From: Lacinutrix sp.
GTDB lineage: Bacteria; Bacteroidota; Bacteroidia; Flavobacteriales; Flavobacteriaceae
Assembly: GCF_029238095.1 (NCBI RefSeq)
Contig: NZ_JAQWGS010000015.1
Span: 1 to 64,000, forward strand
DNA: 64,000 bases
Direction: 5' to 3'
A model generated the notes under the pieces. That model saw only the letters and a list, made by a program, of their open reading frames with translations. It was not told the DNA's origin and made no database searches. Shown one piece after another: positions 1-64,000 of the stretch (its first letter is position 1; every line of letters begins with the position of its first letter). The translations under genes and the position numbers were made by a program.

Positions 1-400
1 TCTTTAACAAGCTTTTATTTATTCTTTTTTATTGTTTTATTTTTAACCCTGCCCTTATTGCTTGTAATCAATACATTACAAATAAATTTTATTTTTAAAT
101 ATTTAATGTTTTTGTCCTTATTATTTATACTGTATTTAAAATGCTATTAACCTATCTGTCAAATACTAAAAATATAATGATGATTATTCTGGAGTTATAA
201 TCGTTTTAAAAAACACTCTAGATTTAATAGCCTTGAACTTTAAAACAGACCTTAACTCAGCTTGTTTGTTTTATTTTGTTACATTAATCAATACTATTTT
301 ACCAATGTTTAGAATCGACACAGCATCATTTTTGCCTTTTACAAAGAGATTTAGTGGAAAGCCTGAACACCTAAAAGTAAATGCTAAAAATCTTTATTCT

Positions 401-2392
401 TTAAAGAAAGAAGTTCCATACAACACCGAACCTAACTTTGAAATCTCGGAATGGCGTATTTGGTGCAGAATAATAACTGCGTCCTGTAAAAGCAGCATTG
501 AAATGTTCTGCCTTTAAGTAGATTCTTGTTTGTCTAATTTTTGCATTCACAAAAAAATCTAAGCGAGGAAAACCTCCCAACTCTTGATCGTTTTGTGTAT
601 AAAACTCGGCTAAAAGCGGATCATAAGCATCCATATTATAAGCCGTAAAATAATTTAAAGTAATTCCTGTTTGGAGGTACATTGCTTTTTTAAAAACATG
701 ATTAGAATAATACAAAGTATTCCTTGTTATTATCTGAGGAATGTTAAATACTTGGTTTTCATCTATAACATATTGGTACATTACTGTATTGTTAAGTGCG
801 AAATTTCTGTATTTAATTTCTTTATTTGCTTTTAGCCTTAAATAGGTTATTGTTTTATCGTTTTGAAAAGGTCTTACTTGATTAGTTGTCTCGTCTTTAG
901 TAAAATACACATAATCGTTTATTGTTGTTAAATCTAAACTAAGGTCAATAAGCTTTTGAGATTTTATGTTAAGAGATAATTGTTTAGTTTTAATAGTATT
1001 AAACTCGTTTTTCCAATTATAATTCACATAATCACTTTGATATAATAGTGTGTTATAATTTGGAGCAGCAGTATTATGATTAATTTGGGCAGCAACACTT
1101 AGATCATTGTTAAATCTATAAGAGGCTTGTGCTTTTATAAAATTTCCGCCAAAATCACCAGATACATTTACTCCTAATTCTCCTTGAAGATTAAAATCTT
1201 TAATTTGCTTTTTATATTTACCTCCTAAAGCTAAAATACCTCCTTTCAATCTGTTGGTTATCGTATTTCCATTCAACACCACTAGCTTATTGTATCCATA
1301 ATTATAATTTGTATGACTTGCATTGAATTGTAAATCACCAAAAATGTTACTTGAATAATTTAATTGTAATTGGTTAGATAACTCTTCTAAAGTCACTCGG
1401 TCTCTAAGATTACTTGTTCTAAAACTTGTTCCGAAAATATCATTTTGAGAATCTTGTTCAAATAAATAGCTTTTGTCTTTTAGGGACATTATATGTGCTA
1501 CATTTAGGTTGCTTTTAGAAATAGAATCAGACTTATTTATTATATTGTATTTGTGGTTTAAGTAAAACCTTTTACCTTTTAATGTGTTTTGGGCATCTTC
1601 GAAATTTACTTCCAGTACTCCTCTATCGTTAAAATCTTCTTCTCCAGATTCAAAAAACAAAACATTCTCATCTGTTAAACCTCCATTTTCTTCGTTAAAG
1701 AGGTCTTGAGAAACAAAATGCATATTCGCAACATATTTATTGTTCTTAGTTTTATAGCTAGACGTAAATCTAAAATTACCTGTACTTGTTAGAATATGTT
1801 GATAATTACCCAAAGAGCGCAAACCTTTATAAGCAACAGAAAAATTAAATTGCTTAGATGTATTAATAGTAAAGAAAGCATCTAATAGCTGGCCTTGCTC
1901 GAAAGCAGACTTATACATTAACTCTGTTAATGGTGTTGGTACATGAAAATAGTTTATGTCTTCAATTTCCATATAATTAAAATGTCTTGCTCGTGCTCCA
2001 AATTCTGGCATTAAAGAAATACTCTCAAAGTTTTTACTAAGCGTATTATAAGTTTGACCAATATTAGAAAAAGGAATTAAATTAAATTCGTCTTTTCTAA
2101 GGTAGTTGTATTTGTACTCTTTTTGAATGGTAAGTGTTGTATCGACATATGTGGTGTCGTTTTTATGTGAGATAATTAAATAGTCTGTAATTTTAGCATC
2201 TAAATTTTTTAAATTCTCATTACTTGTACTTTTTGTGCTTAATTGTGATAAACTGTCGTTTCTAACATTTCTATCACCAGAAAAATTATTAATATCCTTA
2301 CCGCCTTGCCCTATTGTAGGTTTTGGAGTTGTTTGAGCATTAGAAACACTAACAAAACAAATTAAAAAAAATGCAAAAATTATTTTATTCAT
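401..2392 (-). CDS. Putative Bacteroidetes outer-membrane porin (Porin_10-like)
   Basis: 663 aa ORF with signal peptide (MNKIIFAFFLICFVSVSNAQ), many alternating beta-strand-like segments and aromatic C-terminal end (VVWNFFL). Confidence 0.75.
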   Translation of the reverse strand: MNKIIFAFFLICFVSVSNAQTTPKPTIGQGGKDINNFSGDRNVRNDSLSQLSTKSTSNENLKNLDAKITDYLIISHKNDTTYVDTTLTIQKEYKYNYLRKDEFNLIPFSNIGQTYNTLSKNFESISLMPEFGARARHFNYMEIEDINYFHVPTPLTELMYKSAFEQGQLLDAFFTINTSKQFNFSVAYKGLRSLGNYQHILTSTGNFRFTSSYKTKNNKYVANMHFVSQDLFNEENGGLTDENVLFFESGEEDFNDRGVLEVNFEDAQNTLKGKRFYLNHKYNIINKSDSISKSNLNVAHIMSLKDKSYLFEQDSQNDIFGTSFRTSNLRDRVTLEELSNQLQLNYSSNIFGDLQFNASHTNYNYGYNKLVVLNGNTITNRLKGGILALGGKYKKQIKDFNLQGELGVNVSGDFGGNFIKAQASYRFNNDLSVAAQINHNTAAPNYNTLLYQSDYVNYNWKNEFNTIKTKQLSLNIKSQKLIDLSLDLTTINDYVYFTKDETTNQVRPFQNDKTITYLRLKANKEIKYRNFALNNTVMYQYVIDENQVFNIPQIITRNTLYYSNHVFKKAMYLQTGITLNYFTAYNMDAYDPLLAEFYTQNDQELGGFPRLDFFVNAKIRQTRIYLKAEHFNAAFTGRSYYSAPNTPFRDFKVRFGVVWNFFL

Positions 2393-2545
2393 TAAATGAT
2401 ATCTATTTTTAACCTGACAAAAATAGGTACAGATTAAAATTTAAAGTTTTGCCAAAAATATGAAATATCTCAAACTGTTTGGCAAATAAACTCAGAAACG
2501 TATAATTACAATTAATATTACTGTTTTTTGTTAAGAATTACATAA

Positions 2546-3145
2546 ATGCTAAAATTAAAATATTCAAAATTTAAACTAGAATGTGGAACAGACGAGGCAG
2601 GAAGAGGATGCTTAGCTGGACCTGTAACTGCTGCTGCTGTAATTTTGCCAAAGTCCTTTAAAAACGAAGTTTTAAACGATTCTAAACAACTCTCGGAAAC
2701 TAAACGCGAGGTACTAAAACCAATTATAGAAACCCAAGCCATAGCTTTTGCTTTTACCCATGTTTACGAATATGAAATAGATAAAATAAACATTCTTAAC
2801 GCTTCTATTTTAGCCATGCAACGTTCTATTTTACAATTAAATCCAAAACCAGAATTTATAATTGTAGATGGAAATAGGTTTAAGCCCTTACAGGATATTC
2901 CATTTAAAACTATCGTAAAAGGCGATAGTAAATTTTTAAGTATTGCTGCAGCATCAGTTTTAGCAAAAACCCACAGAGATGCTTATATGCTTAAAATTCA
3001 TCAAGAATTCCCAATGTACAATTGGAAACAAAACAAAGGCTACCCAACAAAAGAACACAGAGATGCTATTAGAAAATATGGCCCAACAAAATACCACAGA
3101 AAAAGCTTTAGACTTTTACCTGAACAATTAAAATTAGAATTGTAA
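2546..3145 (+). CDS. rnhB: Ribonuclease HII
   Basis: [30 protein letters not shown], and [28 protein letters not shown] motifs. Confidence 0.96.
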
Positions 3146-3177
3146 TTTTGATTATGCTAAAATACTTTAATCATAGA

Positions 3178-5616
3178 ATGAAAAATTTAAGTTTTACTAT
3201 AGTTTTTTTTATACTGCTTGTGAGTTGTAACACGAACAGCAATAAAAACGCATCTGAATATGATTTTATTCCTGAGGAAGCTTCAATTATTGTAATAATT
3301 AATGACACCGAAAGTCTTGAAACTAATCTAAAAAACAATGGTTTTATTAATGGCCTTTCTAAATCTTCAATGTATAAAAATGCTTCAAAAAAACTAAACC
3401 ACTTAGCCTTAATAAATACAGAACATCCTATTATTATTTCTTTTTTAAATGATAAAAACGATAGCCTTCAATTTACAATAACGACTAAACAAGTACCTAA
3501 TATTTTTGAGACAGACTCACTTTCAAATCATAAAATTGAAACCTTACAAATAGCGAATACAACTGCTAAAAAAATAACTTTTAATAATCAAGTTTTATAC
3601 ACAACTTTTAAAGACAGCATAGCCATTGGTAGCTCAAGCAAAAAACTATTAGAGGCAGCAATCACAAAAAAAACCAAAAACGAAACAAGGCTAAAAGTTA
3701 TAAATACTCTAGATAATAGCAAGTCTGTTTCTGTAGTTTTAAATGACACTAATGGTAGTCTGGTGCGCTCTATATTTAATTCTGAAGTTTTACAGTTTAA
3801 AGATTTTAGTGACTACACTTCGTTTGATGCTGTTATTTCCCAGGACGAAATTCTTTTCAATGGTATTACTAAAGCAGCAGATTCTTCAAAAAAACTCATT
3901 AATATCTTTAAAAACACAATTCCACAAGTCAATGAATTAGCTAAAATTGCACCAAATAATTGTGATGGCTTTTTAAGCTTTACTTTTAATAACTTTAAAA
4001 CCTTTAAAACCAATTTAGATACTTTTAACAAAAAGCAAGACAGTACAACTTTAACTCCTTTATTCGATAATATTATTGAAGTAGGAACCATCTACCTTGG
4101 TGAAAACCAAGCTGTAGTTTTAAACTCAATCGATGTTATTTCTACTAAAGAAAATCTATTAAGTGAACAAAACATAATTGAAACCTACAGACAGGTTCCA
4201 ATTCACGATTTCAGTAAACCGGAAGTATTTAATAATGTGTTTTATCCATTAATTAATAATAGCGAAACCAATTATTATTGTACCATTGACCAATTTTTTA
4301 TTTTTGCAAAAAACACTGAAGCACTAGAAAACATTATTGCAAATTATCAAAACAAAACAACTTTAAGTGATCGTGAATATTACACTAATATCACCAATAA
4401 TTTAAGTACCGAATCTTCAATACTACAGGTTATAAACAACAATAAACTGAAAGATTTAATAGATCTAAATCTAGACGTTAGTTTAAATAATAATTTTGAA
4501 GACTACAAAGTTTCTGCGTTACAATTTGTTTACGATTCGCATTATGCACACCTTCATGGAGCCATTAAAAAAAATAAGATAAAAGCCGAAGCCAATGCGG
4601 TTACAGAGCTTTTAAATATTAAACTTGATGCCGATTTGTTAAACAATCCGCAATTTGTAACAAACCACAGAACAAAGCAAAAAGAAATTGTAATTCAAGA
4701 CATAAACAACAAACTATATCTTATTTCTAATAATGGTAATATTATATGGAAAAAACAACTTGATGGTCCTGTTTTAGGCAAGATAGAACAAATAGACAGT
4801 TACAAAAACGGAAGACTTCAATTAGTGTTTGCCACACCAAACAGCGTTTACTTATTAGATAGAACTGGAAAAGATGTTTCTGGATATCCTCTAAAGTTTA
4901 ACGACAAAATAACCCAACCGCTTTCTGTATTCGATTACGATAAAAACAAAAACTACAGACTGTTTGTAACCCAAGGACCATCTGTTTTATTATACAATGC
5001 TCAAGGCAAAACAGTTAAAGGTTTTCAATTTAAATTAGCTAAAAATACCATAAACCATCAACCACAGCATATAAGAATTGGTAATAAAGACTACATCTTA
5101 ATTAAAACAGATAAGACGCTTCATATTCTAAATAGAAGAGGACAAACACGAGTAAAAGTATTAAAAGACCTAGAATTCTCTAACAAAGCCGTTTTTAATT
5201 ATAATAACACCTTTACAACAACAACTAGAGATGGTAAAATAGTAAGTATCGATCAAAAAGGTAACGTAACTACAAAACCCGTTGACCTAACTAAAAACCA
5301 CCATATTACTACAACTACAAAAACTTTGGTGTCTCAAAACGAGAACATTCTTAACATTAAAAGTAAAAGACTAGAGCTCGATTTAGGCAACTATTCTCCT
5401 GTAAAAATATTTTATATAAAAGATAAAATTTACGTTTCTGTAACAGATTTACAAGCACAAAAAGTATTGCTATTTGATAGTCAAGCAAAGCCTATAGAAA
5501 ACTTTCCTGTATATGGAAACTCTGCCATAGAACTAGATAATATTGATAAAGACGATAGCTTAAAATTTATTACAAAAGGAGATACTAATAGCATTTTACT
5601 TTACGAAATAAATTAG
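3178..5616 (+). CDS. Large lipoprotein, DUF3352-like N-terminal part with propeller-like C-terminal repeats
   Basis: Lipobox (FFILLVSC) after the Met at 3178; ORF track starts at 3148. C-terminal half has repeated 'IVIQDINNKLYLISNNGNIIWKK'-type strands typical of PQQ-like propellers. Confidence 0.6.
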   Translation: MKNLSFTIVFFILLVSCNTNSNKNASEYDFIPEEASIIVIINDTESLETNLKNNGFINGLSKSSMYKNASKKLNHLALINTEHPIIISFLNDKNDSLQFTITTKQVPNIFETDSLSNHKIETLQIANTTAKKITFNNQVLYTTFKDSIAIGSSSKKLLEAAITKKTKNETRLKVINTLDNSKSVSVVLNDTNGSLVRSIFNSEVLQFKDFSDYTSFDAVISQDEILFNGITKAADSSKKLINIFKNTIPQVNELAKIAPNNCDGFLSFTFNNFKTFKTNLDTFNKKQDSTTLTPLFDNIIEVGTIYLGENQAVVLNSIDVISTKENLLSEQNIIETYRQVPIHDFSKPEVFNNVFYPLINNSETNYYCTIDQFFIFAKNTEALENIIANYQNKTTLSDREYYTNITNNLSTESSILQVINNNKLKDLIDLNLDVSLNNNFEDYKVSALQFVYDSHYAHLHGAIKKNKIKAEANAVTELLNIKLDADLLNNPQFVTNHRTKQKEIVIQDINNKLYLISNNGNIIWKKQLDGPVLGKIEQIDSYKNGRLQLVFATPNSVYLLDRTGKDVSGYPLKFNDKITQPLSVFDYDKNKNYRLFVTQGPSVLLYNAQGKTVKGFQFKLAKNTINHQPQHIRIGNKDYILIKTDKTLHILNRRGQTRVKVLKDLEFSNKAVFNYNNTFTTTTRDGKIVSIDQKGNVTTKPVDLTKNHHITTTTKTLVSQNENILNIKSKRLELDLGNYSPVKIFYIKDKIYVSVTDLQAQKVLLFDSQAKPIENFPVYGNSAIELDNIDKDDSLKFITKGDTNSILLYEIN

Positions 5617-5662
5617 AATTGGCTTTAGCTAAAATAAATAATTAAAAACCATATTATTCAAG

Positions 5663-6712
5663 ATGATTAATCGTAACCAAGCAAGCATTTCAAAATTTAT
5701 AATTCATAAAGTTGGCAACAAACATAATGACACAAAAAATGCGTTTTCACATAAAGAAGTGCATTTCGACGAAGACAGTTACGAGCTAATGTTACCTTTT
5801 TTACTAAGGCCTTTTGGAACCGTTGTACAAAGTTATCGTTTTAATCACCACGCAAATGTAGACCTCAATGAAATTAATGCATATTCTAAGAACATTTTCG
5901 AAGATGATGATGCTTTTATAGAAACCTCAAAAAACATTGTAAAACACCTGTACGAGCAAAGCGACTCTGCGCAAATAAAAACTGGAGATGTTTTGGTAGC
6001 TGTTTTTGAAGGTATAGAGTATAAAGAAATGGTAACCAATGCTATTGGTATTTTTAAAATTGAAAATAAAATTAATTTCTTTCAAACCTATCTCGAAAAT
6101 AACAGCTACGATGTCTTGGTACAAAAAGGGATTTCTAGTAAAAAAGTAGATAAAGGTTGCTTGATTCTTAATCAAAAAGACATGGAAGGCCATATTATTT
6201 TAAGTGTAGACAACAACAGTTACGATGCGCAATATTGGTTAGACAAGTTCTTAAACATTAAGTATGCAGATGATATGAATAATCACACACACAACTACTT
6301 AAACATGTGTAGTGCTTTTTCTACCGAAATTTTAAAACCCAGCTATGGAGAACAACAAAGAAATATCTTTTTAGCCAAAACCATTGACTATTTCAAGGAA
6401 AATGAAGTTATAAATATAGAACGTTTTAAAGAAGACCTTTTTACAGAAGAAAAACACATTAGACAATTTGAAGACTTTAAAAAAGAATATGAAGGCGAGC
6501 AAAATGTATTACTACGTAACCAATTTGATCTAGCTGAAGCAGTTGTAAAAAAAGACAAAAAGAAAATTAAAACAGACATAAAACTAGACACTAACATACA
6601 AATAAAACTAGATATCGATGCGCCAGATGCAGCTAGCGAATACCTAGAACGTGGTTACGACGAGGACAAAAAAATGCACTATTACAAAGTGTTTTTTAAT
6701 GCAGAAGGCTAA
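5663..6712 (+). CDS. Nucleoid-associated protein (NdpA/YejK-like)
   Basis: 349 aa ORF; N-terminal 'SKFIIHKVGNK' and overall layout resemble the 37-kDa nucleoid-associated protein family. Confidence 0.75.
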   Translation: MINRNQASISKFIIHKVGNKHNDTKNAFSHKEVHFDEDSYELMLPFLLRPFGTVVQSYRFNHHANVDLNEINAYSKNIFEDDDAFIETSKNIVKHLYEQSDSAQIKTGDVLVAVFEGIEYKEMVTNAIGIFKIENKINFFQTYLENNSYDVLVQKGISSKKVDKGCLILNQKDMEGHIILSVDNNSYDAQYWLDKFLNIKYADDMNNHTHNYLNMCSAFSTEILKPSYGEQQRNIFLAKTIDYFKENEVINIERFKEDLFTEEKHIRQFEDFKKEYEGEQNVLLRNQFDLAEAVVKKDKKKIKTDIKLDTNIQIKLDIDAPDAASEYLERGYDEDKKMHYYKVFFNAEG

Positions 6713-6729
6713 ACATAAAAAATTAAACA

Positions 6730-7239
6730 ATGGGTATATTAATAGGCATTTTAATTAGACTAATCACTTTTCCTGGTGTAATTTTAGATTTAATAGTTAA
6801 TATCTTTTCTGCAAAATTACTTGATTTAGAAATTACAGAAATTAACTACGCTTCCATTCTTACAGGAAATCCTGTTAAAATTAAAGAAGACTCTAAGTAC
6901 TATAAACTTTTTCTATTTTCTATCATTCCATTTGTAACACTAACCTTAATTGCTATTCCGTTATGCTACAAAGCTGTAGAATATAACAAAGGCACTGCCT
7001 TTTTAACCTGTGCATGGCTTGGTATTTCTATAGCTGCACAATCTTTTCCAGAAACAGATATTGGTAAGCTAATTTGGAAACGTACAAATATAGAAGTTAA
7101 AAACAAAAATTACATCTCTATATTAGGTTATCCATTTGTAATATTTATTTACTTTTTTAGAATTCTTCATGTGTTCTGGCTCGATATTCTTTATGGTGTT
7201 GGGCTAATGTTTTTAATGGATTATTACTTTTTTAAGTAA
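6730..7239 (+). CDS. Hypothetical integral membrane protein
   Basis: 169 aa ORF with several hydrophobic segments, directly downstream of the NdpA-like gene. Confidence 0.55.
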   Translation: MGILIGILIRLITFPGVILDLIVNIFSAKLLDLEITEINYASILTGNPVKIKEDSKYYKLFLFSIIPFVTLTLIAIPLCYKAVEYNKGTAFLTCAWLGISIAAQSFPETDIGKLIWKRTNIEVKNKNYISILGYPFVIFIYFFRILHVFWLDILYGVGLMFLMDYYFFK

Positions 7240-7414
7240 TTAAAAATGAATTTTATTGCAAAAGGAAAGTATAATAATGAAATAAAGGTTTAATAAATTG
7301 TTACTGGACTTTGTTAAAAAAATAGCTATGTTAGAAATTAAACTAAATGCTGATATAAACATTTAATCAATTTCAAATCAGCTAAATAGCAAGTTTAATT
7401 TTAAAATCTTAAGT

Positions 7415-8116
7415 TTATTCAACAAATTCAGCCTCAAAAAGTGTGGTAAAATGCCTCAATAATTTGCTTTTAACTTCAGCTTCATCAATAGTTTTCTTAC
7501 CTAACTCAACGTTTAGCGAAGTCACAGCTTTTCCTCGTATACCACAAGGTATAATATTATCAAAATAACCCAAATTAGCATTTACATTTAGCGCAAAACC
7601 ATGCATGGTGACCCAACGGCTAGCACGAACTCCCATAGCACATATTTTTCTAGCAAATGGCGTACCTACATCCAGCCAAACACCAGTTTCTCCTGGAGAC
7701 CGCTCAGCTTTTAAACCATATTCTTCAAGTGTAAGAATTATCATTTCTTCTAAAAAACGTAAGTATTTATGTATGTCTGTAAAGAAGTTATCTAAATCTA
7801 AAATTGGGTAGCCCACAATTTGTCCTGGTCCATGGTAGGTAATATCTCCACCTCTATTTATTTTATAGAAAGTGGCACCTTTTTCGGTCAATTGTTTTTC
7901 GTCTAATAACAGATTAGACATATCACCACTTTTACCCAAGGTATATACATGAGGATGCTCGACAAATAAAAAGTAGTTATTGGTTTCTAAACCAGCAGCT
8001 TCTCTCCTATTTTTAATTTTAGTATCTAAAATACCTTTAAATAATTCTTCTTGGTAATCCCAAGTGGCTTTAAAATCTTTAGTTCCTAAATCTTGAAGTA
8101 CAATTGTTTTATTCAT
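7415..8116 (-). CDS. lipB: Lipoyl(octanoyl) transferase
   Basis: FVEHPHVYTLGKSGD, INRGGDITYHGPGQIVGYPI, MHGFALNVNANL...IIPCGI motifs; likely Met at 8116 (MNKTIVLQDLG) instead of ORF start 8125. Confidence 0.95.
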   Translation of the reverse strand: MNKTIVLQDLGTKDFKATWDYQEELFKGILDTKIKNRREAAGLETNNYFLFVEHPHVYTLGKSGDMSNLLLDEKQLTEKGATFYKINRGGDITYHGPGQIVGYPILDLDNFFTDIHKYLRFLEEMIILTLEEYGLKAERSPGETGVWLDVGTPFARKICAMGVRASRWVTMHGFALNVNANLGYFDNIIPCGIRGKAVTSLNVELGKKTIDEAEVKSKLLRHFTTLFEAEFVE

Positions 8117-8217
8117 AGACTGCAAAATTACGATAAATTTAAATCAGCTTGTCATTTCAAATGTTTTTCTTGATTGAAATGAAAGAAAAAGGCATCAAGA
8201 AGTATGGCAACTAAAAA

Positions 8218-8376
8218 CTACTTATTCGGGTTATTTAAGATTACCAATGCCGCAATTACGCCTGGAACCCAACCGCAAAGCCATAATAAAAAAGTGATTA
8301 CTATTGAGCCACAACCTTTATCTAATACAGCTAAAGGTGGACATATAATTGAAAGAATAACTCTCCAGATACTCAT
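8218..8376 (-). CDS. YqaE/Pmp3 family small membrane protein
   Basis: MSIWRVILSIICPPLAVLDKGCG...LLWLCGWVPGVIAALVIL matches the Pmp3 signature; start trimmed from ORF track. Confidence 0.85.
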   Translation of the reverse strand: MSIWRVILSIICPPLAVLDKGCGSIVITFLLWLCGWVPGVIAALVILNNPNK

Positions 8377-8422
8377 AATATAAATTTTAATGATTGATGA
8401 TGTATTAATAGGACGCAAACTA

Positions 8423-8452
8423 TTGTGTTTTGTTACAAAGCAATTATCTTTG
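8423..8452 (+). promoter_or_regulatory. Candidate Bacteroidetes promoter for lysS
   Basis: TATCTTTG (8445-8452) matches -7 TAnnTTTG; a TTG at 8423-8425 lies 19 nt upstream; lysS ATG 20 nt downstream. Confidence 0.45.
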
Positions 8453-8472
8453 CAGGCTTAAACACATATATT

Positions 8473-10164
8473 ATGTCACAATTATCTGAGCAAGAGCTCG
8501 TACGAAGAGAAAAGCTAGTAAAGCTTCGCGATATGGGAATTAATCCATATCCAGCAGATTTATTTCCAGTTTCAGAAACGTCTAAAAGCATAAAACAGAA
8601 CTTTAAAGACGGTAAACAGGTAGTAATTGCTGGTAGATTGATGGCAATTAATATACAAGGAAAAGCTTCTTTTGCACAATTACAAGATTCAGAAGGACGC
8701 ATTCAAGTGTATTTTAATAGAGATGAAATTTGTCCTGGTGAGGACAAAGATTTATATAACTTAGTTTTTAAAAAATTATTAGATTTAGGAGACTTTATTG
8801 GTATTGAAGGCGAACTGTTTACCACACAAGTTGGAGAAAAAACAGTTATGGTAAAAGACTTTAAAATGCTAAGTAAAGCATTAAAACCATTACCTATACC
8901 AAAACAAAAAGATGGTAAAACTTACGATGCGTTTACAGACCCAGAAATGCGTTACAGACAACGTTATGCAGATTTAGCAGTAAATCCACATGTAAAAGAG
9001 GTCTTTATTAAACGTACAAAGTTATTTAACGCGATGCGTAATTTCTTTAATAATGCTGGATATTTTGAAGTAGAAACTCCAATTTTACAACCTATTCCTG
9101 GAGGAGCAGCAGCACGTCCATTTATTACACACCACAACAGTTTAGACATTCCGTTATACATGCGTATAGCAAATGAGTTATACTTAAAACGTTTAATAGT
9201 TGGTGGTTTTGATGGTGTTTATGAGTTTTCTAAAAACTTTAGAAACGAAGGTATGGATCGCACTCATAATCCAGAGTTTACAGCTATGGAAATTTATGTG
9301 TCTTACAAAGACTATAATTGGATGATGGATTTCTGTGAGAAATTATTAGAACATTGTGCTATTGCTGTTAATGGAACAACAAAAGCTACTTTTGGTGAAC
9401 ATGAGGTTGACTTTAAAGCGCCTTATGCTCGTGTAACCATGGCAGATTCTATTAAGCATTTTACAGGTTTCGATATTAATGGCAAAACAGAAGCTGAAAT
9501 TTTTGATGCTGCAAAAGGTATGGGAATTGAAGTAGATGCAACCATGGGAAAAGGAAAATTAATTGATGAAATTTTTGGTGAAAAATGTGAAGGTAATTAC
9601 ATACAACCTACCTACATAACAGATTACCCAAAAGAAATGAGTCCGTTGTGTAAAGAACATCGTGACAATCCTGAATTAACAGAGCGTTTTGAGCTTATGG
9701 TTTGCGGAAAAGAAATAGCAAATGCCTATTCTGAATTGAATGACCCAATAGACCAACGCGAACGTTTTGAACACCAATTAAAATTGGCTCAAAAAGGAGA
9801 CGACGAAGCCACAGAGTTTATAGACGAAGACTTTTTACGTGCTTTAGAATACGGTATGCCACCAACATCTGGAATGGGAATTGGTATGGATAGATTAATT
9901 ATGTTTTTAACTAATAACCAAAGTATACAGGAAGTCTTATTTTTTCCGCAAATGCGTCCAGAAAAGAAAGCGGTTGCTATGAGTGACGATGAAAAAGCAG
10001 TTTTCGAAATCTTGAAAAAGAATTCACCTATTGATTTAAATACATTAAAAACACAGTCTGGTTTAAGCAACAAAAAATGGGATAAAACCATTAAAGGATT
10101 AACCAAAATTGGTGTCGCTAAAGTTAGCAAAACAGATGATGGTTTGTTTGTTGAAATGGTTTAA
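8473..10164 (+). CDS. lysS: Lysyl-tRNA synthetase, class II
   Basis: MSQLSEQELVRREKLVKLRDMGINPYPA, FRNEGMDRTHNPEFTAMEIY, SGMGIGMDRLIMFLT motif 3. Confidence 0.96.
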   Translation: MSQLSEQELVRREKLVKLRDMGINPYPADLFPVSETSKSIKQNFKDGKQVVIAGRLMAINIQGKASFAQLQDSEGRIQVYFNRDEICPGEDKDLYNLVFKKLLDLGDFIGIEGELFTTQVGEKTVMVKDFKMLSKALKPLPIPKQKDGKTYDAFTDPEMRYRQRYADLAVNPHVKEVFIKRTKLFNAMRNFFNNAGYFEVETPILQPIPGGAAARPFITHHNSLDIPLYMRIANELYLKRLIVGGFDGVYEFSKNFRNEGMDRTHNPEFTAMEIYVSYKDYNWMMDFCEKLLEHCAIAVNGTTKATFGEHEVDFKAPYARVTMADSIKHFTGFDINGKTEAEIFDAAKGMGIEVDATMGKGKLIDEIFGEKCEGNYIQPTYITDYPKEMSPLCKEHRDNPELTERFELMVCGKEIANAYSELNDPIDQRERFEHQLKLAQKGDDEATEFIDEDFLRALEYGMPPTSGMGIGMDRLIMFLTNNQSIQEVLFFPQMRPEKKAVAMSDDEKAVFEILKKNSPIDLNTLKTQSGLSNKKWDKTIKGLTKIGVAKVSKTDDGLFVEMV

Positions 10165-10170
10165 TAAACT

Positions 10171-10195
10171 TGTCATTCTTGCGAAGGCAGGAATC
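10171..10195 (+). repeat. Short interspersed palindromic repeat (TGTCATTC...GGAATC family)
   Basis: TGTCATTCTTGCGAAGGCAGGAATC directly after lysS. Confidence 0.65.
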
Positions 10196-10208
10196 ATACA
10201 AAACAGAG

Positions 10209-10238
10209 AGGAATTACAGAAATGTAGTTCCTTTTTTA
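10209..10238 (+). terminator. Rho-independent terminator of lysS
   Basis: aggaattac-agaaat-gtagttcct followed by T-rich tract. Confidence 0.65.
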
Positions 10239-10252
10239 TTTTAATTTATTAA

Positions 10253-11074
10253 TTATAAAATTTTATCAATTCCTTCCAAATACGCCTCAAAAGTCACAAG
10301 GTTATTATGGCTTCCTTTATCAATAGTTATAAAATTAACTTGGTCCTTTTTTGCTTGTTCAGCTAATTTTACTCCAAATTGATAAGGCACAATTTTATCT
10401 TCTGTACCATGAAAAATAGTAATTGGACAGGTAATATTTTTAATAAAATCTTCTGAAGGAAATTTATATTTCAACAACCATTTTATTGGAAATACAGGAA
10501 ATCTATGCTTTGCAACAGCTGTAATACTAGAATATGGTGTTTCTAAAATAAGCTGTTTGGCTTTGTTTTTTGAAGCCACGTAAGTTGCAATACCTGTTCC
10601 TAAAGAGCGACCATAAATGGTAATTTCTGAAGCTTCATATTGTTTTAATAAATAGTTGTAAAATAACTGCGCATCATTATAAAAAGCTTGCTCACTTAAC
10701 TTGCCTTTGCTTTTTCCGTAGGTACGATAATCCATAATCAAGACATCGTAGTTTTTTGCAACAAAAAACTCACTCACTTTAGACCAACGCGATAAATCGC
10801 CAGCATTAACATGAAAATATAACATAACACCTTTGGGTTTTTCAACTTTATAATGAATAGCATTTAAAGTCACATTGTCTTCTGGTTCAAGCGTTATTTC
10901 TTCAAAATTATAAACCGAAGTATATTTATAATCTTCTGCTAATACTGTTGGTAAAAAGAGTAGTTTTTCTTGAAACATGTAAAGGACTATTCCTATTAAA
11001 AAATATAAAAAAGCAACAATTTTAAACGCTTTTATAAGCTTATTTTTTGCTCTTTTTGTGGGAGTGTATAACAT
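10253..11074 (-). CDS. Alpha/beta hydrolase (membrane-anchored, BEM46-like)
   Basis: N-terminal TM segment, GRSLGTGIATYVAS nucleophile elbow, ITIFHGTEDKIVPY, GSHNNL. Confidence 0.8.
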   Translation of the reverse strand: MLYTPTKRAKNKLIKAFKIVAFLYFLIGIVLYMFQEKLLFLPTVLAEDYKYTSVYNFEEITLEPEDNVTLNAIHYKVEKPKGVMLYFHVNAGDLSRWSKVSEFFVAKNYDVLIMDYRTYGKSKGKLSEQAFYNDAQLFYNYLLKQYEASEITIYGRSLGTGIATYVASKNKAKQLILETPYSSITAVAKHRFPVFPIKWLLKYKFPSEDFIKNITCPITIFHGTEDKIVPYQFGVKLAEQAKKDQVNFITIDKGSHNNLVTFEAYLEGIDKIL

Positions 11075-11912
11075 TAATACTTGTGGTTGATAAATCTATT
11101 GGTTCTTGCTTTGTGGTTATTATATCACGAATCATTTTATGGTAGGACTCAAAATTATTAAGATTTTTATGTCCTCCACCAATAACGCTATGTAGTTTGG
11201 TGAGTTTTGGGTTGACTTTAGAGAGTTTAATACTACTTTTAAAAGGAATCAACTTATCGTTCGTGCCATGAATAATATGTATAGGACATTGTACATATTT
11301 TAACCATTTATAAGTTGGTAATGGATATTTTAAAAGTACAGACAAAGGCATAAAAGGCATATAACGGCTTGTCACTTTTGTTAGGCTGTAATATGGAGCG
11401 TCTAAAACCAACATTTTAGGATTATTTATAGAGGCTAATTTGGTAGTAAAACCAGATCCTAGAGAGCGACCGTAAATAATAATTCTGTCTTCTGTAGTTT
11501 GCTCTTTTATTTTATTATAAACTTCCTGCAAATCCCGTTTTATGGCTTTTTGAGAACGTCTGCCAGTGCTTTTTCCAAAACCTCTATAGTCTACCATGAG
11601 AACACTGTAACCATATCTTGTAAAATCGACAGCAAACTTTCCCCAACCTTTAATGCTTTTAGAATTCCCTTTTAAATACAATACTAAACCTTTAGATTCT
11701 GCTTTAGGTTTAAAAAGTACACCATTTATAATGGCACCATCTCTAGTTTCGAGATTGTACTCTTTTGTTTCTTGATTATCGTATAGAAACTGAAAGTCTT
11801 TAGGTAATTTTTCTGGCTTAAATAAAATATAATCTTGCAAATAATATAAAGCTACACTAATAACAATATATACTATTACAACAATTATAAAGGTATGTAA
11901 CCAATATGGCAT
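11040..11912 (-). CDS. Alpha/beta hydrolase, paralogue of the neighbouring gene
   Basis: N-terminal TM, GRSLGSGFTTKLAS, IHIIHGTNDKLIPF, GGGHKNL; overlaps next gene by 35 bp. Confidence 0.8.
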   Translation of the reverse strand: MPYWLHTFIIVVIVYIVISVALYYLQDYILFKPEKLPKDFQFLYDNQETKEYNLETRDGAIINGVLFKPKAESKGLVLYLKGNSKSIKGWGKFAVDFTRYGYSVLMVDYRGFGKSTGRRSQKAIKRDLQEVYNKIKEQTTEDRIIIYGRSLGSGFTTKLASINNPKMLVLDAPYYSLTKVTSRYMPFMPLSVLLKYPLPTYKWLKYVQCPIHIIHGTNDKLIPFKSSIKLSKVNPKLTKLHSVIGGGHKNLNNFESYHKMIRDIITTKQEPIDLSTTSINVIHSHKKSKK

Positions 11913-11992
11913 AAGTTAAATTTAACCAACAAGATAGAAAAAATAGTTCTTATTAAGAATGAAGACTTTTTAAAAAAAGACTACCTAATATA

Positions 11993-12160
11993 TTAAGAAG
12001 GAAGTTTTTTTAAAAACAGGCTTGAAAGTAACTTATAATACCAGTTTTTATTTGTCACATTTATGCCGTTTTCTCTTAAATCTCTGATTTTATTAATTGA
12101 TTTAACAACTCTAAAAATGAGATAGGCTATTAGCAGAAGAGTTATTATTGTAAACGCCAT
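11993..12160 (-). CDS. Small membrane protein (55 aa), hypothetical; absent from ORF track
   Basis: Read by hand: MAFTIITLLLIAYLIFRVVKSINKIRDLRENGINVTNKNWYYKLLSSLFLKKLPS*; one hydrophobic N-terminal helix. Confidence 0.45.
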   Translation of the reverse strand: MAFTIITLLLIAYLIFRVVKSINKIRDLRENGINVTNKNWYYKLLSSLFLKKLPS

Positions 12161-12264
12161 GTTTTAATATTGATTTTTTTTTAAATGTAATAAATAAAAT
12201 TACTTGAATAATAATTTTTAAAATTATTTGCTTTTTATTCGTTGTGTTGTTCTATTATAACGAC

Positions 12265-12297
12265 AAAAAAGCTTCAGAAATTATTCTGAAGCTTTTT
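12265..12297. terminator. Bidirectional-looking hairpin terminator
   Basis: aaaaaagcttcagaa-atta-ttctgaagcttttt. Confidence 0.6.
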
Positions 12298-12469
12298 AAA
12301 AAAAATAAAACTTATTATTATAATCCTAGGGCTTCTAAACCTTGTTCGAAAACAACATCAACAGGAATACTTGCCTCGCTTAAACGGTCTAAATCTTTTT
12401 GCAACTGTTCTGGAATGCTTCCGTAGTTTTCTATAAATTTCACAACACCAAGAACGTGTAATAACCTAT

Positions 12470-12682
12470 TTGCAATTTGTTGAACGCTATTATAAAAAAC
12501 CAGACAGTATAAAAACCATACATTTTAAAAATAAAATGGAAGCCGCTTTTATTTGGGTAGAAGCTAAACGTGAAGATATTTTTGTAATGAGCTTTTTTGC
12601 ATGGTTAAAAAGCAAAATAGAAAACAAACCTTTATATAAGGCAACATTAGAGTTGGTTACAAAAGCTCAAGCTGTTAATTAA
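12470..12682 (+). CDS. Hypothetical small protein (no ATG at 5' end)
   Basis: 70 aa ORF with TTG as first codon; internal ATG at 'MEAAFIWVEAKRED'. Confidence 0.3.
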   Translation: MQFVERYYKKPDSIKTIHFKNKMEAAFIWVEAKREDIFVMSFFAWLKSKIENKPLYKATLELVTKAQAVN

Positions 12683-12764
12683 TACTTAAAAAAACATTCT
12701 TGATTTAAACCTTTTTATTATTTTAGTGTCCTAAGAGTGTTAAACAATTTAAAACAATAAAAAA

Positions 12765-13256
12765 ATGAAAAAATTATTAATAGTAGCATTAGCATTATTT
12801 GCTCTACAAGTAACTGCTCAAGAAAAGAAGGAACAGCAACAGTTAAGAAAACAAAAAATGGAACATATTAAAGATATGGAACCAAAAGACATGGCACAAC
12901 TTCAAACTAAGAAGCTAACACTTGAACTAGATCTTACAGATGAACAACAAGTAAAAGTTGAACAGCTAAATCTTAAAAACGCTAAATTGCTTAAGGCTGG
13001 AATGGAAAAAAGAATGGCTGCTTTAGAAGCTGGTAAAAAACCTACTAAAGAAGAAAAATTACAGATGGCTAACGAAAAGTTAGACCACCAAATTGCTACT
13101 AAAAGAGAGATGAAAAAAATATTAACTGAAGAGCAATATACAAAGTACGAAAAAGTTTCTCAATTAAGAAGAGTAAAAAACACCAAAGGAAAAATGATGC
13201 AACGAAATAGAACTGGTGAAAAAAGAGAGAAGAGATTAGAAAAAGTTAAAGAATAA
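12765..13256 (+). CDS. Exported Spy/CpxP-like or DUF4890-like protein
   Basis: Signal peptide MKKLLIVALALFALQVTAQ; K/E/Q-rich helical mature part with 'LDLTDEQQVKVEQLN'. Confidence 0.65.
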   Translation: MKKLLIVALALFALQVTAQEKKEQQQLRKQKMEHIKDMEPKDMAQLQTKKLTLELDLTDEQQVKVEQLNLKNAKLLKAGMEKRMAALEAGKKPTKEEKLQMANEKLDHQIATKREMKKILTEEQYTKYEKVSQLRRVKNTKGKMMQRNRTGEKREKRLEKVKE

Positions 13257-13290
13257 TAATCAATTAATTACATCTTAAAAAAATAAATAA

Positions 13291-13322
13291 AGTACCGAAT
13301 ATATAATCGGTACTTTTTTATT
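13291..13322 (+). terminator. Rho-independent terminator
   Basis: aagtaccga-atatataa-tcggtacttttttat. Confidence 0.7.
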
Positions 13323-13382
13323 TGCAAAATTTAACAAAATAGCTTTTCTTTGAGATATTAACGTATAACAATAATAATAATA

Positions 13383-13748
13383 ATGAAAAAAATATTTACA
13401 TTCTGCTTTTTCGCATTTGCACTATTAATTGGCACTCAATCTGTAATTGCTCAAGACATGGCTAAGATTAACGAGAGCGCTATAGTTAAAGCTAAAGAAT
13501 TACGTTCTATGCTTAAATTTAACGACAATAAAGTTGAAGAAATTTATAATGCATACCAAGCTTACGAAAGCAAGCTTTACTCTATTAAAAAACACTTAAC
13601 TTCTGGTACTTCTGAGTATAATGATGCCATTTTAAAAGTAAACCAAATATTACAATCTAGCATTAAAGAAACCTTAGGTGACGATTTATACAAAAGATAT
13701 TTAATTGCAACTAAGCAAGAAGAACTTTTAGAAAACGTGCAAGATTAA
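13383..13748 (+). CDS. Small exported hypothetical protein
   Basis: Signal peptide MKKIFTFCFFAFALLIGTQSVIAQ, helical mature region, followed by a terminator. Confidence 0.6.
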   Translation: MKKIFTFCFFAFALLIGTQSVIAQDMAKINESAIVKAKELRSMLKFNDNKVEEIYNAYQAYESKLYSIKKHLTSGTSEYNDAILKVNQILQSSIKETLGDDLYKRYLIATKQEELLENVQD

Positions 13749-13770
13749 GTTTTAAAAATAAGTTAGAAAA

Positions 13771-13803
13771 AAAAGCGATTACATTGGTAGTCGCTTTTTT
13801 TTA
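13771..13803. terminator. Hairpin terminator between convergent genes
   Basis: aaaaagcgattac-attg-gtagtcgcttttttt. Confidence 0.65.
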
Positions 13804-13820
13804 TAAACTTTATTGGAACT

Positions 13821-15101
13821 TTATCTAAAAACAGCATCGCAAGCTGCTATTGTTTTATCCAAATCATTATAAGTTAGAGCATCGGTTATAAACCAAGTTT
13901 CAAAAGCGCTTGGAGCAATATAAATGCCTTGATTGAGCATTCCGTGAAAAAAGGTTTTAAAAGTCTCATTATTACCTTTTGCAGCAGTTTCAAAATCGAT
14001 AACGTTTGCTTTATCAAAATGAACAGAAATCATAGAACCTACTCTATTAATGGTATGTGTAATATTATTATTGTATAATACTCGTGCTAAACCTTTATGC
14101 AAATACTCGGTTTTTTCTGCCAAACGCTTAAAAACGTCTTTATCATTATTCAACTCATTCAACATAGCAAAACCTGCTGCCATAGCTAAAGGATTTCCAC
14201 TTAAAGTTCCTGCTTGGTAAACAGGACCTAAAGGTGCTAATTGATTCATAATTTCATTTCTAGCTGCAAATGCTCCGACTGGCAAACCACCTCCTATTAC
14301 TTTTCCAAAGCAAACAATATCTGCATCAACACCATACAACTCTTGTACACCACCTTTAGCTAGACGAAAACCAGTCATTACCTCATCAAAAATTAATAAA
14401 ATATTATTCGCATCACATAATGTTCTTAAGCCTTCAAGAAATCCTTTTACAGGTGGAATACAGCCCATATTTCCTGCAACTGGCTCAATAATAATACAGG
14501 CAATTTCATTTTTATTAGCAGCAATTAAGGCTTCAACACTAGATAAATTATTATAATTTGCCAACAAAGTATCTTTTGCTGTACCTGCTGTAACACCAGG
14601 ACTATTGGGACTTCCAAAGGTTACAGCACCACTTCCTGCTTGTATTAAAAACGAATCGCTATGGCCATGATAACAGCCTGCAAATTTTATAATTTTATCT
14701 TTCCCAGTAAAACCTCTTGCTAATCTTACAGCACTCATACAGGCTTCTGTACCAGAATTCACAAAACGAATTTTGTCTATATTTGGTACCATAGAAACAG
14801 CTAATTCTGCAATTTGAGTTTCAATTTCTGTTGGCATACCAAAGGAAGTTCCTTTTTGTGCTTTCTCTACTACAGCATCTACAACTGGTTGGTAGGCATG
14901 ACCTAAAATCATTGGTCCCCAAGAATTAATATAATCTATTAATACATTTCCATCTTCATCGTACAAATAAGCTCCTTTTGCTTCTTTAACAAATATTGGA
15001 GTACCTCCTACTGCTTTAAATGCACGAACTGGAGAATTTACTCCTCCTGGAATTACCTTCTCTGCTGCTGCAAAAAGAGCACTACTACGTTTATAAATCA
15101 T
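13821..15101 (-). CDS. hemL: Glutamate-1-semialdehyde 2,1-aminomutase
   Basis: [70 protein letters not shown]. Confidence 0.97.
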
Positions 15102-15106
15102 TATAA

Positions 15107-15925
15107 TTAATCTTTAATAATGGGCTTAATATATATTACTTGCCCTACAAATAGGTTGTTTGTTTCTAAACTATTTAAAGCTTTTAATTCTGGAACAGAA
15201 ATATTATACTTTCTGGACAAAGAATACAAAGTATCTCCAGACACCACAGTATGTTTGTTGTTTAGACTAGCCTCAACACCTAGAACCTCGTTATCAAAAC
15301 GATACAATTGATAACGCTCTATTAAATCTATTAACTTTTGAGGATATTTTCTATCTGTTGCATAACCCGCAGCTTTTAAACCTTTAGCCCAAGATTTATA
15401 ATCGCCTGCGCCTAACTCGAATAAACCAGCATATCGACTACGTTCTTTTAAAAACAAAGAGTGATCTCTAAACGAATATTTAGAGTTTTTATACTTTCTA
15501 AAGCATTCTTGATCTTCATCATCATCATGATATATTTTTCCACCTGTCCAACCAGTATGGCATTTAATACCAAAATGGTTATTGGCTTCTACTGAAAGCC
15601 TTCCTTTTCCAGATCCAGATTCTAAAATTCCTTGAGCTAAAGTTATGCTTGCAGGTATGCCATAATTTCGCATTTCGTCTTGAGCAATGTCACTATAAAT
15701 AGCTATATACTCATGAGTAGGTGTTGCATAATTCTCTGGAGTTTCCTTAATAATTTCTTCGGTTTCTGTTGATGTATTTACAACCACTTCTGGTACCTTA
15801 TTTTTTTTGGTGGTTTTAACAACACGGCTTGTTTTATTTTGAGATTTTCTTGTTGTTACTTTTTTTGAAGAACCACAACTAGATAGCATGGCTATTAAGA
15901 AAATAAGTGTAAATATTCTGTTCAT
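15107..15925 (-). CDS. Glucosaminidase-domain lipoprotein with C-terminal LysM
   Basis: Lipobox (IAMLSSC); [59 protein letters not shown]. Confidence 0.88.
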
Positions 15926-16860
15926 TAAATTGTTATTAATGGTAAATTTTTCTGTTTTAATTTAGCATTCATTCCTGCAATACCTTGTAATCCTCCTGTA
16001 TGTATGACTAAAATTTTTGATCCTTTAGGAAAATAATTTTTGTTAATCATATCTTGAATACCATATAGCATTTTTCCTGTATAAATGGGATCAAGTTGTA
16101 TATTATTATCTGCTTTAAAAGTATTAATAAACGTAATTAACTCGTTATTTATTTTAGCATAACCTCCAAAATGATAATCTGTAATTAATTCCCAATTATC
16201 TTGTTTTGCAAATTTACAAATATCTTCTTTTAAAAAGTCGCCTTTTAAAGCAGAAAAGCCTAAAACTTTTTGATGCGGTTGAGAACTATTTATTATTCCT
16301 GCTATGGTACCACCTGTTCCCACTGGCACACAAATATAATTAAAACTAGAATCTGCTTCTGTTAAAATTTCTTTACAACCCTCAATAGCTAAATTATTTG
16401 TTCCGCCTTCAGGTATACAATAAAAATCACCAAATTCATTTTTTAAAGCTGCTATAAAATTTGTATTTTTTTTGTTTCTATATGCTGTCCTGCTAATAAA
16501 TTTAAAATGCATACCACAAGCTTTGGCATATTTTAAAGTTGCATTTTTATTAATTTCATTAGCTAATTCTTCTCCTCTAATAATTCCAATGGTTTTAAAA
16601 CCATAGGTACTTCCTGCTGCTGCAACTGCTGCAATATGATTTGAAAACGCACCACCAAAAGTAAGAAGTGTTGTTTTATCTTCTTTCCTTGCAGTCTTTA
16701 TGTTAAATTTTAATTTTCGATATTTGTTACCAGATATTACAGGATGAATTTCGTCTTCTCGTTTAATAAACAATTTAAAACTATTACTATTCTCTAGTAC
16801 AAAACTTTGATTTTTAATCTCTTTAGCATTAAAATTTAAGTTTGCAATTAGTGTATTCAT
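15925..16860 (-). CDS. ACC deaminase / D-cysteine desulfhydrase family PLP enzyme
   Basis: IKREDEIHPVISGNKYRKLKFN, TFGGAFSNHIAAVAAAG, IPEGGTNNLAIEG, VPVGTGGTIAGI. Confidence 0.88.
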   Translation of the reverse strand: MNTLIANLNFNAKEIKNQSFVLENSNSFKLFIKREDEIHPVISGNKYRKLKFNIKTARKEDKTTLLTFGGAFSNHIAAVAAAGSTYGFKTIGIIRGEELANEINKNATLKYAKACGMHFKFISRTAYRNKKNTNFIAALKNEFGDFYCIPEGGTNNLAIEGCKEILTEADSSFNYICVPVGTGGTIAGIINSSQPHQKVLGFSALKGDFLKEDICKFAKQDNWELITDYHFGGYAKINNELITFINTFKADNNIQLDPIYTGKMLYGIQDMINKNYFPKGSKILVIHTGGLQGIAGMNAKLKQKNLPLITI

Positions 16861-17089
16861 TAATTTTAGATGATTTATTTACGATTTCTTTATAAAATTA
16901 ATGCATTTCATCGAATAAATTTGCAATTCATACCTTAATGTTTGTATATTTAATTGAATTTAACAAAAAATATGTATTTCATCGATTAAATAAACACTTT
17001 GTGTTTTGTTGTTTTAGAAAAGATTTAAAGTCTAAATCTAAAGTGAAATTTAAATTACATGTTGATTTTATTAAATAAATAAACAAGCT

Positions 17090-17597
17090 ATGAAACAAAA
17101 CTACTGTATTAAAATCCCTACTTTAAAATCAAGACTGGTTTTTAACATTGCTACTTCAATCATTTTTATGATTGTTTGTAATATTAGTTATGGAAATAAC
17201 ACTTACATGCCTCCTTCTAACGATGACCCTTGTTCTGCAACTATGCTTACATCAAACACTAGCTGTTCTGTTGTTTCAAGCACTACTTTAACAGCAACAG
17301 ATACAACTAATCCAATAGCTGCTGATCTATAATAACGCAAGTTTATCTACAGATGAATACCTAGTAGATGCTAACGAAATAAAAGTAGTGTCTAGTGATA
17401 ATTTACAAGTGATCTCTCAGTCTAAAAAAATAGAAAGTATCGTAGTCTATAATATTCTTGGAAAACGACTAATGACATACAATAACGTAGATTCTAAAAC
17501 ACTAACATTAAAAGGTATAATAAAGTCTTACAATGCTTTACTACTTAAAATTGTATTTACAGACAAAACACAACTATATAAGAAAGCTTTGTATTAA
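17090..17597 (+). pseudogene. Internally deleted remnant of a T9SS-type exported protein
   Basis: N-terminal signal plus 'NDDPCSATMLTSNTSC' (17090-17332) stops at TAA, then in another frame a C-terminal sorting-domain-like tail 'NLQVISQSKKIESIVVYNILGKRLMTYNNV...LLKIVFTDKTQLYKKALY' to 17597. Confidence 0.6.
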
Positions 17598-17600
17598 AGT

Positions 17601-17930
17601 TTAAGTGTTAATATATTTTAAAAATCCCCAAAACGATCTTGATTTTAAATAATCTTGGTCGTTTTGATTTGTATAAGCCTCTCGTTCAAAAGATATATTC
17701 GTATATGCAGTATACCATTTCCTATATTGAATTAACCTAAAAATAAATTCAACACAATAAAACACATAAAACGGTATGATTAATAATTCTAGTTGCTGTT
17801 TCAAATGAATTTTCTCATGATTTACCAATACTATATTCGATTTTAACACTTTACTTTTAAGTAAAACGAATGGATATATAGTGATTCCTAAATAACCTTT
17901 AGGTACTAAATATTTAGAAATTAAAATCAT
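17601..17930 (-). CDS. Small uncharacterised HEXXH-containing protein
   Basis: 109 aa ORF: VNHEKIHLKQQLELLIIPFYVFYCVEFIFRLIQY...NISFEREAY. Confidence 0.7.
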   Translation of the reverse strand: MILISKYLVPKGYLGITIYPFVLLKSKVLKSNIVLVNHEKIHLKQQLELLIIPFYVFYCVEFIFRLIQYRKWYTAYTNISFEREAYTNQNDQDYLKSRSFWGFLKYINT

Positions 17931-17979
17931 AAAATATTGGTTACAAAAATCACTCCAATTTACATTATATTTGTAATTA

Positions 17980-18129
17980 ATGAAGAAATATATTCTATTA
18001 GAAGAAGGAGACTTTTACATAACACCAGAAGGCTATAGGTGTTTTACAGAGCAATACCATTTAAAAAGAGGGTATTGTTGTGAGAGTGGATGTAGACATT
18101 GTCCATACGGCTTCAATAAAAAAAAATAA
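17980..18129 (+). CDS. Cys-rich small protein, DUF5522-like; absent from ORF track
   Basis: Read by hand: MKKYILLEEGDFYITPEGYRCFTEQYHLKRGYCCESGCRHCPYGFNKKK*. Confidence 0.7.
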   Translation: MKKYILLEEGDFYITPEGYRCFTEQYHLKRGYCCESGCRHCPYGFNKKK

Positions 18130-18154
18130 TTCAATAAAATAAGAGAACACTATA

Positions 18155-20155
18155 ATGAACTCAACTTTTAAAACTCAAATTCTTGAAGGTATTCCAAAAG
18201 TTTTACCAGCCCAAAAACAATACGAAACAGTAATAAATCATGCGCCAAAACGCAAAGCTATTCTTAGCAAAGAAGAAGAAAAATTAGCGTTACGTAATGC
18301 CTTAAGATATTTCGATAAGCAACACCATGCAACATTACTTCCTGAGTTTAAAAAAGAATTAGATACTTACGGTAGAATATATATGTATCGTTTACGTCCT
18401 GATTACAAAATGTACGCAAGACCAATAGACGAATATCCAGCACAATCAAAACAAGCAGCTGCCATTATGCTAATGATACAAAACAACTTAGATTATGCAG
18501 TAGCTCAACATCCTCATGAACTCATTACTTATGGAGGAAATGGTGGTGTTTTTTCTAATTGGGCACAATATCGCCTAACCATGAAATACCTTGCAGAAAT
18601 GAACGACGAGCAAACACTCGTTATGTATTCTGGGCATCCAATGGGATTATTTCCTTCACATAAAGAAGCACCAAGAGTGGTGGTAACTAATGGCATGATG
18701 ATTCCAAATTATTCTAAACCAGACGATTGGGAAAAATTTAACGCCTTAGGTGTTACACAATATGGCCAAATGACAGCAGGAAGCTATATGTATATTGGAC
18801 CACAAGGTATAGTTCATGGCACAACCATAACCGTTTTAAACGGATTTAGAAAAATAGGAAAAGAACCAAAAGGAAACCTGTTTGTAACTTCAGGATTAGG
18901 AGGAATGTCTGGAGCTCAGCCAAAAGCTGGAAATATTGCAGGTTGTATTACAGTTTGCGCAGAAGTAAATCCAAAAATCACTCAAGTCCGTTTAGATCAA
19001 GGTTGGATAGATGAAAAAATTACAGATTTAAATGAATTAGTGTCTCGAGTTAATAAAGCCAAAGCTGAAAAAGAAACTATTTCAATAGCTTACTTAGGAA
19101 ACATCGTAGAGGTTTGGGAAAAGTTTGACGAAGCAAATATTCACATAGACTTAGGAAGCGACCAAACCTCACTTCATAATCCTTGGGCTGGAGGTTATTA
19201 TCCAACAGGCATGTCTTTTGATCAAGCCAATGAAATGATGGCTAATAATCCAGAACAATTTAAAATAGAAGTTCAAAAAACATTACGTCGTCATGCAGAT
19301 GCTATAAATAAGCATACCTCAAAAGGCACTTATTTCTTCGATTACGGAAATGCTTTTCTGTTAGAAGCCTCTCGTGCAGGTGCAGATATTATGTCTACTC
19401 ATCCTACAATTGGTAAAGAATTTAAATACCCCAGTTATGTACAAGATATTATGGGTCCAATGTGTTTCGATTATGGTTTTGGACCTTTTCGTTGGGTTTG
19501 TGCTTCAGGAAAACCAGAAGATTTAGCAAAAACAGATGCTATTGCTTGTAGTGTTTTAGAAGAATTAATGAAGCATTCTCCAGAAGAAATTCAACAACAA
19601 ATGGCAGACAATATTCAATGGATTAAGGGTGCACAAGAAAACAAACTAGTAGTTGGCTCTCAAGCTAGAATACTTTATGCAGATGCAGAAGGTAGAGCAA
19701 AAATAGCAGAAGCCTTTAACCAAGCCATTGCAAAAGGTGAAATAGACACTGTAATACTAGGAAGAGACCATCATGATGTTTCTGGAACAGATTCGCCTTA
19801 CAGAGAAACCAGTAATATTTATGATGGTTCTCGTTTTACAGCAGATATGGCAATACATAATGTTATTGGAGACAGCTTTCGTGGCGCAACTTGGGTAAGC
19901 ATTCACAATGGTGGTGGTGTTGGTTGGGGAGAAGTTATCAATGGAGGATTTGGTATGGTTCTTGATGGTAGTAAAGAAGCTTCAAAACGCTTAAAATCAA
20001 TGTTGTTCTGGGATGTTAATAATGGAATCTCCAGAAGAAGTTGGGCAAGAAACGAAGGCGCAATATTTGCAATAAAACGCGCAATGGAAATAGAACCTAA
20101 TTTAAAAGTAACATTACCTAATAGTGTAGATGATGCCATGATAGAATCGTTATAA
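18155..20155 (+). CDS. hutU: Urocanate hydratase
   Basis: ITYGGNGGVFSNWAQYRLTM, MYSGHPMGLFPSH, TVLNGFRKIG, GLGGMSGAQPKA, SLHNPWAGGYYP, GNAFLLEASRAGAD. Confidence 0.95.
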   Translation: MNSTFKTQILEGIPKVLPAQKQYETVINHAPKRKAILSKEEEKLALRNALRYFDKQHHATLLPEFKKELDTYGRIYMYRLRPDYKMYARPIDEYPAQSKQAAAIMLMIQNNLDYAVAQHPHELITYGGNGGVFSNWAQYRLTMKYLAEMNDEQTLVMYSGHPMGLFPSHKEAPRVVVTNGMMIPNYSKPDDWEKFNALGVTQYGQMTAGSYMYIGPQGIVHGTTITVLNGFRKIGKEPKGNLFVTSGLGGMSGAQPKAGNIAGCITVCAEVNPKITQVRLDQGWIDEKITDLNELVSRVNKAKAEKETISIAYLGNIVEVWEKFDEANIHIDLGSDQTSLHNPWAGGYYPTGMSFDQANEMMANNPEQFKIEVQKTLRRHADAINKHTSKGTYFFDYGNAFLLEASRAGADIMSTHPTIGKEFKYPSYVQDIMGPMCFDYGFGPFRWVCASGKPEDLAKTDAIACSVLEELMKHSPEEIQQQMADNIQWIKGAQENKLVVGSQARILYADAEGRAKIAEAFNQAIAKGEIDTVILGRDHHDVSGTDSPYRETSNIYDGSRFTADMAIHNVIGDSFRGATWVSIHNGGGVGWGEVINGGFGMVLDGSKEASKRLKSMLFWDVNNGISRRSWARNEGAIFAIKRAMEIEPNLKVTLPNSVDDAMIESL

Positions 20156-20172
20156 CTATTAAAAAAATTACA

Positions 20173-20724
20173 ATGAAAAAATTAATTCAAAAAACATTTT
20201 CATTATTAGCTTTGCTAATAATTATGAGTTCATGCAACTCTGTACGTGTTGCCGCAGATTACGATAAGAACAACAATTTTGACTCTTATAAAACCTTTGC
20301 CTTTTTTAAAACAGGTATAGATAAAGCTGAAATAAGTGATTTAGATAAACGTAGAATACTTCGTGCTATTGAAAGCGAAATGCTAGCAAAAGGATTTACA
20401 AAATCTAAAGATCCAGATTTATTAGTCAGTATTTTTACAAAAGAAAGACAAGAAATTAATGTATGGAATAATGGCTTTGGTGGTTTTGGATATGGTTGGG
20501 GATGGAGCCCGTTTTGGGGAAATAACTTTAATACTAACGTTAGTACCAATTTACAAGGCAGTCTATATATAGATTTAATAGACGCAAAAAAGAAAGAGCT
20601 TGTTTGGCAAGGTAAAGGCTCTGGTTATTTAACAAGTTCTTCTAAAGTTGATAAAAAAATTGAAAGAATAAATACATTTGTTAGAGAAATTATGACTGCG
20701 TATCCTCCTGCATTGGAAGAATAA
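20173..20724 (+). CDS. DUF4136-family lipoprotein
   Basis: Lipobox (LIIMSSC); VAADYDKNNNFDSYKTFAFFK...LVWQGKGSG... Confidence 0.8.
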   Translation: MKKLIQKTFSLLALLIIMSSCNSVRVAADYDKNNNFDSYKTFAFFKTGIDKAEISDLDKRRILRAIESEMLAKGFTKSKDPDLLVSIFTKERQEINVWNNGFGGFGYGWGWSPFWGNNFNTNVSTNLQGSLYIDLIDAKKKELVWQGKGSGYLTSSSKVDKKIERINTFVREIMTAYPPALEE

Positions 20725-20732
20725 ATTACATT

Positions 20733-20763
20733 AAAAAGCGATTCAGAAATGAATCGCTTTTTT
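20733..20763. terminator. Hairpin terminator between convergent genes
   Basis: aaaaagcgattca-gaaa-tgaatcgctttttt. Confidence 0.7.
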
Positions 20764-20803
20764 GTTTTGTGTGTTCAATATTTCAAATTCTAATTTTGTA
20801 AAC

Positions 20804-22891
20804 TTAATAATTAAGTAATGCTTCAATTTTAACTTTCACTTTTTCTGTAGATGGTATCATTGTTTCTTCTAAAGTAGAATTTAAAGGAATTGCAGGCATA
20901 TTTTCACTACCAATAGTCATTACTGGTGCATCTAGGTATTTAAAACAGTCTTCTTGAATTTTTCCTGCTAAAGCTCTTGCAAAACTATTATTCGAAGGCT
21001 CTTCTGTAACCACTAAACATTTACCAGTTTTTTTAACAGATTTCATTACAGTGTCTTCATCTAACGGAAACAATGTTCTTAAATCTATAACTTCTATTTG
21101 GTCTTGCATTTCTAGTGCTTCTGAAGCATTTATTGCCCAATGCACTCCCATTCCGTAAGTAACAATAGTAAGTGTTTCTAAATCGTCTTGTTTCCATATT
21201 TCTTGTAACACCCAAGCTTTACCAAAAGGCAATACATAATCTTCACTTGGCTCAACAGATGTTGCACCTTGTGTTCCTGGTACTTTAGACCAATACAAAC
21301 CTTTATGTTCTAGAATCACTACAGGATTTGGATCGTGATATGCAGCCTTCATTAAGCCTTTTAAATCTGCTCCATTACTAGGATAGGCTATTTTTATACC
21401 TCGAATATTGGTGATTACACTTTCTACAGAAGATGAATGATAAGGTCCACCACTTCCATAAGCACCTATTGGTACTCGAAGAATCATAGAAACTGGCCAT
21501 TTTCCGTTAGACAAGTAACAACTTCTACTTACTTCTGTAAATAACTGATTTAATCCTGGCCAAATATAATCTGCAAATTGCACCTCAACAATTGGTTTTA
21601 ATCCAACAGCACTCATACCAACGGTAGAACCAACAATAAAGGCTTCTTGAATTGGAGTATTAAAAACGCGATCGTCACCAAATTTTTGAGCCAGTGTTGC
21701 TGCTTCTCTAAAAACACCACCAAGTCTTCCTCCAACATCTTGACCATAAAGTAAACATTCTTTATGCGCTCTCATTAATTCTTCAACTGCAAATAAGGCG
21801 CAATCTACCATGACCACTTTATCTGCTCCTTCAGGTGCTCTTGTTCCTTTTTCTTCTGTGATTGGTGTTGGTACAAAATCGTATGTAAATAAATCCTCAG
21901 GTTTTGGATCTTCAGCTTTTAGCGCTTTTTCAAAATCTGATTGTACTTTTGCTTTCGCGAAATTTTCTATGTCGTTAATCTCACTTTTCGAAAATCCAGC
22001 ATCTAATAACTGTTGTTTTATTACTGGATATGGATCTCTAGATCTTGCTTCGTCTAAATCGTCGCGATACCATTCCATGCGCACACCAGAAGTGTGATGA
22101 TTAAGTAACGGTACTTTTGCATGTACTAAAAAAGGTCTGCGTTCTGTACGTATTGTTTTTATAACTTTTTCTAGTGCTTCGTAACTTTCTGTAAAATTTG
22201 CACCATCTATAGAAATGGCCTCTAAACCATGAAATCCTTGAGCGTACTCAAAAGCATTTTGTGCTCTGGTTTCGGCAGCATTTGCGCTAATATCCCAACC
22301 GTTATCTTGTACTAAATATAAAATAGGCATTTGTTTTAAAGCTGCCATTTGAAATGCTTCTGCTATTTCTCCTTCGGTTACTGATGCATCTCCTAAAGAA
22401 CAAACGGTTATTGGTTTCAAAGAGTTATCGACTGCGCTCGAACTAACAGGATCGGAATCAAGAGAATAATCGTCTAAACCTTGTAGTTCCTTATACTGCA
22501 TTCCCATAGCCACCCCTGTTGCTGGAATGGCTTGCATACCTGTTGCTGATGATTGATGCGGAATTTTAGGCTTATCATCATCCTTTAAACTTGGGTGGCT
22601 ATAATAGGTTCTTCCTCCGGAAAACGGATCTTCTTTTTTTGCTAATAATTGCAACATTAAATCGTAAGGTTCTAAACCGAATGATAATAACATGGCGTCG
22701 TCTCTATAATACGGAAACGCATAATCTTGAGGTAACAATTGTAATCCTAAGGCTATTTGAATAGCCTCATGACCACGAGATGTTGCATGTACATATTTTG
22801 AAACTTGCTTAAAATTAGCTTCGTATAATTCTGCCATTGCTTTTGCTGTGCAGAGTTTTAAAAATCCTTTTTCTAATATATCTTTCATCAT
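20804..22891 (-). CDS. 2-oxoacid dehydrogenase E1 component, alpha and beta subunits fused (branched-chain type)
   Basis: E1-alpha TPP region (TVCSLGDASVTEGEIAEAFQMAALKQMPILYLVQDNGWDIS) followed by E1-beta (LLYGQDVGGRLGGVF, FNTPIQEAFIVGSTVGMSAVGLKPIVEVQFADYIWPG); start trimmed to MMKDILEKGF. Confidence 0.9.
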   Translation of the reverse strand: MMKDILEKGFLKLCTAKAMAELYEANFKQVSKYVHATSRGHEAIQIALGLQLLPQDYAFPYYRDDAMLLSFGLEPYDLMLQLLAKKEDPFSGGRTYYSHPSLKDDDKPKIPHQSSATGMQAIPATGVAMGMQYKELQGLDDYSLDSDPVSSSAVDNSLKPITVCSLGDASVTEGEIAEAFQMAALKQMPILYLVQDNGWDISANAAETRAQNAFEYAQGFHGLEAISIDGANFTESYEALEKVIKTIRTERRPFLVHAKVPLLNHHTSGVRMEWYRDDLDEARSRDPYPVIKQQLLDAGFSKSEINDIENFAKAKVQSDFEKALKAEDPKPEDLFTYDFVPTPITEEKGTRAPEGADKVVMVDCALFAVEELMRAHKECLLYGQDVGGRLGGVFREAATLAQKFGDDRVFNTPIQEAFIVGSTVGMSAVGLKPIVEVQFADYIWPGLNQLFTEVSRSCYLSNGKWPVSMILRVPIGAYGSGGPYHSSSVESVITNIRGIKIAYPSNGADLKGLMKAAYHDPNPVVILEHKGLYWSKVPGTQGATSVEPSEDYVLPFGKAWVLQEIWKQDDLETLTIVTYGMGVHWAINASEALEMQDQIEVIDLRTLFPLDEDTVMKSVKKTGKCLVVTEEPSNNSFARALAGKIQEDCFKYLDAPVMTIGSENMPAIPLNSTLEETMIPSTEKVKVKIEALLNY
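22428..22450 (-). repeat. Intragenic copy of a TGTyAgTTCGAGCGCAGTCGA-type interspersed repeat
   Basis: tcgactgcgctcgaactaacagg inside E1 gene, encoding ...DPVSSSAVD... Confidence 0.5.
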
Positions 22892-22894
22892 ATC

Positions 22895-22919
22895 TGTCAT
22901 TTCTACAAAAGCAGAAATC
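22895..22919 (+). repeat. Short interspersed palindromic repeat just upstream of the E1 start
   Basis: tgtcatttctacaaaagcagaaatc. Confidence 0.55.
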
Positions 22920-23079
22920 AATTTTACTTATTATTTTGATTGCGTCTGCGATAAGGATTACTCATCTATAATATTTTATAAATAGAAATTTGTGAGTGTT
23001 CCACAATTGAGACTTTGTTGAAGCTCCTCGAAGAGAGCGACTGCCGAAAGCCTGACCTTTAGGTAACTCCAAAATTATC

Positions 23080-24147
23080 CTAAGCTAATTCGTTTTTAAC
23101 TGTTGTCATCCAATTAAATTTATCTTCAATCTTACCTGTTTTAATTGCATTTAAGGTGTTATTAACATCAAGACCAACTGGACTTTCGTTAGACACATGA
23201 ATGGTTTTGTCTCCTACTCCAATCTCTTGAATATAGGCTATACCAACTGCTGTTCCTGTACCAAAAGCTTCTTCTAAAGTTCCTTTTTGTGATGCTTCTT
23301 CAATTTCGTCTATTGTAACAGCGCGTTCTATTACATTGAAACCTTTATCTTTTAAAACAGAGATAACGCTTAGCCTGGTAATTCCATCTAGTATAGAACC
23401 GTCTCGTTTTGGTGTAATAAATTCTCCATTAATTTTAAAGAAAATATTCATGGTTCCTACTTCTTGAATGTATTTATGCTCCACTGCATCTAACCATAGT
23501 ACTTGATCGTAACCTTTTGCTTTTGCTAACTCAGTTGGACGAATTGCAGCTGCATAATTACCAGCTGCTTTAGCTTCACCAGTTCCTCCATTAGCTGCAC
23601 GTATGTACTCCTTTTCAGCCCACAATTTTATGCGTTTACTAAAAAATGGTCCTGCTGGAGATGCCATAATTATAAACTTAAAATGTGTAGCAGCTCTCAT
23701 GCCAATAAAAGGCTCGTCTGCATACATAAATGGTCTTAAATAGAGTGCGCTTCCGTCTAGTGGTGGAATCCAATTACGTTCTAAATCTACTAATTGTTTT
23801 AAGCCCTCTACAAATAAGTCTTGAGGAAAATCTGGCATTCCCATTCTATCTGCACTTGCATTTAATCGTGCTGCATTTTTATCTGCTCTAAACAACATTG
23901 GATTGCCTTCTGTATCTACAGTTGCTTTCATGCCTTCAAAAATGGCTTGACCATAATGTAAAGCCATTGCTGCTGGATGTGTTGGTATTAGTGCTAATGG
24001 TTCTATTCTTGGATTAATCCAATCTCCATTATCGTAATCACAAATAAACATATGATCTGTGAAAGTTATACCTAATGGAATATTATTAAAGTCGATATTG
24101 TCAACTTTTGAGTGTTCTACTTTGGTTACTGAAATGTTATGTTTCAT
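23080..24147 (-). CDS. ilvE: Branched-chain amino acid aminotransferase
   Basis: HYGQAIFEGMKA, SALYLRPFMYADEP, AAGNYAAAIRPTELAKAKGYDQVLWLDAVEHKYIQEVGTMNIFF. Confidence 0.94.
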   Translation of the reverse strand: MKHNISVTKVEHSKVDNIDFNNIPLGITFTDHMFICDYDNGDWINPRIEPLALIPTHPAAMALHYGQAIFEGMKATVDTEGNPMLFRADKNAARLNASADRMGMPDFPQDLFVEGLKQLVDLERNWIPPLDGSALYLRPFMYADEPFIGMRAATHFKFIIMASPAGPFFSKRIKLWAEKEYIRAANGGTGEAKAAGNYAAAIRPTELAKAKGYDQVLWLDAVEHKYIQEVGTMNIFFKINGEFITPKRDGSILDGITRLSVISVLKDKGFNVIERAVTIDEIEEASQKGTLEEAFGTGTAVGIAYIQEIGVGDKTIHVSNESPVGLDVNNTLNAIKTGKIEDKFNWMTTVKNELA

Positions 24148-24157
24148 GATATTACTT

Positions 24158-24751
24158 TTACAATAAATTGTTTATTTTTCGTTTTATCTTATTAATCACA
24201 TTAAAGCTAAGTACATCGCTTATGTATTCTACTTTTCCATTTTGATCAATAATAATATTATATGGATAATGCGGTATTTTGAATTTCTCAACTATTGACA
24301 TGCCATTTGGTACAACTTTGAAGTCTAGTTTATTTGTTTTTAAAAAATTTTGAAGTGCATTTTTATCATTCCATGAAACCGCAATAAATTCTACTGGTTT
24401 AGATTTAAAATCAGCTTTTAGGGCATTTAAATCTGGAAACTCTTCAACACAAGGTTTACATTGAATAAACCAAAAATTAATAACAACTATTTTACCTTTT
24501 AGACTTTGCGAAGTGTGTTTAATTCCATTTATATCTTCAAAAGATAAATCATCAATTATACTTCCGTTTATTTCTTTTCGTAGTTCTTTATTCTTGTTTT
24601 TCTGAATTTTATATTTTTCAGTTAACGCTTTGTTCTTTGCTTTTTGTTGCTCTTTTGTAAGCTCTTTTTTTGAACTTATATTTCCTGTTTGAGAGAAGGC
24701 ACTAATTAGAATTGCATAAAAGGCAATAAACAAAATTGATTTAAGTTTCAT
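24158..24751 (-). CDS. TlpA-like thioredoxin-fold protein
   Basis: Signal peptide; GKIVVINFWFIQCKPCVEEFPDLNALKADF. Confidence 0.85.
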   Translation of the reverse strand: MKLKSILFIAFYAILISAFSQTGNISSKKELTKEQQKAKNKALTEKYKIQKNKNKELRKEINGSIIDDLSFEDINGIKHTSQSLKGKIVVINFWFIQCKPCVEEFPDLNALKADFKSKPVEFIAVSWNDKNALQNFLKTNKLDFKVVPNGMSIVEKFKIPHYPYNIIIDQNGKVEYISDVLSFNVINKIKRKINNLL

Positions 24752-24766
24752 AATTTTTTTTATGTA

Positions 24767-26065
24767 TTAAATCTTTCTATCCATATCAAACTGTTCGAAA
24801 TAATCTGCCACGCGACGTACAAAACTTCCTCCTAAAAAACCATCAACTACACGATGGTCGAAAGAAAGCGATAAGTACATCATGCTTCTAATCGCTATTT
24901 CATCTCCTTTTTCTGTAGTAATAACTTCAGGACGTTTTTTTATGATTCCTAAAGCGAGAATAGCTACTTCTGGCTGATTAATAATTGGTGTTCCCATAAC
25001 GCTTCCAAAAGTTCCTACATTAGAAATCGTGAATGTGCTTCCCTGAATGTCATCAGCTTTTAAATTATTCTCTCTGGCTTTGTTGGCCAATTCATTGACG
25101 TTTTCGGCTAACGTTTTTAAATCTTTGGTGTCTGCATTTTTAACCACTGGTACAATTAAATTTCCACTTGGTAATGCAGTAGCCATACCAATATTAACAT
25201 CTTCTTTTACAATAATATTTTTACCATCGACTGACGCATTAATATTTGGAAAATCTTTGACGGCTTTAGCAACAGCTTCAACAAATAGAGGTGTAAATGT
25301 TAGGCGTTCACCATATTTGTCTTGAAAAGCAACTTTATTAGCATTTCGCCAATTTACCATATTGGTTAAATCTGCTTCCACATAAGCCGTAACATGAGGT
25401 GAGGTGTGTTTTGAATACACCATATGATCTGCAATCATTTGTCGCATACGATCCATCTCAATCACTTTACCTTTTCCTTTATCGAATTTTAATTGCGGAA
25501 TACGATAAGCTGTAGGATCTTGTTGTGCAACTGGTTGTGCAAATTTATATGGTCGTCCTTCTTCTATATACTGAAAAACATCGCTTTTACGTAATCTACC
25601 TTCATTTCCTGTTGCTGGAATTCTAGCTAATTCTTCAAAACTAATATGATGCTCTTTTGCAATTTTTATGATTAATGGTGAAAAGAAAGCATTTGAATTT
25701 GAGACACTAAACTGATTTGAAGTAGTAACAGGATTTGGCTTTGGTTTCTTTAACGTTTTTGCTTTTTCGGAAGATTTTTTTTCAAGCTTTTTGTTAGTTT
25801 CTTTTTTAGTGTTTTTTACTTCACCATCTATTTTAATGATAGCTAAAGGCTCTCCTATTTTAATAACAGCGTTAGCTTCGTATAAAATTTCTTCAATAAT
25901 TCCAGAAACAGTTGAAGGCACTTCAGAATCGACTTTATCTGTTGCTACTTCTAAAAGCATTTCATCTTCTTCAATGGTATCACCAACATTTTTAAACCAT
26001 GTAATAATGGCTGCTTCTGTAATACTCTCACCCAATTTGGGCATTTTGAATTCGTATCTCGACAT
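24767..26065 (-). CDS. 2-oxoacid dehydrogenase E2 (dihydrolipoamide acyltransferase)
   Basis: Lipoyl domain (VATDKVDSEVPSTVSG), peripheral subunit-binding domain (ARIPATGNEGRLRKSDVFQYI), catalytic SFDHRVVDGFLGG. Confidence 0.93.
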   Translation of the reverse strand: MSRYEFKMPKLGESITEAAIITWFKNVGDTIEEDEMLLEVATDKVDSEVPSTVSGIIEEILYEANAVIKIGEPLAIIKIDGEVKNTKKETNKKLEKKSSEKAKTLKKPKPNPVTTSNQFSVSNSNAFFSPLIIKIAKEHHISFEELARIPATGNEGRLRKSDVFQYIEEGRPYKFAQPVAQQDPTAYRIPQLKFDKGKGKVIEMDRMRQMIADHMVYSKHTSPHVTAYVEADLTNMVNWRNANKVAFQDKYGERLTFTPLFVEAVAKAVKDFPNINASVDGKNIIVKEDVNIGMATALPSGNLIVPVVKNADTKDLKTLAENVNELANKARENNLKADDIQGSTFTISNVGTFGSVMGTPIINQPEVAILALGIIKKRPEVITTEKGDEIAIRSMMYLSLSFDHRVVDGFLGGSFVRRVADYFEQFDMDRKI

Positions 26066-26067
26066 AA

Positions 26068-26664
26068 TTATTTTTTCATAAAATCTCGAAGCGTTTTATA
26101 AACATCTTCTTGAATTTTCATATTTTCGGGCACTTCTCTTAAAGGCTCAACTTCTTTTAAACTTTCGTGACAATCTCTAGGTAATTGTTGGTATAATTGC
26201 GTGCCTTTGGTTTTCCAAGCCAACATATCATCACTAACTTGTTTAATCACTTTTGCTGGATTGCCAACTACTAAGCTTCGTTTAGGAATAATAGTTTCGG
26301 CTTTTACAAATGCCATTGCTCCAACTATACTTTCATCTCCAATTTCAGCATCGTCCATAATTACGGTGTTCATTCCAATTAAGCAATTTCTACCTAGATT
26401 GGCACCATGAATTATTGCGCCATGACCAACATGCGCACTTTCTTTAAGTGTTATCGATTTTCCTGGAAACATATGCACTGTACAGTTTTCTTGGATATTT
26501 ACACCATCTTTTATAATAATTTGTCCCCAATCACCACGAATCGCAGCTCCAGGACCTATATAACAGTTTTTACCAATAATTACATTTCCAGTTACTGCTG
26601 CCAAAGGATGAACGAAACTAGATTCGTGTACAACTGGTGTAAAGCCTTTAAAACTGTAAATCAT
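26068..26664 (-). CDS. paaY: Gamma-carbonic-anhydrase-like hexapeptide protein, PaaY-like
   Basis: Left-handed beta-helix repeats (GAAIRGDWGQIIIKDGVNIQENCTVHMFPG, HVGHGAIIHGANLGRNCLIGMNTVIMDDAEIG); next to paa genes. Confidence 0.8.
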   Translation of the reverse strand: MIYSFKGFTPVVHESSFVHPLAAVTGNVIIGKNCYIGPGAAIRGDWGQIIIKDGVNIQENCTVHMFPGKSITLKESAHVGHGAIIHGANLGRNCLIGMNTVIMDDAEIGDESIVGAMAFVKAETIIPKRSLVVGNPAKVIKQVSDDMLAWKTKGTQLYQQLPRDCHESLKEVEPLREVPENMKIQEDVYKTLRDFMKK

Positions 26665-26665
26665 T

Positions 26666-27418
26666 TTATTTAAATCCTTTTAATTTTTCTTTTGTAAAAT
26701 CAGAAAGCACCAACCTTCCACTTGTTGCTGCACGTTCTGCCAATAACTCATCCCAATCATCAGTACCTATCCAGAAGACTTTTTTCATTTCCAACATCGC
26801 TTCGGTATTGTACGTACACAAATGCTCTGCCGTTGTTTTTACAGCTTCATCAAGTGCTTCTGTAGTGTCATAAACATGAGTGAATAAACCTTTTTGTTTT
26901 GCCCATTCTGCAGGATAAAACGAATTGGCATCTATAGCTATTTGTGACATTGCACTTAATCCCATTTTACGCTCTATTGCAGGACCAACAACAAAAGGGC
27001 CTATACCAATATTAAGCTCACTCAATTTAATTGCTGCAAATTTTGTTGCCATACAATAATCTGTTGATGCTGCTAATCCAACGCCTCCACCAACAGTTTT
27101 TCCTTGAATGCGTCCAATTATAAATTTTGGGCATTTACGCATCGCGTTTATAACGTTTGCAAATCCTGAAAAGAAAACCTTTCCTGTTGCTGCATCGTCT
27201 ATACTAATTAATTCTTCGAAGCTTGCTCCTGCACAAAAGGTTCTATCTCCTCCACTTTTTAATACAATGACTTTAATAGTATCGTTTTGTCCTGCTTCAG
27301 TAATTGTGTTTGCTAATTTTGCTAATACATCTCCTGGTAATGAGTTGTGAGCAGGATGAAAGAATTCTATATAACCTACTTCGTTTTCTATTTCTATTGT
27401 TACGTATGGATTACTCAT
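26666..27418 (-). CDS. Enoyl-CoA hydratase/isomerase (PaaF candidate)
   Basis: DRTFCAGASFEEL, GRIQGKTVGGGVGLAASTDYCMAT crotonase motifs. Confidence 0.85.
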   Translation of the reverse strand: MSNPYVTIEIENEVGYIEFFHPAHNSLPGDVLAKLANTITEAGQNDTIKVIVLKSGGDRTFCAGASFEELISIDDAATGKVFFSGFANVINAMRKCPKFIIGRIQGKTVGGGVGLAASTDYCMATKFAAIKLSELNIGIGPFVVGPAIERKMGLSAMSQIAIDANSFYPAEWAKQKGLFTHVYDTTEALDEAVKTTAEHLCTYNTEAMLEMKKVFWIGTDDWDELLAERAATSGRLVLSDFTKEKLKGFK

Positions 27419-28938
27419 TATTGTTGTGTACTTAATTCTTTAATTTTTTTAATATAGTTTTTTGATGTTTTCATATCTGGATTTAACTCCAATGCTTTTT
27501 TGAAACTTATTAAAGCATTTTTATAGTCTTCGGTAATAAAATAGGCTTCACCTAAACTGTCATAAATATTGGCATTTTCAGGAAACTCTTCAGTTAAAAA
27601 CTTAAAAACTGCAATCGATTTTTGATACTCTTTATCATTCAATAAATCGTAACCAAAATTATTTAAATCTCTTACAGCAAAGTGATAGGTCACAGTATCA
27701 CTTTTTAAGGTTCTAAAATTCTGATACGCTTTTTTTGGGTTTTCATTAAAATCCTTTCTAAATACAGAAGACAAGTCGAGTTTAGGGTATTTAATTACCA
27801 TTGGTTCAATATCTCTAAAGAATAGTAATTCCCAATCTCGCATAGCTTGATCTGAGGTGTTATTTACCATTACAATAATGCCGTAATTAGAATCTGGACA
27901 AATCAATATTCCACTTTGAATTCTATTAGAAGTTCCTGTTTTTGAATAATAACAACCTTCCTCTTCAGCAAAACCTATACTTTGCCATAAGTATCCTATT
28001 TGTTCATCGTCATCTGGATCTGTAAACAATACACGTGAGGCTTCTTTTATCCATGGCCCGTTTTTATTATCAATTAGATACTGCATATATTTAGCCAAAT
28101 CTGGTAATGTAGAAATCGCACCACCAGCTGCACCATAAACTGGGTCATGATCTATTGGTGCTAACACTTCTCCTTTATAACCTTTAACTAATCGGTATTT
28201 GTAATTTTGAGAGTATTGTAGATATGTATCATTCATTCCTAGTTCTTTAAAAAAAGCATCCATTTGCATCTTGAAAGGCTTCTTATTTACATTTTCTAGA
28301 ATATGTGCCAATAACTCAGGACCAACTGAATTATATGCGAAAACTGTTCCTGGTTTTTTATCTACCTCAACCGTTTTAAGCTCTTCCAATAAATCGTCTA
28401 TGGAGTAGGAATCTGTTTTATAATCGTAGGTTCCGCTTGTTACTTTATTACTAATAGCTTCAAAGCCTTTTGTGTGTTTATTTTTTAATCCCATACTGTG
28501 TGTTAAAAGGTGTTTTACAGTAATGGGATGCCCTTCGAATTCAAGATTTGGATAATTACCTTTTAAATACTTTCGGATATCGTCATCTAAACCAATTTTA
28601 CCAATCAAAACAGCCTTTGCTACTAAAGACCCAGTGAATGTTTTAGTTATAGATGCTATTTCGTAGAGTGAGCTATCGTTAGGCTTATTGTTGTCCTCTT
28701 TATCAATTTCACCATAATAGTTTTGATACATTTCACCATCTTTATAAATGGCTATTGCAAATGAATTAGCATTGCCTTTTTGGATGCTATTCTCTGCAAA
28801 ACCGTCAACAAGATTTGTAAGTTTATTAAACGCATCTTTTGCTGAATCTTCAGAAATGTTTACCTTTTTTTCTGAATTGCAGCTAAAAATAGTTAGGCCA
28901 AATAGTGTAATATATGTGATTTTTTTTATCAAATTCAT
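27418..28938 (-). CDS. Serine beta-lactamase-like hydrolase with C-terminal TPR
   Basis: Lipobox (LTIFSC), SITKTFTG (SxxK), YNSVGPELLAHI (YxN), TPR-like C-terminus. Confidence 0.85.
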   Translation of the reverse strand: MNLIKKITYITLFGLTIFSCNSEKKVNISEDSAKDAFNKLTNLVDGFAENSIQKGNANSFAIAIYKDGEMYQNYYGEIDKEDNNKPNDSSLYEIASITKTFTGSLVAKAVLIGKIGLDDDIRKYLKGNYPNLEFEGHPITVKHLLTHSMGLKNKHTKGFEAISNKVTSGTYDYKTDSYSIDDLLEELKTVEVDKKPGTVFAYNSVGPELLAHILENVNKKPFKMQMDAFFKELGMNDTYLQYSQNYKYRLVKGYKGEVLAPIDHDPVYGAAGGAISTLPDLAKYMQYLIDNKNGPWIKEASRVLFTDPDDDEQIGYLWQSIGFAEEEGCYYSKTGTSNRIQSGILICPDSNYGIIVMVNNTSDQAMRDWELLFFRDIEPMVIKYPKLDLSSVFRKDFNENPKKAYQNFRTLKSDTVTYHFAVRDLNNFGYDLLNDKEYQKSIAVFKFLTEEFPENANIYDSLGEAYFITEDYKNALISFKKALELNPDMKTSKNYIKKIKELSTQQ

Positions 28939-28970
28939 TTGTGAATAATAATTACAAGGTATAAATTTTA

Positions 28971-28995
28971 GATTCCTGCCTTCTCAGGAATTACA
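28971..28995 (-). repeat. Short interspersed palindromic repeat overlapping the paaZ stop codon
   Basis: gattcctgccttctcaggaattaca. Confidence 0.6.
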
Positions 28996-31528
28996 AAGCT
29001 CCAAATTGTTCGAAGTGATGATTTAAATGTTTACGTTCTAATAAATACCATTCGTATTTATTTAATTCTCCAAAAACCATATTACTTAATGTAGCTTCTG
29101 GATGTTCTTTAAAATAGTCTAAATACTTTTTTCGTTGTTCCTTGAATTGCTGAATAGCAACACTTAAATTTTCATGCTTTAAATCGTTAAGTGTATCTTT
29201 CTCTAATTGTGGAAACTGACTGTTCTTAGGAAACTTATCATAGTTCCATAGACTATTTTTTACTTTTTCTAGAATCTTTTCTGGTGTTGATATTTCAAAA
29301 TCCTGAACGTCTCCTGCTGCTATTTTGTATGTATACTCCAAATGTTCAATCATGTGTTGTGGTGTCATGATTCCCCATTTTGGTTTTAGGTCTTCAGACA
29401 GTTTAGATAGACAATCATCTATTTTTTCATTGGTCATTTCCACAAATGTTTCTTGCTTCTTTTGAACCATAGTTAAAATCGTAGCAACAGCGACTAATGG
29501 CGTATCTTTATCTGATTTTTGACTTTCAGGTTGGTTTTCAAAATTAGCATCGAATACTTCAACATGCCATTTTACAATTCCACTAGGATGTTCTGCTGAA
29601 GCAACATCTCTATCTATTTTTTCTTTACAGGTTAGTCGCACATAAATCGTATCATTATGATATAATGGTCTTAAAAATCTAATACTATCTAAACCATAAT
29701 TTGCTGCAACAGGTCCTTTGTTTGGATACACAAATAATCCTGCTGCTGCAGATATAATAAAATAGCCGTGAGCTGTTCTTTTTTCAAAAATACTTCCGTC
29801 TAAAGAGGTAATATCTGTATGTGCATAGAAATGATCCCAAGTCAAATTGGCAAAATTCTGTATGTCGTTATCAGTCAAGGTACGCTTATGGGTTTTCATT
29901 GACATTCCTGCTTCGATGTCTTCCCAATGGTATTTAAACGGATGCTCTTCTGCTTCTGTGTAATTAGCATTCTGCTGATAAATACCAGTAATTGCAGTTA
30001 TTGTTGAAGGTGAACCTTGAATTGCTGTACGTTGCAAGTAATGCTTAATACCACGCATGCCTCCCATTTCTTCTCCTCCACCTGCACGACCTGGTCCTCC
30101 ATGCACCAAATATGGTAATGGTGAACCATGACCAGTACTTTCTTTTGCACTTTCTCTATTAAGCACTAAAATTCGCCCATGATGCGATGCAGCCTTTACC
30201 ACATAGTCTTTAGCTATTTTATCATCGTTAGTAGCTATTGAAGAGACTAATGAACCTTTACCCATTTGCGCTAAAGTAATCGCTTCCTCTAAATTTTTAT
30301 ATGGCATAATGGTACTTACTGGACCGAATGCCTCACGCTCATGAATGACCGTATTTTGAAACGGATAATCTGCTCGCAACAAAATAGGACTTATAAATGC
30401 TCCTTTTTTAGCATCTGCTCCAATGGTTTCAATTGTATCTAAATTACCATAAACAATCTGTGCTTCTTTAGCTAAATCGTTTACTGAATCCCTAACCGCT
30501 TGCACTTGTTGATGACTTACCAAAGAACCCATTCTAACTTCTTTAAGTCTCGGATCACCAATTGTCACTTTATCTAATGCTTTACCTAATGCAATTTGAA
30601 TGTCTTCAACTAAGTTCTCTGGCACAATGATTCGTCTGATTGCTGTACATTTTTGTCCAGCTTTAACGGTCATTTCTTTTCTAACTTCTTTAATAAATAA
30701 ATCGAATTCTGGAGTTCCTGGAACCGCATCTTCACCTAAAATTGAAGCGTTTAAAGAATCGGCTTCCATAGTAAATGGCACAGATTCTTGAATCAATCTT
30801 GGATGTGCTTTTAACAAACGACCTGTTTGTGCAGAACCCGTAAAAGTTACTACATCTTGAGATTCGACAGTATCTAAAATTGTTTTAACGGTTCCATTTA
30901 TAATTTGCAATGCGCCTTCTGGTAGTATTCCAGAATCGATAATTGTTCTTGCTACAGCTTCGGATAGATAAGAAGAAGATGGTGCAGGTAATACCACAGC
31001 TGGGACGCCAGCCATCCAATTCACCGCACATTTTTCTAACATTCCCCAAACTGGAAAATTGAAAGCATTGATATGCACAGCAACACCTTTTTTGGGCACC
31101 ATAATATGATGCGCCATAAAGCGTCCACCACGAGATAAATCGATAGCATCGCCTTCTACATGATACGATTGATTAGGAAATAATTTTCTTAAGGATGCAT
31201 TAGCGAATAAGTTTCCAAAACCTCCTTCAATATCAATCCAACTATCTACTTTGGTTGCTCCTGTTCTATAGCTTAAATCATAAAATGCGTCTTTTCTTTT
31301 GGTGAGATATAATGCTAAACTTTTGAGCATGTTTCCTCGTTCTTGAAAGGTCATTTTACGAAGAACTTCGCCTCCTTTGGTTCTTCCGTACTGAAGAATT
31401 TCAGGAATATCTAGGCCTTCTATTGCAACACTTGTGAAAGCTTCGCCAGTGACAGCATCTAAAATTGGTATTCCTTCTTCTTTTCCTGTAGTCCAACTAC
31501 CTTGAACGTAATGTTGAATCTTATTCAT
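28991..31528 (-). CDS. paaZ: PaaZ (aldehyde dehydrogenase + MaoC-like hydratase) with extra DUF1569/DinB-like C-terminal domain
   Basis: ALDH segment (VTFTGSAQTGRLL, VKAGQKCTAIRRIIVP), MaoC-like (MKTHKRTLTDNDIQNFANLTWDHFYAHTD...), then ~156 aa tail with WGIMTPQHMIEHL and VFGELNKYEWYLLERKHLNHHFEQFG. Confidence 0.92.
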   Translation of the reverse strand: MNKIQHYVQGSWTTGKEEGIPILDAVTGEAFTSVAIEGLDIPEILQYGRTKGGEVLRKMTFQERGNMLKSLALYLTKRKDAFYDLSYRTGATKVDSWIDIEGGFGNLFANASLRKLFPNQSYHVEGDAIDLSRGGRFMAHHIMVPKKGVAVHINAFNFPVWGMLEKCAVNWMAGVPAVVLPAPSSSYLSEAVARTIIDSGILPEGALQIINGTVKTILDTVESQDVVTFTGSAQTGRLLKAHPRLIQESVPFTMEADSLNASILGEDAVPGTPEFDLFIKEVRKEMTVKAGQKCTAIRRIIVPENLVEDIQIALGKALDKVTIGDPRLKEVRMGSLVSHQQVQAVRDSVNDLAKEAQIVYGNLDTIETIGADAKKGAFISPILLRADYPFQNTVIHEREAFGPVSTIMPYKNLEEAITLAQMGKGSLVSSIATNDDKIAKDYVVKAASHHGRILVLNRESAKESTGHGSPLPYLVHGGPGRAGGGEEMGGMRGIKHYLQRTAIQGSPSTITAITGIYQQNANYTEAEEHPFKYHWEDIEAGMSMKTHKRTLTDNDIQNFANLTWDHFYAHTDITSLDGSIFEKRTAHGYFIISAAAGLFVYPNKGPVAANYGLDSIRFLRPLYHNDTIYVRLTCKEKIDRDVASAEHPSGIVKWHVEVFDANFENQPESQKSDKDTPLVAVATILTMVQKKQETFVEMTNEKIDDCLSKLSEDLKPKWGIMTPQHMIEHLEYTYKIAAGDVQDFEISTPEKILEKVKNSLWNYDKFPKNSQFPQLEKDTLNDLKHENLSVAIQQFKEQRKKYLDYFKEHPEATLSNMVFGELNKYEWYLLERKHLNHHFEQFGAL

Positions 31529-31546
31529 ATTTTATAATATATAGTG

Positions 31547-31572
31547 GATTCCGCATCAAATGCGGAATGACA
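31547..31572 (-). repeat. Short interspersed palindromic repeat
   Basis: gattccgcatcaaatgcggaatgaca between paaZ and thiolase gene. Confidence 0.7.
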
Positions 31573-31577
31573 AATCG

Positions 31578-32792
31578 TTATACATTCACGTTTTCAATAA
31601 TTGCAGCATAACCTTGACCAACACCAATACACATCGTGATTAAAGCATACTTTTTATTTTGTTCATGCAATTCTAAAGCTGCTGAATATGCTATTCTAGC
31701 TCCCGTGACTCCTAATGGATGACCAATAGCTATAGAACCACCATTTGGGTTTAACCTAGAATCGTCGTCTGCTAATCCCCAAGCACGAGTACACGCTAAT
31801 GCTTGTGCTGCAAAAGCTTCATTAAGCTCGATAATATCCATATCTTCCATTGTCAATCCTGCCTTTTCTAATGCTTTGTTTGACGCTTGAACAGGACCAA
31901 TTCCCATAATTCGAGGCTCCACTCCTACCACAGCTGAACTTACAATTCGTGCTAGTGGTTTTAGGTTGTATTTTTTTACGGCATCTTCTGATGCTATTAT
32001 TGTTGCTGCTGCTCCATCATTTAATCCTGAAGAATTTCCTGCTGTAACGCTTCCGCCTTCTTTTTTGAATGCAGCTCTTAAGTTTCCTAAAATTTCTAAT
32101 GACGTGTTTGGTTTTACAAATTCATCTTTTGAAAATAGAATTGGATCCTTTTTTCGTTGCGGAATTTCAACGGTTACGATTTCTTTGGCTAATCGTCCGT
32201 TTTCCTGAGCTTTTGTCGCTTTCATTTGGCTCCAATAGGAGAACTTATCTTGATCCTCTCTTGAGATGTTATATAGCTCTACAAGATTTTCAGCAGTGTT
32301 TCCCATACCATCTGTACCATATAATTTTTGCATTTTCGGATTGATAAAACGCCATCCGAACGTAGAGTCATACATTTTTGAGTCGCCTCCAAATGCTGAA
32401 GATGGTTTTGCGATTACGTATGGTCCGCGTGTCATATTCTCCACTCCGCCTGAAATAAACACGTCTCCATCTCCTGCTTTTATGGCGCGATTAGCGTGAA
32501 TAATTGCAGACAATCCTGAACTACATAAACGGTTAACCGTTTCTCCTGGAACTGTAAATGGTAATCCTGCTAAAAGTGATGCCATTCGTGCCACATTACG
32601 ATTATCTTCTCCTGCTTGATTGGCACAACCCATAATCACATCGTCATAAGCTTCCTTTGGAATACTTGGATTACGTTTCACGATTTCTGAAATGACTAAT
32701 GCACCTAAATCGTCTGTTCTAACAGCAGACAATGTGCCTTTGTAGTTTCCTATTGGTGTTCTAATGCCATCTATTATGTATGCTTCTTTCAT
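31578..32792 (-). CDS. paaJ: 3-oxoadipyl-CoA/3-oxo-5,6-dehydrosuberyl-CoA thiolase
   Basis: [56 protein letters not shown]. Confidence 0.92.
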
Positions 32793-32806
32793 AATTTATA
32801 TTTATT

Positions 32807-32832
32807 GATTCCGCAGCAAATGCAGAATGACA
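32807..32832 (-). repeat. Short interspersed palindromic repeat
   Basis: gattccgcagcaaatgcagaatgaca between thiolase gene and paaI. Confidence 0.68.
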
Positions 32833-32844
32833 AATCACTTTGTT

Positions 32845-33252
32845 TTATTCTTCCCAATCTTTTTGAGTTCTATAAACTACACCTTTAAAAAGAGCTACCA
32901 TTTCGTCTCCTCTTTTAACTTCTATAATATTAAAGCCTAGTTTGTTTTTTACCGTTTCGATAACAGATTCTGCTACTATATAATCGCCTTCGTTTAAAGC
33001 TTCAATATGATTAATACTGGTTTCTATAGAAACCGCATATTTTCCATGAGTATTTGCTGCAAACCCGAATGCTGTATCTGCTAAAGCGTAACTAATGCCA
33101 CCATGCGCTTTGTCCATGCTATTTAGCATATCTTTTTTAATGGTCATAGCGACTTTACAACGTCCAATTTCACATTCTAGAATTTCTATTCCTAGCCAAG
33201 TGCTATAAGCATCTTGTGATAACATTTTATGTGGAATTTCTTCTCCTTTCAT
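32845..33252 (-). CDS. paaI: Hotdog-fold thioesterase PaaI
   Basis: NSMDKAHGGISYALADTAFGFAANTHG; context. Confidence 0.88.
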   Translation of the reverse strand: MKGEEIPHKMLSQDAYSTWLGIEILECEIGRCKVAMTIKKDMLNSMDKAHGGISYALADTAFGFAANTHGKYAVSIETSINHIEALNEGDYIVAESVIETVKNKLGFNIIEVKRGDEMVALFKGVVYRTQKDWEE

Positions 33253-34422
33253 TTAAAAGAATGTTTTGTTCTCTCTATTCATTTTGCGTAATAATGGACT
33301 ACAACGGTATCGATCTTCGTGATATTCGCTATACAACTCGTCTAATTTTGACACACACCAATCGATGCCTTTCTCGTCTGCCCAAGCCAATAATCCTTTT
33401 GGGTAATTTACACCTTTAGTCATGGCATTATCTATGTCTTCTGCTGATGCGATATTTAAAAATAATGCATCTGCAGCTTCGTTAATTAACATGACTAGTA
33501 TTCTTTCAAATATTTGTGTTGACAATTCTTTATTATGAGATTCTTCGCTATCGCTCTGAATGACACGTTTCCCATTTTCATCATACTCGTAATAACCTAT
33601 TCCTGATTTTCGTCCTAAATAACCTGCTTCAGCAAAACGTTTTTGTGTAAATGATGGTTTATATCTTGGGTCGTAATAGAATTCCTTGAAAACGGTTTCG
33701 GTCACAGTGTAATTAACATCATTCCCTATAAAATCCATTAATTCAAATGGTCCCATTCTGAAACCACCTACTTCTTTCATAGCTGTATCTATAGTTCCAA
33801 AATCGGCTAATCCTTCTTCGTAAATACGTAATGCTTCGCCATAAAAAGGTCTAGCAACACGGTTAACAATAAAACCTGGTGTATCTTTAGCTACAGCGAC
33901 CGTTTTTTTCCAACTCGCGATAGTATCTATAGCTTTCTCTAAGGTTTCGTATGATGTTTGAATAGCAGGAATAACCTCAACCAATTTCATTAAAGGTGCT
34001 GGATTAAAAAAGTGAATTCCGACACATCGTTTTGGATTTTTAAGAGATGCTGCTATTGATGCCATTGATAAACTAGATGTATTTGAAGCAATAATGCAAT
34101 CGTTTGCCACATAGCTTTCTAATTCTGAAAACACTTTTTTCTTAATATCAAGGTTTTCAATAATCGCTTCAATAGTTAGGTTTGAATCTGCTAAATCTTT
34201 TAAATTATCTACATATGAGATATTAGATTGGATTCTTAATTTTTCAGCGTTATCAATACGTTCTTTTTCGATTAAACGATTTAATATCTTTTCTAAAGCT
34301 GCTTTAGCTTTATCTAAGGCTGCTTGATTAGTATCGTACAACTTTACTTTACAACCTGAAGTTGCTGCAACTTGCGCAATACCACTTCCCATTGTTCCAC
34401 CTCCAATAATTCCTACGTTCAT
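33253..34422 (-). CDS. paaH: 3-hydroxyacyl-CoA dehydrogenase (PaaH-like)
   Basis: VGIIGGGTMGSGIAQVAATSG, GIHFFNPAPLMKLVEVI, FIVNRVARPFYGEALR. Confidence 0.92.
   Translation of the reverse strand: MNVGIIGGGTMGSGIAQVAATSGCKVKLYDTNQAALDKAKAALEKILNRLIEKERIDNAEKLRIQSNISYVDNLKDLADSNLTIEAIIENLDIKKKVFSELESYVANDCIIASNTSSLSMASIAASLKNPKRCVGIHFFNPAPLMKLVEVIPAIQTSYETLEKAIDTIASWKKTVAVAKDTPGFIVNRVARPFYGEALRIYEEGLADFGTIDTAMKEVGGFRMGPFELMDFIGNDVNYTVTETVFKEFYYDPRYKPSFTQKRFAEAGYLGRKSGIGYYEYDENGKRVIQSDSEESHNKELSTQIFERILVMLINEAADALFLNIASAEDIDNAMTKGVNYPKGLLAWADEKGIDWCVSKLDELYSEYHEDRYRCSPLLRKMNRENKTFF
33539..33565 (-). repeat. Intragenic, in-frame interspersed repeat (TGTCATTCAGAGCGATAGCGAAGAATC)
   Basis: gattcttcgctatcgctctgaatgaca inside paaH; encodes VIQSDSEES. 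Confidence 0.65.
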
Positions 34423-35208
34423 TTAGTTTCCTTTAAAGTTTGGTTTTCTTTTTTCAATAAATGCAGCAACGCCTTCTGCATAGTCACTACTTTGAGCTGC
34501 TTCTATTTGTAATTTAGATTCTAAGGCTAATTGAGATTCTAAATCATTTGTCATTGATTTGTTAAATAATTCTTTAATTAATCCAAGTGCTTTGGTTGGC
34601 ATATTAGCTAATTTTAAAGCTAATGTATTAACATCTGTATCGAAATTCTCAAGTGGTACCATTTTGTAAATCATACCCATTTTTTCTGCTTCTTCTGCAG
34701 AAATTTTATCGCCTAACATGGCTAAAGCTAATGCTTTTTGAAAACCTATTAATCGTGGTAGAAAAAAAGTTCCAGCACTATCTGGAACTAAACCTATTAA
34801 ACTAAAAGCTTGAATAAAACTGACTTTTTCATGTGCAATAACGATGTCGCATGCTAAAGCTATATTAGCTCCTGCACCAGCTGCTACTCCATTAACTGCA
34901 GCTATTATTGGTTTTTTAATTGCTCTTAGTCTTGTAATTATTGGATTATAGTGTTCTTCTAGAATTTTTTTAAAGCCTGGATTTAAATCAGGATCTGTAA
35001 CCTCTTTTAGGTCTTGTCCTGCACAAAATGCTTTTCCATTTCCCGTTAAAACTATAGCTCTTACTTCATTACTTTTTTCGCAAGCATCTAAAGTTTCGTG
35101 AAGATTAAATGCCATTTCACGATTGAAACTATTAAAGACTTCTGGTCTGTTTAGCGTTATGTACGCTACTTTGTTTTCAATTTTTAAAAGAATTGAATTA
35201 TTACTCAT
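34423..35208 (-). CDS. paaG: 2-(1,2-epoxy-1,2-dihydrophenyl)acetyl-CoA isomerase-like crotonase
   Basis: NGKAFCAGQDLKEV, AAVNGVAAGAGANIALACDIVIA, FSLIGLVPDSAGTFFLPRLIG. Confidence 0.9.
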   Translation of the reverse strand: MSNNSILLKIENKVAYITLNRPEVFNSFNREMAFNLHETLDACEKSNEVRAIVLTGNGKAFCAGQDLKEVTDPDLNPGFKKILEEHYNPIITRLRAIKKPIIAAVNGVAAGAGANIALACDIVIAHEKVSFIQAFSLIGLVPDSAGTFFLPRLIGFQKALALAMLGDKISAEEAEKMGMIYKMVPLENFDTDVNTLALKLANMPTKALGLIKELFNKSMTNDLESQLALESKLQIEAAQSSDYAEGVAAFIEKRKPNFKGN

Positions 35209-35281
35209 ACCTATTTTGTTTCTTTATATATTCTTGATACGAAATTCTAAAAAAAAGAATTTCATTAGAACTAAGGTTACT

Positions 35282-35782
35282 TTATTTCAAACATTTAAAA
35301 TAATCGAATGGTTCTTGGCAATCATCACACTGAAATTGTGCTTTACAAGCTGTTGAACCAAACTGACTTACTAATCGTGTATTTTGTGAACTACAATTAG
35401 TACATTTTACTATTCGTTTTCCGTTTAGCAACACGTCTTTATCTGCTTCTGCATCTAAAGGTGCTGCTATACCATAATCTTCTAATGCCTTTCTGCCTCT
35501 TGGTGTAATCCAATCTGTTGTCCAAGCTGGATGCAAGATTAAATCAATTTCAGAATTGTAACCTGCTTCTTTTAATGCTTTTTTGATATCGTCGCCAATC
35601 ACATCCATTGCTGGACAACCACTGTATGTTGGTGTGATTTCTACTTTAACAAGCTCATCAACAATTATAGCAGAACGCACAACACCCATATCCATAATAG
35701 ATAATACAGGGATTTCTGGGTCTGAAACTGCTTCCAAAATTGGAATTAGTTTTTTATCTATGTTTTGTTTTTCTTTTACCAT
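35282..35782 (-). CDS. paaD: Phenylacetyl-CoA epoxidase subunit PaaD
   Basis: LEAVSDPEIPVLSIMDMGVVR, TPTYSGCPAMDVI, C-terminal CxxC pairs. Confidence 0.92.
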   Translation of the reverse strand: MVKEKQNIDKKLIPILEAVSDPEIPVLSIMDMGVVRSAIIVDELVKVEITPTYSGCPAMDVIGDDIKKALKEAGYNSEIDLILHPAWTTDWITPRGRKALEDYGIAAPLDAEADKDVLLNGKRIVKCTNCSSQNTRLVSQFGSTACKAQFQCDDCQEPFDYFKCLK

Positions 35783-35787
35783 TATTT

Positions 35788-35815
35788 GAGATAGTTCGAC
35801 AAGCTCTGTATGACA
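35788..35815 (-). repeat. Short interspersed repeat (gagatagTTCGACAAGCTCtgtatgaca variant)
   Basis: Between paaD and paaC; TGTCATACAGAGCTTGTCGAAC on transcribed strand. Confidence 0.6.
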
Positions 35816-35864
35816 CTCTACTTAATATTCTGTTTTCGAAAAAAAATCCTTTCTTAAAGGAATT

Positions 35865-36620
35865 TTACCATTCCATATTAGGATAAGCACGTTGCATGTA
35901 TTGCAAATCGCTTAATAAGTATCCTAAATGCTCTGTATGAACACCATTTTTACCTCCTTTTTGAAACCATTTTGATTCTGGAATTTCTAACGTTGACTCT
36001 TCTAAAAGCTCGCCTACATTTTTATAATATGCTTCTTTTAACTTTGTAACATCTACACCAATCCCTTCTGCAACCATTGCTTTATCTGCTTCTGTTTGAT
36101 GAAATAATTCATCGGTATACGTCCACAAATCATTGATAGCTTCTTGCATTTTAGCTTTACTTTCCTCAGTACCATCTCCAAAACGTTTAACCCAATCTGA
36201 TGAGAAACGCTCATGGTAACTTACTTCTTTAATACATTTATTTGCAATTGCAGATAAGGTTAAATCTGTGCTTTTTTGTAATTGCTCTAAAAATGCTAAA
36301 TGGTACACATCAAATAAAAACTGACGTCCTATTGAATAGGCAAAATTTGTGTTTGGTTGTTCTACCAATAACACATTTTTATATTCACGTTCTTTACGAA
36401 GCATCGCAATATCGTCTTCTGTTCTACCGTCACCTGCTATTTTTCCAGCATATTGAAAATAGCTACGTACTTGTCCAAATAAATCTAAAGAAATATTGGT
36501 ACAAGCGATATCTGTTTCTAAACTTGGACCATGTCCACAAAGCTCTCCCATTCGTTGTCCTAGAATTAAAGAATTGTCTGCGATACCAAGTATGTAATTA
36601 TATAAATTTTCGTTTTTCAT
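35865..36620 (-). CDS. paaC: Phenylacetyl-CoA epoxidase subunit PaaC
   Basis: LGIADNSLILGQRMGELCGHGPSLETDIACTNISLDLFGQ...; NVLLVEQPNTNFAYSIGRQFLFD. Confidence 0.94.
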   Translation of the reverse strand: MKNENLYNYILGIADNSLILGQRMGELCGHGPSLETDIACTNISLDLFGQVRSYFQYAGKIAGDGRTEDDIAMLRKEREYKNVLLVEQPNTNFAYSIGRQFLFDVYHLAFLEQLQKSTDLTLSAIANKCIKEVSYHERFSSDWVKRFGDGTEESKAKMQEAINDLWTYTDELFHQTEADKAMVAEGIGVDVTKLKEAYYKNVGELLEESTLEIPESKWFQKGGKNGVHTEHLGYLLSDLQYMQRAYPNMEW

Positions 36621-36635
36621 TTTCTTTATTAAAAA

Positions 36636-36661
36636 GATGCTTCGACAAGCTCAGCATGACA
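36636..36661 (-). repeat. Short interspersed repeat (gatgcTTCGACAAGCTCagcatgaca)
   Basis: Between paaC and paaB. Confidence 0.62.
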
Positions 36662-36721
36662 TTTAGTTTTATTTATGAGTTTTTCACTTTCGGAAAAATT
36701 ATAATTATTTCCACGCAATAA

Positions 36722-37012
36722 TCACATGTGTTTTACTTCGTCTGGTAAATCGTAAAAAGTTGGATGACGATAGACTTTATCATGAGCTGGATCGAATAAT
36801 TCTCCATTATGCTCAGGATTTGATGCTGTAATATGTTTAGATTCTACTACCCAAATGCTTACGCCTTCGCTTCGTCTGGTATAGACATCGCGTGCGTTTT
36901 CCAAAGCCATATCTTCATCTGCTGCGTGTAAGCTTCCACAGTGACGATGTTCTAATCCGTTTTTACTTCTTACGAAGACTTCCCAAAGAGGCCAATTTTT
37001 TTTATCAGACAT
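36722..37012 (-). CDS. paaB: Phenylacetyl-CoA epoxidase subunit PaaB
   Basis: WPLWEVFVRSKNGLEHRHCGSLHAADEDMALENARDVYTRRSEGVSIWVV. Confidence 0.95.
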   Translation of the reverse strand: MSDKKNWPLWEVFVRSKNGLEHRHCGSLHAADEDMALENARDVYTRRSEGVSIWVVESKHITASNPEHNGELFDPAHDKVYRHPTFYDLPDEVKHM

Positions 37013-37110
37013 AATTTGTTTTTTATTATTTCATGTTGTTCTCGATTCTATTGTTTTAAGTTTTGATTGTTTAAAATACAAAAGAAAATTACTTGAACTA
37101 ATGAAGAAAT

Positions 37111-38067
37111 TTAAACTACTCGTTTTTCTTTTCTATTTCTTTTCTTTTCTGCATAAGCCATAGCTGCATCACGAACCCAAGTTCCTTCTTCCCAGGCACC
37201 TACTCTAGCTTTCATTCGTTCTTTATTCATTGGACCATGACCTTTAACTACTTGCCAGAACTCATCCCAATTAATTTCTCCAAAATCATACATACCTTTT
37301 TCTTCATTCCATTTTAAATCTGGATCTGGAATAGTTAAGCCAATTAATTCTGCTTGAGGTACGGTTTGATCTATAAATTGCTGACGCAAATCGTCGTTAG
37401 ATTTACGTTTTAATTTCCACTTCATCGACTGTTCTGTATGCACTGAAACATCATCTGTAGGACCTAACATCATTAAACTTGGCCACCACCAACGGTTTAA
37501 AGCATCTTGAGCCATTTCTTTTTGTTCTGGTGTACCATTTGCCAGTTTCATCATGATTTCAAATCCTTGACGTTGGTGAAAACTTTCTTCTTTACATACA
37601 CGAATCATCGCTCTTGCATATGGTCCATAAGAGGTATTGCATAATGGCACTTGGTTAATAATGGCTGCTCCATCTACTAACCACCCAATGGCTCCCATAT
37701 CTGCCCATGTAATTGTTGGATAATTAAATATTGAAGAATATTTAGCTTTTCCTGTGTGTAATTGCTCGTACATTTCTTCACGGGAAATACCTAAAGTTTC
37801 TGTTGCAGAGTACAAATATAAACCATGTCCAGCTTCGTCTTGAACTTTTGCAAGTAACGCAACTTTACGTCTTAATGATGGTGCTCTAGTTATCCAGTTG
37901 CCTTCTGGAAGCATGCCAACAATTTCGGAATGCGCGTGTTGCGACATTTGACGAATGTGTGTTTTACGATACTTTTCTGGCATCCAATCTTTTGGTTCGA
38001 TTTTTTCATCTCTCGCAATACGTTCATCGAATTGCTTTTCTAAACTTTTAATTTGTGCTTCACTCAT
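37111..38067 (-). CDS. paaA: Phenylacetyl-CoA epoxidase subunit PaaA
   Basis: [55 protein letters not shown]. Confidence 0.96.
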
Positions 38068-38135
38068 TGTTTTAGCTTTTTTTTAGCTGTTGGCTTTAGA
38101 CCACAAGCGAGTTAATTTTTCTTTTTCTTTATTTT

Positions 38136-39209
38136 TTATACATCGAAATCTACGACTACTTTATCTGTTGTAGGTACTGCCTGACAACTTAATACTAGTT
38201 GTTGTGATACCTCTTTTTCGTCTAATGCGTAATTAATTTTCATTTCTACAGATCCTTCAACTACTTTACACTTACAAGTACTACAAACGCCTCCTTTACA
38301 AGCAAAAGGCAAATCGGCTCCAGCTCCTAAAGCTGCATCTAAAATATTATCGTATTCTTTAGTCATGGTAAAAGCAAACTCTTTACCACCATCGACTATT
38401 GTTATTTCGATGCCTTCAACATTTTGTTTTGCAAGACGTTCTGCTCTTTTAATATCTTCTTCTGTTAGACCTGTAACAAACAACTCGAAATGAACTAAAT
38501 CTTTTGGTAATCCTGCATTTATTAAATAATCACTAACATAGTTTACCATTTTTTCGGGACCACATAAAAAGACTTCGCTGGTATCTGGAATATCTATAAA
38601 GGTGTTGGTAAGTACTTTCATTTTATCATCGTCAAATCGACCATTAAATAACTGGATGTCGCGACGTTCTTTGGTTAAGAAATAATAAATTTCCAATCTT
38701 CCAAAATAGGTGTTTCTGAGCTGCTCTAACTCTTCTTTAAAGATAATAGACTTCGCTGTTTTGTTTACATAAAACAACTTACAAGTTGCATTTGGCTCTG
38801 CCTTAAGGTGTGTTTTTAACATTGACAAAACCGGTGTAATTCCACTTCCTGCTGCAAAAAAAAGATAATTTTTAGAGTCTTCTGGTTTTACAGAAACGCC
38901 AAAATTACCGCTTGGCTCCATGACTTCTAATAGATCTCCAACTTTTATTTCGTTGTTTATATAGGTTGAAAATTTGCCTCCTGGAATTTGTTTTACAGCA
39001 ACCTTCCATTCGTTTTCTAACGGACTTGAACACAACGAATAAAACCGCCTAACATCTTCTCCTGCAATATCTGCTTTTAGAGTTAAATGTTGTCCTTGAG
39101 CGTATTTAAAAACGCTTTGAAGATGAACAGGAACCTCGAAAGATACTACAGAAGTATCATCTGTCTCTTTGTAAATATCTTTAATATTAAGTTTATAAAA
39201 TTGTGCCAT
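38136..39209 (-). CDS. paaE: Phenylacetyl-CoA epoxidase reductase subunit PaaE
   Basis: RFYSLCSSP, AAGSGITPVLSML, C-terminal 2Fe-2S CKGGVCSTCKCKV. Confidence 0.94.
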   Translation of the reverse strand: MAQFYKLNIKDIYKETDDTSVVSFEVPVHLQSVFKYAQGQHLTLKADIAGEDVRRFYSLCSSPLENEWKVAVKQIPGGKFSTYINNEIKVGDLLEVMEPSGNFGVSVKPEDSKNYLFFAAGSGITPVLSMLKTHLKAEPNATCKLFYVNKTAKSIIFKEELEQLRNTYFGRLEIYYFLTKERRDIQLFNGRFDDDKMKVLTNTFIDIPDTSEVFLCGPEKMVNYVSDYLINAGLPKDLVHFELFVTGLTEEDIKRAERLAKQNVEGIEITIVDGGKEFAFTMTKEYDNILDAALGAGADLPFACKGGVCSTCKCKVVEGSVEMKINYALDEKEVSQQLVLSCQAVPTTDKVVVDFDV

Positions 39210-39276
39210 ATTTAGTACTTAATCAAAAACTAACACTTGTTAGTTTCTCTGACAAAAATACAAAATAAATTGCTAA

Positions 39277-39846
39277 CTATTTGTTAATTCCTTGAATTAG
39301 GATTGCGCTTAAGTTATTTGCTATAACGTTTGCGCTAGAATCTTCTTTATTAGGAATCCATAGGTATAATGAACGTAAAGTGGAGAGCATAGAAAACATA
39401 ATAATTTCTGGATTGACTTTCTTAATTTCTGAAGACTTGATTCCTTGATTGATGATGCTTAAAAAAGTTTTTTCGTAATTATTTCTTAGCTCAAGGTAAT
39501 ATTCTAATTGATCTTCAAGATGCATCCAATCGTTATTTAAAGATGCCATTCCTGAAGTATTATTAGTTGTTATTGTAACATGCAAAGTTATTATTTGACT
39601 TAATTTATCGAGGTTACTATTATTTGAATTCACAATTAGTTCCATACCTGTTGTAAATTCTTCTGCTAGAGATATAATAATTTCTTTTAAAATTTCTTGT
39701 TTTGAGCTTATGTGGTTATATAAGCTTGCTGCTTTTATTCCCATTGCTGTAGCTATGTCTCGCATGGTAACTGCGCTATATCCTTTTTCTTTAAAAAGTT
39801 TTGCTGCAGTTTTTATTATTTCGTGTTTACGTGTTTCTAGTTTCAT
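39277..39846 (-). CDS. TetR/AcrR family regulator (PaaR candidate)
   Basis: HEIIKTAAKLFKEKGYSAVTMRDIATAMGIKAASLYNHISSKQEIL; directly upstream of paaE. Confidence 0.9.
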   Translation of the reverse strand: MKLETRKHEIIKTAAKLFKEKGYSAVTMRDIATAMGIKAASLYNHISSKQEILKEIIISLAEEFTTGMELIVNSNNSNLDKLSQIITLHVTITTNNTSGMASLNNDWMHLEDQLEYYLELRNNYEKTFLSIINQGIKSSEIKKVNPEIIMFSMLSTLRSLYLWIPNKEDSSANVIANNLSAILIQGINK

Positions 39847-39934
39847 ATATATTTAATGAATATAAAAAAATAAGTTGTAACTTTTGTTACTTAGACTTTG
39901 AAAAGAAATTCTGTATTTTGTAAAAAAATATATT

Positions 39935-40228
39935 ATGGGCTTATTAGATGTTTTATTTGGTAATAAAAATGATAAAATTAAAGATTTATTAACAAGAGAT
40001 GCTATTATTATAGATGTTAGAACAGTAAATGAATATAAACAAGGTGCCAAAAATATTCCTTTACAAGTTATAAACGGAAAGATTAACGATATTAAAAAAC
40101 TTAACAAACCTATTATTACCTGTTGCACAAGTGGTATGCGTTCTGGCAGTGCTGCTTCTATATTGAAAGCGCAAGGCATAGAAGCTGTTAATGGTGGTGG
40201 CTGGATGAGTTTAAGTAAGAAATTATAA
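39935..40228 (+). CDS. Rhodanese-like domain protein
   Basis: IIIDVRTVNEYKQGAKNIPLQV...KPIITCCTSGMRSGSAASIL. Confidence 0.88.
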   Translation: MGLLDVLFGNKNDKIKDLLTRDAIIIDVRTVNEYKQGAKNIPLQVINGKINDIKKLNKPIITCCTSGMRSGSAASILKAQGIEAVNGGGWMSLSKKL

Positions 40229-40531
40229 TTTTAAATTATAAAATTCCTCGATATTTTTTATTGGCCTTTCGTTGTATTCTAGAGTCCAACCTAATGAATT
40301 TGTTAAGATGTGAAATTTGGACAGCTCACTAATGAGCCTGTTTTTGGAATTTGTTTTTAATTCTGAGTTTTCAATTTTCTTTAACAATTGTTTGTTTACG
40401 GTTTCTTTTATAGCATTATAATCTTTAGCTAGAAATGGATTAAAAAAATCTGCTTGAATGTCATAATACTCAAAATCTGGACTAATTTTAATTTCCTCTG
40501 TTGGAATACTTAAAATGTATAACGTCAGCAA
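40223..40531 (-). CDS. Hypothetical protein or gene fragment without ATG start
   Basis: 102 aa ORF whose first codon in the track is TTG; upstream in-frame TAA and no ATG found near 5' end. Confidence 0.35.
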   Translation of the reverse strand: MLTLYILSIPTEEIKISPDFEYYDIQADFFNPFLAKDYNAIKETVNKQLLKKIENSELKTNSKNRLISELSKFHILTNSLGWTLEYNERPIKNIEEFYNLKL

Positions 40532-40663
40532 AAAGTGAACTAGTTATCACTTTAATATAAGAGAGAGGTTTTATTATTTTTACAAACCTTTAAATCTTAA
40601 ATGATGAAAAACAATACGCTATTTATCGTATGTTTCAATATTAGGATACTTAAATTTAATGTG

Positions 40664-41608
40664 TTAAAATGAAATATGTTGGTGTTTATTTTGAAGTTTA
40701 AGCTTACTCCTTTCTAAATTATCAAGAAATTTTTGATGTGCAGTAGACTGAGAATTAAAAGGCTTATGAAGCATTCCCATTTGAATATTCTCTACCTCTT
40801 TCATTGTATTGTTTGCTTCTGAAGTCATCCAAACTGTTATAAACTTCTCCCAAATATATATTATTGCTGTATTATTAGGATGTAACATATCACTTTTATA
40901 AAAACGGTAATCTCTAAGCTCATCAATCATAATCTCAAACGAAGGAAAATAAAATATTTCCTCATTTAATACCTGATGTATAGCTGATATTAAATGAGCC
41001 TTACTTAATGTGTTTTCAATAAAACCATCTTTTAAATGTCTTACTGGAGACACTGTAAAAACTATTGATGCCTTGCTATTTACGCTTTTAATATTGTTTA
41101 TTATAGACTGTAAACTTTGTTTAATTTCTTCAATAGAAAGTAATACTTTATTAAACTCATTTTGAGGTAATTTATGACAATTTGCAACTGTACTATTTGT
41201 ACTAATTACATTATAAACCCAAGCAGTGCCAAGAGTAATAACAATATGAGTAGCGTTATTAATTTGTTTGCTTATTAATTCTAAATTAGTATTTAAATTG
41301 AGTAATAATTGTGCTCTAGATGTGTTACTTAAACGAGAATGTGCATCGAAACAATGCCATTGTTCATTATAAAAAAAGACATCGCTATCTGTATATTGTT
41401 CTTTATTTATTGCTTTTTTAAGAACAGTTTCTATAGCTTTAGTATGAAATAAAACACCAAAAGGGTTTAATAAACTTTGAAACTTATAATACTTAAATTT
41501 ACTTCCAATATTTTCAGCAAAACATGAACCAAGCAAAACTAATTTAGAGTCATAATCTATTTGATTATGGCCTTGAAGTTTTAGTTTTATTTTGGTTTGA
41601 AATTCCAT
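40664..41608 (-). CDS. GSCFA-domain protein
   Basis: YDSKLVLLGSCFAENIGSKFKYYKFQSLLNPFGVLFH. Confidence 0.9.
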   Translation of the reverse strand: MEFQTKIKLKLQGHNQIDYDSKLVLLGSCFAENIGSKFKYYKFQSLLNPFGVLFHTKAIETVLKKAINKEQYTDSDVFFYNEQWHCFDAHSRLSNTSRAQLLLNLNTNLELISKQINNATHIVITLGTAWVYNVISTNSTVANCHKLPQNEFNKVLLSIEEIKQSLQSIINNIKSVNSKASIVFTVSPVRHLKDGFIENTLSKAHLISAIHQVLNEEIFYFPSFEIMIDELRDYRFYKSDMLHPNNTAIIYIWEKFITVWMTSEANNTMKEVENIQMGMLHKPFNSQSTAHQKFLDNLERSKLKLQNKHQHISF

Positions 41609-41687
41609 AATTAGATTCCTGTTTTACTCATTAATTAATATTTTATTTCAGGAATTCGTAAATTTTATATTCCACAGTAAAAACAAA

Positions 41688-44303
41688 CTAAGCTATATAA
41701 CCTTTCGCAGCTTCCAGAGCATCCTTAATTCCTGCAGGATTTTTACCTCCTGCTGTTGCAAAAAATGGTTGTCCACCACCACCACCTTGGATGTGTTTTC
41801 CTAATTCTCTTACTATTGTTCCAGCATTTAAACTGTTATTTTCTACAAGACTTTTTGAGATGTAACATGATAAAATAGCTTTACCATCGTTTTCTGCTCC
41901 AAATAGCAAGAAGAGGTTATTAAATTGACTACCCAACTCAAAACATAAATCTTTAATACCAGAAGCATCCAAATCTAATTGTTTTGCTAAAAAATTAATT
42001 CCGTTTATTTCTGAGATTTCGTTTTTAAGTTCACCTTTAATATTTTTTGCTTTATCCTTTAATAATTGTTCAATTTGCTTTTTTAAGTTAGTGTTTTCGT
42101 CTTGAAGATTTTGTAAGGCTTTAACAGGTTCTTGCGCATTATTAAGTAAGTCTTTCATTTCAAAAAATGCTTTATCATGATCTTGATAGTAAGACTTAAC
42201 AGCATCATTAGTAATGGCTTCTATACGACGAATTCCAGCAGCAACTGCACCTTCAGACACAATTTTAAAATGCCAAATATCTGCAGTGTTATCCACATGA
42301 GTTCCACCACATAACTCTATAGATTGCCCAAAACGTACAGTTCGTACTGCATCTCCATATTTCTCGCCAAATAACGCCATAGCACCTTCTGCTATTGCTT
42401 TTTCCATTGGTATATTTCTACCTTCCTGTAATGGTAATTTACTTTCTATTCTAGCATTTACAAAATTTTCAACATCACGTAATTGCTCTACAGTCATTTT
42501 AGAAAAATGCGAGAAATCAAATCGTAAATATTTAGAGTGCACAGCACTTCCTTTTTGCTCAACGTGTTCTCCTAACACTTCTCTTAATGCTTGATGTAAT
42601 AAATGGGTTGCAGTATGATTACACTCGGTTCGGTAACGTTGTTTTTCATCTACTTTAGCAACAAATGTTTGATTTACGTCTCTAGGCAACTCTTTAGTTA
42701 AGTGAATAATAATATTATTCTCTTTTTTAGTATCTACTATATAAGATACATCTCCATTATTAGCTTGTATGTAACCCTTATCTCCTACTTGTCCTCCTCC
42801 CTCAGCATAAAAAGGAGTTAAATTAAACACCAATTGGTACATTTCACCATCTTTTTTTGAGACTACTTTACGGTACTTAGTAATTTTTATTTTAGCTTCT
42901 AATTGGTCGTAACCTATAAATTCTTGCTCTTCATCTTCTATTAAAACAGTCCAATCGTAAGACTTTAATTCTGAAGCTTCACGACCTCTATCTTGTTGTG
43001 CTTTAAGACGTTTATTGTACTCTTCTTTATTATAAGAAAACCCTTTTTCGCGTAAAATTAAATCTGTTAAATCTTCTGGGAAACCATACGTATCTTTAAG
43101 TTCGAAAACTTTTGAACCCGATACTTTTTTGTCTTTTGCGTTATCTACAATTCTATCTAAAATAGATAAACCTTGATCTAGCGTTCTTAAAAAAGAGGCT
43201 TCTTCTTCTTTAATTACGTTTTCTATAAGTTGTTTTTGCGCTTTTAATTCTGGGAAAGCTTTTCCCATTTTTTCTGTTAAAACATTTACCAAACGGTAAA
43301 TAAATGGTTCTTTTTTATCTAAAAAGGTAAAACCATAACGTACTGCACGACGTAAAATTCTTCTTATAACATAACCAGCTCCAGTATTACTAGGCAATTG
43401 GCCATCTGCTATAGAAAATGCTACTGCGCGAACATGATCACTAATAACACGAATAGCAATGTCCGTTTTTTCATCTTTACCATAATCCTTGTTGGTAATG
43501 GTCTCAATCTCTCGAATAATTGGAGTAAACACATCTGTATCGTAATTAGACTTTACATCTTGAAGCACCATACATAAACGCTCAAAACCCATTCCTGTGT
43601 CAATATGTTTGTTTGGTAACCCTTCTAAACTTCCATCTGCTTTACGGTTGTACTGCATAAAAACTAGATTCCATATTTCCACCACTTGCGGATGATCCTT
43701 ATTTACCAAATCCTTTCCATCTACTTTGGCTTTGTCTTCAGGTGAACGTATATCAACATGTATTTCACTGCAAGGTCCACAAGGTCCTTGATCTCCCATT
43801 TCCCAAAAATTATCTTTTTTGTTTCCTTTTAAAATGCGGTCTTCAGAAATATACTGCTTCCAAATATCATATGCTTCAGTATCCATTTTAAGGTTGTCTG
43901 CGTCATCACTACCTTCAAAAACAGTAACATATAAGATGTCTTTATCAATTTTGTAAACATCTATTAAAAGCTCCCAAGCCCAAGCAATAGCTTCTTTTTT
44001 AAAGTAATCTCCAAAAGACCAGTTCCCTAACATTTCGAATAAAGTATGGTGATACGTATCGTAACCAACTTCTTCTAAATCGTTATGTTTTCCAGAAACA
44101 CGTAAACATTTTTGAGAATCTGCAATTCGGTTATTTTTTGGTTGTGCATTACCTAAAAAGTATTCTTTAAAAGGAGCCATTCCAGAATTTACAAACATTA
44201 AAGTTGGATCATCCTTAAGAACCATTGGTGCAGATTGCACGATACTGTGTTTCTTCTTTTCGAAAAAACTTAAAAATGTAGAGCGAATATCTTGAGACTT
44301 CAT
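41688..44303 (-). CDS. alaS: Alanyl-tRNA synthetase
   Basis: [65 protein letters not shown]. Confidence 0.97.
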
Positions 44304-44525
44304 TTGTTGCTTTTATTATTTTTTTATTGAATAATTTAAATAACTACTAAAAAATTTAGAGTACACTAAACTTAACTAATAGCTACTTAAAAATGTTATT
44401 GTTAATAATCTTGTTTTTACTAATCTTAAAGGTTAAAAAACAATTTATATATTTGTTTAACGTTTTTAATTAATGCTGCTGGATAATAAGCACCATTTTA
44501 ATGCAAAAATAGTATAATTTACATA

Positions 44526-45497
44526 ATGAGTAAGGTAAAATATTATTATGATTCTGATACCTTGTCGTATCGTAAAATAGTTCGTAAAAAACGTCGTACT
44601 TTTAAATATATAGTTGCGTTTATTTTTTCGGCTGCAATATTAGGAATATGCTTTGTTTTTATTGCAAGTCATTTTTTTGAATCTCCAAATGAAAAAGCTT
44701 TAAAACGTGAGTTAAGCAACATGCAATTACAGTTCAACCTTCTAAACAAAAAAATGGACGAAGCTGAAGCTGTACTTGCAAATATTGAGGAAAGAGACAA
44801 CAACATCTATCGTTTGTATTTTGAATCTAATCCTATTCCTGAAGAACAAAGAAAAGCAGGTTTTGGTGGAATTAATAGATATAAAGCTTTTGAAGGTTTC
44901 GACAACTCTACTCTTATTAAAGAAAGTAATAAACGTATAGATATCCTTCAAAAACGAATAGTTGTACAATCTAAATCTTTAGATAAAATTGCAGTATTAG
45001 CTGAGGAAAAAGAAAAGCTTCTTGCATCTATTCCTGCAATTCAACCAGTAAACAATGAAGATTTAACACGTATGGCTTCTGGTTTTGGTATGCGAACTGA
45101 CCCATTTAACAAAACAAGAAAAATGCATTGGGGAATGGACTTTACTGCGCCTAGAGGCACACCTATTTATGCAGCTGGTGATGGTGTTGTTGAAAGAGCA
45201 GATAGCAATAGTACAGGTTATGGAAACCACATTAGAATAGACCATGGCTATGGCTATGTTTCACTTTATGCACACTTGTATAAATATAACATAGGTAAAA
45301 ACCAAAAAGTAAAACGAGGCGATTTAATAGGATTTGTAGGTAGTACAGGTCGATCTGAAGCACCACATTTACATTATGAAATTTTTAAAGATGGTGAGCG
45401 TATAAACCCAATTAATTTCTATTACGGAAGTTTAACAGCTGAAGAATACAGCAAGTTACTTGAGCGTTCTTCAATAGAAAACCAATCTTTAGATTAA
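44526..45497 (+). CDS. M23 family metallopeptidase
   Basis: TM plus coiled coil; RKMHWGMDFTAPRGTPIYAAGDGVV, GYVSLYAHL, APHLHYEI. Confidence 0.92.
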   Translation: MSKVKYYYDSDTLSYRKIVRKKRRTFKYIVAFIFSAAILGICFVFIASHFFESPNEKALKRELSNMQLQFNLLNKKMDEAEAVLANIEERDNNIYRLYFESNPIPEEQRKAGFGGINRYKAFEGFDNSTLIKESNKRIDILQKRIVVQSKSLDKIAVLAEEKEKLLASIPAIQPVNNEDLTRMASGFGMRTDPFNKTRKMHWGMDFTAPRGTPIYAAGDGVVERADSNSTGYGNHIRIDHGYGYVSLYAHLYKYNIGKNQKVKRGDLIGFVGSTGRSEAPHLHYEIFKDGERINPINFYYGSLTAEEYSKLLERSSIENQSLD

Positions 45498-45826
45498 TGC
45501 ATTTAGAACTTCCAGAAAAACGTTATTATGCCATAGGAGAAGTTGCTAAAGCTTTTGCTGTAAATACTTCGTTGATTAGATTCTGGGAAAAAGAATTTGA
45601 TGTAATTAAGCCTAAAAAAAATGCAAAAGGGAATCGTAAATTTACTCCTGAAGATATAAAAAACCTTCAGTTTATCTATCATTTAGTTAAAGAGCGAGGC
45701 TTTACTTTAGAAGGTGCAAAAACGCATATTAAAGAAGAAAAACAGAAAAGCTTAGCCAATTTTGAAATTATTAGTAAATTGGAAGGCGTTAAAGCACAAC
45801 TAATTAAACTTAAAAATGAATTATAA
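45497..45826 (+). CDS. MerR family transcriptional regulator
   Basis: YYAIGEVAKAFAVNTSLIRFWEKEFDVIKPKKNAKGNRKFTPEDI. Confidence 0.9.
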   Translation: MHLELPEKRYYAIGEVAKAFAVNTSLIRFWEKEFDVIKPKKNAKGNRKFTPEDIKNLQFIYHLVKERGFTLEGAKTHIKEEKQKSLANFEIISKLEGVKAQLIKLKNEL

Positions 45827-45890
45827 TAGTGTTGCTGTAAATAATAATTTATGCATGATGTATTTGATGTTTTTGATTGATGAGCTTTTT

Positions 45891-45979
45891 TAACCCTAAT
45901 TATGTAATAGAAAATCTATTACATCTTGACACTACTGCAAAACCTTCATTACGAAATTCTATTACATAATTTAGGTTTA
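45891..45979. repeat. Nested intergenic inverted repeat
   Basis: Outer arms taaccctaattatgtaatagaa (45891-45912) and ttctattacataatttaggttta (45957-45979); inner hairpin TGTAATAGA-aaa-TCTATTACA (45903-45923). Confidence 0.6.
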
Positions 45980-46095
45980 ATGAAAAACAAAAAACGAATG
46001 TAGTATAGTTATAGTGTGCAAATCTTAAAGAAATTATAAAATTTGTGAGTGAAATGTTATTTTTTAAGTTTTTAAAAAAGCTAGAGAAAAAAAAG

Positions 46096-46719
46096 CTATT
46101 CTTTAAGTAAAATTTTATAGGCCATACTTTGGGCTTTTTTGATATCGTTTTGGATTGCTGTTAACTTTGTATACGTTGCAATAACAGGAAAATCATTAAA
46201 CTCTTAAGAAAGCCAATCTGTAGTATTTAAATGTTTTGTTTTAAATGAATTTTGAATGTAAATATTAAATTCCTCGTTTAAAGAAGTTTTAGCAAACGCA
46301 GCCATTTGAATTCTATATGTGTTAATATGTAAAATAAATGCGTTACCAATTACTCTACCGTCTTTGAATAAGAGAACACTTGGCTTATCCATAACAGAAA
46401 AATCCATGCTATCTTTAGTCATATTAACTTCGGCTAACATGTTAACTTTTAAATTCTCGATGTAATTGTATAATTCGTTTGAAGCTTTTATAATTTCCTC
46501 TCCTTGTTTTTGGATTTTTTGAGATTGGTGTTTTAAAATACGCTCTTCATCTAAAGTTAATTCGTGGTAAGAATTCGAGTTAGCATTCTCCAACTTCTCA
46601 TTCATTACCCCAAATGAATCTAATACATTATGACTTAAATGTTGTGAAGTTTTCCAAAACAACATTGCTACAATTAATACTACAATAAAACTAATTGTAA
46701 GTAATACTGCTTTCTTCAA
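46096..46719 (-). pseudogene. GldM N-terminal-domain-like protein interrupted by in-frame TAA
   Basis: ORF 46204-46719 (VLDSFGVMNEKLENAN... resembles GldM N-terminal VLSAFGLMNEKLE) stops at TAA after 'TDWLS', then the same frame reads EFNDFPVIATYTKLTAIQNDIKKAQSMAYKILLKE to TAG at 46096. Confidence 0.6.
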
Positions 46720-46722
46720 ACC

Positions 46723-48030
46723 TTATTTTTTACGCATATATACACTAACTGGAACACCTGTAAAATCGAAAATATCACGTAATTTATTTTCTAAAAAACG
46801 TTTATAAGGCTCACGTACATATTGAGGTAAATTACAAAAGAATGCAAATTGCGGTTGCGGTGTTGGCAATTGCATAATGTATTTAATTTTCACAAATTTT
46901 CCTTTGTAAGCTGGTGGAGGATAGCTTTCTATAATTGGTAAAAACGTATCGTTTAAAACACTTGTTTTAATTTTCTTAGTTCTGTTTTTATAAACCTCAA
47001 CAGCTGTTTCAATAGCTTTATAAATACGTTGCTTTGTTAATGCAGATATAAATACAATAGGTACATCTGTAAATGGCTCACATTGCTGGCGAATATGTTT
47101 TTCGAAAGCTATTGTTGTTTTATGGTCTTTTTCTACCAAGTCCCATTTATTTACTAAAATTACAATCCCTTTTCTATTTCTTTGGGCTAACCAAAAGATG
47201 TTTTGCACTTGGCCATCAAAACCTCTATTAGCGTCTACAACTAATAAACATACATCTGCATGTTCTATAGCTCTTACGCTTCGCATTACAGAATAGAATT
47301 CTAAATCTTCTTTTACTTTAGTTTTTTTTCTTATGCCTGCTGTATCCACTAAATTAAAATCGAAGCCAAAACGATTGTATTTAGTATCTATAGAATCTCT
47401 TGTTGTACCAGCAATATCTGTTACTATATATCTATCCTTTCCAATTAAAGCATTTATAAAAGAAGACTTTCCTGCATTTGGTCTACCAACTACTGCAAAT
47501 CTTGGTAACTCGTCTTGTTCTTCGTCTTGTTCTTTCTCAGGAAGCGCTTTTACTAAAGCGTCTAATAAATCTCCTGTCCCACTTCCGTTTATACTAGCAA
47601 TAGTGAAGTATTCTCCTAAACCTAAACTGTAAAATTCTACTGCATCTTCTGCTCTTTTTCCGTTATCTACTTTATTAACAACTAAAAAGACTGGTTTTGT
47701 GACTTTACGTAATAATGTTGCAACATCCTCATCCATTCCTGTAACACCTGTTTCTACATCTACCATAAAAATAATAGCATCTGCTTCTTCAATTGCTAAT
47801 TCTACTTGCTTATCGATTTCAGCTTCAAAAATATCGTCGCTTCCCTTTACATAACCTCCTGTGTCTATTAAAGAAAATTCTTTTCCATTCCAGTCACTTT
47901 TTCCGTAATGGCGATCTCTTGTAACACCACTTACGGCATCTACAATCGCTTCACGACGTTGAATTAAACGATTAAAAAAAGTGGATTTACCAACGTTTGG
48001 TCTTCCTACAATTGCTACTATATTACTCAT
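46723..48030 (-). CDS. der: Ribosome-associated GTPase Der (EngA)
   Basis: Two G domains: [16 protein letters not shown] and [20 protein letters not shown]; start trimmed to [11 protein letters not shown]. Confidence 0.96.
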
Positions 48031-48128
48031 AATTTCATGTTTTATCTGCATTACATATCCTGTAAGCGCCTGCAAAGGTAGTGTTTAGTTTAAGAAAAAA
48101 ATGTAAATTGAAGTTTTAAACACAAATT

Positions 48129-48623
48129 ATGTTATTAGAAAACGAAATAATATTAAGACCACGTTTTAAATTCGACATAGAATACAACAACGAAAAACTT
48201 CTAGAACTTTTTGATGCCACTAAAAGTACGCAAAGTAATTTTATTGTGTCTAGAGTAGACGACCATGTTTTTATTAAAATTCCTAAAGCAAAACAACAGT
48301 TTTGGTCTCCACAGTTACATTTAGAAATTAATAAAATTGAACATAATAAAAGCCAATTGTATGGTTTGTTTGGTCCTAATCCAACCGTTTGGACCTTGTT
48401 TATGTTTTTACATTTTGCAGTTGCTGGATTATTTATAGCACTTTGTATTTGGGCCTATTCTAATTATGCTTTAAAAGTTGATTACTCTTTACAGATTTGG
48501 GGAATGGTTTTAATGATTGTTTTATGGTTTGTATTGTATTTTTCTGGACGTGTTAGTAAAGCTTCAAATCAAAAAGAAATGACAGATTTATATACTTTTA
48601 TGAGCAGTGTTTTGGATGAATAA
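48129..48623 (+). CDS. Hypothetical membrane protein
   Basis: 164 aa ORF with two C-terminal hydrophobic helices, followed by terminator. Confidence 0.65.
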   Translation: MLLENEIILRPRFKFDIEYNNEKLLELFDATKSTQSNFIVSRVDDHVFIKIPKAKQQFWSPQLHLEINKIEHNKSQLYGLFGPNPTVWTLFMFLHFAVAGLFIALCIWAYSNYALKVDYSLQIWGMVLMIVLWFVLYFSGRVSKASNQKEMTDLYTFMSSVLDE

Positions 48624-48654
48624 AAAAAGCTTCAGCATTAAACTGAAGCTTTAA
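48623..48654. terminator. Bidirectional hairpin terminator
   Basis: aaaaaaagcttcag-cattaaa-ctgaagcttt between convergent genes. Confidence 0.7.
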
Positions 48655-48671
48655 AAACATTTTAAATTAAT

Positions 48672-50201
48672 TTATTGTTCGTTTTGATAAATAGTTACAG
48701 TACCACTATCTTCATTTGAAACAATTAGTAAATCTTTTCCATTAGGACTATCAACTGCTGGTACAATTAACAAACCTTCTGGAGCCTCATCACCATTATG
48801 AGATAATATTGTTAAAAAAGTTGGTGCATTTGGATTAGTTATATCATATACCATTATCTGATCTGTACGTTCTAATCCAACAAATAAAATATAACGTTGA
48901 TCTCCAATATTTAATACTTCTACACTTTCTGGTTCTGCACCTTTATCATCACTTCTACCATCATCATCATTAAAAGTAGCTGGTGTTGCTGCTAGTGTCT
49001 CTGTAGCAATACTGTTTCCACTATCATAAACTTGTTGTCCATTACCATTCCAAATTGTAAAAGATCTGGCTCCATAAGAATATATTTCATCATAATCTCC
49101 ATCATTATCAATATCTCCTTCAGATAACATCATTTTTAAACGTCCTAAATTTGCTTCGTTTTGATAATCTTCTGAAGCAGGAAAAACTGTTGGATCTAAA
49201 ACGACATCTTTAATTCTATCTTCACCTACATATCCAGGTGTACCTTCATATTCTCTTGCGTCTCCTTCGTTTGCAGAAATCACGTAATCTACACCTGCAA
49301 TATTAACATACACGATAGCATCTGGTTGAAACAACCCTCTAATTGGCCAATTTTTTAATTCTTTAACACCATCTTCATTACTAGCATCTAAAGAGTTTTG
49401 TGGTAAACTATGATCTTTATATCCTAACGGATAAATTGCTTCAATAGTTTTTGTTGTTAAATTAATTTTAGCAATTCCGTTATTTTCTTGTAAAGACACC
49501 CAAGCTGTTTGAGAATCGTCAGATACTGCAATATATTCTGGCTCAACATCTTTAGCCAAATCTGCATTTGGACCAAACACTCTAAATCCTTGTGTCTCTA
49601 ATGACGCTTCTTGCGAATTAAAAGATGAAAAATCTAAAGTTGTAACTGAGTCATCATTTAAATCTATGATACTAATAGTTCCCATAGGATCTATAGTATA
49701 ATCGTCATTTGGCTCGCCTTCATTTGCAGTAATAATTAAATTGCCTGATTTTGAAAACGTTACCATATCTGGTAATGCACCAACAGTATATTGATTAAGT
49801 AATGTCATATCTGAAGTGTCATAAACCATAATTTTTCCAGGATCTTGCTTAACTAAAGCTTCTACAGCTATTGCTAATTTTCCATTATAAACAGACACGC
49901 TATTTGGTGCTCCAAATGCACTTAATGGTATTGATGTTTCTTGTATTGGAGCATCTAAATCTGAAATATTATAAATCGAAATCTCAGTAGATTCTGAATT
50001 TGTAATAAATAATTTATTTGTTGCTACATCATAAGCAGATATTTCTGAAGCTGCTTCACCACCAACATTTATTGTACTTTTATATTGGAAATTTACATTA
50101 GTATTTATTGGATCTTCAATAATAGGTGTATCATCATCATCTTGACAATTAAAAATAAGTAATGCTGAAAATGCTAAAATGGTTTTGTTTAAAAGTTTCA
50201 T
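48672..50201 (-). CDS. Choice-of-anchor-I-type beta-propeller lipoprotein
   Basis: Lipobox (LIFNC); YIAVSDDSQTAWVSLQENNGIAKINLTTKTIEAIYPLGYKDHS, FVGLERTDQIMVYDITNPNAPTFL, PEGLLIV. Confidence 0.8.
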   Translation of the reverse strand: MKLLNKTILAFSALLIFNCQDDDDTPIIEDPINTNVNFQYKSTINVGGEAASEISAYDVATNKLFITNSESTEISIYNISDLDAPIQETSIPLSAFGAPNSVSVYNGKLAIAVEALVKQDPGKIMVYDTSDMTLLNQYTVGALPDMVTFSKSGNLIITANEGEPNDDYTIDPMGTISIIDLNDDSVTTLDFSSFNSQEASLETQGFRVFGPNADLAKDVEPEYIAVSDDSQTAWVSLQENNGIAKINLTTKTIEAIYPLGYKDHSLPQNSLDASNEDGVKELKNWPIRGLFQPDAIVYVNIAGVDYVISANEGDAREYEGTPGYVGEDRIKDVVLDPTVFPASEDYQNEANLGRLKMMLSEGDIDNDGDYDEIYSYGARSFTIWNGNGQQVYDSGNSIATETLAATPATFNDDDGRSDDKGAEPESVEVLNIGDQRYILFVGLERTDQIMVYDITNPNAPTFLTILSHNGDEAPEGLLIVPAVDSPNGKDLLIVSNEDSGTVTIYQNEQ

Positions 50202-50352
50202 ATTTTTTGGTTTTATAATTAATACCAAATTTGAAACTCTACCTTAAATTTAAGGTTATTACACTTACAAGAAATCTTTAAGCATTACTAACTTTAAGGC
50301 TAGTTATTTTAAGAAAACATTATCTAGATGTAAAATTGATATTTACATCAGG

Positions 50353-51234
50353 TTATTGATTATACCCAAAACGTTTTAATTGTCGTTGATTACTTCTCCA
50401 GTTTTTATTGACTTTTACATAAAGTTCTAGGTGAATTTGCTTTCCAAAGAATTTTTCTAAATCTTTTCTAGCTTCTACACCAACACGCTTTAAAGCACTT
50501 CCTTTATGCCCAATAATGATCCCTTTTTGCGTTTCGCGCTCGACCATAATAACTGATCTTACTCGTATTATTGTTTCTTCTTCAAAAAACTCTTCAGTAT
50601 CAATCTCTACAGCGTAAGGAATTTCCTTTTTGTAGTGTATTAATATTTTTTCTCTAATAGTTTCGTTTATAAAAAAACGCTCTGGTTTATCTGTTAATTG
50701 ATCCTTTGGATAGTATGGTGGAGATTCTGGAAGTAATTCTATAATTTTATCAAAAACTTCTTTAACATTAAAACCTTCTAAAGCCGAAATAGCAATAATC
50801 TCTGCATTTGGTACTTTTTCTGCCCATAATTGCACTTGTTCTTCTAATTGCGCCTGATTGGATTTATCTATTTTATTTAATAGTAATAAAACAGGAATTT
50901 TTGCACTAGTGATTTTCTTAAAGAATGCTTCGTCTTTAAGTTCTTTCTCTCCAATTTCTACCATGTAAATTAGTAAATCTGCATCATCGAATGCCGATTT
51001 TACAAAATCCATCATAGAGGCTTGTAGCTCATAAGCTGGTTTAATAATTCCAGGCGTATCACTTAAAACAACTTGAAAATTTTCACCATTTACTATACCT
51101 AATATTCGATGCCTTGTAGTTTGTGCTTTTGAGGTAATAATGGATAGTTTTTCTCCAACAAAAGCATTCATTAATGTAGATTTACCAACGTTTGGATTAC
51201 CTATAATATTTACAAAACCTGCTTTATGACTCAT
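50353..51234 (-). CDS. era: GTPase Era
   Basis: GFVNIIGNPNVGKSTLMNAFVGEKLSIITSKAQTTRHRI; C-terminal KH domain. Confidence 0.96.
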   Translation of the reverse strand: MSHKAGFVNIIGNPNVGKSTLMNAFVGEKLSIITSKAQTTRHRILGIVNGENFQVVLSDTPGIIKPAYELQASMMDFVKSAFDDADLLIYMVEIGEKELKDEAFFKKITSAKIPVLLLLNKIDKSNQAQLEEQVQLWAEKVPNAEIIAISALEGFNVKEVFDKIIELLPESPPYYPKDQLTDKPERFFINETIREKILIHYKKEIPYAVEIDTEEFFEEETIIRVRSVIMVERETQKGIIIGHKGSALKRVGVEARKDLEKFFGKQIHLELYVKVNKNWRSNQRQLKRFGYNQ

Positions 51235-51261
51235 TCTATTATTATTTTAATGACTACAAAG

Positions 51262-51720
51262 TTACAACCTTGGTTTATTTATTCCTCTATCATACATTAT
51301 AATACTTCCTGCGACCGAAACATTTAAGCTTAATTGAGACTTAAATTTCACTAAATAATGACTTTTCTCAATCGCTTGCTTAGACAAACCGTGATCCTCT
51401 GCTCCCAATAAATAAACACAACGTCTTGGATGATTGAAAGTTTCTAAATCTATGGCTTTATCTGTTAATTCTACACCTATGAGTCTTGCACCTTTTGGTA
51501 GGTGGTTATAGAATTCATCGAAGTTATCGTAATGAAAATAAGGCATTGCTTTAACAGCATTATGCGTGTCGCAGGCTTGTTTTGCATAACGGTTACCAAT
51601 AGTAAAAATAAAACTTGCACCTAAATTTTGAGCAGAACGCCAAAGAACACCAAGATTTTCTGGTGTTTTACCATTTTGGATGCCAATACCAAAATATTCG
51701 TTTTCGAAGTTGTCTATCAT
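51262..51720 (-). CDS. TrmH/SpoU family RNA methyltransferase
   Basis: NLGVLWRSAQNLGASFIFTIG, YLLGAEDHGLSKQAIE, SLNVSVAGSIIMYDR. Confidence 0.9.
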   Translation of the reverse strand: MIDNFENEYFGIGIQNGKTPENLGVLWRSAQNLGASFIFTIGNRYAKQACDTHNAVKAMPYFHYDNFDEFYNHLPKGARLIGVELTDKAIDLETFNHPRRCVYLLGAEDHGLSKQAIEKSHYLVKFKSQLSLNVSVAGSIIMYDRGINKPRL

Positions 51721-51849
51721 TCTGTAAAAATAAATATTTTATACTAAATGCGGAGATACTCTATTTTACACTAGCAACTTTATCTGCCTTAATATGTTTG
51801 TTATAAGTAAAAAAACACAGGAAAAACTCTAAAACCTTGATTTTAGTGC

Positions 51850-51882
51850 AAAAAAAAGCTCCACATTTATGTGAAGCTTTAC
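51850..51882 (-). terminator. Candidate terminator downstream of the minus-strand 52-60 kb block
   Basis: aaagcttcacataaatgtggagcttttttt on the minus strand. Confidence 0.5.
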
Positions 51883-52183
51883 TAGTAGAGCAGACAGAAA
51901 AAATATCGAACTCAATTACATATAGCTTAGCTCAATTTTCAAAACTACTAGGTAGTTAAATGTTGTATTTTGAATTTACATTATACTAAAAACCATTCTT
52001 TCTAATGATATCAAAAATACCCATTTTAATACCAATAATGAAAATTTGCTGAATTTAGAGGTGTCTTAATAAGGGGAAGTCTACAAACCCAGCTGATAGT
52101 TGGTAGTTGAGTTTTTAATACCCAAATAATCCAAAGATATAGTTCTATTTTTTATGTAATGCATATAATTAAAAATTGAATTT

Positions 52184-53380
52184 CTATTTTTTTATTATTT
52201 TTTTTGTTGTTGAAAATGTATTTGATTGAATTTTTATAAAATAAATACCAGTATCAAGATTAGAAACATTTAAAACATGGTCTTCAATTATTCTTTTGAA
52301 TATCTCTATTCCCATAATATTATAAATAGAAACAGAAATTGGAGTGCTTAGGTTTGTACTAAAATTGATATAACTTGAGTATATTGGGTTCGGATAAATT
52401 TTAATAAATTTATTTTCTTCAACCGAATCAACAGAAAGAATATTTGGTAAAAAAAACTGTAAAGCATCATTTGCCATAAGTTGAGCATTATGACCAATAC
52501 CTGTAACTTCATGCTTTTCCCAGTTAAATGGTAAACTTATATCAGTAGAAGTAGTTTGACTTGTGTTAAAAAAATACTGACCTCTTACATATCGATTTAA
52601 GCCTTGTTGTGCATCTAAAATATCATTATGTCTTAGAGCTGGAGAATTTGGATCTGTATCATTTGTTCCTAAATGTATGACTAACTCTTTACCAAAGAAT
52701 TGCTCCAAAGTAACATTTAGTGGTGTAGTTAAATTTTGAAAAAAAATAAACAAATCCTCATTTGTTGATCCAAATGGAAGTCCTGTACCATAAGGATAAT
52801 CAACACCTGATTCTGGCACAGTGTACCAGCCCGAATTTGAACATACGCCTATTCCCAACTTACTATCTGGCACAAAAAGTGCAAAACGATGCAAAAATTG
52901 AGCACCACCAGAATGACCCCAAGCACTATAGGTTTCTTGTACTCCAGAAATATCATTCTTAATATATTCAAAGAGAGGTTCTATGACAGAAAATGTCCAT
53001 TCATTGGGATCGTTAAACTCTAATTGTGTTGGGTTATCACCGTCCACAAAAACATTACCCATAAGGTAATTATCTCCCAGACCAGGATAATTAACATTAG
53101 TAAATTCAGGCGCAAAAACCATAAATCCATTTGAATTTGCCATACTTATCCAATAATCTCTGTAATTGGCTCCATCTCTATTGGCACCATGAAAGGACAT
53201 CAATATAGGCATAGTTGTGATATTACCAGATGGAATATGATAAAACACTTCAATAGGTGGCCTGTTTACAGGAGATTGAGGCGTAAAAATAAAAGAACCT
53301 GTTGTATTTGAATTTAAATTTTGAGTATAAATTAAACCCGAAAAAAGCAAAAAAGAAAATAAAAAAAGATGGTTTTTCAT
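52184..53380 (-). CDS. Secreted alpha/beta-hydrolase (esterase/depolymerase-like) with T9SS C-terminal sorting domain
   Basis: Signal peptide; PILMSFHGANRDGANYRDYW, SAWGHSGGAQFLHRF; C-terminal IKIYPNPIYSSYINFSTN...GIYFIKIQSNTFSTTKKIIKK. Confidence 0.85.
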   Translation of the reverse strand: MKNHLFLFSFLLFSGLIYTQNLNSNTTGSFIFTPQSPVNRPPIEVFYHIPSGNITTMPILMSFHGANRDGANYRDYWISMANSNGFMVFAPEFTNVNYPGLGDNYLMGNVFVDGDNPTQLEFNDPNEWTFSVIEPLFEYIKNDISGVQETYSAWGHSGGAQFLHRFALFVPDSKLGIGVCSNSGWYTVPESGVDYPYGTGLPFGSTNEDLFIFFQNLTTPLNVTLEQFFGKELVIHLGTNDTDPNSPALRHNDILDAQQGLNRYVRGQYFFNTSQTTSTDISLPFNWEKHEVTGIGHNAQLMANDALQFFLPNILSVDSVEENKFIKIYPNPIYSSYINFSTNLSTPISVSIYNIMGIEIFKRIIEDHVLNVSNLDTGIYFIKIQSNTFSTTKKIIKK

Positions 53381-53381
53381 T

Positions 53382-54605
53382 CTAGAAAACAATTTGAATT
53401 AAGAACTCACCAACAGTTTGATTTCCAACATTTTTAATATCTATACTGCTTATTGAGGCTTGCATTTTTAAATTATTGTTATCAAAATATTTGGTTAAAC
53501 CCAATGTAAAACCACTGTAATCTGTTAATAAAGAATTGAGGTTAGATTCAAATTCTGGTGTAGCACTTTCATATCTCAAATCAAAACCAAAACCCTTTTT
53601 AGTAACATAGCCTGCTTGGACATTGTAGCTATCACCTAATACTAAAAATTCACTTATTTGTTGAGGCGCTAAAATTTGTGTTGCAGCTTCATCTGTGTAA
53701 ACTAAATCTAAACCTTCTGCGCGTGCAATGGCATATTCTGCTAATAATGAAAAGCCTTTGTATTTTAACAATAAGTCAATGTAGGCTTGTGAGTAATCAG
53801 GAAGATTTTCACTTCCATTTGCACTAAATAAAAGGAAGTCTCCATGACCTTCTCCGTTAGCATTACTCGCTCCAAAATTTTTACTTGCAGCTGCTCCAAT
53901 AACAAGTTTCAAATTTTCTTCATGTGCTAAATCTGCACTAAATAAATCATTCCCATCTGTAAAGAAGCCTAAAGGATACAAATCTAAACGACCACCAACT
54001 TTTAAGCCACCTAAATCTGAATCTCGAGAATCATTGCCAAATGAATTACGTCCATCACCTGATGTTAATGCAAACATGGGTGCAAAACCAAATTTGTTGC
54101 CAACTTTAAATTTAGATTCTATAAATACACCAAATTCACGACCTGTATTACTTAACGTTTGACTCAATAAACTTCGGTTTGTAAATTGCAACCTATCTTC
54201 TCTGTACGTCATCTCACGATTATTTATAAATGTTTGTTTCTGTCCAAATGTTATGGTAATATCTTTTGTTAGATGATAGGCTAACCAAGCGTCTAACAAG
54301 GGTTGCGATTGACTATAATCCGTTTGAACTAAAAAGCTCACCTTTTCTTTAACTGCTTTTCCGCTTAATATTAGGAAGGCGTTTCTGGCATTAAATGTAT
54401 TTTCGCCATCCTTACCTGAAACTTTACTATAGCTATATGTTGGTGTTACAAAACCACCAAAATTAAACTGATAATTTCCTTCGTTAAAAGAAAAATTCAG
54501 TCCACTACCAAGGTCAAAGCTTGCTACATTTTTTTCTTTGCTTTCTTGTGCATTTATCAGTATTGATAAACTGAAAAATAGGATTAGTGATGCTATTTTT
54601 TTCAT
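53382..54605 (-). CDS. Phosphate-selective porin O/P-like outer-membrane protein
   Basis: Signal peptide; TPTYSYSKVSG..., DAWLAYHLTKDITITFGQKQTFINNRE, GGLKVGGRLDLYPLGFF. Confidence 0.82.
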   Translation of the reverse strand: MKKIASLILFFSLSILINAQESKEKNVASFDLGSGLNFSFNEGNYQFNFGGFVTPTYSYSKVSGKDGENTFNARNAFLILSGKAVKEKVSFLVQTDYSQSQPLLDAWLAYHLTKDITITFGQKQTFINNREMTYREDRLQFTNRSLLSQTLSNTGREFGVFIESKFKVGNKFGFAPMFALTSGDGRNSFGNDSRDSDLGGLKVGGRLDLYPLGFFTDGNDLFSADLAHEENLKLVIGAAASKNFGASNANGEGHGDFLLFSANGSENLPDYSQAYIDLLLKYKGFSLLAEYAIARAEGLDLVYTDEAATQILAPQQISEFLVLGDSYNVQAGYVTKKGFGFDLRYESATPEFESNLNSLLTDYSGFTLGLTKYFDNNNLKMQASISSIDIKNVGNQTVGEFLIQIVF

Positions 54606-54625
54606 ATCTGTATAAATTTGCTTCA

Positions 54626-56158
54626 TTAGTTTGTTATTCTATATATTGGTAAATATGCTTCTTTTTCTGTTTCAAGTACACCAAATGACACAAAGCTATT
54701 TGGCGCTTCGGGTTCTAAAACTTCAAGAATAATATTAGCTCTTCTTTGATTGATATTTATTTTATAAGTCCCTTTTGGGAATTGAATGTTTTTAGTTTCA
54801 ATTATTGTTTCTACTGTTTGAAGATTCATTTTTTCGTATTTCTTTGAATCTCTTTCGTATTCAGAAATCTTATAGGTTTCTACTTCAACTTCTTGGTCTT
54901 CGGTTAGTGTTTCAATGGTTACACCTAATGTTTTTAATTTTTCTATAATCTCTGTTTGATTTGCATCAACTAAGTAAGCTAATGGTCTTTCTCTTATTAA
55001 ATTTGCTTGCGATCTTAAACCATCTCTTATCGTAACATCTAATTCTATAATCTTATTAGTATCTAAATCTATAATTTCTAACGTCCCTTTTTCAATTGTT
55101 TTTTTACTTGTAACAACCACATCATTTTGCTGGTTTATGGCTTTATTTATTTCATTTTTCACCAAAGTTATGTTAGCACTTGCCGTTTCTAAATAGGATA
55201 CAGCTATTAAAAAAGTTGTATTAATTCTTCTTTTAAAAGATGTTCTTCCAATGCCAACACCTCTAATCTCAAACAAAGTCGAAATTGTGTTGGTTAGGGC
55301 ATAGTTTGTTGCACTTGAGCGTGCATTGGTTGACCCTTGATTAAAATGAATTTCGCCACCATATTTTCCAGTAGAAATATAGTCATGGTGTTTTAACTCA
55401 TTCTTGTCTAGTATTCGTCTGGCATTTTCAACAAATAATGTATCTGTTAATGTTCGAATATTTTCAGGTACATTCAAATTTCCACTATATAAAAACATGG
55501 CATCAAACAGTGACGTAATTCCGAAATCACTTAACTGAGTAAAATCTTTTCGATATGGTCTGTATTCATGAAAATCCAATCCTATTTCTGGATTAAAATC
55601 TGAAAATGCCTGCTTTAAAGACACACTTTCTGGTGCCATTAATTTGGTTTGGTCTCTATTTAAATCTAAACCGTTTGCAGCATATCTGTCTTGTTTTAAA
55701 TAGCCATCAATGTTTGCCATTGGCACAATAGCCAAATCGATATCATCTAATAAATAAGTGTATTTTGAATCATTTAAAAGCTTGTCTAACAGATATAACA
55801 TGCCTTCAGTACTTGCTGGCTCATTACCATGTAATCCACCTTGCATCCAAACTTTTATTTTCTCTTTAGTATTTTGTGTTGCCAATAGAACTAACGGAAT
55901 TTGATATCCTTTTTGACTTTTTCCAATAAAATTTAATTTAATATTTTCAGGATGTTGTTCTACTAAATTATTTAGGAACAACATCAAATCATCATAATCC
56001 GTAAATCCTTTGTTCTTTTGTAACGCTGGTGTTGTATTTTCCAAGGTTTCAATTTCTGGAAAAAACTTTTGTGTAATTTGTTTAGATTGCGGATTTAACT
56101 GCGCAAACGTATTTACTGAACAATAAAGAACGATTATTAAAATCACTATATATTTCAT
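54626..56158 (-). CDS. M14-family zinc carboxypeptidase, secreted
   Basis: Signal peptide; MQGGLHGNEPASTEGMLYLLDKLL (HxxE), NGLDLNRDQTKL, GLDFHEYRPY, LFEIRGVGIGRTSF. Confidence 0.88.
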   Translation of the reverse strand: MKYIVILIIVLYCSVNTFAQLNPQSKQITQKFFPEIETLENTTPALQKNKGFTDYDDLMLFLNNLVEQHPENIKLNFIGKSQKGYQIPLVLLATQNTKEKIKVWMQGGLHGNEPASTEGMLYLLDKLLNDSKYTYLLDDIDLAIVPMANIDGYLKQDRYAANGLDLNRDQTKLMAPESVSLKQAFSDFNPEIGLDFHEYRPYRKDFTQLSDFGITSLFDAMFLYSGNLNVPENIRTLTDTLFVENARRILDKNELKHHDYISTGKYGGEIHFNQGSTNARSSATNYALTNTISTLFEIRGVGIGRTSFKRRINTTFLIAVSYLETASANITLVKNEINKAINQQNDVVVTSKKTIEKGTLEIIDLDTNKIIELDVTIRDGLRSQANLIRERPLAYLVDANQTEIIEKLKTLGVTIETLTEDQEVEVETYKISEYERDSKKYEKMNLQTVETIIETKNIQFPKGTYKININQRRANIILEVLEPEAPNSFVSFGVLETEKEAYLPIYRITN

Positions 56159-56160
56159 CT

Positions 56161-57468
56161 TTAAAAAGCAAATGTTAGCATGATTCTGGCTAAATGTTCG
56201 TTTCCAGGAATTGTAATTCCCTCGTTATTGTTTATACCATCACTACCATCAATGTAAGTCCAATCGGCTTGAATTTTAGCTCCGTAACTCCGTGATAAAT
56301 ACTTACTGATTCCTATGGTATAATAATTAGGTCTATTATAAAACGTAGCATTATTTAGAAATGAATGGTCATCTGCTTTTAAGTGTGTGTAACGAGCATC
56401 GAGCGATATACCATTTTTAAATAAATAACCAGCTTGTATATTGCAGGCTTCTCCTAACATCATTCTCCCTTTTACATAATTCTCTACATCTTGTATACCA
56501 TTTACATCAAACGTTGTTGATGTAGAACCATCATTTCTAACACGTTGTGTTATATCACCTGGGACACTAGCTGTGGTTTTAACATATTCACCAAGTGCGG
56601 AAAATCCTTGATATTTAAAAAGAAAATCAACACCATATTTTGTGTAGTCTGGTAATGATTCTTCGTCATTATCATTTAAATAAAGAATAGTACCACTATC
56701 GCGACCACGTCTACTACTCATACCATTATTATGGCTAAAATTAGCTCCAACAACTAATTTTGGTGTGCGCTCTCTAACTATATCTGCCTGTCTAAATTGA
56801 CCAAAGTTTGTAAATAAACCAAATGGTAAATAATCTATTCTACCACCAATTTTTAGTCCGCCAAAATCTCTTTGAAGCACATTACCGCCATCTCCATTTG
56901 TTAAAACAAAATAAGGCTTTAGATAAGACCCTTTACCAGTTTTGAAACCTCCTTCTAAAAACAAACCAAACTCTCGTATACTTGCAAAAGCAGACGTTAC
57001 GCGACTTCGTTCAACTAATTGAAGTGTATTTGAAAGCATGAATAACTCACGGTTATCTGTAAATGTTGACCGCTGTCCAAATGTTGCTTTAATCCGATTA
57101 GTTATGTCATAAGAAACAAAAGCATCTAACAGGAAATTATTGGTAGAGGCATCTCCAGCTTCAGAAGTTCCACTTAAGTCAAATGCAAATCTGTATTTAA
57201 AACGCTCATTTTTTAAATTTCCATCAAAACGTAGCCTAATACGACGCATTCTAAAACGATTTTGAGTGCTGTTTTCATCAACATCTGTAAACGTTTTTGT
57301 CTCCATGTAAGGCTGTAAATAACCAGTTATTCTCATTGTATAACCATCATTGGTACTAAAATTTAGCCCTTCCCCAAATTTATAGGTATCTAATTTTACC
57401 TCTTGCGCTCTAACAGATATACCTAGGAAAACAAATACACAAAGACAAGTTATTTTAAAACCTTTCAT
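56161..57468 (-). CDS. Phosphate-selective porin O/P-like outer-membrane protein (second copy)
   Basis: Signal peptide; DAFVSYDITNRIKATFGQRSTFTDNRELFMLSNTLQ, GGLKIGGRIDYLPFGLFTN; paralogous to 53382-54605. Confidence 0.82.
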   Translation of the reverse strand: MKGFKITCLCVFVFLGISVRAQEVKLDTYKFGEGLNFSTNDGYTMRITGYLQPYMETKTFTDVDENSTQNRFRMRRIRLRFDGNLKNERFKYRFAFDLSGTSEAGDASTNNFLLDAFVSYDITNRIKATFGQRSTFTDNRELFMLSNTLQLVERSRVTSAFASIREFGLFLEGGFKTGKGSYLKPYFVLTNGDGGNVLQRDFGGLKIGGRIDYLPFGLFTNFGQFRQADIVRERTPKLVVGANFSHNNGMSSRRGRDSGTILYLNDNDEESLPDYTKYGVDFLFKYQGFSALGEYVKTTASVPGDITQRVRNDGSTSTTFDVNGIQDVENYVKGRMMLGEACNIQAGYLFKNGISLDARYTHLKADDHSFLNNATFYNRPNYYTIGISKYLSRSYGAKIQADWTYIDGSDGINNNEGITIPGNEHLARIMLTFAF

Positions 57469-57487
57469 ACTTTTATAATTAAAACTA

Positions 57488-58630
57488 TTATTCAAAATTT
57501 CCTTTAACAATTATGGTTCCATTATGCATCATTTGTTGTCCTTTAGCAAACACATCTGTTAGCTTTAAATTTTCTGTAAAACAGCACAAATCTGCATCAT
57601 AACCAACTTCTATTTTACCTTTATGTTTAAGTCCTAGATTTCGAGCTGGATTTGTAGTAATTAGTTTGAATGCCTCTGAAATTGAAACGCCACCATCTTT
57701 AATTAACAAAACCACTTCTTCAAGATTTTTATGAATTGGTGCTTTCCGAACTCCAATAGCATTTCCTGTATCATCAAACTTTGTTAGGCCTGCGTTTCCA
57801 TCTGTACTGAAAGTCATATTATCTATACTAACTCCGTTTTCTAGTGCGTATAAAACCGATTTATAGGGGTCTGTATATTTAGACGCCCCTGTTGTAATAT
57901 CAATGATACCGCCAAGTTTGGCAAATTCCATAGCCTGGTCAAAAAGTTCTTTGGTACGACCAACATGTGTTGGTGAAATATGTTCAATTGGAAATTTATA
58001 TTCGTTAACTAACTCGAAAAGCACATCCATTTTAGTGTCTAAATTTCCAAGATGTACGTGGAGTATTCCTTTTTTATTCCCTATAAAACCGCCAACTCTT
58101 ACATCACGTAATTTTCTAACTAACTCTAATGCAGTTGGGTACGATGATCGTATATCACTAATGGCTATTTTACAGCCTAAAATATTATCTATAAATATCA
58201 TATCGCTTTGAATGCTATCTGTAATGGTTACAGAATCTAATCCATAATAGCCACAAAACATATAAGCTGAAATGCCATCACTCTCTAAAGATTTTGCTTT
58301 TGCATAAAGCACTTTGATATTTCTTATAGTGCCATCAGTTCCCAATAAACCAACTACAGTTGTGGTACCGCATGCAATGAGTTCGCTTAAATTAATTTCA
58401 GGCGTCATAGATGAAAATCCATCTTTTCCGCCTGCACCAGTAATGTGAATATGTTGGTCTATTAAACCAGGTGTTACTATTTTACCTTCGGCATTAAAAA
58501 CTTCGGCTTCGTTTTTATAAACATCTAAATTATCAGCAATGGCCACAATTTTATTCCCAGCAATTAAAATATCTTTTTTACCTAAATATTTAGGGGTATA
58601 TAGTTCTGTATTTTGTATTAATTTAATCAT
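57488..58630 (-). CDS. iadA: Isoaspartyl dipeptidase (beta-aspartyl-peptidase)
   Basis: VTPGLIDQHIHITGAGGKDGFSSMTPEI, TTVVGLLGTDG, HVHLGNL, EHISPTHVGRT, FSTDGNAG: amidohydrolase fold with IadA-specific layout. Confidence 0.92.
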   Translation of the reverse strand: MIKLIQNTELYTPKYLGKKDILIAGNKIVAIADNLDVYKNEAEVFNAEGKIVTPGLIDQHIHITGAGGKDGFSSMTPEINLSELIACGTTTVVGLLGTDGTIRNIKVLYAKAKSLESDGISAYMFCGYYGLDSVTITDSIQSDMIFIDNILGCKIAISDIRSSYPTALELVRKLRDVRVGGFIGNKKGILHVHLGNLDTKMDVLFELVNEYKFPIEHISPTHVGRTKELFDQAMEFAKLGGIIDITTGASKYTDPYKSVLYALENGVSIDNMTFSTDGNAGLTKFDDTGNAIGVRKAPIHKNLEEVVLLIKDGGVSISEAFKLITTNPARNLGLKHKGKIEVGYDADLCCFTENLKLTDVFAKGQQMMHNGTIIVKGNFE

Positions 58631-58634
58631 ATAG

Positions 58635-59996
58635 TTATATAAAATGATATGTTAACATTACCACTAGTACGACTAAAAATGGAATGATGTTGCGCTTTAC
58701 GATTTCAATTGTTGATACTTTAGCAATTTCTGCAGTAGCAATGATAACACCTGCTATTGGTGATACTGTTCTACCCATAGATGCCGATAATTGCATTGGC
58801 AAAATAATGGAAGCACTTTCTACACCTAATTTGTTCGCTATTTTTGGCACTAATGGTCCAAAGGCAAAGAATGATGCATTACCACTTCCCATTAGCATTG
58901 ATGCTAGAAAAATCATAATAGTCATAACTATACCAATTCCTACTGCACCAAAACCAAGATTTTGAGTCAGATCTAATAGGCCATCGATAAACCCAAGACT
59001 TATTAAGCCTTTTGCAAAAATATCTGCAGTAATAATTAAGGTTACTACCGTTTTAAAAATGTTTCCCATGCCACTCCAAAATGTATTTAAAGAGTTGAAA
59101 ACTTCTTTTATTTTTTTGGTTCGGATGAATTCAAAAATCAATGCTACGAATAAGCTTATAAACATTGCTGTAGTTGTATCTAAAGAAATTGGCACACTAA
59201 AAATGTTGAAAATTTCTGAAAACACGATTAAAAGTATAATTGGTAATATTGGAATTAACGCATAAATTAATGGTGCTTTTAATTCTTTTTCTTCGGCTTT
59301 GTGTTGTTCTTTTTCAAAGCCATTTTTTTTGTCGTAGTAACTATTCACAAAATAATAGGTAATCATCATCACAATACTTAATGGCCAAACTAAAGGGATT
59401 TGATAGTTCAAAAAGTAAATTATTGAGTCTATACTTGTGATACTAGTTGCACTAGCAGTAATTGCAGATGCTGGACCAATACCAAAGGCTGTAGTTGCTG
59501 TAATTACTGAAACTGCCGACAACCTGCTAACTCCTAAATTTACCAAAATTGGAAACATTGATGCCATTAAAAGCAATCCTAAACCTGCTGCAGATGGTAT
59601 GGCCGTAAATAATAATTGACCTATTGGAATTACTAATGAAGCAGCTAAATAAGGTTTCTTTTTAAAGAATTTTAAAGGCTTCATTGCTACAAAAACCAAT
59701 GCATTCGAGGCACCTATTTTATCTATATAAGCTACAAAACCACCAATTGCCATAATCATTAACCCAACGCCAGCATTAGTTTTGCTAAAAGATTCTTTTA
59801 TATATCTAAATAAATCAAATCCATAAAAACCTGTTGGGTCTTTAAGTGTTGGTAAATTATAATTTAAAACTTGAGCCACAATGAGCATTAACAAACCAGA
59901 TACCAATAGTACTGCATGCGGATTGTACTTTTTTAATAAAAGTCTTCCAGCAACTACTATAACTAATAGTGATATTATGGCTCCTAAATAACTCAT
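58635..59996 (-). CDS. DcuC-family C4-dicarboxylate transporter
   Basis: ~12 hydrophobic segments; FGIGPASAITASATS, LASMLMGSGNASFFAFGPLVPKIA, LQLSASMGRTVSPIAGVI-like motif. Confidence 0.85.
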   Translation of the reverse strand: MSYLGAIISLLVIVVAGRLLLKKYNPHAVLLVSGLLMLIVAQVLNYNLPTLKDPTGFYGFDLFRYIKESFSKTNAGVGLMIMAIGGFVAYIDKIGASNALVFVAMKPLKFFKKKPYLAASLVIPIGQLLFTAIPSAAGLGLLLMASMFPILVNLGVSRLSAVSVITATTAFGIGPASAITASATSITSIDSIIYFLNYQIPLVWPLSIVMMITYYFVNSYYDKKNGFEKEQHKAEEKELKAPLIYALIPILPIILLIVFSEIFNIFSVPISLDTTTAMFISLFVALIFEFIRTKKIKEVFNSLNTFWSGMGNIFKTVVTLIITADIFAKGLISLGFIDGLLDLTQNLGFGAVGIGIVMTIMIFLASMLMGSGNASFFAFGPLVPKIANKLGVESASIILPMQLSASMGRTVSPIAGVIIATAEIAKVSTIEIVKRNIIPFLVVLVVMLTYHFI

Positions 59997-60005
59997 TAAC
60001 TGGTT

Positions 60006-61010
60006 TTAAAATGAAGTTCCATCTAATTTGGTTCCTGGTGAAAATAAATCACCATTAGCTTCTGGAATTCCTGCATGTTGTACAAAATCTCCTGTAAGGT
60101 CTGGATTTCTTGTATAAGATTCATCTGGATTTCCAGATAATGCAGAATTATCAAAAGTGAGCACTACATTTCCTGAAGTATCAGCAAGCGTCATCACATC
60201 ACCTGAATTGGTTATGTTTAATAACCCTTCAGAAGCTATTTGCACTAATGCGCCTCCAAAACTTCCTGTTGGTGTTCCTCCTCCAAAAAGAACTAAAACT
60301 CCATTTGGTGCTAATATTGTTCCTGATGGAAATGTATGTCTTAAACTAGAAGCATCAGACACAGTATAACCGCTTAAGTCTAATTCTGGACCAGAGTTGT
60401 AAAATTCTATAAATTCGTCTTCATTAGCATCACGAGTTCCATCTGCATTAGCATCACCTGCTAAGTCTCCAGCTGGATCGTAAAGCACTTCATTAATTAT
60501 AAACCCTAACCATGGGCAACCATTGTTATCTACTTCACCAGCTTCATTTGGACATAAATCGTTTGCATCTAATACACCATCACCATCACTATCAGAGTCA
60601 TCGTCTAAAACAGAAATTGTAATTTCTGTCTCTGAAAGCAGAATTACATTTTGCACATTTCCAACACTTACAATAAGTGTTTCTGCACCTTCAACTGTGT
60701 TATCTTGCAACCCTGTGAGGGTTACGCTTCCCAAAGTAGTACCAGCACTAATTGTAATTTCAGAAGCACTTACTGAATAATCACTTGATTGTGTTGCAGT
60801 ACCTGAGATTGAAAGTGGAATTACCAATTGTTGCGTTGCAGCAGAATTAAGAATTGCAGAAAGAGTAATTGTTCCACTAGCTTCACTAAGATTTGTATCG
60901 CTAGCAGATAATTCTAATGCTGGTAAGATATCTTCCGTATCGCAAGAAGCAAAACAAAATACTATACCAAAAACAAAAATTGCTTTTTTAAAGAAGTGAT
61001 AAGATTTCAT
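60006..61010 (-). CDS. Lipoprotein with Calx-beta-like, TSP3-like and lamin-tail domains
   Basis: Lipobox (VFCFASC); DDDSDSDGDGVLDANDLCPNEAGEVDNNGCP; IINEVLYDPAGD...EFIEFYNSGPELDLSGYTVSD. Confidence 0.82.
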   Translation of the reverse strand: MKSYHFFKKAIFVFGIVFCFASCDTEDILPALELSASDTNLSEASGTITLSAILNSAATQQLVIPLSISGTATQSSDYSVSASEITISAGTTLGSVTLTGLQDNTVEGAETLIVSVGNVQNVILLSETEITISVLDDDSDSDGDGVLDANDLCPNEAGEVDNNGCPWLGFIINEVLYDPAGDLAGDANADGTRDANEDEFIEFYNSGPELDLSGYTVSDASSLRHTFPSGTILAPNGVLVLFGGGTPTGSFGGALVQIASEGLLNITNSGDVMTLADTSGNVVLTFDNSALSGNPDESYTRNPDLTGDFVQHAGIPEANGDLFSPGTKLDGTSF

Positions 61011-61030
61011 GTATGAGAAGTATTAAGATT

Positions 61031-61076
61031 AAACAATAGAGCATTTTAAGAAAATATAAAATGCTCTATTGTTTTT
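61031..61076 (-). terminator. Long perfect hairpin terminator between the two lamin-tail genes
   Basis: aaacaatagagcatttta-agaaaata-taaaatgctctattgttttt. Confidence 0.7.
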
Positions 61077-61083
61077 ATGTTAT

Positions 61084-62802
61084 TTACCTAATTATTATTT
61101 TTTTAGTGCTTGTATAATTGTTTTGAGAAACTTTTAAAAAGTATATTCCAGCATTTAATGCAGAAACATTTAGTTTATTATTAATCAGTGTTGAATTACT
61201 AATTAGTTGTCCTAAAACATCAAATACAACAACTTTAATAGTTCCAGAATTTTTACTTACGATATTTACATAACCGTTTGTTATCGGGTTAGGATAAATA
61301 TTAAAACTATTTGCGATAAATTGATCAACTGATAATGTTGAACCATCTACTAATTCTCCTGGTGAAAAGAGCAAACTAGCATTGGCATCAGTATGTAATG
61401 TAAAACTACCTGTAAAGTCTGGTGATCTTGTAACTGATTGATTTAAACCATGATTTATTCCTGTAACAGTACTATCATATAGTAAAACAACATCTCCACT
61501 TGGGTTTTCAATAGTGATTACATCTCCGCCATTAGTTAAATTCAATTCTCCTTCCGATGCTGTTTGAACTATTGAACCTCCAAAACTTCCAGTTGGTGAT
61601 CCTCCTCCAAAAACTACTAACATATTGTTTGCTGGAATTATAGTTGAAGCAGGAAATGTATGTCTTAAGGCAGCTCCATCAGAAACTGTGTAACCACTTA
61701 TATCAAGAGTTGCATTAGAATTATTATAAAACTCTATAAACTCATCTTGTAATGCATCTCTAACACCATCGCCATTTGCATCACCTGTTATGTCAGTAGC
61801 AGGATCATAATGTACTTCATTAATAATTAATGGTATACAACCTGGACTTTCAATATCTACAGATAAATCACAAACACCGCCATCTCCAGTATCACTCACT
61901 GAAACTGTTATATTTGTTCCTTCAGTTATCCCTGTAATCGTAATAGTACCTGAAGCAACCAAACTTGGGTCATCACCACCAACAGACCCTGCTGTTGAGC
62001 CAATTACAAATGTATTACCATTATCACCTCCAGAAAAATCTATTGAGGCTGTATAGGTATCATCTGTAGCTCCAGATAAAGTAGTGTTACAACTAACAGA
62101 GGTTGCTACTAAAACAGTGGTGCAAGTTGCTCCAGTAGGTGTCCATCCAGAACCAGAACCTAAAGGGTAATTTCCTCCTAAAGTATTAAAATAGGCTTCT
62201 AGACTTGTAGCTCCAGCCGTTTGGCAAGAAGTATTGACATCTAAATCATCTTCTGCGGTAATTACCCAATCCGAAGGATTCCAAGTACCTAAATCTGGAT
62301 TTGATAATCTAGTCGCAACGGCATCATTATGATTCCAATTAGAATCAGTATCAAGATCTGCATCTGTTTCAGTTTTTCCAAATTGACTTACAACAACGCC
62401 GTTTAACACAATTTGATAACCATCATCACCATTTGTAGAGTTGGTAGTTCCAACGGTATTGGAAGCGTTAAATGTTGTTGATGGAAATTCAGCTTCCATC
62501 AATGCAATATCTCGCACGATATAAACAAAAGAGTCTGTAACGGTACCTAAAGCAGAAATATCTATTTGATTAGCTGCCCAAGACGAACCATTGTTCATGT
62601 AGTTTAATATAACTTCATCATCAGCTGTATTTTGTAAGGCATCAGCACCAAAATTGGCAAAATTGACCGTGCCATCAACATACAGCTCAACGGTTTTAAC
62701 GAAAGGGGTAGCACAACCAGTCTCTATAATTTTTGTTATCGTAACGTTTTGGGCAAACCCACCAAATGAAATTAATAAAAACAAAATGTAAATTTTTTTC
62801 AT
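61084..62802 (-). CDS. Secreted lamin-tail-domain protein with T9SS C-terminal sorting domain
   Basis: LIINEVHYDPATDITGDANGDGVRDALQDEFIEFYNNSNATLDISGYTVSD; NSFNIYPNPITNGYVNIVSKNS...GIYFLKVSQNNYTSTKKIIIR. Confidence 0.88.
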   Translation of the reverse strand: MKKIYILFLLISFGGFAQNVTITKIIETGCATPFVKTVELYVDGTVNFANFGADALQNTADDEVILNYMNNGSSWAANQIDISALGTVTDSFVYIVRDIALMEAEFPSTTFNASNTVGTTNSTNGDDGYQIVLNGVVVSQFGKTETDADLDTDSNWNHNDAVATRLSNPDLGTWNPSDWVITAEDDLDVNTSCQTAGATSLEAYFNTLGGNYPLGSGSGWTPTGATCTTVLVATSVSCNTTLSGATDDTYTASIDFSGGDNGNTFVIGSTAGSVGGDDPSLVASGTITITGITEGTNITVSVSDTGDGGVCDLSVDIESPGCIPLIINEVHYDPATDITGDANGDGVRDALQDEFIEFYNNSNATLDISGYTVSDGAALRHTFPASTIIPANNMLVVFGGGSPTGSFGGSIVQTASEGELNLTNGGDVITIENPSGDVVLLYDSTVTGINHGLNQSVTRSPDFTGSFTLHTDANASLLFSPGELVDGSTLSVDQFIANSFNIYPNPITNGYVNIVSKNSGTIKVVVFDVLGQLISNSTLINNKLNVSALNAGIYFLKVSQNNYTSTKKIIIR

Positions 62803-62903
62803 AATAATTAGTTTTAGTTTAATTAGACACTAAAGTAAAACTAGATTAAAAAGAAATAAGATACCAGTTAACTAAAAAAAAAAATACCAATTAGCATTGT
62901 GAA

Positions 62904-64000
62904 TTATAATAATTTGACCATACTGTTTACTTTTTCTTTTATAATATTTGGTTTTACAGACGAATAACCTATAATTAAACCTTTAAGTTTAGGTTTGCCA
63001 ACATAACATTTGCTTAATGAAAATACAGTTATATTTTGTTTTTTTAATTTTTCAATAAATTTTTTTTCTTCTTCCACAGAAACATAATCTTTGAATAATG
63101 CTAAAACATGAAAACTAGAAAAAGACTTGTTTTGTATGTACATGTTTTTACTTTTTTCATTGAATAATGAAATAAATAAATCATGCCGTGTTTTAGCAAC
63201 ATCAATACTATTATTTATGTGTTGAAATAAATAATTCTTTTCAATAAATTGATTCATAACTACCTGAATTGAAGGTGTAACAAATCTGTGTGAATGCTCT
63301 TGGATTGCAGCAACTGTATTCACTAAATATTTTGGAACAATCATGTACCCTAGACGTATAGAGGGATGCAATAATCTATTAAATGTTCCCATATAAATAG
63401 TTCTATCTTCAACATCTAAACTAAAAATGGTTGGAATGCTTTCAACAGAATTAGCAATTTCATTTTCATAGTCGTTTTCAATAATTAAGGCTTTATTTTT
63501 TGTTGCCCAATTCAACACTTCTTGCCTTCTTTTTAAACTCATTTTTATTCCTAAAGGGTAATGATTTGAAGGTGTTACATGTACTATTTTAACTTGTTTC
63601 TTTATAGTATTCATTTGGGTAATATCAATACCTTCGTTATCTAAATCAATAGGTATTAAATTAGCTTCAGAACTTTTAAAAACGGAATGTACATTTGGAA
63701 AAAGTGGGTTTTCAATCACTACCGAATCACCTTTATCAATTAAAGCATTAGTGATGAGGTATAAAGATTGTAAAGATCCAGAAACTATAATTATTTGGTC
63801 ATAGTCACATTTAATATTTCTACTTACATTTAAATAATTACGAATACTTTTTTTTAATTCCTCAATACCTGTTGAACTTGAATACGATAAACCAGAAGAT
63901 TTAATATGTCGCCAATAAGCATCTAGCAATTTTTTCCATTGATTTACAGGAAATACATCTATTGGTGGCAAACCAGGGCGAAATGCCAAATTGATATCAT
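62904..64000 (-). CDS. MocR/PdxR-type regulator or PLP aminotransferase, N-terminus beyond window edge
   Basis: FRPGLPPIDVFPVNQWKKLLDAYWRH, SGSLQSLYLITNALIDKGDSVVIENPLFPNV, HVTPSNHYPLGIKMSLKRRQEVLNWA; frame stays open upstream of 63989 to 64000. Confidence 0.75.
   Translation of the reverse strand, partial: DINLAFRPGLPPIDVFPVNQWKKLLDAYWRHIKSSGLSYSSSTGIEELKKSIRNYLNVSRNIKCDYDQIIIVSGSLQSLYLITNALIDKGDSVVIENPLFPNVHSVFKSSEANLIPIDLDNEGIDITQMNTIKKQVKIVHVTPSNHYPLGIKMSLKRRQEVLNWATKNKALIIENDYENEIANSVESIPTIFSLDVEDRTIYMGTFNRLLHPSIRLGYMIVPKYLVNTVAAIQEHSHRFVTPSIQVVMNQFIEKNYLFQHINNSIDVAKTRHDLFISLFNEKSKNMYIQNKSFSSFHVLALFKDYVSVEEEKKFIEKLKKQNITVFSLSKCYVGKPKLKGLIIGYSSVKPNIIKEKVNSMVKLL

Follow-up and report, generated by a model that had tools for sequence, protein, structure and literature searches.

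A conserved SusCD-less gene cluster of Flavobacteriia and its putative role in the use of an aspartate-rich polymer

Why would a flavobacterium keep side by side a secreted hydrolase, two porins, a carboxypeptidase, an isoaspartyl-dipeptidase-like enzyme and a C4-dicarboxylate transporter? The question is raised by the window, a stretch of 64,000 nucleotides from a Lacinutrix sp. contig (draft genome, 89% complete), in which a preliminary description saw an outside-to-inside pathway for an isopeptide-containing polymer. The answer that we regard as the likelier one, though by no means a settled one, is a nutrient-utilisation locus without SusCD that serves a polyanionic polymer rich in aspartate and carrying isopeptide-type (beta) linkages. 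This function is reasoned from protein family, fold and genetic context. PahZ1 enzymes, the relatives of the secreted hydrolase, were found with thermal polyaspartate, a synthetic polymer used in industry as a biodegradable dispersant and inhibitor of scale. The locus makes the natural role of such relatives testable in a genetic context of porins, a carboxypeptidase, an IadA-like enzyme and a di-acid transporter.

Layout and conservation of the locus

All six open reading frames claimed at 52184-59996 are found on the minus strand at their places, and their near-abutting starts and stops correspond to intergenic distances of 1, -1, 2, -23 and 4 bp. As the extent of the unit, these six genes proved too few, since the cluster runs on upstream through 60006-64400, with a second hydrolase beyond. 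It comprises ten genes, whose order is kept in a small minority of Flavobacteriia, and has the following features:

52184..53380, minus strand: HYD1, alpha/beta serine hydrolase secreted by the T9SS, member of the PahZ1/LpqC family, triad Ser157-Asp241-His297
53382..54626, minus strand: PorB, outer-membrane OprO/P-like porin, PF07396 at 20.4 bits (cut-off 20.9), conserved in the locus
54626..56158, minus strand: M14 zinc carboxypeptidase with signal peptide and C-terminal beta-rich extension, PF00246 at 76 bits
56161..57510, minus strand: PorA, OprO/P-like porin, PF07396 at 33.7 bits (cut-off 20.9)
57488..58630, minus strand: IadA-like M38 amidohydrolase, TIGR01975 at 397 bits (cut-off 331)
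58635..59996, minus strand: DcuC-family C4-dicarboxylate transporter, NF037994 at 403 bits (cut-off 100)
60006..61010, minus strand: LTDlip, lipoprotein with Calx-beta and lamin-tail domains (LTD), 9 bp before dcuC
61031..61074, no strand: terminator-like inverted repeat with an 18-bp stem, between the two LTD genes
61084..62802, minus strand: LTD protein ending in a T9SS sorting tail; several loci have a divergent version or another gene in its place
62904..64000 in the window and on to 64400 of the contig, minus strand: MocR/GabR/PdxR-type regulator with Arg at the PLP lysine position
64455-65381 of contig C15, just beyond the window and in divergent orientation to the regulator: HYD2, second hydrolase of the HYD1 family, with a lipoprotein-type signal

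The earlier family calls hold, those for DcuC and IadA above the curated NCBIfam cut-offs and those for M14 and the T9SS tail of HYD1 (PF18962, 42.6 bits) above the Pfam cut-offs. Those for the two OprO/P porins are weaker, as PorA passes PF07396 whereas PorB falls just below it; PorA shares 32-36% identity with PorB-type sequences. Profile searches of 52184-63989 find no SusC or SusD family, as had been stated before, and the locus contains no dipeptide transporter. LTDlip is present in all loci, reduced ones included, and is probably a surface binding protein. The gene spacing suggests one operon, and the terminator-like repeat at 61031-61074 implies that the T9SS-tailed LTD gene may belong to a separate transcript.

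The core order LTDlip-DcuC-IadA-PorA-M14-PorB is the same in 16 loci, the window included, with each genome counted once (L017 and L026 denote one genome). The gene-neighbourhood comparison proposed in the preliminary description thus finds the order conserved well beyond the source strain, in the Flavobacteriaceae and in one other family, and the core enzymes share 48-95% protein identity with those of the window. Wherever the contig is long enough, the loci with IadA show the core order with the MocR gene ahead; these are thirteen loci besides the truncated L009, and three further loci, including G441 of the other family, come from the phylum sample. Among 400 sampled genomes of the family, IadA occurs in 12 and the locus M14 also in 12, of which 11 are common to both (hypergeometric P ~1.6e-19; the genes move together, so these events are not independent); the sample includes two genomes of the same genus without IadA. 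The conservation of the locus is far beyond chance. What the analysis shows directly is the gene content, its order and conservation, the co-occurrence of the genes, and the families, folds and catalytic residues of the products.

A PahZ1-type hydrolase lies alongside the core in 14 of the 16 loci, G145 and G095 having the locus without an adjacent one. Two small genomes, G153 and G277, contain reduced loci in which the hydrolase accompanies LTDlip-PorA-M14-PorB and in which DcuC, IadA and MocR are not beside the rest (in G277 the contig breaks off within the locus, once PorA has begun). A scan of the named genomes for the hydrolase gave three loci only. A second type of locus (type B), found in other families (G766, G487 and G628), has a T9SS-type hydrolase of the HYD1 family, behind which lie an M20/peptidase-T-like enzyme and an M14 sharing 25-28% identity with the locus M14. 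Its transporters are AbgT in G766 and NhaC-type and POT-type proteins in G487 and, by appearance, also in G628. That hydrolase, M14, cytoplasmic-type peptidase and inner-membrane transporter came together in different forms supports a functional connection between them.

Hydrolases, carboxypeptidase and the altered IadA

The GHSGG elbow noted earlier in HYD1 is real. The triad residues S157, D241 and H297, numbered in the 398-aa product (a 402-aa frame runs +4), are invariant in a column comparison. The nearest solved protein by sequence is PahZ1 of Sphingomonas KT-1 (E 1e-38), followed by 9o7u, taken from its title as PahZ1 of Pedobacter KP-2 (4e-36), and LpqC (4e-29), while a profile of 20 locus-type hydrolases searched against the PDB retrieves the PahZ1 structures at 270 and 262 bits, LpqC at 184 and nothing else. 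In a fold search, the AlphaFold model of HYD1 (mean pLDDT 75, the core better and the T9SS tail poor) matches PahZ1 of KT-1 and KP-2 with TMt 0.92-0.93 and LpqC with 0.83-0.84, and a large gap separates these from the next family, near E 1e-10. The kinship with PahZ1 suggested in the preliminary description is therefore borne out in both sequence and fold, the product of 52184-53380 being closest to the characterised poly(aspartic acid) hydrolases of KT-1 and KP-2 and not to carbohydrate esterases. Together with the conservation of gene order elsewhere, this removes two of the three objections that the preliminary description had raised against its own reading.

In the tree of the family, PahZ1 is not nested inside the clade of locus hydrolases (low base support, 49/90), column comparison reveals no PahZ1-specific residues in HYD, and the conserved frame is common to the whole PahZ1/LpqC family. 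Nearness in sequence and fold thus suggests, rather than proves, that HYD acts on a poly(Asp)-like substrate. PahZ1KP-2 cleaves beta-Asp bonds in endo fashion; beta-tri(Asp) is a substrate and beta-di(Asp) is not (PMC4456602), so that dimers are left, a type of product that an IadA-type enzyme could finish.

The M14 protein retains H110, E113, R158, N167-R168, H197 and E297, which provide the HxxE...H zinc site, the catalytic Glu and the Arg/Asn-Arg carboxylate site of the funnelin fold. The fold is that of carboxypeptidase A/T, and the C-terminal beta-rich extension has no separate match. Assignment as a CphZ/AstE-type enzyme was rejected, since the profile matched only CPA/CPB/CPT-type structures and the fold search agrees. 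The ARSSAT loop, invariant in most of the locus type and not in type B, was not used to derive S1' specificity. A DASS-type di-acid transporter lies next to the locus, or next to its hydrolase, in L025, L063, L064, L088 and L090 (assigned through Pfam in L088, through BLAST in L063 and by eye in the rest). That unrelated di-acid transporters stand in for or supplement one another speaks for aspartate, or a di-acid like it, as the product, which DcuC, given this role in the preliminary description, also fits.

The IadA-like enzyme keeps the dinuclear metal ligands (H60, H62, K154, H193, H222 and D277) and the substrate carboxylate site (R161, R225 and T98, corresponding to R169, R233 and T106 of E. 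coli). The substrate alpha-amino group is bound in this family by a Glu, E80 in Colwellia (PMC5517026) and E77 in E. coli (PMC10206079). The window enzyme has Lys69 here, and it has Gly281 in place of S289/C297, a residue whose counterpart in Colwellia touches the bound ligand (PMC5517026). Lys replaces the Glu in 15 of 15 locus enzymes in the tree, while Glu is present in all nine others compared, namely those of E. coli and Fervidobacterium, five cyanophycin-cluster enzymes and two DcuC-linked gammaproteobacterial ones. As the locus enzymes form one clade (support 100/100), with the gammaproteobacterial pair as its sister (99/98), the change was most simply derived once and then kept.

The established activity of IadA on beta-aspartyl dipeptides, on which the preliminary description relied, is thus not transferable to this enzyme, and here that description needs its chief amendment. 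Its substrate is probably not an ordinary beta-L-aspartyl dipeptide, and the plain isoaspartyl-dipeptide reading was lowered by Lys69. The residues point to a substrate that differs at the alpha-amino position, candidates being a D-isoaspartyl residue, an N-blocked residue and an amine-less C4 di-acid. IaaA-type genes elsewhere in the same genome can serve ordinary isoaspartyl dipeptides. An IadA with Lys69 would be an enzyme with probably changed substrate rules.

The proposed pathway and its rivals

From these parts we infer a single shared pathway, its direction of flow, the nature of its polymer and the cellular locations of its steps, the last from the signals of the proteins. LTD proteins would hold the polymer at the cell surface, where T9SS-secreted HYD1 and its lipoprotein paralogue HYD2 would cleave it internally. 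Oligomers may then enter through PorA and PorB and be trimmed in the periplasm by the M14 carboxypeptidase. DcuC, in some genomes together with the adjacent DASS symporter, would carry di-acid products across the inner membrane, and the IadA-like enzyme would cut the residual amide in the cytoplasm. The outside-to-inside aspartate-polymer pathway put forward earlier is in this way supported in part, by the conserved order, the PahZ1 likeness and the di-acid transporters, but the plain role of IadA did not stand, and cyanophycin, one of the polymers considered there, is disfavoured. A bolder version, which we hold to be doubtful, is that the locus is dedicated to a natural polymer new as a nutrient, a polyanion resembling poly(aspartate) with beta linkages or D residues. 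The last step would then fall to an amidohydrolase descended from IadA and re-coded (E77 to K, S289 to G) to act on a di-acid amide that is D-isoaspartyl, N-blocked or amine-less. Against the proposed pathway itself stand the missing alpha-amine ligand of IadA, which is its weakest point, the lack of a dipeptide transporter, the two loci with no adjacent hydrolase, the reduced loci, and the position of PahZ1 outside the HYD clade without residues shared specifically with it; nor do we know of a natural beta-poly(Asp).

Cyanophycin would be the polymer if HYD were a non-S51 extracellular cyanophycinase, M14 resembled the M14/AstE-type dipeptide hydrolases and DcuC imported Asp. Enzymes of the M14/AstE type are known beta-Asp-Arg hydrolases, Bacteroidetes utilisation loci with iadA and a transporter have been described (PMC10206079), and a T9SS-tailed S51-like protein is encoded on another contig of the same genome. 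However, the locus has no S51 cyanophycinase, none lies above the family cut-off in the genome (an 89%-complete draft), the M14 matches CPA/CPT folds, and the transporters are of dicarboxylate types, with no arginine gene present. The IadAs found beside cyanophycin genes in the phylum (34-38% identity) form a separate clade, keep the Glu and lie beside cphA/cphB, which disfavours this candidate of the preliminary description. Their neighbours we take, by eye and not by profile search, to be cyanophycinase and CphA1. Lowered by the IadA clades, the neighbourhoods and the search for a cyanophycinase in the genome itself, cyanophycin scavenging is now improbable. Scavenging of proteins and peptides that have aged or are rich in isoAsp or Asp, instead of a dedicated homopolymer, seems unlikely, yet less so. 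The M14 is a protein-type carboxypeptidase by fold, and IadA-family enzymes act on the isoAsp of protein ageing (PMC5517026), but the cluster is without a general endopeptidase, E77K makes routine isoAsp dipeptides a less likely substrate, and for these the genome has its separate IaaA-type genes.

The remaining readings turn on the hydrolase. Its family is related to PHB depolymerases (PMC4456602), so an esterase-like HYD might cut a C4-acid polyester such as poly-beta-malate, with DcuC or DASS importing malate; the dicarboxylate-type transporters and the amine contact removed from IadA by Lys69 would suit this. We give it the least credence of all, as M14 and IadA belong to families of amide hydrolases and both characterised HYD relatives cleave amides. 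It is also very unlikely that HYD is an unrelated surface esterase beside a di-acid/peptide uptake operon consisting only of LTDlip-DcuC-IadA-PorA-M14-PorB. Its position does vary (it may lie at the 3' end or divergently, and G145 and G095 have none beside the core), and some close HYDs lie in unrelated surroundings, but its presence beside 14 of 16 cores, its retention in the reduced loci and its renewed pairing with M14 in the type-B loci of other families speak for a connection.

Comparison with known systems

No description of the locus was found in the PMC literature, which was the scope of the search. The earlier statement that no such system has been described holds within that literature, although parts of it have relatives among PahZ1 degraders, cyanophycin loci and LysR-IadA-DcuC modules. 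The degradation of thermal poly(aspartic acid) by PahZ1/PahZ2 in Sphingomonas KT-1 and Pedobacter KP-2 has in common with the locus a secreted hydrolase of the same family, fold and Ser-Asp-His triad, and endo-cleavage of beta-Asp bonds would be the expected first step in both. The locus hydrolases differ in being T9SS- or lipoprotein-targeted, in lying in a putative operon with porins, M14, an IadA-like enzyme and DcuC, and in forming a clade in which the PahZ1 sequences are not nested.

Bacteroidetes that use cyanophycin have loci (Ben Hania 2017, as cited in PMC10206079) that are likewise of the scavenging kind, with an iadA-family gene and a transporter. Compared with these, the present locus has no S51 cyanophycinase, has an IadA of another clade with a different active site, has C4-dicarboxylate instead of amino-acid transporters, and adds porins and M14. 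The gammaproteobacterial LysR-IadA-DcuC module (Photobacterium DA100 and an E. coli plasmid) also places IadA beside DcuC, and its IadA is the sister of the locus enzyme. However, the module has LysR where the locus has MocR, its IadA keeps the canonical Glu and Ser, and no hydrolase, porin or M14 was seen beside it.

SusCD-type PULs resemble the locus in combining surface binding, a surface hydrolase, an outer-membrane channel, periplasmic trimming, inner-membrane uptake and a regulator. The locus has OprO/P-type porins and LTD proteins in place of SusC/SusD and peptidases in place of glycosidases. If the proposed pathway is true, it would be a peptide-polymer counterpart of the polysaccharide utilisation loci, with porins taking the place of SusCD.

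Regulator of the locus

A regulatory gene of the MocR/GabR type belongs to the conserved locus.
contig NZ_JAQWGS010000015.1 62904-64400, window part to 64000: MocR/GabR-type regulator

At the position of the PLP-binding lysine of GabR-type structures, this protein carries an arginine (GTFNRLLHPSIRLGY vs GAFSKSLIPSVRISY in 7pq9), and the same replacement is found in all the locus regulators compared (14/14). The regulator may sense a ligand without a PLP Schiff base.

Hydrolase end of the locus

Compared with window 52184-62802, the locus of a Polaribacter MAG (L027) has 90-99% identity from the LTD (lamin-tail-domain) genes to the M14 carboxypeptidase gene, falling to 77% in the porin PorB and 60% in the secreted hydrolase HYD1, and a Flaviramulus MAG encodes a HYD1 almost identical to the Polaribacter one, a pattern that makes recombination at the hydrolase end probable. 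At the same end, an extra protein was seen only in the locus of G441, a genome from another family.
L089:2367-5261: 964-aa secreted protein, between PorB and HYD1

Related genes outside the locus

Another secreted protein is encoded in the same genome as the window, with a score under the cyanophycinase cut-off.
G000 C24 about 70200-70742 (L128): T9SS-tailed S51/cyanophycinase-like secreted protein

HYD1-type hydrolases of about 50% identity stand alone in three small genomes (L060, L061, L062); in two of these the gene's neighbours are a large gene resembling a polymerase gene and several that look like ribosomal-protein genes, and none of the remaining locus genes lies close by. Type-B loci (L119, L123, L125) combine a T9SS PahZ1-type hydrolase with M20/peptidase-T-like and M14 proteins as well as transporters of the AbgT or NhaC/POT type; PorV-like proteins are encoded upstream of them. 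Such loci look like a second polymer-utilisation locus. On the E. coli plasmid pE-T70-KPC-2 (L135), a LysR-iadA-dcuC module flanked by IS26 copies adjoins a carbapenemase gene; it is a metabolic passenger, with the resistance plasmid as carrier.
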